Part shown: one piece after another, positions 1 to 38,953 of the stretch
How the letters are laid out: each line of letters starts with the position of its first letter
Numbering within the stretch: the first letter of the stretch is position 1
Source of the DNA: Geosiphon pyriformis
Lineage: Eukaryota; Glomeromycota; Glomeromycetes; Archaeosporales; Geosiphonaceae
Assembly (NCBI GenBank): GCA_016748015.1
Contig: JAAOMT010000418.1
Span: 1 to 38,953, forward strand
Length of the DNA: 38,953 nucleotides
Reading direction: 5' to 3'
Notes under the pieces: model-generated
Told to the model about the DNA's origin: nothing
Seen by the model: the letters and a program-made list of their open reading frames with translations, nothing else
Databases searched by the model: none
Made by a program: the position numbers and the translations under genes

Positions 1-540
1 TTCGTTGTTCCTTCTCCATTTTGATAACAAACTCCAAGATTGTATTGTGCATTTGTATTATCCGCCTCTGCTGCTTTTGAATAGAGTTGAAATGCTTTTT
101 CCAAGTTTTTCGTTGTTCCTTCTCCATTTTGATAACAAACTCCAAGATTGACTTGTGCATCTGTATTACCCGCCTCTGCTGCTTTTGAATAGAGTTGAAA
201 TGCTTTTTCCAAGTTTTTCGTTGTTCCCAATCCATTTTCATAAGAAATTCCAAGATTGAATTGTGCATATGTATTACCCGCCTCTGCTGCTTTTGAATAG
301 AGTTGAAATGCTTTTTCCAAGTTTTTCGTTGTTCCTTCTCCATTTAGATAACACCATCCAAGATTGTATTGTGCATTTGTATTACCCGCCTCTGCTGCTT
401 TTGAATAGAGTTGAAATGCTTTTTCCAAGTTTTTCCTTGTTCCCCATCCATTTTCATAACAACGACCTAAAAAGAATTGTCCAAAAGAATCTTTTGCATT
501 CGCTGCTTTCTGAAATTCTATAAATGCTTTTATTGGATTG
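1..540. repeat. 108-bp tandem coding repeats (Sel1 units)
   Basis: Five consecutive 108-bp units are nearly identical at the DNA level; the few differences cluster in the codons next to the GXGT motif. Because 108 is 36 codons, gain or loss of a unit keeps the frame. Such high identity suggests recent unit duplication or gene conversion, and also makes this a likely place for short-read assembly to collapse or misjoin. Confidence 0.9.
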
Positions 541-635
541 GGGATAGTTCCAATCCCATTTTCTAAAGAAAACCCAAGCAAAATATAGTCTATCGAACGT
601 TTTGAACTTTTATTGTTCAATGAATTGAATAAATC
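1..635 (-). CDS. Sel1-like repeat protein, partial at both ends
   Basis: The minus strand is open across the whole interval with no start codon and runs off the left edge. It encodes five 36-residue Sel1-like repeats with an exact 108-bp period (units start at 1, 109, 217, 325 and 433). Each carries the pattern AQYNLG.CY.NG.GT.KNLEKA followed by F.LYSKAAEA. A more diverged N-terminal piece lies between about 470 and 635 and includes SIDYILLGFSLENG. Sel1 repeats are TPR-related helical pairs that act as protein-protein scaffolds; in Glomeromycotina they often follow a protein kinase domain, but no kinase is visible here. Reading stops abruptly at 635, where a Tn5 mosaic-end sequence begins, so the true N-terminus is missing. 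The family call is secure; the role is unknown. Confidence 0.85.
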
Positions 636-654
636 CTGTCTCTTATACACATCT
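636..654. other. Tn5 mosaic-end (tagmentation adapter) sequence
   Basis: The 19 bases CTGTCTCTTATACACATCT match the full mosaic end used in Tn5 tagmentation libraries. The match begins exactly where the Sel1 reading frame and its similarity to the degenerate copy at 32.4 kb both stop. This is most simply leftover adapter or mate-pair junction sequence in the assembly, not native DNA. The join between 1-635 and 655 onward should be treated as unproven. Confidence 0.9.
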
Positions 655-1092
655 ATAAAAATTATTATTTTAATATTGAATAAATGTTATTAGTATTTAT
701 AATAAATAATAATTTAAACTTGAACATTTGTAGTAATGCTTTTATTCAAAAAATTTTGCCAAATATTATTTATTTTTTAGATATTAAGTTTAATAACAAC
801 AACATTAAAAATTTCTTAAAATCTAAACATATTTTTAACAATAATTAAACTTAAAAAAATGATAGATCATATACTTAAATAATTATTTTACTAATTTTAT
901 AAACTATATAATAAAAAAGGTAATTAATTTGGCTTTAAAAGTCTTTTTAAAAACAAAAGATTTTAATAGTATTTTTTATTAAATATGTGTTAAAACACAA
1001 TTTGATTTGTTTTTACAATAGAAAATAATTTATTAAAATAAATGTATTAGACAACACAACCAATAGTTAATCCATATTTATTTCAATAAACA

Positions 1093-1129
<37 letters not shown>

Positions 1130-2073
1130 TAAATAAAAAAATTAGAAATTGCTTTGGTTATAGTTATAAAAGAGTTTTTTTATTTTGAATTTCAACTAAT
1201 AACATTGCTTGTAGCTCATTTTTATTTTATTTGATATGTGTAAAAACAAATTTAATTGTTATTAATAAATATTTTGTTGCTATTTTGTAATGATACGGGA
1301 TATTGCTTAAAAAAAAACTACAATAATTTATTTTTTTATAAATAATATCATGCCATAAATAAAGATTTCATTTAGGTGGGATTAGTTTGAGGATTCTTCA
1401 GTAAAAACAAAAAATATAAATTATTCATATATACATATAAATTGGTCAAGTAATTAAAATATCAAAGAGAAAGAATTGGAAAAAAAGGGCATATATATTC
1501 TAATCTTCACAGCCTGTCCATTCAAGATTATTTTTTAATAAAGCCTATCTATTTTAGAACATTTATTATTCAGGAATTAAATATTAAAATTATTCGATTC
1601 AAACCAATTTATAACATACTACTGTATTTATGGATATTGATGTTTTTTTATTTTATCTAAAAAAATATATATAGCTTTTTTAATTTGAAAAATTATTTTC
1701 CGATTAATGATTCACAAATAAAAAATCTTTTTCCGCAAGTCTTTCTTTGTTCCTCTACAATATGAATTATAATAATTGATATTATTTAAATTGAAATTAT
1801 AACCCGATAAACTAGGGCTAATAATTTATTTCGGTTCGATTTAGTTGAATTGGCGCAAATTCAGATGATAAATGTGATTGATTGATTGTAATCACAATCT
1901 TTACGTCATACAAAAAACCATCGGATTAAATTCGACCTTTTCCGGTATCAAGAATGATTTCAATGGATGACAGTTTTATCTTTTATTATGCAGCTATCAA
2001 AAGTTTTACACACAAATACAAAGATAAATTAAGGAGGAATCTTACCAAGTTTTACTTTCTCTCTAATTTCCCT
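655..2073. other. AT-rich spacer with ATT microsatellite
   Basis: No gene could be supported on either strand. The stretch is dominated by A and T runs. A trinucleotide (ATT)n tract lies at about 1092-1130. The last few hundred bases are somewhat less AT-rich and probably hold the upstream region of the gene at 2141. Confidence 0.6.
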
Positions 2074-2081
2074 TATAAATA
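2074..2081 (+). promoter_or_regulatory. TATA-box-like element before the DUF1769 gene
   Basis: TATAAATA lies about 60 bases before the ATG at 2141, preceded by a CT-rich stretch (TTTACTTTCTCTC). Spacing and context fit a core promoter with a short leader. In such AT-rich DNA a TATA match alone is weak evidence. Confidence 0.4.
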
Positions 2082-2140
2082 GATCTTGAATTCCCAATTA
2101 AAAATTTTCCTTTTAAGACCTCCACAATTTACTTTTAAAA

Positions 2141-3025
2141 ATGCCAATCGTAAAAATAGGCCCGGATTACGAAAAGCTTCAGGAATATAATGTGAACGAT
2201 GACCAGAACCCAATGCTAGTTAACTCGAAACATTTTACTGGTTACATAACTGTTCGTCTAAAAAATTATCACAATTCCCACGAAAAAAATATAATAAAAA
2301 ATTGTGAATATTTTCAATTACATAGTCGTTTTTTTTCATTCCAATTTCAAGGTCGTTTCAAAGCGACAAATCCTCAACGTCAAGATCGATATTGGACTTT
2401 TGAAGATGTATTATTCTGTGCCGAGACTGAAAATAGTATTCAACCCCCGAGGGGAGCTTCTTTGGCTGTTAAATTTGGTAGTTATATTGATCCAAGTTTT
2501 ACCGCTGAAATGTATCTTGAGAAGAGACCTTGGGCTGGAAGTTGGTTTATTTGTGGAATGAATGTGATTAACGTTTGGCCTGCTGAGAAAGATGAAAAAA
2601 TTTCCCAAGATTCTCCCAATTATGAAAAAGAAACGGATAAATTTGATATTAATGATGATCAATCATCTCCCCCATTACTACCCGTGGGACCATGGATCTA
2701 TCATGGGACAAATCATCTTGAAGAAGATAATAAACTATTGATACGATCAGAGAAAGAATGTAATCTAACTTCCTCAAAACGTCGTCGATACTTTTTGAAC
2801 CCAGAGATTCGTAAATCTAGTGTCTTTGATCCGGCCAATATATACGCCTGCGACTTTTTTAATAATTTTACAAACTTTTCAACGATGAATGCCGAAATGT
2901 TGATAAGGTTTGATATAACTCATGTGCTCAAGAACCAACCTCTGAGATTTGCTTGTCGAAATAAAGAAGACGTAATCTTCTTTGTGATTGAAATAGATTA
3001 TTCAGATTTAATAGAGACAAGATAG
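2141..3025 (+). CDS. DUF1769 / UPF0590 family protein
   Basis: A single-exon 294-residue protein. I recognise the fungal DUF1769 family from the block FQGRFK (about residues 68-73), the segment with RGASLAVKFGSYIDPSF (about 103-119), then KRPWAGSWFICGMN (about 127-140), and the C-terminal LKNQPLRFACRNK block (about 270-282). The family lacks an established biochemical function, so none is given. The length is usual for the family. The ATG at 2141 follows an A-rich leader and a TATA-like box. The middle (about 150-190) is low-complexity, acidic and probably disordered. No signal peptide or membrane segment is seen. Confidence 0.85.
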   Translation: MPIVKIGPDYEKLQEYNVNDDQNPMLVNSKHFTGYITVRLKNYHNSHEKNIIKNCEYFQLHSRFFSFQFQGRFKATNPQRQDRYWTFEDVLFCAETENSIQPPRGASLAVKFGSYIDPSFTAEMYLEKRPWAGSWFICGMNVINVWPAEKDEKISQDSPNYEKETDKFDINDDQSSPPLLPVGPWIYHGTNHLEEDNKLLIRSEKECNLTSSKRRRYFLNPEIRKSSVFDPANIYACDFFNNFTNFSTMNAEMLIRFDITHVLKNQPLRFACRNKEDVIFFVIEIDYSDLIETR

Positions 3026-3236
3026 ATTTTAGATTTTAGATCGCGTCCAACATATAAATAATCTATGAAAGATACTCTTATGCTCAAAATAACTATTTTG
3101 ATTCCTACAATCGGAAAATCCATTGCAAAAAAGACATTATTAGTTGGATAACAAAATTTTGTTATTGTTGATTATATTTAATTGATAGTTGAATGAATGC
3201 TTATGATATCATATCTTGGCATTATTGATTTTCAAA

Positions 3237-3340
3237 ATGGCCATTGCCGAACTGAAAAAACGGGTCATTGAAATTTAAATAATCCCCGAAATTAGACATG
3301 TTTGTGAAAAGGAGATTGAGCATTGTAATAATGCATCATA
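3237..3340 (+). pseudogene. Possible coiled-coil protein remnant
   Basis: A short frame starts MAIAELKKRVIEI, meets a stop, and continues in the same frame as IIPEIRHVCEKEIEHCNNA before two more stops. The spacing of acidic and hydrophobic residues resembles the AELKRRI..LE...AEIPELRRKF type of coiled coil that I associate with abundant Glomeromycotina proteins. That resemblance is from memory and was not tested. It may be a chance frame. Confidence 0.25.
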
Positions 3341-3962
3341 GTGAAATGAGCTAACCATTAAACAATTTCATTTTAACGAATAACAGAAGCGATTATCATT
3401 CAAAAAGAAAAGTTTAGGCGGGCGGAGTGTTTATATCAACCATTTGATTTTTTTTTTCTAAAAATAAATCCAACATAATACATCTGAATGCTTTCTAATA
3501 ACAAGAAAACTTTACTATTTTTATTGAAACTAAACAAACAAATATCTCAAATCTAATTCATAATTAATCTTATATATTTATAAATAAACTCATTATATAA
3601 AATTTATTATGTAAAGTATATTTAAACCAAAAAAAATATACAATTAAATTTAATAATATAAAATATTTAATTTTATTATGTATTTTAATTTAAATTGATT
3701 ATTATTAATTATTAAAATATTTTACAAATTAAATTCTACTTTTATTATTATTAATTTTTATTTTTGAGTTTTTTAATTCATAGTTTAATTAACTGTAAAA
3801 AATCATACATGATATTCTAATTAAGATTAAAATTTAAAAATATTTACTTTAATACTTCTATATACTTAATAACTATATTAATTTATTTAAACAATAATTA
3901 TAATTAGTCAAGGTTAAATATTTGAAGCCCAAATTAACAATTTTAAATTATTGAAGTAAAAC

Positions 3963-4480
3963 TTGCTGTTTGTAAAGTTTTGGGCTAGAAATTATCATCT
4001 TCCAAGATATTTTTCAATAATAATTTTTACAAATTTCATTAATCAGATGTTTGTTGGGAATGTTCTAATAGCAAAAACAAGCACAGGCAAAACATGTTCA
4101 ATTTTGGAAAAAATTCCTCTTACTGTCTATATATATATATATATGCGTTGATCCGATCCTCATTAAATTGAATGATTTAAAATTTCCAACCGCTTAAAAT
4201 GGTTCATGATGGTCGAATGATTCTTTACTTATTTAGTATCAAAGAGATCAAATCGTTATAGTTAGCGGTATACTAGTCGAGAGCTAGAATTGTATTAGAC
4301 GGGGCTTTTGAATTCAGGAATAGGGATTCAACTTAAAAAAGCAATCCATAAAGCATACCATTGCTTTCAAGACTCTTATCCCCAAATAAACCATCTTTGA
4401 ATGACTGTTGTGTAATCAATATAATTCTTCCGAAATTGAAGAGTGTTTTGGTTTTTGATACAATTAAATATCTATACGGT
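3963..4480 (+). pseudogene. RecQ/DEAD-like helicase remnant
   Basis: A 62-codon frame contains NVLIAKTSTGKT (4062-4094), which satisfies the Walker A pattern and resembles motif I of RecQ-type helicases. Further downstream, in changing frames, are pieces that fit the expected order: LNDLKFPTA, RIVLDGA (where DEAH/DEAH-C would fall), FQDSYPQI (4365-4388), MTVV and SEIEECFGF (about 4429-4455). The frames are broken by stops and shifts, so if real this is a decayed gene. Large families of such helicases are known in arbuscular mycorrhizal fungi. Each fragment is short, so the call rests on their order. Confidence 0.35.
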
Positions 4481-4520
4481 TACCTGTATTTTTTGTAATG
4501 AGCCTTATTTTGGTTGAAAT

Positions 4521-5821
4521 TTAAATGAGAAGTTGCAGTCTTTCGGCAATCGCAAGTTGGGTTCGGGTCATGTTGGCGAGGTACACGACCATCAGCAAAT
4601 CCTGAAAAAAATAAATGTACTTTAGGGCAAGTGTCGAGAAGTCATCTTCTAATGATCAAAATCATTCAAGCTTACTTGTAGGTGACTGTTGAACATTTTT
4701 TCAAATTCAACTTGGTCAATTTGGGGAACCACCGAGATGGTATCCATTAAGAAGCGACCAATGGTATTATTTGCAGGTACACTTCCATCCTGTAGAAAAC
4801 TGATGTAATTAGTATCAAAGAATTAAAAGGAGGGATGATTTAAAATGGGTTGCAAACTAACCAAAACTTTATTCACATATTCCGATACTCTTTTTAACAT
4901 TTCTTGAACCGTAAGAATGGCCTTTTCAAGATTATTCATATCGGAAATGAGCGAAGTTGAACGATCTGACTCATTCATCGCTGAGGCAAGAAGATCAACT
5001 ATTGACAGAATAGCAGCAGGTGAAAAATATTATTTCTAAACCTCCAATTTCTTCCAAAATCTATATACATACGTCCACTTCGTTCGGCATCAAAATATTT
5101 TACGTCACACGGGACAGGAAGGAACAAACAATTTTCTGGTTTGTTAGAAATTCCAATTGGCGCACTGAGAGAGAATCAGGGAAAAAATGTGCATATAAAT
5201 AAAGAAGTTCGTTCAAGCTTGTCAAATGCAAAAAAGAATACTTACCTTACATAGGTTTTGACCCCCAAAAGCTTTTCGTCATTCTTTAGAGCGGTGTCCA
5301 TTGTCAAGTGAATGGCTTGGAATGGAAGAACTTCTTTAGAATAGAAATCTTGGATCAAAGCGTTCCATTGATTGAGATTAGCCCCTGTCGCGTACCACCC
5401 AATTATAAGCTCTTTTGGGTTGACTTTCTTGTGAAGATCAAACATGTTGTGATGATATTCCATGTCTACTGCGACCTATTTACTTTGCATTAATTATATT
5501 AGTTAGTCAAACGAGCTTGAAAGAGGAAAAGTTCGTAACATGTTTAAAGACAGTGATTACCTGATCTTGGGTTTCATTATGTGGAACAGGAAAGCAATTT
5601 CGAACCTCAACCTCACTTCCATCCTCACTTCTCACGCCGAGCAAGGTTCCAATGACCCGATCTTGATTCTCCTGTCGTCGTAAGTAATGATCAAGAATAG
5701 AGAATAATACCACCGGATAAACTGATACAGTGAATGAACGACTTTGTGGTACAACAAAACCGTTAACAGTCGATGGAGGGAAAGACAGATTGAGGGCCGA
5801 AGTGGCAGCGTCGATTGACAT
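4521..5821 (-). CDS. eIF3f: Translation initiation factor eIF3 subunit F
   Basis: Six exons on the minus strand (5821-5561, 5475-5246, 5164-5073, 4998-4862, 4789-4676, 4601-4521) join in frame to a 304-residue protein. eIF3f is a core subunit of the eIF3 complex, which prepares the 40S ribosome for initiation in the cytoplasm. The MPN domain spans about residues 20-150 and includes VIGTLLG, VAVDMEYHHNM, and LIIGWYATG. The metal-binding JAMM histidines and serine are absent, as expected for this non-catalytic MPN subunit. The C-terminal part contains ANNTIGRFLMD and DLLMVVYLANMTRTQ, both typical of eIF3f. All five introns are GT-AG and about 70-110 bases long. The ATG at 5821 faces the Rrb1 gene across about 200 bp. 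Confidence 0.95.
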
Positions 5822-6022
5822 TTTGCTTTACGGTAGACCGAGTTAAATTCCAAGAATTGTAAAAAAATTAAAAGATTTTCTTTCAACAATTGCTTATCGG
5901 AGATTGAATTTTAATAGTTAGCATCCGATCAAAAAGATAATAGAATCTTGATCTTCTGCGAAAAATTTGACAATTTTTTTTTGTCAAATTGATTGAAAAT
6001 TCACAAAGAAACTTTATTCGGA
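5822..6022. promoter_or_regulatory. Shared divergent promoter region, eIF3f/Rrb1
   Basis: Only 201 bp separate the two start codons. Near the Rrb1 side is GCGAAAAATTTGAC (5958-5971), similar to the yeast RRPE element (TGAAAAATTT) found before ribosome-biogenesis genes. It overlaps a perfect inverted repeat with 10-base arms, AATTTGACAA (5964-5973) and TTGTCAAATT (5981-5990), separated by seven T. The repeat ends 33 bases before the Rrb1 ATG and may sit in its leader. Co-regulation is an inference. Confidence 0.5.
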
Positions 6023-8344
6023 ATGCCGAAGCGTCATCAAGAAGAAAAGGCTGTTAATGAAGATGGGCCGCTATCAAAAACTGTATTTGGTGGTAAAAGC
6101 TCAAAAAAAATTCAAGACGAAAAAGAGGACGTGGGAGATTTTGAAGATAATTGGGAGGATGAATTCGATAGTGAAGAGGATATAATTGATGGTAGTTCAA
6201 ATGGTAAGATTAATCGTTTTCTTTTTTGTTGCCCATCTGTATCAAAAATATTAGATCAATTGGTATCCCATGAAAATAGGCCTTCTCATTATTGCTGTAT
6301 CATAATTTTTTGTGTTAATGGTCCCTTTTACATTTTGGCCGGGATCTCTTACTGAAGGATAAGGAAGCTTGAATATGAATGAATACTTGATTTCCCTTAG
6401 GCTTTGATCTTATTGACAAATTCTTCGATTCAATTTGATTTGCAGCCATGGAGGTTGATGAGGAAGAGGAAGAGGAAGAGGAGGAGGAGGAGGAGGACGA
6501 TGAAATTGATGAGGCAGAAAAGGATATCAAAGTTTACCTTCCTGGTTATCCATTGGAAGAAGGCGAGGTCCTCGAAGCCGATGAATCAGCTTATGAAGTG
6601 CTACATTCGATGGATGTAACATGGCCATGTTTGAGTTTTGATGTTTTATGGGATCGATTTGGAGAAGAAAGAAATAAGGTTTGTAGACATCTTAAAATAT
6701 TTTACAATAAAGAAATATTCTCTTTTAATAAAGATTCTTTTGTTATAGTATCCAGAAACGGTATACATGGTAGCTGGCACGCAGGCTGATTCTATAAAAA
6801 ACAATGAACTGATGGTAATGAAAGTGACACAACTGTATAAAACACAAAATGATGATGGTAAGAATTTTGATCATTTTGGTAAAATTCTCTCACTTCAACA
6901 AAATATTTATAATTACATCGTAATAATCTTATTAGAACTTTCGGAGGATGATTTGGAAGAGGAAAATTTGGATGAAGATCCAATTTTGGAACATAAAAGT
7001 TTAAAGCATTATGGGGGTGTGAATCGAGTTCGAGTTAGTATAATTTTTCAGTGAAGTGCATTTCAACAAAGATTTACTTATTTGCACGTCATAAAACAGG
7101 CAATGCCTCAAAGGGAAGGTCATATCGTAGCCTCATGGTCGGAAACAGGCAAAGTTTACATTTGGGATATAGATCCTTTAATGACAGCCTTAGATACACC
7201 CGGTAAAAAAATCCCCGAAAAATATCTCAAACCTATTTACACCATCGAGAGTCATCTTGTTGAGGGATTTGCTATGGATTGGTCAAGAACAGTTGCCGGA
7301 AGGTTAGTATATAGGAATCGATAAATAATATCAAGATGCAGGCAATTGATTTTGATCTAAAATAAATTATATTCTCTGAACCCTAATCCTAGACTTTTAA
7401 CTGGAGACATAAACAAAAATATTTATCTCACCACAAGCCTACAATCATCCTTCAAGACCGACCATATACCTTTTAAAGGTCATACATCATCGGTAGAAGA
7501 TATACAATGGTCACCATCAGAGAAGAATGTGTTTGCTAGTGCATCAGCAGATAAAACCATTCGTATATGGGATATTAGAAATAAAAAGCGGGAAGCATTA
7601 TGTATCAAGGCTCACGAGACTGATGTTAACGTAATAACTTGGAATAGGTTGGGGTTCATACCAATTTGTGTTTCTTTAATTTTATCTCGATTTCATCTAT
7701 AATTATGAGAAGTATAAACCAAAACATAGAAAAGTAGAATATTTGCTAGCATCAGGTTCCGACGATGGCGTATTTTCCATATGGGATATGCGGACTTTTT
7801 CCAGGCAAGCTCTCTTAAACCTTAATCCAAATCATATCATTAATTTTTTATAATGAATTAATTCAACTAATCTGTCATTCTATTATGTTCTTAACTCAAT
7901 AGTAAAGATGATCACCCAACACCGGTTGCTACATTCAAATGGCATTCAGCACCCATAACTTCAATAGAATGGCATCCAAGTGAGGAATCAATTCTAGGTG
8001 TTGCTGGGGCTGATAATCAAATATCACTCTGGGACCTTTCCGTTGAGAAAGATCCCGAGGAGGACAGTCGTTTAGTTGGTAATAGCAATAAAGCTAAAAT
8101 ATTACTGGAAAATGGCTTGGAGATTCCACCTCATTTGCTATTTGTACATCAGGCAAGTTTGTGAGCTATTCTATTATATTGAACGATTTTTTTTTAAAAA
8201 GATGACTAACCTAGTCATGTGTTATACGCATTATTTTAGGGCCAGAATGATGTTAAGGAAATTCATTGGCATCCACAAATTCCAGGATTTATGCTAAGCA
8301 CAGCCTTATCTGGTTTCAATTTGTTTAAAACCATATCGGTTTGA
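6023..8344 (+). CDS. RRB1: Glutamate-rich WD-repeat protein, GRWD1/Rrb1
   Basis: Nine exons (6023-6203, 6446-6678, 6749-6857, 6936-7033, 7100-7302, 7393-7647, 7730-7804, 7903-8152, 8240-8344) join to 502 residues. The family acts in nucleolar 60S ribosome assembly as a chaperone for ribosomal protein L3. The N-terminus is acidic with a glutamate run (coded at about 6463-6500), followed by a CAF1C/H4-binding-type segment ([15 protein letters not shown]) and WD repeats with [21 protein letters not shown] and QISLWD. The end [13 protein letters not shown] is typical of GRWD1. The ATG at 6023 is chosen because it is the only in-frame ATG before the conserved region. Introns after exons 7 and 8 use GC donors (AG|GCAAGC and CAG|GCAAGT); only these give a continuous frame and the conserved residues across both joins. 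Confidence 0.93.
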
Positions 8345-9128
8345 TCTATTATAAAAGCTTCACTTGAGCAATTGGCTAAAAATATTTATCTACTGATTTT
8401 AAAATTTCTTTCACAGACACTATTAAATACCTATACCGTAAAAAATAACACATATTATGAATTTCATAGTCACTTATACACGATACGCAAAAACTATTTA
8501 GTTTTAGATTAAGTTTTTTAAAATTCAATTGTGTTAACCACTTTTTGGTTAATACCTCAAAATTTAATTTTTTTGTTTGGATAAATAAGGATTCAAACAA
8601 CACAGAAATTTCTTATTTAAGATAGATTTAGAATTGTCTTGAATGCATAGAGCCTGCTTAATTAATATTGCGATCAGGTTTCGAATAATCAATGTACTTT
8701 TATTTTGAGCCGGTGTTAGCCAAAATTATACTAATTAATTAATTAATTAATTAGCTTTGGGAAATTGTCACTATTCCATATTTGAAAATAATTAAAATTT
8801 TTTTTTACGAGATCTCTGAATTGATTAACAATGGTCTCAATATGAAATAACTTGTATAATGCTCTTTATTATATTAACGGTTAACAATAATTTTTGAAGC
8901 TTCGATTCAATTTATATTCTTTGACAGACCATTTTAGCCTTTTGAATAAAATGGTACAGACTAAAAATTTTCTATTTTAAATTTTTAAATGGAAACAGAA
9001 TTTCATCTCAAATTGAAATTTGTTAAATAGATTACGATTTATTTGGAATACGATGCATATTTTATAAGGAGAGGGGGGAAGTCAGTTTAAATGATACTTC
9101 AATTTTAAAATATAGAAATGTCCCATGA

Positions 9129-9220
9129 TTGGCGGTGCGGCTAAATTTCAAATCAAGAGATTCTGCTGGTCACGAATTTGGATCCCAGGTGATTTTAAAC
9201 AAAAAAAAAAAAAAAAAAAA
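9129..9220 (+). repeat. tRNA-like sequence with A20 tail (SINE-like)
   Basis: A GC-richer stretch starting GGCGGTGCGGCTAAA resembles the 5' end and A box of a leucine or serine tRNA. About 40 bases on, CACGAATTTGGATCCC resembles a worn B box (GGTTCGAATCC). Between them, ATCAAGAGATT looks like part of an anticodon arm. The D arm is incomplete, so this is not a working tRNA. It ends in a 20-base A run at about 9201-9220, the layout of a tRNA-derived SINE or retro-pseudogene. GGAAG occurs on both sides (about 9078 and 9221), possibly a worn target duplication. Confidence 0.4.
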
Positions 9221-10836
9221 GGAAGCTAGGAAAGAATAGACGAAACGCTTCCCCACAGTATTTAAAATAAGAAGGAGCCGGAAATTTTATTATTAGTAGT
9301 GGTTTTTAATCCAAGAAGCTATTAGATCTTGGAAAGATCTTTAGAATTGAGTAATTCTGTTTATATTTTGCGCTTCTAATCAATACTCGAGCATCATTAT
9401 CGGGGAATTTTCTTCTTCATGCGAACACGAGAGACTGTCACACGCTATATGGCAACCCTTCATTAAATTCCATTATTTATCTCTTGATTCATTCTCAAAA
9501 TTTATTAGTTTATTCCCTTTTTAGCCAGACTGCTTAACATTAAACAATAGTAATTTTCACAATGGGATTTGAAAATTTTTAAATAATGAGATAGTCATTT
9601 GCAGTTTACCAGTTTGAACTACTGAAAGACGTCATCTTAACATTCCTTAGAATATTTGGAAAAATGAAGGCTTTAACCTTTCAAGTCTCTGATAACACGC
9701 ATAGAAACTCTCTTGAATCCATGACTCAAATAAAATAATTGCAGATTGTTTTTTTTTTTTTGTTTTTTAATCACTTTTAAACAGAGAGACAAGGATGAGA
9801 TTTTTATTTTAGGATTACGATTTGTAAAAAAGTAAAGAATATTTTAATCTGATTTTAAATAAATAGGGGGATATAATGCTTGTAAAGAACACGATATCTA
9901 TATAATGCCCCCTTTTTACATCATTCTCAATTCAACAAAGGTTTTCGTTAATTATTGGATTTTTGTAATTTTTTACTTTATCAACTTATAAGCCTTATTT
10001 GTCAATTTTCCAAATAATGTAAGCGAAAATTGAAAAATAGATAAAAATTACATTATATTGTTGGAGTTCTCATATCCAAGTCTTCAAAATTATTTCTTCA
10101 TTATGAAATACAATATTTTTACCCAGCAATTAAATTCTCCCAAATATTCCAGATTATTCGATAGCCACAAGACAGTTAAAAAAATTTTATTCTATTATAT
10201 TTCTTCTTAGTTAAAACACTAAAAGCCAGTTGTTCTTTATTTCAAGGAACCAAAAAATAAAAAAAGACCTTTGTTGAATGCCCATTCTTAAAATTTCAAC
10301 ATGCTATACAACTAATACTATTTATTAAAATAAAAAAAACCATTATATTAATTAAACTAAATAAATTTATTGAGAAAATAACATTAAAAAGTCAAATATT
10401 TGTTGATTTTTAAACCAAAAGTAATTATTTAATATTTAATTTTAAACATATATAAAACTCAAATATATTAACTATTTATTTATTTTTAAAGCCCTATTTT
10501 TATTAAATATATATCAATATAAAAATTTTCATATTTTCAATTTATATTTGAAATTGTTTTACTTGATCAAAACATGTAAATTTTAATTTAAGAAATTAAA
10601 TAAATATAAATAATAAAATAATTAATATTTGTAAAATAATTAACACTACAATTACAATTACAATAATAATAATAATAATAATCATATTTCAGCACAAATA
10701 AAAAAAAATAATAAGAATTTTTAAAGATTTTTGTAATTCTGATCTTTTTAATATTAGTCTACATCTCATTGGCCGCGGAAAAACTTCTGGATCGGGGTAG
10801 TTTGCTATTATTATCATGCCCAGAAATACGTGAATT

Positions 10837-10851
10837 TGCCGACCATCGGCA
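10837..10851. promoter_or_regulatory. Inverted repeat upstream of CHS7-like gene
   Basis: TGCCGA-CCA-TCGGCA is a perfect six-base inverted repeat about 580 bases before the ATG at 11430. It sits in a GC-richer patch that also has ATTGG (inverted CCAAT) followed by CCGCGG at about 10768-10778. It could be a site for a dimeric transcription factor; no factor can be named. Confidence 0.3.
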
Positions 10852-11429
10852 TAAACGTAATAGTGAGCCTTGTGGTACTTTGTTTCACTTTTTTTTTTCT
10901 GTTTTTCTTTTCAAGGGGGTTTAATAATAGTCTAAATTAAGGAGAAGTAGAAACGAATCAAACATTATCAAATTACGATTTCTCTAAAAACAAATTTCTC
11001 TAACAATTTATTCTTTTTGACTCGCGTTTGATTTTTTTCTTTGTTGTCTAAAACTATACTAGTAACAACTCTCGTTCTTTTTGACCTAATTTTCTAATGC
11101 TGATTATTTTTTACAATTAATAAAATCTTGTTATCCCTTTTCAACTAAAATTTAAAAGTGCCCGCATTGTGAAATTTCAAACCAGAACGAAATTTTGATC
11201 TTTGGAAACAAACGAGGTTGAAGCTTAAACAGAAATACACCTTCCAAGCGACCTGACTTGTCGATTTTTTAACTTTCAGAATTATAGAGCTGCATTCAAC
11301 CTTTACTCCCAGTTACCAAAGAATCCTTATTACAATAAGCTCTATAATTTTATTTAGCCTTTTCAAATAAATACTCTTGCTCTTTTGAAGAATAAAACCA
11401 AAATCTTGGACTAAAATCAAACACGAACA

Positions 11430-12912
11430 ATGGCACAATTTGGTGACTTTAAAGGAATCTGTGAAATGGTTGCGTTGACCGTTTGTCCACTTGTAGGAAC
11501 AACTGAAGGTATTGAACCGAAATGTTACTCGAGAAACGTTGAAGTTGCCGGAACGTTATTTTTTCAACCAGGTAAATCGAATCCCATGATTTAGTACGAC
11601 TTTTGCTTTGAAATTGACTTTGATTCGTTAAAAGTATCCCCGCGACCCCCCTTCTAATAATAACATGGTTCTTTCTATGACATGAATTGATTTAGCTACC
11701 CTTATAATCCATTTGATTGCATTGGTTATGACATCCATAATGATTTATCACATAAAATCAAAGTATACTGCTGTGGGTCTGTATTTATTTACAACTTCTA
11801 TATGTGTATTTCACATACAAACTAATTATTCAATCTAATCAACTAAATAATAAAAAAAAGGTCGTAAAGAAATTGTCATGTTCTTTTATATGTACATGAT
11901 GGTCACGTTCTTGGAGTTACTGCTTATCTCGGGTATTATTCCGACCGCGTCTTCGGTATATCCAGTAAGTTTTTTTAGTTTAAGAATTGAATAGGCAAGA
12001 TGAGAAAAATGGGAATCAGCGTATGATGGATTTTTTTCATGCAATGAGATCAGGACAAATCTAATAATTCAAGATTTTTGTTCATTTTATTAAAAATTTT
12101 CAGAGAAAATTATCCGCCTTCATTATAGATTACTCAATTATCTTAATTCTACAATCAATTTAGTATTTTACAGCCGTTCATGTTGGACTTATTACCGCTA
12201 CTTTTTGGTGTTTATTATTGAACGGCTTCGTCGGTTTCCAATTCGCTGAAGATGGCACACCACTATCCCTTTGGGTATTTATTCATTCCAATATATTTCA
12301 AGTAACAAATATGATCTTTTTTTTAAAAAAATTTTTATCAAAATATCTATTCCCTTTTTTTATTACATCACAGTCGATTCGTATATCTTCCCTAATCATC
12401 TTTGTCGCAGTTTTCTTTCTATCGATCGCCACATTCAAAGAGATAGCCGCGTTTAATCCTTTGAAACCGGTCGCGTTATGGATTGTATTGTACATCTTTA
12501 ATGGAGCAGCACTTGCCATCTACGTGATTCTTCAAATCGTATTGGTAATAAACACATTAGATGATCGCTGGCCATTAGGTGATATCATGTTCGGCATTGC
12601 ATTCTATGTAATCGGCCAAGTGATCTTGTACGTTTTCTCGGTACAAATTTGTGAAACCGCTAAGCATTATATAGATGGTTTATTCTTTGGTACCATCTGC
12701 AGTCTGTTGGCTGTGATGATGGTTTACAAGTATTGGGATTCGATTACCAAGGAAGATCTGGAATTCTCTGTGGGTAATAAACAGAATACATGGGAGGTTA
12801 AACAGCTACTTAGAGAAGATGAATTGGCTTATGCTAATTTTAATCAATCCACTGGATTTATTGGTGGGTACAATCAATCATCACAACCATATCATCAACA
12901 AAGTGGCTATTT

Positions 12913-12945
<33 letters not shown>

Positions 12946-12991
12946 GCAACAACAGCAACAACATTATGGAGGGTATGCTGATGGCTATTGA
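11430..12991 (+). CDS. CHS7: Chitin synthase export chaperone, Chs7 family
   Basis: Five exons (11430-11571, 11696-11776, 11861-11964, 12164-12274, 12374-12991) give 351 residues. Chs7-type proteins are multi-pass ER membrane proteins needed for class IV chitin synthase to leave the ER. Family blocks include FGDFKGICEMVALTVCPLVG at the N-terminus, LLNGFVGFQFAEDGTPLSLW, DDRWPLGDIMFG, DGLFFGTICSLLAVMMVYK and WDSITKEDLEFSVG. About seven hydrophobic segments can be counted (from residue 48 on). The C-terminal tail after about residue 275 is cytosolic-looking, rich in N, Q, Y and G, with a 16-glutamine run, then HYGGYADGY. All introns are GT-AG. The ATG at 11430 lies in a CAACAATGG context and opens directly into the conserved N-terminus. 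Confidence 0.93.
12914..12963 (+). repeat. CAA/CAG repeat coding polyglutamine
   Basis: An in-frame CAA run interrupted by CAG codons encodes 16 glutamines near the C-terminus of the Chs7-like protein. The CAG interruptions slow slippage. Length may vary between strains or nuclei. Confidence 0.85.
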
Positions 12992-13405
12992 GCAGGGTAT
13001 TTAAAAGGATTTTATTTAGACTTTTGGTGATCTTTACTGCATCCCATCAAACTGTATAATTTTTTGTAATCATTATATTTTTACTTCAGTAATATAGTAT
13101 TCTTTCATTGATAATAGTTGTAATATTTTTTTTGTATTTTGATCTTGACCAAACTATTTTATGAACTCAAAATTTTTGTTAGTCATAACATCATTCATGA
13201 TTTTGATTGTTTCAGATCACGTTTAAACTGAATTCAAAAGTCGTTGCGGCGATCGTCAATTTTTATTTAATAAACCAATCGAAACTAACCATGGTAATCA
13301 AAGGATCAAAAATAAAAATCAACTGATATTATATATATATTTTTTGATATTTTAAATGAATAAATCATGAGTTTAACGCTTCTGAATGAATAATCTCTGA
13401 GTATT

Positions 13406-13804
13406 CTAAATAATTATTATAAAAGAATGAAGTGAAGGACGACCAAAAACTCTAATTATCAAATCTACCATCTTAAACCCAACACCTACTCTAACCACTC
13501 GAACTAACACTTGCATGCTAAAAACTTTGATCTCTATTGCTTTTTTTACGGGAATTCTAAGTTGATCAAGTAGTATTGCGATCAGATTCAAAATATCAGT
13601 GTGTAGAGATTTTTTAATATCGTTAACAGCATGATCACATGATAATGTTGATGGTGGGGCTGATACTTCTACTTCAAAGATTTCTTTATCATCGAATAAT
13701 CGAACTCCCAGCAAGAAGTTTGAAGTGAAGGACGACCAAACGACATTAGCCGAATTATTTCTAGCTAGTGCTAGATCTATGCCGTACATTTTAAAGCACC
13801 TCAA
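13406..13804 (-). pseudogene. Uncharacterised coding fragment, repeat copies 2-3
   Basis: A frame of about 130 codons without a convincing start (its first codon is TTG) reads CFKMYGIDLALARNN, VVWSSFTSNF, then an amphipathic stretch, and ends GRPSLHS. The 20 bases at 13721-13740 recur exactly at 13428-13447, read in another frame (WSSFTS becomes GRPSLHS), and TTTAARATG recurs ahead of each. So the frame spans two tandem copies of one unit, the second shifted. I do not recognise the family. Decay is more likely than a working gene. Confidence 0.35.
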
Positions 13805-13863
13805 GGTTACTCCCCAGATAACTAAGTAGAAACATAAGAAGCAAAATGGGCGTCACAATAGTT

Positions 13864-14019
13864 TTAAGATAGATCAAACACAAAGAAAGTATTAGCACGA
13901 ACAGGAATTACACGTATTTGAGGAGTTAGTGACGGCCAAGTGTATTCAAATGCAGTCCCAACGTTCATATCCTCATCAACAACTAAATCCATACTGTAAA
14001 TTTCCAACCTAACCCGAGG
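13864..14019 (-). pseudogene. Uncharacterised exon-like fragment, repeat copy 1
   Basis: After a possible acceptor (TTATAG) at 14020, 51 codons read RLEIYSMDLVVDEDMNV, EYTWPSLTPQ and a C-terminal VFDLS before TAA. The pattern Y-[SG]-[MI]-DL followed by a W-[PS]-S motif matches the fragment at 13406-13804, so these look like duplicated units of one unknown protein. No start exon could be found upstream (14020-14340). Confidence 0.3.
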
Positions 14020-15806
14020 CTATAAGCGTCGTATAATAAAAGATACAAAAAACAAAAGGGTTAACAAATTAAAAAATTTTGAAATAATAATATAAAAACA
14101 TGGTAACCTTGTTTGTTTGGGCTCGTTGCGAAATCTCCTTGACTAGGACTCAAGCCGAAACATAAAGTAATAACCAGAAAGAGTTTGATAATGTGAAGTC
14201 AAACACCAAGTTTTCTGATAATGGAGGTTATATTTCACCGGAATAGTTTGGTTTAGGTTGAATGCTAAAATTTTGTTTTTTTAAAGGAAGTATAAGTTTG
14301 GGAATATATATAACAGCAAAAGAATTGTGAAAAAACAAAAAAAAAATTTTTTTTTTTTTATAGATAACATCTTGATCTTTTGGTTAATCCAAAAAAGGGG
14401 TCAGTGTAACTCTTACAATCGTATGACAATGACAGTCGCTGTTTATTTATAGATTGTTTAATTATTTTAAAATGTAAAAAAATAATAAATCTTTAAATAT
14501 CCAAAATTTATAAAAACTATCACTTTTTTAAAAAAAAGAGTATTCTGCAATATTCCTTAAATCAATTATTTGAAATTTATGACCGAAAATAGGTAACCCT
14601 CGAAAATAAGAAACTGAAAAATTACAAAATAAGAAACCTTTTTTTAAAAAAACTTATTTATTATTATTATTAATTTTTAATTCGTTAAAATGCATCTGAA
14701 ATAATAAAATAAGAATTTTTTTTTCTATTTGTTATTTGTACTACTATATAGACAAAAGATTAGAAAAATGAGAAACTTTCCATTTTAAAGGGCTTGATGA
14801 TCACAAAAATAGGTTTCTTATTTTCGGTGATGGGTTCTTTTTATTAATAACCAAGCTATTTAGCGAGAAAAAAATTTGAAAATACAATTAAAGAAATTTA
14901 AAAGAAAATATTTAAGAATTGCTTCAAAAAAAAATCTTTTATTAATTAAAACACAACAAAAAAATAAAATTAATTAATATATTAAATGTAAAGTTTGTCG
15001 CGTTGTGATGGTTTTTGTCGCGTTGTAATCATTACCCATCGCCAAGCCACACTATTTTTAGGATAAATTTTGAATGATGCCACAAGTTCACTTTGGTTTT
15101 GTTGCTATATTTAATACAAATATAAAATAAAGATAATAGTCTCTAATTGTTGTTGTACACAATAATGTTTTTTTTTTTTTTAATTTAGATATAATAATAA
15201 CAAAAAAAACACAAAACAAGTTATGTTTATTTATTTTAAAAAATTGGGCTAATATTATAAAAATCAAAACAATATATTTTTTAAAATATTTTTGAATGAA
15301 TAGTTTTTGTCTTAATATTTGGTATTTTTTAATAATTAAATGTATTTTTAACAATTGAATACAGTTTAATAAGTGCATATAATTTAAAAATTAATAATCA
15401 ACTTTTAATACTAATAAAAATACTTTCAATATTTAAAAAACTTTTAAAATAAGCACATATCTATAATATTAATAGTTTGATTTAAGTATAAATTTTTTTC
15501 TTACTCAAGATTCTAAATATGAAAAATATATTGTAAAATATATTAAATAATTACCTATTTAAGGAAATTAAATTCAGATTATATCGTGTGAAAATAAATG
15601 TTGTAAATCCTTTAAAATGCATCATAGTGATAAAGAAAATGTGATTAAGCAATAAATAAATTGGATACCTAGGATGTGTAACTGAGCTTCAAAGTAGGAA
15701 ATCATTCCAGATATACGAGATCGTTTCCATTGTTAATAAAACACAGAGAACTAAAAACTACGCTAACCTGGCTTTTCAATCTTCTTCTCACACCGCGAAG
15801 ACACCA
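14020..15806. other. AT-rich spacer with MITE-like element
   Basis: No gene supported; frames here are low-complexity. An A10/T15 run lies near 14337-14360. A small inverted-repeat element occupies about 14582-14828 (separate entry). The stretch from about 15650 onward is less AT-rich and probably carries the promoter of the gene at 15807. Confidence 0.5.
14582..14828. mobile_element. MITE-like inverted-repeat element
   Basis: ACCGAAAATAGG starts at 14582 and CGAAAATAAGAAAC lies at 14601-14614; the exact reverse complement GTTTCTTATTTTCG lies at 14813-14826, inside GGTTTCTTATTTTCGGT (14812-14828). A third, direct partial copy (AAAATAAGAAACCTT) is at about 14626-14640. The roughly 250-bp span with matching ends and no coding capacity suggests a non-autonomous DNA transposon. 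No clear target-site duplication was found. Confidence 0.4.
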
Positions 15807-16376
15807 ATGGTAAGCGATCTCCAACGTTTTGTAGAACGTTTCGTACAAGTCTATCAAGCGCCAAACGAACAACAAGAGCGAAACTTTCTGATAATTTTAA
15901 AATCCAACATTCTGCCGGGTCAAGAACTTTGGTTAGGTTACAAACGCCGAACCACCAACCCAACTTCACAGTACAACAAAGAGAAAGCAATAAAACAATG
16001 GGAGGATGCACCGACGTCTGCTTGTGGCATGGACGCATTTGTCACCTTGTTAACTAGTGTTTCGTATAATTTGCCGTTGTTTGAATGTTTGGCCGAGATT
16101 TTGATCCCGACGAGGGAGTTGGTTATGCGTTGGATGGCACCTTATTTACATCGACACAATAAGTATGACTTTGAGGAGGATAGTTGGCTGTGTGATCCAT
16201 GGGGAAGTGGCTATTGGACAGAGGATACTAGGGAATTAAATTTGAGACGGGATATGATTCATTGTTTGGATATTTTGAGAATGTTCAACGGACGGGAAGA
16301 TGTTATTGCTGAGGCGTTGGCGATTTTAGAGGAGAAAAATGTATCGGTTTACTTGAAGGCTTATTGTCAAGGTTAA
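15807..16376 (+). CDS. Uncharacterised protein, paralogue A of convergent pair
   Basis: A single-exon 189-residue protein that I do not recognise. It shares about half of its residues with the product at 16969-17574. Shared blocks are RF.ER....Y.AP near the start, FLIILKSNI (about 27-35), KAI.QW..APTS.CGMDAFVTLL (about 60-82), SYN.P.FECLAE (about 85-96), RELV.RWMAPYL (about 102-114), WLCD and FNGRE.VI..AL.ILE near the end. Sharing of whole blocks in two separately diverged copies implies selection on protein function. It appears soluble and mainly helical, with no signal peptide or membrane segment. Invariant Cys, Trp and Asp residues (CGMD, WLCD) are candidates for function. Codon use is more GC-balanced than the flanks. 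Confidence 0.75.
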   Translation: MVSDLQRFVERFVQVYQAPNEQQERNFLIILKSNILPGQELWLGYKRRTTNPTSQYNKEKAIKQWEDAPTSACGMDAFVTLLTSVSYNLPLFECLAEILIPTRELVMRWMAPYLHRHNKYDFEEDSWLCDPWGSGYWTEDTRELNLRRDMIHCLDILRMFNGREDVIAEALAILEEKNVSVYLKAYCQG

Positions 16377-16968
16377 AAGAATCTGAATTAAAATTGAGAA
16401 TCTGAATGGGGAATTATTTGAAAATATCGGGTACTGGATCTTTGATGAAATAAGATTATGCCAAGAGTATGTGAGTTTACTTCAAAAAAGTTTGATTTTG
16501 ATGTTAAGATTTGATTAAATTCTTAAAAAATCCATGGAAATTAAAATAGATCATCGAACAGACTAAAAGATCTCATTACGGCAATTCTTTAGAGCTCGAA
16601 CTTGGACATTATAAGGTTGAATAGTATATTGAATTAAGAAGTTAGCAAAACTTAAATTAAAATATTTGAAACACAATTATTAATGATCAATCAATCGATT
16701 AATCGATTGATTGATTTAAGACCAAGCTGAGGTCGTTTAATGAACGGAAATCAAGGCAATCTGGATTAGTCGGTTTTTTAACAAATTAATCCAACAGAAT
16801 AATCAGACTTCATCATAAATATCTCGAATATAACAAATAACTTATTTTTATTATGAAAGGAGTTAACAGATAAAATTCAGTTTTTCACACGTTTCACTAA
16901 CACCAAAACAGCCACTAAGACTTACTCATCAGATATAAAAAAGAATATCAACTAAACCATCCTCAACA
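16377..16968. other. Spacer between convergent paralogues
   Basis: Contains the 3' ends of both genes and a 30-bp perfect palindrome (16686-16715). No gene seen. Confidence 0.6.
16686..16715. repeat. 30-bp perfect palindrome
   Basis: The sequence from ATCAATCAATCGATT to its exact reverse complement is a 30-base palindrome with no spacer. It lies almost midway between the stop codons of the two inverted paralogues (310 and 253 bases away). It is built partly of ATCA units. It could mark the symmetry centre of an inverted duplication or a two-way 3' end; both are inferences. Confidence 0.85.
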
Positions 16969-17574
16969 TCACCATGGTGTCTCCTCATCTGAAATCCCTC
17001 TCAACATAACCTTCAAATACATCGGCATCTCAGCTTTCTCCAATATCTCCAAAGCTATATTAATTACCTGCTCCCTACCATTAAATTGTCGTAATACATC
17101 AACACACTCACAAATCCCATGTCGTAAATACATCTCACCCACATCTCGATTCATATACTCTGGACCCATTCGTCGTTGATCACATAACCACATATTCTGG
17201 GCTGGAATATATTTACTAAATCTTTTCAAATATGGTGCCATCCACCTAATTACCAACTCTCGTGATGGTGTCACGACCTCGGCTAAACACTCAAAAAAAG
17301 GCGTATTATAGGAAGCAGCGTTTAACAAAGTTACAAAAGCGTCCATACCACACGAGGAAGTGGGGGACTCGTCCCATTGTGTTATTGCTTTTTTCTCATC
17401 ATAGGGTTTTTGGTCTCGTTGCTCCGCAAATCGTTTTTTATATCTTAACCAAATTTCAATGCCGATTGGTATATTTGACTTGAGGATGATTAGAAAGCGA
17501 GATTCATGCCACTCTGATGGGGCTATGTATAAAGTGATTAGTCGTTCGATGAAACGGTGAAAATCAACCGACAT
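16969..17574 (-). CDS. Uncharacterised protein, paralogue B of convergent pair
   Basis: A single-exon 201-residue protein, paralogous to the product at 15807-16376 and pointing toward it. It keeps the same order of blocks: RFLIILKSNI, KKAITQWDESPTSSCGMDAF, SYNTPFFECLAE, RELVIRWMAPYL, MWLCD, FNGREQVI. It differs by a few extra residues after the YKKR segment and by a longer C-terminal tail (GISDEETPW). The start at 17574 aligns with the start of the other copy, which supports both starts. No known domain is recognised. The gene is intact, so both copies are probably expressed proteins and not relics. Confidence 0.75.
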   Translation of the reverse strand: MSVDFHRFIERLITLYIAPSEWHESRFLIILKSNIPIGIEIWLRYKKRFAEQRDQKPYDEKKAITQWDESPTSSCGMDAFVTLLNAASYNTPFFECLAEVVTPSRELVIRWMAPYLKRFSKYIPAQNMWLCDQRRMGPEYMNRDVGEMYLRHGICECVDVLRQFNGREQVINIALEILEKAEMPMYLKVMLRGISDEETPW

Positions 17575-17799
17575 TTTTATTTCTGGTTATAATTGAAATG
17601 CTATGTAAAGGTAATTTTATTTTTGAGCCACGAGAAAAGTCGAACTGTGCGGGCTAAAGGAAAAGCACCACGAAAAGAGTTCATAAGTGATAGACCTATT
17701 GATATAGGTTAATCTGCAGTGTTTCAATTTGATAGATCGTCATATTTGATTCACATTATTTATTTATTTCATACTGTAATGAAAATCTTTAATTATATA

Positions 17800-19281
17800 C
17801 TATTTGGGCTCACGCTCACACTTTGGACAATCGCATTCAAACCCATAAAATGCGAGACCAAACAAGCGTTCCTTTTTACTCAATTTACTATCTACATACG
17901 AAATCATGAGCTGCTCCCCAGCTTGAATGATTTTGGCGGCCGTAAAAACCTGGCGACTCCATATATCCGACTTCGGAACATTAGTATGATGAGTGTTTGG
18001 CTCACAATTATGATTGATTAAGGAAGCCTGTGGAAGCAGACAGGCCGTATCAGGACGTCCATGTTCATCCTTGTTTGCAAAAGAATTGCAACCCAAGGTA
18101 GACAAACATGTGATGAAGATCCAAAAATCAAATTTAAGGTCATAAGACGAAATATTTAAAACACTTAATATTTTTTCATAAATCGTAGGCCAGTATGGAT
18201 TGAAATCAAGACCCTTTTTTCCTAGCCTTTCGTATCGAGCCAGATAAACAATTTCCGGAATATCAAGTGGATTAATTCCACGCATGTTTGCTACACTGAA
18301 TACTTTCAAAACCAATAAATAGAGTAAACCAATCGTGGACGATCCTGTTTGAGTAACCAAGAGGATTGGGTTGAGATCTCTACCACAAAGAGATTTATGA
18401 TATCGCTGAAATGCTAACCCAAAACATTCCTCGTTACAATAACTTTCATTACAATCTTCATTGATACAAGGAAACCTTTCCTTCATTTCCGATAAAGGAC
18501 GATTGCAATAGTCACAACGTGGCGTGAAATGGTTATTCACGCATAAGAATGGATCTTCTTGGAAAATAACTTCGCCTTCCTCGATTCTCGCTACAGAAAA
18601 TATTCCAAATTGGACTTGAGATTTATTCGAAGGAAAAGTCTCGGAATCATCGCAGTTTTTATGAGAAGATGCCGCTAATTTCTTGTTAAAGTTTGCGAGG
18701 TCAACTTTAAGTGCCTTTAAAGTGATTGCCCGAACATTTTCTTGAAGCCCTTCAAGAGTGTAACGGCCTCTACGATTACTAGATCGCGGATCCCAAGGAT
18801 AAGTAACGCTAAAGGTAAACTTTCCATTATTTCCTTCGTATTCCTTATAATACTTATGTTTTACAAGCTTCTTCTCTTCACGATGACAGAGATCTTCTTT
18901 GGCTAACAAATCCTTACGATCGATCGGAATGCTTAATGAGTTGAATCGCTGAAATTTCAACAATCCCCTGAACTTTTTTTGAGCCCATTGATAAAGCTCG
19001 AGAGCGATATAAGCTTCACCTTGACGGTAGGCCGCTTTGAAACCTAAAATCTGGAAATTCTGATTACTTAAAGCTCCATCAGTTTCGCGTATTAGGTTAG
19101 AGACGCGTATAGCATCCATCACAGCCAGTTCCGGGAATCCTTGTTTGAGATAAACATAAGCACGGTTACACCATAATGCCGGGTCTTTGGGAGATATGGT
19201 AATTCCTTTATTGTATTCGATGAGTGCAGTTTCATAATCCCGCCGTTTAATAGCGTCATTTCCAAGGGAACGATGGTTCAT
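17800..19281 (-). CDS. TPR-MYND-SET domain protein (SMYD-like)
   Basis: A single-exon 493-residue protein. Residues 1-125 form TPR-type helical repeats (GNDAIKRRDYETALIEYNKG at 7-26). A SET domain begins near 225 (FGIFSVARIEEGEVIFQEDP), is split by a MYND-like zinc cluster (C256, C259, C272, C277, C282, C286, H294, C299), and resumes with the cofactor-pocket motif NHNCEPN (423-429) and GEQLMISYVD (455-464). A post-SET CxCxxC cluster (CDCPKC, 483-488) closes it. These are the expected parts of an active SMYD-type lysine methyltransferase; its substrate cannot be told. I chose the first ATG (19281). The frame stays open upstream to about 19330 with hydrophobic codons and a possible acceptor (TTATAG), so an extra 5' exon is possible. 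It is intronless, unlike its intron-rich neighbours. Confidence 0.85.
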   Translation of the reverse strand: MNHRSLGNDAIKRRDYETALIEYNKGITISPKDPALWCNRAYVYLKQGFPELAVMDAIRVSNLIRETDGALSNQNFQILGFKAAYRQGEAYIALELYQWAQKKFRGLLKFQRFNSLSIPIDRKDLLAKEDLCHREEKKLVKHKYYKEYEGNNGKFTFSVTYPWDPRSSNRRGRYTLEGLQENVRAITLKALKVDLANFNKKLAASSHKNCDDSETFPSNKSQVQFGIFSVARIEEGEVIFQEDPFLCVNNHFTPRCDYCNRPLSEMKERFPCINEDCNESYCNEECFGLAFQRYHKSLCGRDLNPILLVTQTGSSTIGLLYLLVLKVFSVANMRGINPLDIPEIVYLARYERLGKKGLDFNPYWPTIYEKILSVLNISSYDLKFDFWIFITCLSTLGCNSFANKDEHGRPDTACLLPQASLINHNCEPNTHHTNVPKSDIWSRQVFTAAKIIQAGEQLMISYVDSKLSKKERLFGLAFYGFECDCPKCEREPK

Positions 19282-21299
19282 AATGATCAGCAACTTGGCG
19301 GTAAGAAAAATAATCAGAGAGCAAACAACCTATAAATACAAAAATATGTGTATAGAATCATATTCAAGTAAACAATTTCAATTTATCATTGAACTTAACA
19401 ATTTTCTGATAACCGATTGACATTGTCATATTAACGAGACTGAAATAAAGTTTATTATTAATCATCACCTTTCAAAAAATTGTCTATTCATTAACCACGC
19501 ATAGAGCTCAAGTATAATATATAAGATTTTGAACACTAATAAATTAAAATTCAATTTTATAAACTTAAGGAAGTATTAATAATTGTAATTAGATTTAACA
19601 TATGAAATTATAACTGCCACCATGTATATCCGGATAGAGTTTATGGAAATTAACGCATCATCCAAAAATGAAAACACAATTCTTTATAATAGAGATGACA
19701 TCTGCACACATTTGGCACCGACTTTAGCTATAAATTAATTGTCAAAAATCCAATACCTATTAATTAGTGTGACATGCCATTAACGAAAAAAATGATGGAA
19801 AATAGAAAAACTATTAAAAAAGATATGTATTGTTACACTTTGAAATTTGAAACAAAAAAACAATAAGAAATTACTTTTGATATTTAATATTTAATTTTGA
19901 TTCCTTTTTATTCAATAATTAAATATTTAATTCATCTAACTATTATTATTATTATTATTATTATTATTATCTCAATTTATAATAATTTTCAAATGTAATA
20001 AAATACAATAATTAAATTATGCACAACTCAAAATTTGTAAATCATTTTTAAACCTAAATTAATAAAATTAAAAATTGAATAATTATTAATTTGATTAAGA
20101 ATATTCACAATTTTATACTTGATTGAATTTTAAGTTTTTAAAATTTTTTTATTAATAATTATCAAAAAAAAATTGGTTTAATAATAATTTTAACATTAAA
20201 ATTTAATAAATATCATAATTTTGATTATAATTTATGAAAAAATTAAACAATACAATTATAAATATTTTCAAATATAAAAAATTTAAAAATTTATCAAAAA
20301 AACATTATAAAAAACAACAATTACAAAAACAGAAATAAAATTAAAAACTACAACAGATTTTAAAATTTTAAGTATAATAAAAGAAAAAAATTATCAAGTT
20401 CAATCTTAATTATAATATTTCATAAAATTTTTACATTTAATTTTATTAATTTAACATTTTAAATTATATTAAAACACAATTTTTTTTAAAAAATTAACTA
20501 GATTTAAAAATACAGCCAGTTATTAATATTAGTTTATTTAGATAAACATGTTTTTAATAGTGTTATTTAAATTAAAAAATTTTACTGTAATTAAGGCTAA
20601 TAAAACAGAATTAATAAAAACATTATTAATTAAAATTAAATAAATTAATATTTATATTTATTAATAATTATCTAATTATTATTTATATAATTAATAATTT
20701 AATTTAAACAATAAAATAATATAATTAAAATTTTATAAATATAAAAATATAAATTAATGTATTTTAATTTAAAATTAAATTTCTACACAAAATATATATT
20801 TTTTAATTTATAAAAATAGCTTAAACTGGTTTAACACAAAAATTAAAAACATATATATACATATTATATATTACAAATAATTTAAAAATAAAAATTATTA
20901 TTCTTATACCTAAAACACTTAGAAATATTGTTATTAAAACATTATTAAAAGTCTTAATATTTTATTCAAAATTTTAGTAATAATAATAATAAAATTATAA
21001 AATAATTTAAAGCTTTTAAAAATGTTATACAATATTTTTTAAATTTATAAATTGTTTAATATTTGAGAGTTTTATTAAACATAACAAAAAAACAAAAAAA
21101 GTTTAATGTAAAAAGTATTTTTCTGTAATAAAAAAATCGGAATGATTACATAAAAAACCATACAGCTGTGCACAATGCATTAATTGAAATTATCAATTTA
21201 AATTTCATTATTTTTAATAAAGGCATATTGTCAATAATGGCTGCCCAACAAAAATAGGTGTCCACCCAGTGCGATAATATAAATAACGATCTTTTGAAA
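19282..21299. other. 2-kb AT-rich spacer
   Basis: Extremely AT-rich, especially 19800-21100. An (ATT)n tract lies at about 19940-19970. A 38-codon frame at 19622-19738 begins in a strong GCCACCATG context but shows no recognisable protein. No gene is supported. Confidence 0.55.
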
Positions 21300-24200
21300 T
21301 TAAAACCGCACCACTGGATTGTTATAGATGTTTGCATATCTTCCCAAAGCCCAAATTGTGAATGAAAACTTGTAATTGGGGTAACTGATCATACAATTCT
21401 TGTTGAAAACCCCTTCAATGGCCTCTTGTTTCCATTCGCCATTGGGTAGTTGGCGAGACATAATTAACTGTGCACATAAGGCCGAGAAGATGAGTTAATA
21501 GACGAACTTGGAACAAAGTTTGAAACAATTATAGAAACTATATTTGCTCCATACCTCGATTCCTCGTCTTATAGGTGTCTCATCAGGGTATTTAGCTGAC
21601 ATTAATGCTAGTAAGGCCCAGGCAGTATTAACCACCTGAGCTTCTGCATGGTTCACATATTCACCTAGTTCGCAAGACTGTTTTAGAGTTTGAAAGTTTA
21701 ATGTTAATCCAGTTGTATATGTTATTTTGATGGGCATGAATTTTCCTTTACCTCATAAGATTCACCCCAACCTCCATCCGCACGTTGTTTCATGATTAGA
21801 AAATCACAACCACGCATAACAGAAGGACTGATCAAAAGGTTTAAAATTCAGAAATTGAATAAAGGGTTGAAGCGTTTAAAGGTTAAAAATGAGAATGTTA
21901 CAAGACATACCTATTATAGTACGTTTCTCCGAAACTTGCCAAACTTTCCAACGCAAACATGGTTGCGTATGTAAAGCAAATTCCCCAGCTACCAAGCCAT
22001 CCTCCATTTTCGTGCTGGCTATTATAAATGAACTCGGCTGCTCTCTCACAAGCTTCGCTAAATTCTTTTAAATATGGAGTAAACCTGGAATTGGGGATGA
22101 TGGAATTTAAGGAAGATAATTACCTTATTTCTTGTGCTCGATAATCAGGATAATATTTTTGAAAGGTACAAAAGCTAGTTAAAACAGCAGTTGTGCATTC
22201 AGGATAACTATATTCAATCATGATATTGCCGAAAACTTCTGCGGGATTAATCAACTCAAGCCATGATGAACCGCGAATTCGTTCATAGCTTGCGAATCCG
22301 CCATTAGAATTTTGCATTGTTAATAAAACATCAACGGCTTGAAAAAGACGCTCTGTTGACACAAGCTTTGGAGTATAGCTTCGAAAATACACAAAAAAAT
22401 ATTAGCATTTTGAGTAAAACTCAAACCATAATGTTGTGAGGGAAGCCTACTCTAATCGTTTTTGAAGATAAAGAACGGCTTTAAGCCCTTCGGCGGTACA
22501 ATCTGAAACAGTATACCCTTGATCTCGAGTGCTAAATGGCCATGCACCTTTGGAATAATGGCGATAGCACTTTTGCAGATTCGGAACGTCTCGCTTGATT
22601 TGGCAGTCATCCAAGAATTCAAGGGCATGAATTAGGGATTTCCGGTTGGATGGTTCATCCCCTAGGCCTAAAGATCAGACGGAAAGGTAGCTTTCAGTAT
22701 TGATTTTAGTAGGAGATTTTGATTAAATCCCCCCTTTGTCTATACCGGCTTCAACGACAGCTTGAACAATAAAAGCCGTGTCCCATAGCTGTGAACCATT
22801 AGTCCCATTCATCATCATCCCTTCCTTGCCGAGCCTACTTAACTAGAATGGTAAAAAAATATTGCGAATTTATTGGTTATAATGATCTCGTGAAATTACC
22901 ACATAAAATCAATGATCCTTCTTTGAGAGAGATGGAAAGCCTTTGAATCCGCGCCTTCTTCAAAGTAACAACACACAAGATTCATAGCTTTATTAACCTG
23001 GAAATCGATAGGTATTATGTTAAATATAGATTTCTGAAAAGGATTGCATATCGGAAAAATTGTACTCACAGGTCCTAGATTAAGATAAAATGTATTCTCG
23101 TCCTCCATTTTCACTTGTCGGTAAACTTCTCGGAGAGAAAACTCACGTAATTCAAGAATATTTGGCAGTTTTTCGTAAATGTTCACAATTCCTACAAGAA
23201 ATTTGCGATTTTGAATAGAGGGTCGTCTGGGAATATTTCACAAGTATATCTTACCGTTGAGAAAATCCAAAATTGGACTGTGAGGAACATAAAGATCTGC
23301 CTTACTCACGTTATTTCTCGCCTTGCTCCACTCAATAGTGTCATAGGGCTGCGTATACAATTCTTGACGCAACTGTTCTATTAAGGGACAATATTTTGCA
23401 TGCAATCTTCGACCATATATATAGCACATAGGAAGGTAAACCATTCTGCAATGGCACCAAAATCGACCTGGATGAACGGGAAAATTTTTGGGAAGTATCC
23501 TAATTTGTGGTAACAAGACAAAAAGAACCTTGATGAAATAAACAGAAAATTTGATAATGAATATTTGTCTTTTTACTTTATATTTTTATACCATAATTCT
23601 GGTGGTACTGAATTCATCCCATCATAGTCATAGACATTCAACACTGATAGCCAAAACTTCCCCCAGGAAGGCGAACCTGTAGCACCTCCTGAAATCGAAA
23701 AGTCATTAGATTTCGCACAAATAACAGATGATAAAATAACCTTTTCCAGAACATACCTAGTTTATGGAGTGTACCTCTACTTTTGACCATTACTGGGTGG
23801 TCGGCAGGTATGCCCAAAATACGAAGTGTGACATAATTTAATGCTGTGCCAAAAACAGTTGAGTGGCCTTCGATGTGTCTACCAGTTGTTTTCTGGTTAG
23901 TAACAATCGTTTTAATAAATAATGAAAAAAATGTCCCTACATGCTCCAGCCTCCATCATCGGGATGTGCTCGATTAAATAAATAACGTATTATTTCAATA
24001 CGCCAATACTCGGGGATTGGGGTTTCAGTGACGTACATGGCAATAATTATTCCTGGTAATAAAAACATAGGTCCACCATACTCTCCAGCCCAATGTCCGT
24101 CTGCAGTTTGAAGTTGTTTGTAAAATTCAAAGCCAATTCGGGCTGCTTCTTTGGAAGTTTTTGGTAAGGGATGTATTTTACTTTCCTAATTGTCAAGATT

Positions 24201-24410
24201 AAATATTATAGCATATTTTTAAAAGTATAATAATGAAGAAATCAAACATACGAAAGGTAATCCCAGCCAATATTTATCATATGTGGTTTGAGGCCAATCT
24301 TTCAGCTCATTCTCATCCTCAAGATAATGCCAAGTTTGACGACCATTTTGAACCTTTAACCTCCATCGAGTGAGGTCTGTTTTTTCTAAAAAGTTCAATT
24401 CGTGTGCCAT
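21300..24410 (-). CDS. ERG7: Lanosterol synthase (oxidosqualene cyclase)
   Basis: Fourteen exons (24410-24252, 24185-23941, 23878-23757, 23688-23592, 23499-23255, 23191-23070, 22997-22900, 22834-22746, 22667-22451, 22378-22124, 22084-21911, 21827-21752, 21677-21555, 21467-21300) join to 729 residues, the normal family length. The enzyme cyclises 2,3-oxidosqualene to lanosterol in ergosterol synthesis, on ER or lipid-droplet membranes. The catalytic DCTAE motif is present with Asp near residue 448. WCHCR holds the cation-steering His near 224. Several QW repeats are visible ([36 protein letters not shown]). All introns are GT-AG; the acceptor before exon 10 is an unusual AAG. The protein ends IYNNPVVRF. 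Nothing is broken, so the gene is expected to work. Confidence 0.96.
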
Positions 24411-25789
24411 GTTTGAAGTTTTGAAATTAAGAAAAAAATTTCAAGATCTATGCTTGGGTGCCCACCCAAATTAGGATACCTGATAATCTGAGTAGATCTG
24501 AATAATGGTTTCCACGATTCAATAAAAAATATGTAAAATACAATATTCTCTTTCACAATGAATCCTCGAGTTCGTAATTATAATGAATGAATAGCTGGAC
24601 AGGAAATTCTTTAATCAATTGGAAAAGTAATGAGGTTGTAAAAGAGCTGGCATATTAGTGTTCTTCATATGATTATTTATCGTTTATTCTCTCTTATAAT
24701 TACCCTTTTCCTTTGAACGAAAATTGATTAATAATTTTGTGCTTAATCTTCATGTTGGGAATAAATTATTAAAGTGTCATTTCGCGCTCAATAAAAACTT
24801 ATTTTTCCGCTCTGGTTTTTCGAGTAGGTTAAGAATAATTTGCTTAAAAAAAATTAGATTTGGCTTCTGAATAACTCTTTAAACGTTCAACCCAACTCTC
24901 AATTTGCGAATGAAGCACAGAAAATAATCAACTTTAGTAAAAAAAAAAAAAAAAGGGGTTTCAAGATTTATCTGTCTAACGGCTAAATGTGAATATTTCG
25001 TCTCATGATTACTTTTCTCTTTGGCATGGCTGCTAACTTTGATGATGGATTGTTCACTTGAAATATTTGAAACAAGCTACTCATCTGGAAGGACATATTA
25101 CTTAATTTTACCTAGATAATTATCAAAGAAGCTATTTTTGGGGATTGAATACTATTTTCAGTCTTGACACTTTGATATGATTTTGAGAAAAAATGAATAT
25201 GTAATTGGAAATATCTCGTGAGGATTGTGATTATTTTGTGAGATACTAGGATTCGTCGTTCACATTATATTCTTGAAGTTTTTTTTGCAATCTGAGAGGT
25301 AACGTTAAGGAAATGATTTTCAACCAACAACACGAAGATTATAATAGTGAATTTACATCATTCTCGATTCACCTTTTTCCTTGTGGCAAGTAAAACAATT
25401 ATAAGTGCCAAAAAAGTTGACAATGTTTCCGATTATTTAGATTGCTATCTTCAATCTAAATCAAATCAATAGCCCCTAAACAAATAAATAAATAAATAGC
25501 ATACAAAGATAAAATATCAATGCTAAACAATATTTGAAGACAACATTACTTTGAAAATACAATCAAAATTAACATTTTACTTTTTTTATTCAAACAAAAC
25601 AATTTTCGGCAGTTAGATAATTGATAATTAATCAAATTATTTATTATAAAAAAGATTGAGTTAAAAAACTAATTTATTTGAAAAATACAAAGAATTTTTT
25701 TTATAACAATAGAATTGATAATGTTAATTCAAGACCAATATATAAAAAAAGTGCTAAATAAACTGCTAAAAACAAAATTTTTAAGATTT
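24411..25789. other. Spacer upstream of ERG7
   Basis: The first 700 bases likely contain the ERG7 promoter; an A15 run lies at about 24941-24955. From 25450 on it becomes strongly AT-rich. No gene supported. Confidence 0.5.
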
Positions 25790-26330
25790 TTTAAAATTTG
25801 CAACAAAATATTTAATAACTAGTTGGTTCTCATTTCTTCTTAATACATTAATCATACTAATAATTAATTTGTGTAGATATTCTATGAAATTCTTGTCCAT
25901 TTTTTTTTGTAATGTGGCAAATAATTCGCGAGTGTTATGCAGGGTGTAGATTTCATTTTCTGAGCTATTTTTGTAAATAATCCCATAAATGTTCAATAAG
26001 ATTAAGATTGGGTGATTATATTGGCCGTTTTAAAAAAAAATTGAATTGTCCAAGTCTTAACATCTTAAGCAATATGAATTGAAGAATTACTTTGTTGAAA
26101 AAAACAATGTTGATAATCAAATTTTTATTGAATCCATGATAAATAAATGTTTTTTCAATAATTTAATATATTCAAACTGATTTGATGTTTTTGAATTATT
26201 TTTTGGAGGTGTTTTTATTAAGAAAAAAATTCTACCACTTCTCAGTCTAGGTTGAATATTATCGGTTTTTTATAATGAAAAAATATATTTTGAATAATAG
26301 ATTAAGATTATTAAATTTGTGCTGATATTT
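25790..26330 (-). pseudogene. Tc1/mariner transposase remnant
   Basis: In shifting frames on the minus strand, pieces occur in the order expected of a Tc1/mariner transposase: FQQSNSSIHIA (26100-26068, where FQQDNAPIHTA is typical), DVKTW, SPNLNLIEHLWDYLQK (about 26020-25973), then TRELFATLQKK and IEYLHKLIISM. The Glu of NLIEH (25994-25992) is the third acidic catalytic residue. The second acidic residue is replaced by Ser, and several stops and shifts interrupt the frame, so the element is dead. Terminal inverted repeats were not found. Confidence 0.6.
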
Positions 26331-27392
26331 TATATGCAAGTTTTTTTTCTAAGAAAGTGACGATCTTTATACACGTTTAATTTTGGATATTTAAAATTAA
26401 TAAAGATTTTTATATTGATCTCAAAAAATAAAAGATAAATATGATTAATTTTGTTTAATAATTATAATTTTAGTTTATATTTCTTACTATTTATAAATAA
26501 TTAATATATATCTATAAATAAAAATTTAAAGCTATTTTTATTATTTTTGTAACACAAAATAACAAAAATATAAAGTGGTTCATTCCCTTTTTTCTGGTAA
26601 TGTACATTAATAATAAAGTTTGAAAAATCTTAATTAGCAAAATAAACAAAATATTTTCAAGTTTAAAAGATATAACTTCTTAATATTCACACATATTTAT
26701 ATCAAAAACTCAAATTCAAATTAACATAATAATAAACACAATGAAAAAAAATAGTTATGGTTAATTTCGCAGAATACAAGTAAAACTTATAATTTGATAA
26801 ATTAAAAGCCATTGAAAAAAGTTTATTACACATCAAGATTTCTGAAAATTTATAGAACTGCTTAATATATGTTGATCAACTAGTAGGAAAATGGTTAGGA
26901 AACGTAAGAATGAACAAAATACAAGTTGGAATTATGGTACACTTAAAACATTAAAAAACGCATTAAAAATTAAAAGCGTTATGTTATCAATAATGGCTGT
27001 ATAAGTTATTCCAGAAAAATGAAATATGTAAGGATGTATTGGTGTTAACTTTTGCTAAAAAAGCTATTAAGGACATTGAAAAAGGGATCACATTGTTCTT
27101 TTTGTCTTTCGAATTAGCATAATTCAAAATTAGAATATTTATTATTTGATTGTATATTTGCTAGAACTCTAGAAGTATTAATGACAACCGAGTTCATGAG
27201 AGCGCTCGAAATTTACTAAGCTTTAATAAAATGTTCAATTATTCTCAAATTCCCGGTATTGAGAATTATAAGAATTTTCCACAGAATTTTGTTCCCTCGA
27301 GGCAGCTAAAAGGAAAACTGTACCTCGAACCAGAAATGTGAATTTGGAAACTTTAGAAATGTCATGCTAGCTAATACGTTCAAACGTGTACG
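26331..27392. other. Spacer between transposase remnant and HAM1-like gene
   Basis: AT-rich, with no supported gene. It may include the worn N-terminal part of the transposase up to about 26450. The segment from 27180 is less AT-rich and includes the 3' region of the HAM1-like gene. Confidence 0.5.
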
Positions 27393-30050
27393 TTAAGCTG
27401 TAGGCGCTTCTACACTCGAACCGAATCTAGGGTCGGCCCAAGGTTGCCGCAATTTAAGCCTTTCTGGATCAATGTGGGCAGTTTGCTGGCCGTAAACATT
27501 CTCTTGAACCTGCTGTGATTTCCTTTGTATGGTACTAAATCGGACCACCAATTATTAAGGATAAAATCAGATCGTTGGAATAACTCAATATTAAGACAAT
27601 TACTGACCTAAGTTTTTCCCCAATAAAATCGATAGCGTTCTTGAAAATCTCTTCAATGCTCTTTTCAAATTGGCGTCTGACCGAGTTTTGGAGGTATAGG
27701 GGATTTAATATGCTGTATAAGAGACTAAGGGATAAAAGGGTAAAAAAAAAAAAAAAAAAGTTGTCAATGGTGTTGAATAGAGGCAAGAAATTTGAGCATT
27801 AAAACTTACTCATGTTGAGTGCTGTGCATTCGTAATTTCAGCTCAGAGACTTTACAACGCGACTCAATAATACGGAAACTAGAAGGTTCGCCTTGGCTAG
27901 GTATATTGAGTAAAAGTTTGGCTGAATATTCTAAGCCTCCAGACTCTTCTGGGATGGAAAAATCAATGAGACCGACCTATGCACAAAGAGTAATGATCAA
28001 GTTCTAATAAGCCTTTTCTAGGAGATTCGAGGGTTTGATAAAAAAAACAAAAGCTTACATCCGTAAAGTTGACCAAACCTTTCTTCTTATAGAAGAAGGC
28101 GATATTTCTCGCATCGGCATTGATCTTGGTGCTTTGAAAACGATTAAAAAGGTAAGTCAAAAAACCACTTAAAGAGAGTAAAGGCGACATTCATTCAGCT
28201 TACACATCGATTGATAGAGTTGTTTGCATAAGTTGATCTTCAGGCCGGTCCATGTTAATATCGGTGGTTAAATTCAAATGAATGTGTTGAGGTACCAAAT
28301 GTGGAATGTGGAGGACGATATTGTCAAATATGTATGAATTCTCTTCGTCTTCACTAAGAATTTTAGAAGGTTTAGTTTAAAAGTGGGAAAGGGCGAAATT
28401 CCTCAACCTTCTGAAATATAAACTCACTATTCAATTCGTGGAAGAGCCACATAACTGAACTTATCACCAATGATAGAAACAATTTTTGTCAAGTCTCTAA
28501 CGAGTTCAAGTTTGATTGTAGGTCTACCTGTTTCATCCAGGAACTAGAAAAAAAGGGTTATTCGAGTTGAAAAAGGAGAAAAAACAGCCAATCATCGAAT
28601 GAGTAAAAGTTACCAGGTCGCCCATCAAGGTGTCAACATCTCTTTTCAATTGAGTCGTCAAGGGATCCTCTTGCAGACCTTCATTGAAGGCGGCCGCTTC
28701 ATGAGCGGCTTTCTTTGTTATATCACCATAGTGTTCCAATAATAGATTTCTTCCATTATCGAGGAATTTAGAGACTTGCGACGTGTACTCTGTTTGGGAC
28801 ACAAATTCGGAATCGCGAAGGGACTTCAATACAAACTCCTTAAGCGTACTGAAATATTGACTTAATTCTTCATTAGTTCGGATTTTCTCGGCGAATTCTT
28901 TTAATGCGTTGATGAGGGGGTCAAGGGACCGATGATTTGCAAAGTTCTCGAGAAGTTCCTTGGCGTTTTTCTCCGCAATCTCAAGGTCTGGAGATTGTTG
29001 GATACTCTCTCCAACATTTTGTCCAACATTTTCCTCAACATGTTTAGCCAGAGAAGAAGACATTTCCTGAGTTTGTTCGCTTATGTGAGAAACGATATTG
29101 ACGAGATCGCTAATAGCATCTTGATACTCTTTTGATTTGTGTATTTCCAGCATCAAATTCTTGACACGTTGAATTATATTCTCACGTCTTTCTGGGGACA
29201 GTTCCAGAGTTCCAGCGACTTCCTCTGCGGCCTCCTTTGAAGCGTTGGTAGCTTTTTGCTGAACATCTGGGTCTAAGATGTTTACTGGTATCTCTGTTGG
29301 GCTACCCTCTTTTCTTGGGATTGCTTGGTCTACCTTTGATAGACCTCTTGAGACGGCCTCTTGAACAATGGAATTGATATCTCCAAAAAGTCGTCGAAAT
29401 TCTGGATGGCTGACGAGCAATTTGACGATATTGACGACCTTGTTCATTCCTATTTTAATCATTTCGCCGGTCTTGCTAGTTTCACCTTCAGCCTTCCTTT
29501 TGAAGTCGTCAGGAATATCAGCAGCTGGTGCGATAACACCTAAATACCATCATAGATAAGTTTAGTGCAGGAAAGACCGAAGTAGGTATATAAAAAGACA
29601 TTGAGGTCAAAAGCAAAAAATAAACTTACTTCCAATATCTTTCACGGCCTTCTTCCCATAAAATAAAGCATTTTGTAATTCATCATTGGCATTTTTCTCT
29701 TCAAAGAGTTTTTTGACTGTTTCTAACAACTTTTCAGTATCGGCCAAAACTTTTCTACCCAATGGGGACATTCCTTGATAAGATCTAAGAAGAATCTCAG
29801 ATTCTTGGACCTCGGTTATGGCGCTACTTAGTTGTTCAGTAGTTGGAAGTTTACCTTCGCTATGATTTCAATAAAAAAAGAAAAATAATTATTTTCCCTA
29901 TGAATAAATTCTCCCTCAATCAACAATAATTCGTAAATATTTATACTTGAAAGCTGCAGTGACCTCTACAGCTTTGTTGCGAAGCTCTAAAGCTTCTCGT
30001 TCGCGTTGTGCACGTTCAGGATCATCTTTAGGTGGGAGTTTATTAGACAT
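27393..30050 (-). CDS. HAM1-like protein, BPI/LPS-binding-like fold family
   Basis: Nine exons (30050-29947, 29859-29630, 29539-28614, 28543-28428, 28353-28204, 28131-28059, 27976-27810, 27724-27608, 27534-27393) join to 674 residues. Features match the fungal HAM1-like families (formerly DUF5923 and DUF4449): a long helical N-terminal region with EGKLPTTEQL (about 36-45) and long charged helices, followed by a region with ARNIAFFYKKKG, GLIDFSIP and a C-terminal WADPRFGSSVEAPTA. The C-terminal family has been linked to BPI/LPS-binding-like lipid-binding folds; a role in lipid binding is therefore possible but not shown by the sequence. No signal peptide. All introns are GT-AG; exon 6 (73 bases) uses the acceptor TTTTCAAAG at 28132, since a nearer one would leave a 36-base intron. 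Confidence in gene structure is high, in the family name moderate. Confidence 0.8.
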
Positions 30051-30900
30051 GAGGTAAAGTGAATTTTATAAAGTAAAAAGGATAATTGGCTTTGGGTTTT
30101 GCTTTTGTGTTTTTTGGTTACAAGTGATTCAGAAAGTATAAAGGAACTTTAAGAATAATTAATTAATTAGTTCGAAGGAAGAGTTTCTAGGAGGTATTAT
30201 ATATATTTTTCTTTAATTAAAATTTTTCTAATGGTGAAGGCAAAGAGTCTAGCTTTTTCTTTGATGTCACCTTTACGTACATGGCGTCAATTTCACGAGA
30301 TATCATGGCATCAATTAATCATGGTTGGCGATACTTTATCGCACAATTCATTAAATCCCAAAAGATGGATTGATGTTAAACTGAGTAATTAAAGTTTTTT
30401 TTTTTAAGGGTCCGAACATCTTTGACGCAACATTTTTTTTTCTAATTCCTTATTTTGAACAATTTGGTTAAAGTGACATCAAAAATACGTCAATTCCACA
30501 TGGTGATTTTTGCAATCGATAATTTTTATTTTTATTTTTCAAAGATTTAGTTTATAAATATTAGAATCAATGCTCGTCATTTCAATAGTTTATTTTCTTT
30601 TATTAAAAAGTTTATCACATAATCAATACAAAGCATCATTTTTGACTCTGTTAACAGCAAATAATGGGTATTTTTTATTTTTTTAGGGAAATTTTTTCTT
30701 ACTTTGCTTTTAAAATTTTCTATAAAAGAAAAAAATGAGTGAGTAAAAAAAAGTAACATTTTACATTAAACAAATTTTCGGAGAAAACTTGAAAAACAAG
30801 TAAAAAGTTTCATGGTAAAAGAAAAATCATTTGACGCTCATTATGGAAATTTCTCACGTAGATCGGCGGAATCTTTCACTTGGTTTTTTCCCACTGTTTC
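30051..30900. promoter_or_regulatory. HAM1-like upstream region with CGTCA/TGACG motifs
   Basis: Six CREB/ATF-type half-sites or near-matches lie upstream of the start at 30050: TGATGTCA (30262-30269), GGCGTCAA (30283-30290), TTGACGCA (30422-30429), TGACATCA (30474-30481), ACGTCAAT (30487-30494) and TTGACGCT (30831-30838). Two of them lie in a shared 12-base string CGTCAATTYCAC (30285-30296 and 30488-30499). This suggests bZIP factor binding, as an inference from motif density in otherwise AT-rich DNA. Confidence 0.35.
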
Positions 30901-31539
30901 GTCATTCTTTCGGTATGGTAAGACAAGAACGGCATTTCTTGTAATATAAGTGTGAATTATGCTTTAGCTCTATTAAATTAAATTAAATATTTTTTGGACA
31001 AATATTTTTTAAAAATGCAATTGAAAGATTCCTAATTTGTGATAAAATTTTTTTTACTTGAACCATTTTAGATTATTAAATTATGAAGAGTAATGTGATC
31101 AAGAAGTATATATATATTAATTTATCATTTGATTAGGTCTCCACTGAATAAACGAATTTTTGATTTACTTTCTCTTATACTGAGTTTTAAAAGTTCTGAT
31201 GAAACAGGATATCGAGGTTTGAAATAAAAATTTATTAATCGTGGGTAAATTATGTTTTGGAATAATTTTTGTTGAGCATAGAAGAAAATATTTTCTCTCT
31301 TAAAAATTTTCTGCTCGAATACGTATAGGAGATAAACATTCGTCATAAATAGCGCAGTGACGATTTAAAAATTTTTTTGGTTTGATCTAAAAGACATTTT
31401 GTAAACAATAGGAAAGACTTTTCATTCTGCGCCAATAATCTTTTAATCAATACTAGTAGGGGGAATGTTAAAAAAGAATGTTACAATGAAAATCTTATCT
31501 ATGATTAGATTAAAGGTGTTTATAGAATAATTGATAACA

Positions 31540-31625
31540 AGGAGTGGTGAGACCAGACTTTATCAGGTTGGGGATTAGGCAGATCACTTGCGAAGTGATG
31601 TCAAGACTCCCGATGCTGTTATGTT
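31540..31625. other. GC-richer island with perfect hairpin
   Basis: Surrounded by AT-rich DNA, this stretch contains GATTAGGCAG, then the hairpin ATCACTT-GCG-AAGTGAT (31580-31596), then GACTCCCGATGC. No frame of useful length crosses it. Its abrupt composition change suggests a small RNA gene or the remnant of a short mobile repeat; neither can be shown from one copy. Confidence 0.35.
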
Positions 31626-31941
31626 ATGCTTATTTGATTATAACTTAAAGATAAACTAATTATGTTTTTAAAATGAGTTAGTTAAAATTAAAACTTTATT
31701 ATTTTGATCATAAAAATGAATAAGTTCAGAAATATAATGAATAGTCCCATTGTATAATTTTTTATGCCACATTTCTCATCATTTTAACCAAATTTGAATA
31801 ATATTTTCCTTACATATTTTTAAATTAAAAGAAATATATAATTTGGGATTTTAACTGAAAAAATGGAAGTTAAATTTCGAAATATTTGTGTTTTACCCTA
31901 AAATGTTTTCCATTTATTTTTAACTAACTATTTTTAATATT

Positions 31942-31943
<2 letters not shown>

Positions 31944-31973
<30 letters not shown>
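31944..31973. repeat. (AT)n microsatellite
   Basis: About 15 uninterrupted AT dinucleotides. Prone to length change and to assembly error. Confidence 0.9.
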
Positions 31974-31976
<3 letters not shown>

Positions 31977-32336
31977 TGATTAAATTTAATTCAGAAAATA
32001 AAAATAATAAAAATTTATTTTATGAAATTTGATAAAAATATTTTTAAATTTTAATTTAAATGAATTAACTTATCATTTGTAGGCAAAATTCTTTTGTTTA
32101 TTTTAATAGCTAAATTATTTAATAATTTATTTTTTAAAAATATATTTGATTTTAGATAAATTATTGCAAAAAAATAATTTAAGATTTTTTACTTCTTTAT
32201 TATTAGAACTAAAATTATTTTTAATAAATTAATAAAAATAAATTGAAAATTTCTACATGCATTATTAATTTTACAAAAATTACTTTATTCCCATTTTTGG
32301 TTGTTCTTGATCTATTGCTGTAACAATAACTTAATA

Positions 32337-32600
32337 AAAATTGTCCAAAAGAATCTTTTCAATCCATTTTTTCCTAGAATAGTTCTAATCAACGTGTTCT
32401 AAAGAAAAGTCAAACAAAATATAGTCTATTGAACTTTCGAAATTTTCATCGTTTAAAGAATTTAATAGATCTTCAGGTGTTTTATGATTGCACTCAAGAA
32501 ATTTTCTTTACAAAGTCGCAACTTTTGAATATGAATTGTTCAAACAATTTTCTTTGATGACAATAAATGCTTTTTCAATCAAATCGAAAAATGAAATTAA
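32337..32600 (-). pseudogene. Degenerate Sel1-gene N-terminal copy
   Basis: Read on the minus strand, this encodes HKTPEDLLNSLNDENFESS, then SIDYILFDFSLEHVD followed by a stop, closely matching DLFNSLNNK..KRSIDYILLGFSLENG coded at about 635-560. DNA similarity is clear across 32341-32475 and 475-635. It has a stop and frame damage and lacks the 108-bp repeats. It extends past the point where the other copy is cut by adapter sequence, so it shows what kind of coding sequence should precede DLFNSL. Confidence 0.7.
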
Positions 32601-34657
32601 TAAAGTTAAAAACATGATTTTCAAAAAAGATAAAGAAATAATAAAAATTTTTAATATTATATGAAAAAGAAGAGTTTAACTGGTTAATAAATAGGATTCC
32701 AACCTATAATTTTGTTAAATTACATTCTAACAATATTATGCTTTTACTAGTTTTTAAATGCTAGAATATGTTGTGACCAATTTTAATTATTCCTATCGAA
32801 AGTAATCGTGAAATAGAGTATGGATAAATTGCTCTAAAACAAAAAACTTGAATATAAAGGTCAAGTGAAGTTAATAATTCGAATTTTTGTCTTTTAATTT
32901 ATTTACATCTGTAAACAAACGACATCAAAAAAGTTATGTAAAAAAAAAGGTTTATATTTAATTTTGTCCAATATCCCAAAATAATTCTAAACATATATAT
33001 ACTAGTTGTTTTATCCCTTTTCCATTTATTTAGATTTGTGAGTTAAAAAATTAAAATAGCATTTATCAATTAAAGTCTAGATATATATTCTCCCATCACT
33101 TTCGAGCTCGAAAAACATATTGTTAATTACTGCATAATGAATATATATTTTTTATTTTAGATTTTAGATTTAGATTAATTCTATACTATAAAGCATTTAC
33201 CTTTGTAAAGACTTTCAACAAAGAATGTGGGAAATGATTCAAATTTATATAGAAAAACACATTTATATTGTATTGAAAATGACAATAAGACAATAAACGA
33301 TGATTTGCCATTCGCAAAAAGAAATAGCTTAAATAAATATTTTTTGTTGACAAATCATATTTTCGAAATAAGAATAGAATGTTATTTTTATAATATTATA
33401 AATATTAATTTTTGAATATTATTGGATTTAAGTCTTAAATCTTTATATTTAAAAAGCTGTATTTATATTTTAAATAAATAATTATTTTAATTTACGTTAA
33501 TAGACTAATGTTGGTTAACTTTGAAAGAAAACATTAAAAGTAATTAAACTTAATAATAATTCTTTTATAATCTTTTTTATCAGAACTATAATAAAAAATA
33601 ACTAATATAATATGACTGTAATCTTTGTTGTATCTGATTAAATTAAAGAATTAAAAAATTACTTGTATTTAATCAAAATAAAATAATTATGTATTGTAAA
33701 ATATACTTTAAATTTGTATTTAATCAATTTTTTTTTTGAAAAACACTGATAATACACATTATTTTATATATATACATAAAAGTAAACTTATAATATTATT
33801 TATAATTGGTTAACATTGAAATTAAAAAAACAAAAATTTTGCATATATTTTTTTTTACATCTTTATTATTTTACAAAAATTAAAAAATACATGAGAATAA
33901 ATAAAAAGTATCTTAATAATAATTGTAAATACTGCTAATATCTTATTTTTTATTTTTACTGTATGTATTTATTATTACTGAAATAATTTTTTAAAAACAT
34001 TATTAAGAAACATTAAAAAATTGAAATTTGTATGTAAATAAACATATATATAACATAACTCAAAATTAATATAAACTACTATAAAAAAATAATAATAAAA
34101 TTAATTTTTTTTTAAATTTGTTGTATTTACTTTAAGATTGTTTTAAAAAAAAATTTAAAGAAATTAAAAACATAGAATAATATCAATTAAATATTGTATA
34201 TATATTTATTTTAAAAAACTCTGTTTGATTATAAAAAGCAAAAATAGAAAAAAGACCTACTAATTTTGTACATTAATACAAAAAAAGTCACTAATTATAT
34301 AAAAGGCTTAGATGTAATAAGTAAAATAATAATAATTTATGTTATTTAATTATAATATATCAATTCGATCTTTTTGGCCGAAAAATTACAAATTCAGAGA
34401 TTTTATTATCTATTTTACATAAGTACCAATTAAAAATAAGAAGGATTAGTGGTAAATCATTGTTTGTTTTATATAATTCTTAACATTTTGTTGTTTTGCA
34501 GATTTACAAAATTTTTATTAATTTGTGGTTTTAACATATTATTTAACCTATAATAGCACAACAAACAAATTATTATTAAGTTTAACATTTATCTACGTAA
34601 ATATTTATAATTGAAAATTATTTTGGCAATATATTTAAAAAAAAACAATTCAATTTT

Positions 34658-34658
<1 letters not shown>

Positions 34659-34700
<42 letters not shown>

Positions 34701-34712
34701 TAATAATAATAA
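34659..34712. repeat. (AAT)n microsatellite
   Basis: About 18 AAT units with one AAC interruption. Confidence 0.9.
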
Positions 34713-35872
34713 ATATTTTAAAGTTTTTTGTAAAGAGTCTTACTAAATTTACAAGTTTTTTGTTTTTGTTTTTTACAAAAATTAAAATTATTTATTTGTT
34801 AAATTAACTTGGTAATTTCAATTAAATATTAATAAAAAAAAATTTATTATTTATTTTATTATTTTTTTTTAAAATACTATAAAAAAATTTTCAATACAAT
34901 AAAATTTATTTAAAGATATTAAATATTTTTTTTTCAAAAAATCAGATAATTTATATTTAATAAACATAATGGTAAATGAGCAATTTTTTGCAACTGAATT
35001 AATTACTGTTATAATATAATTTATATTCAATAACCATACAAAATATAATGGTTTCTTTAATTAATAATTATATTTTATGTAAGTATTTGGGCCAAAATAT
35101 ATATTCCAAATTTCTTTATTTTTTTTGTAAAAAGAATTAATAAAACAAATAATAATTTTAGATATGATAGATTCAAAATATTGTTGTCTAAAGGCATAAA
35201 ATCTTGTAATTACTAATTAAATAACATTCGATATTAATAAATATAATAAATTAAAATGTAAAATAAATTAAAACATAAAATAAATTTTTTAAATTTAAGA
35301 ATATTAAATACATTTTTAATGTAATTTGTAATTATAATTATTTAAAATAAATATTAAAATTAATAATAATTTGTTTGTTGTGCTATTTTAAACTCAACAA
35401 CAAATTTTAAATAACAAATTTTTTGTAAATTTGCAAAAAAATATTTGCTAAATTTTTTTATTTTTTATTGGCTGCTCATTCAAAATAGACAATAAAATCT
35501 TTGTGTTTATATTTTTTTTACCAAAAAAAATAAAGTTAATATCTTAAAATTAACTAAGAATAACAAATATAACTTATTATTATTTTTACTTTTATATTTA
35601 TAATTAATAATTTTTTTTCTTTATTAAATTTAAAAAGCCTAAATTGTAAAAAAAATTATTAATAACTAATATACTATTATTAAGTACATAAATAAATATT
35701 ATTTGTTTTAAATTTAAACTTTAATTAATATACAAAACTAATAGTACTTTTATGATTTTTATTTTATTTTTTTGTTATTTTATAATCAGACCAAGTTTTT
35801 TAGTATAAATATCTAAAATCTAAATTAATATTATTTTTTATTGGTTTTTTTATTTTTTTAAAGATCTCTTTT

Positions 35873-36145
35873 AAAAATTATTTGTGCTTTAATACTGAAA
35901 TTATAATTTGTTTTAAAGATTTAAATAATAAAAAATCTTGAAATTGCCTTAAAGACAATTTTAAAATTGATTTGTATTTTAAAAACTTAAATAATAAAAT
36001 TTTTTTAAATTTTTTTTCAAAAACAATCTTAAAGGTTATTTGAAACCAATGTTGAATATTTTCTTAAAGAGTTGAACATAAAAAATTATTTGTGTTCTAA
36101 TACTTGAATTGTAGTTTATTTTAAAGACTGAATAATAAAGAATTT
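35873..36145. repeat. Worn tandem-like direct repeats
   Basis: A unit beginning AAAATTATTTGTG and running through TTTAAAGA and AATAATAAA occurs at about 35873 and again at about 36082 with most of about 65 positions alike; a weaker version starts near 35966 (AAAATTGATTTGTATTTTAAA). Spacing near 100 bases suggests an old three-copy tandem array. Confidence 0.45.
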
Positions 36146-37985
36146 TAAAGATCTTTTTAAGTTGGTTTAAAAACAATTTCATAATTATAAATTTCCAAAG
36201 AGAAAGTGAAATTTACTTTCGTAATGCGTATTAAGAAATTTGTAAGTACATGACAATATACGTATGTTATTATTGGATTTGCGGAGATTACGAAGGCCGC
36301 TAAAAATTTAAAAAATCAATCGATATGCAGGTGTTTCATTTCAATTGTGTGAAATAAATCTAGTGTATAAGTGAAAAAATAATTTTTTCTATTCTCATTT
36401 TATTTTATTTTTTTCAAGATTAAAAAATCAAACAATAATAAGAGACGAGTTTTATTTTTCCCTTTGTAAAAAATCTTTATAACCCCGAAATAATTATTAA
36501 TATGTTAATTAATTATAAATTGGTTTAATTTTAAAGAATTCTTATTGAAATATTTGCTCTTTTTTACCCCGACTTACGTTATAACTAACGAAATTAATCC
36601 AAAACTTAAAATAGAAAATCATGTTTTTTGGAAATGTTTAACGAAAATTGTATTGAATTATTTTAGCAGATTAAAATTTTAAGTATAAGATACTTTAAAT
36701 GCTTGGTTTGAATAAACCTTATTTTCCAAAACTTAATCGTTATTAATTTGATTACTTTAATTGTAGCATATTCAAAATTTATTTTGCTTTATTTTTAATT
36801 CTTTAAAAATGGTTGATTTAAGATTTTCAATCATATATCCTGAAAGCGATATCTTTATAGTTAAAAAAAAATTTTTATTTAAAAAGAAAATTCCTCACCA
36901 TTCTATTTGTTACTTTGAAGCTCGTGTTCAGTATTCTTGGTAGCAATATAATAAATAAACTAATTTGGAAAAACACATATGGATATTAGATCATCTGAGA
37001 AGTTCATCCAAATGTGAAACAAATCATTTTGTAATCAATGCCAGACCAGTTGTTTGGATTAGATTTGGAAAAATGTGAAACAAATATCGATCGGAAAAAA
37101 GTCTTTAATTTCATCTAAGGGTAATGGTAGCATTAATACACAAAAAATTCAATTTGCTGTTTATAGAAACCAGTCCATGTTTTGATACGTTCAGTCATAA
37201 AACTCAACATCATCAATTCTTGTCCTCATCTCCTCAATAAATATCCCACCGAATTACCATCGACGACGATGGTGTGAAAAGATTTGCGACCAATCCCCCT
37301 CCCAAAAATTTGATGGAATTCGCCAAATCTGAATCCAATTGAGAATATTTCGGTGCCTTTGTTCTCGAAGATATAATTTTTTATTTGCTATAAAAATTGT
37401 TAAATCTGAAAAATAAGAAAATTTTGCGTCCAACTTTGAATAGAGCGTTGCTTTTTGGGGGTACTGTATATTATAAACATTTTTCAGCTCCATAGCGTGC
37501 ATAAGATTCTTTAAGGAACACTTTTCAAGTAAATCTATAAAACCTAAAATGAAAAATAGAAAAATTTATTAAAGTAGATTATAGTTTCAAGTTTTATTGA
37601 TTAAACTTGGATGAAGAAATTACAAATTATGAAGAAAAATTAAAATTAAAAATCAATACTGTCTTGTGATTTGATAATATTTTTAAACGTTTGGTTGGTT
37701 GATGAATCGAAAACCTCATACGATAAAAAACTTTTAACTCTTTCAATTAAAACCTGATATATTTTGTAGTGACTATCAAAAACTATCAAGTCATTGATCA
37801 GATCAAGGAGAAAGATTGAACCGTAAAAATAGCATTTTACCGATCATTTAAATAGTCTTTCTCACTATAAAAATTATGAATTCGAAAGAAAATAAATAGG
37901 TAAATTTTCAATATTTCTTTTAAAAGCTCAACCGAAATGTGGGCATATAAAATTTACCAAAAGTTTTAAAAATTAATCACTAGCA

Positions 37986-38206
37986 ATGTATACTTCATCA
38001 ACAACTTCCCATATAGATAGATGCCCTGATTTATGTCGAATTAATCGTGAAGTCGTTAATCAATTACTAAACCAACTAATAGTGCCCAATAACTAGCAAC
38101 CAACCCCTATCAACAATTCTCTCTCCACAAAATATTGATTTTACAGTCAAAGAAGAATTCGTCGAACCAACCTTTGTCTATTCCTACAGACCTACTAATT
38201 AAAACT
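37986..38206 (+). pseudogene. Possible short broken coding region
   Basis: A 36-codon frame from ATG at 37986 (MYTSSTTSHIDRCPDLC, then INREVVNQLLNQLIVPNN) stops at 38094-38096. One frame over, TSNQPLSTILSPQNIDF and VKEEFVEPTFVYSYRPTN continue to a stop near 38203. Base composition is less AT-rich than its surroundings and residue use is protein-like. It could be a one-base-shifted relic or two exons of a small gene. I do not recognise it. Confidence 0.25.
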
Positions 38207-38820
38207 ATTTATTTATAAGCTTTTTACATTTGACTTATTAAACCAACTAAATAACTGAGCCAAATAATTTATTTTCACTTACCTAACTTAGATATATTAA
38301 TAATTTAGACAATCAAAATCACCTTACACGAACATTTGCATTTTTATACTTTCTGATCTCTTTTTAATTATCCCCAACTTACATTCTTTTTGCCTTTTTT
38401 TGTATTTCTTCTCTTTACTTAGTTCTCTATATGTTTTTTGGACTTTCTACCCAAAAAATGCATAAAATTGAGGATCCAAATAATTCGTCGCATAATTCAT
38501 TTGCACAATTACTTACCTCTTCGAATTTAAGCATTGTGTGTTTGTGATTTTTGCATTTTTTCTTACACATCATCATTTCAATGACCCCTTCTTCACGTTT
38601 TCTTGAGACTTTAAATCAATAAAAAAATGAGGAGATTATATATTGTCTTTTTGATTTTATAGTTACTTGATTATGAACATTTTCATAAGATACTGAACAC
38701 TTTTGATTCCTCATTCTCTTTATAAGATACTTGAAACGCTTTGATTTTAAAGCATCTCATTTATTTTTAACGTTTCATCTTTTCTAACGCGCATTCTTCA
38801 TTCCTTCACTTTACCCTCTA

Positions 38821-38953
38821 TCCCTTCCATTATATAACTCAAACTCTCTTAAGCCAATAAATAGACTCTCTTATTTTTCAAATACTTGAAAGGTTTTTCT
38901 TTAAGAACTAGCATCATTCATAACGACTCTTACATCGTTGACAAGACAATCAC
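38821..38953 (+). promoter_or_regulatory. Possible promoter/leader at right edge
   Basis: The last bases contain TATATAA (38831-38837), CCAATAAATAG (38854-38864), and CT-rich then less AT-rich sequence with no in-frame gene inside the window. This resembles the leader region of the DUF1769 gene and suggests a gene starting just beyond 38953. Confidence 0.3.

Follow-up and report, generated by a model that had tools for sequence, protein, structure and literature searches.

Misassembly at the closing of gaps is a known kind of error in repeat-rich genomes, and the joins described here resemble it in that their flanks lie on the same strand, a few hundred bases are lost or duplicated, and bases from another copy can stand at the join. 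They differ from it in carrying a 19-base label, by which they can be listed with a text search. A second close relative is untrimmed Nextera read-through in short-read assemblies, which shares with the present case an exact mosaic end (ME) and a Tn5 preference on the insert side; here, however, the ME lies inside contigs with genomic DNA on both sides, and the outer adapter is absent. The third point of comparison is the insertion preference of Tn5 itself, for which one study reports a 9-bp core with G/C edges (PMC8557372). The G/C edges recur here and the dyad form comes from the present analysis; the preference is read here from assembly scars instead of reads. No publication about this assembly was found among the papers listed for arbuscular mycorrhizal assemblies, adapters, misassembly, Tn5 preference and the ME peptides.

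The DNA analysed, referred to below as the window, is 38,953 bases long and makes up the entire contig C113. At positions 636-654 it reads CTGTCTCTTATACACATCT, the reverse complement, with zero mismatches, of the 19-base Tn5/Nextera mosaic end. The match is the only one in the window even when up to three mismatches are tolerated, and none turned up in 100 shuffles; the original prediction, which had named these bases as the Tn5 mosaic end, was right on this point. A separate report gives the same letters for the Nextera XT adapter that trimming has to remove (PMC10542563).

The assembly as a whole (124,688,122 bases in 406 contigs) was then screened for further copies of the 19-mer, as had been proposed along with that identification. 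The screen returned 99 exact MEs (48 forward, 51 reverse), against 0 for a reversed-pattern control. All 99 were retrieved, in 96 loci, and both flanks of each were read. G+C in the retrieved loci is about 29%. Runs of N occur in 20 of the 96; they may be scaffold gaps or withheld stretches, and they fit, if weakly, a scaffolded assembly. Two loci (L053 and L104) hold two MEs each, about 0.9 kb apart, and a third (L016, C134:56914-56971) holds two that face each other 20 bases apart, the closest pair among the 99; the remaining loci have a single ME. L016 also lies near sequence resembling the Sel1 repeats of the window. Many truncated MEs were not found: the insert-proximal 14-mer of the ME occurs 104 times in the assembly (control 0) and the far-end 14-mer 99 times (control 2), which gives about five extra copies at most. 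The TruSeq adapter core had 0 matches in the assembly, and no outer Nextera adapter was seen beside the ME in any of the 99 far flanks, judged by eye.

In the window the ME falls in a gene of Sel1 repeats (Table 1), whose Pfam PF08238 match in 1-635 scores 204 bits against a cut-off of 30.7 (Chs7, the chitin synthase export chaperone, is also among the Pfam families matched in the window, and such families make the genome look fungal, presumably Glomeromycotina-like). The closest paralog of 1-635, on C265, has 92% DNA identity over all 635 bases, and many paralogs elsewhere match the window up to exactly 635. Within the window, 544-635 aligns to 32379-32471 and the alignment again ends exactly at 635, in agreement with the earlier claim that similarity to the copy at 32.4 kb stops at the 19-mer. 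The accompanying claim that the Sel1 reading frame ends there has to be dropped: the minus-strand frame, followed from stop to stop, crosses the ME as DVYKRQ and stays open to 686 (the ORF listing starts it at a GTG inside the ME, position 650), and it is the Sel1-gene homology that stops at 635. The frame also runs off the start of the contig; with the window spanning the entire contig, the gene is truncated on that side too.

What is missing at the ME is the start of the gene. Paralogs were compared through the best 11 (the window excluded) of 201 matches to a 129-residue piece, and all 11 have, directly before the break point, a recognisable N-terminal segment that takes in the gene start and measures 52-55 codons. 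The segment is uninterrupted from its ATG in eight of them; L111 and L114 have a stop inside it, and L115 is without the ATG. At the ME break of the window the segment is absent, and within the window it is found solely in the degenerate copy at 32.4-32.6 kb, which, independently of any adapter, looks like a pseudogene from its own sequence. Because the paralogs keep 52-55 codons that the window does not have at this point, at least about 160 coding bases are missing at the ME, and because a start present in 11 of 11 paralogs is lost exactly there, to call this gene naturally truncated would be a misreading, as the original prediction had warned: its shortening is an artefact of assembly. Genome-wide, Sel1 genes form a very large family, with at least 201 matches to the 129-residue piece (several per gene), many of them in open frames of several hundred to more than 1000 codons.

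Table 1. Coordinates of the features discussed, in positions of the window
Feature	Position	Strand	Basis or remark
Sel1-repeat gene fragment, with 108-base (36-codon) tandem units at about 1-483	1-635	-	Pfam PF08238; offsets 108 and 216
Tn5/Nextera 19-base mosaic end, tagmented insert on the 1-635 side	636-654	-	Exact match; one of 99 exact copies; insert-side Tn5 preference over all 99 sites
63 bases identical to C155:132256-132318	655-717		63/63; surroundings on C155 differ
A/T-rich sequence, 97-98% like C372	689-1073		Alignments 689-983 and 978-1073
Degenerate second copy of the Sel1 gene start, with an in-frame stop; has the N-terminal segment that the first copy lacks	32379-32594	-	

The flanks of the 99 MEs say on which side the adapter belongs. 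With every ME oriented as AGATG...GACAG, the nine bases after GACAG form the insert side, and across the 99 sites this 9-mer stands at 1.42 bits, against a mean of 0.22 and a maximum of 0.42 at 260 shifted positions. Its dyad correlation of 0.75 was matched at one of the 260, and the preference is dyad-symmetric with G/C at the edges (first column, p = 5.5e-11). On the far side of the 99 MEs no Tn5 preference was found (0.23 bits). Exact direct repeats of 4, 5, 6, 8 or 9 bases across the ME were found at 0 of 99 sites and of 3 bases at four, and the mean 9-base agreement across the ME was 2.7 against 2.6 for mixed pairs, which shows no target duplication. A signature on one side only, together with the lack of a 9-bp duplication, means that the ME belongs to the insert on that one side and that the DNA on the other side was added later. 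Each ME site thus marks the end of a tagmented read, to which other genomic DNA has been attached, and the ME itself, an exact 19-mer in 99 copies with a one-sided Tn5 preference and no target duplication, is library-derived.

How the far flank was added can be read at sites in dispersed repeats that have other copies among the retrieved loci. The comparison took in alignments of at least 45 bases and at least 70% identity that ended within 15 bases of the ME, at sites other than the window's own, and flank distances were measured within loci of about 2 kb, against copies 70-98% alike. At 21 sites (31 site-copy pairs) both flanks reach the junction on one other copy of the repeat, and they lie on the same strand at all 21 and on opposite strands at none. 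Dropping pairs whose copy has an ME or Ns in the interval left 15 clean sites; at 13 of them 297-726 bp of the other copy are missing, and two duplicate 139 and 266 bp. The six testable sites that were not clean gave 1586, 506, 332-423, 135, 361-418 and -898. Of the 21 sites, 20 have one copy or more in which the flanks keep the expected order; the exception is the second ME of L104, reversed against its sole comparison, L044, which itself bears an ME there. L044 is likewise reversed against L104 and is in order against L093. L014 has a 198-base duplication at 99% identity. At none of 38 sites did the ME show in-register homology with the natural continuation of the far flank, the longest shared start being 3 bases.

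At some sites the bases beside the ME equal those of another locus. The exactly 246 bases before the ME at L010 (C83:303130-303375) and at L012 (C114:508529-508774) are identical to another locus, and beyond this run identity falls to about 76-88%; it looks as though a stretch the length of one read had been drawn from the wrong copy, and the alignments suggest losses of about 0.9 kb (L012) and 1.2 kb (L010) or more. At L013 the exact run is 134 bases and the step less clear than at these two loci, and L024 is identical to C132:700-1219 over all 520 bases compared. Among the 23 far flanks without a match in the retrieved loci, seven were searched genome-wide: five have a second copy at 99-100% identity and two have none. 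The idea that every far flank would terminate in an exact repeat of one set length did not hold across the sites. Counted in the retrieved loci, which are uneven (extra loci were retrieved for the window and four other sites), exact terminal runs of at least 30 bases are not commoner at the ME (16 of 99) than at control positions (45 of 297), and runs of at least 45 bases occur in 15 of 99 far flanks and at 32 of 297 control positions. Borrowed bases are thus found at single sites and are not a rule. The joins are faulty: set against other copies, the clean sites have sequence missing or doubled, and a number of sites show bases beside the ME that equal those of other loci. This bears out the suspicion, voiced before the present analysis, that the contig is chimeric or gap-bridged at the 19-mer.

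The explanation that best covers these findings, to which we give a probability of about 0.87, is that a Nextera-type library left adapter-bearing contig ends, which were joined to their neighbours at gap closing or scaffolding. A Nextera-type (Tn5) short-read library would have been assembled with adapter read-through incompletely removed, reads through short inserts retaining the ME. Contigs would have stopped at the last tagmented fragment and retained at their ends the 19 bases of the ME, which both Nextera adapters contain, presumably at this point because the two adapters share just the ME and then diverge. Scaffolding or gap closing would next have set the ME-bearing end directly against the end of a neighbouring contig; to judge from the testable sites, such joins would usually drop a few hundred bases and sometimes keep an overlap twice, and in some of them bases from another copy would come to adjoin the ME. 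In the window, the join at 636-654 would have removed the first 52-55 Sel1 codons and their upstream sequence. The exact ME, its copy number, the one-sided Tn5 signature, the same-strand joins with loss or duplication, the borrowed bases and the missing gene start are direct observations; what we infer is which kit made the library, that contigs ended at the ME, that gaps were closed there, and the part played by the software. Several points count against the explanation. Since the outer adapter is in 0 of 99 far flanks, one must further suppose either that sequence broke off at the point of divergence of the two adapters or that trimming took away the outer part. At 38 sites the ME has no in-register homology to what naturally continues the far flank, which gives software no evident reason for a direct join, and the reversed second ME of L104, the two of seven far flanks without a second copy and the lack of enrichment of terminal runs count against it as well.

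The joins might instead have arisen during library preparation, as physical chimeras in which a tagmented end was ligated or copied onto another fragment and then assembled. MEs at real Tn5 cut sites and joins without homology to the ME are in keeping with such an origin, but random chimeras would link unrelated places in both orientations, and the strand is kept at 21 of 21 testable sites, with flanks within about 1.6 kb of each other (just such short distances are visible in the comparison). A rare chimeric molecule should moreover be outvoted by normal coverage, and we regard this origin as unlikely. Junction adapters of a Nextera mate-pair library left in contigs would supply the identical 19-mer; such a junction consists of two back-to-back MEs, has a Tn5 cut site to either side, and connects ends that are in reversed order and several kb apart. 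No back-to-back MEs occur among the 99 (the closest pair, in L016, is 20 bases apart), the Tn5 signature is one-sided and the flanks are in normal order in at least one copy at 20 of 21 testable sites. ME spacing, flank order and the one-sided signature contradict a mate-pair origin, which is very improbable. Least credible are two readings of the 19-mer as native: as the ends of a fungal Tn5/IS50-like element inserted in the Sel1 gene, in favour of which one could cite the 99 copies and their preference for certain insertion sites, seen on one flank, but which is opposed by the absence of a 9-bp duplication and of any family-wide sequence past the 19 bases, by the one-sidedness of the preference and by the sequence lost at the join; or as a genuine fungal repeat whose letters agree with the engineered Tn5 end by coincidence or transfer, the lost stretches being natural deletions that accompany its insertion. 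The ME combines the natural ends in one synthetic sequence, and the evidence argues strongly against a native fungal 19-mer with natural deletions.

The break in the window is an assembly artefact and not a real feature, ordinary in kind and unusually well marked. Readers of the assembly would mistake at least one Sel1 gene for a naturally truncated one, and since no stop interrupts the window frame between the ME and 686, gene prediction could incorporate adapter letters in a protein. At 17 of the 99 sites (L084, L030 and L104, for example; the window site is not one of them) the ME is crossed by an open frame of at least 100 codons, of which 15 or more lie on each side, and such frames could give false fusion proteins with peptides such as MCIRD, DVYKRQ, CLLYTS, VSYTHL or LSLIHI. 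The other 98 MEs deserve equal caution, as they can be mistaken for natural deletions, chimeric repeats or fusion proteins; the 19-base label makes the faulty joins simple to list and mask.

Beyond the ME, the bases that match C155 are probably bridging sequence borrowed from elsewhere, although they may also be a genuine short repeat. They overlap the C372-like part, and in the overlap the window follows C155 at both positions where C372 differs. At about 980 the window lacks 421 bases of C372, and relative to C372 it is also short of bases near a TTA repeat at 1093-1129. These losses, in the region 978-1140, are possibly further assembly damage or possibly natural variation.
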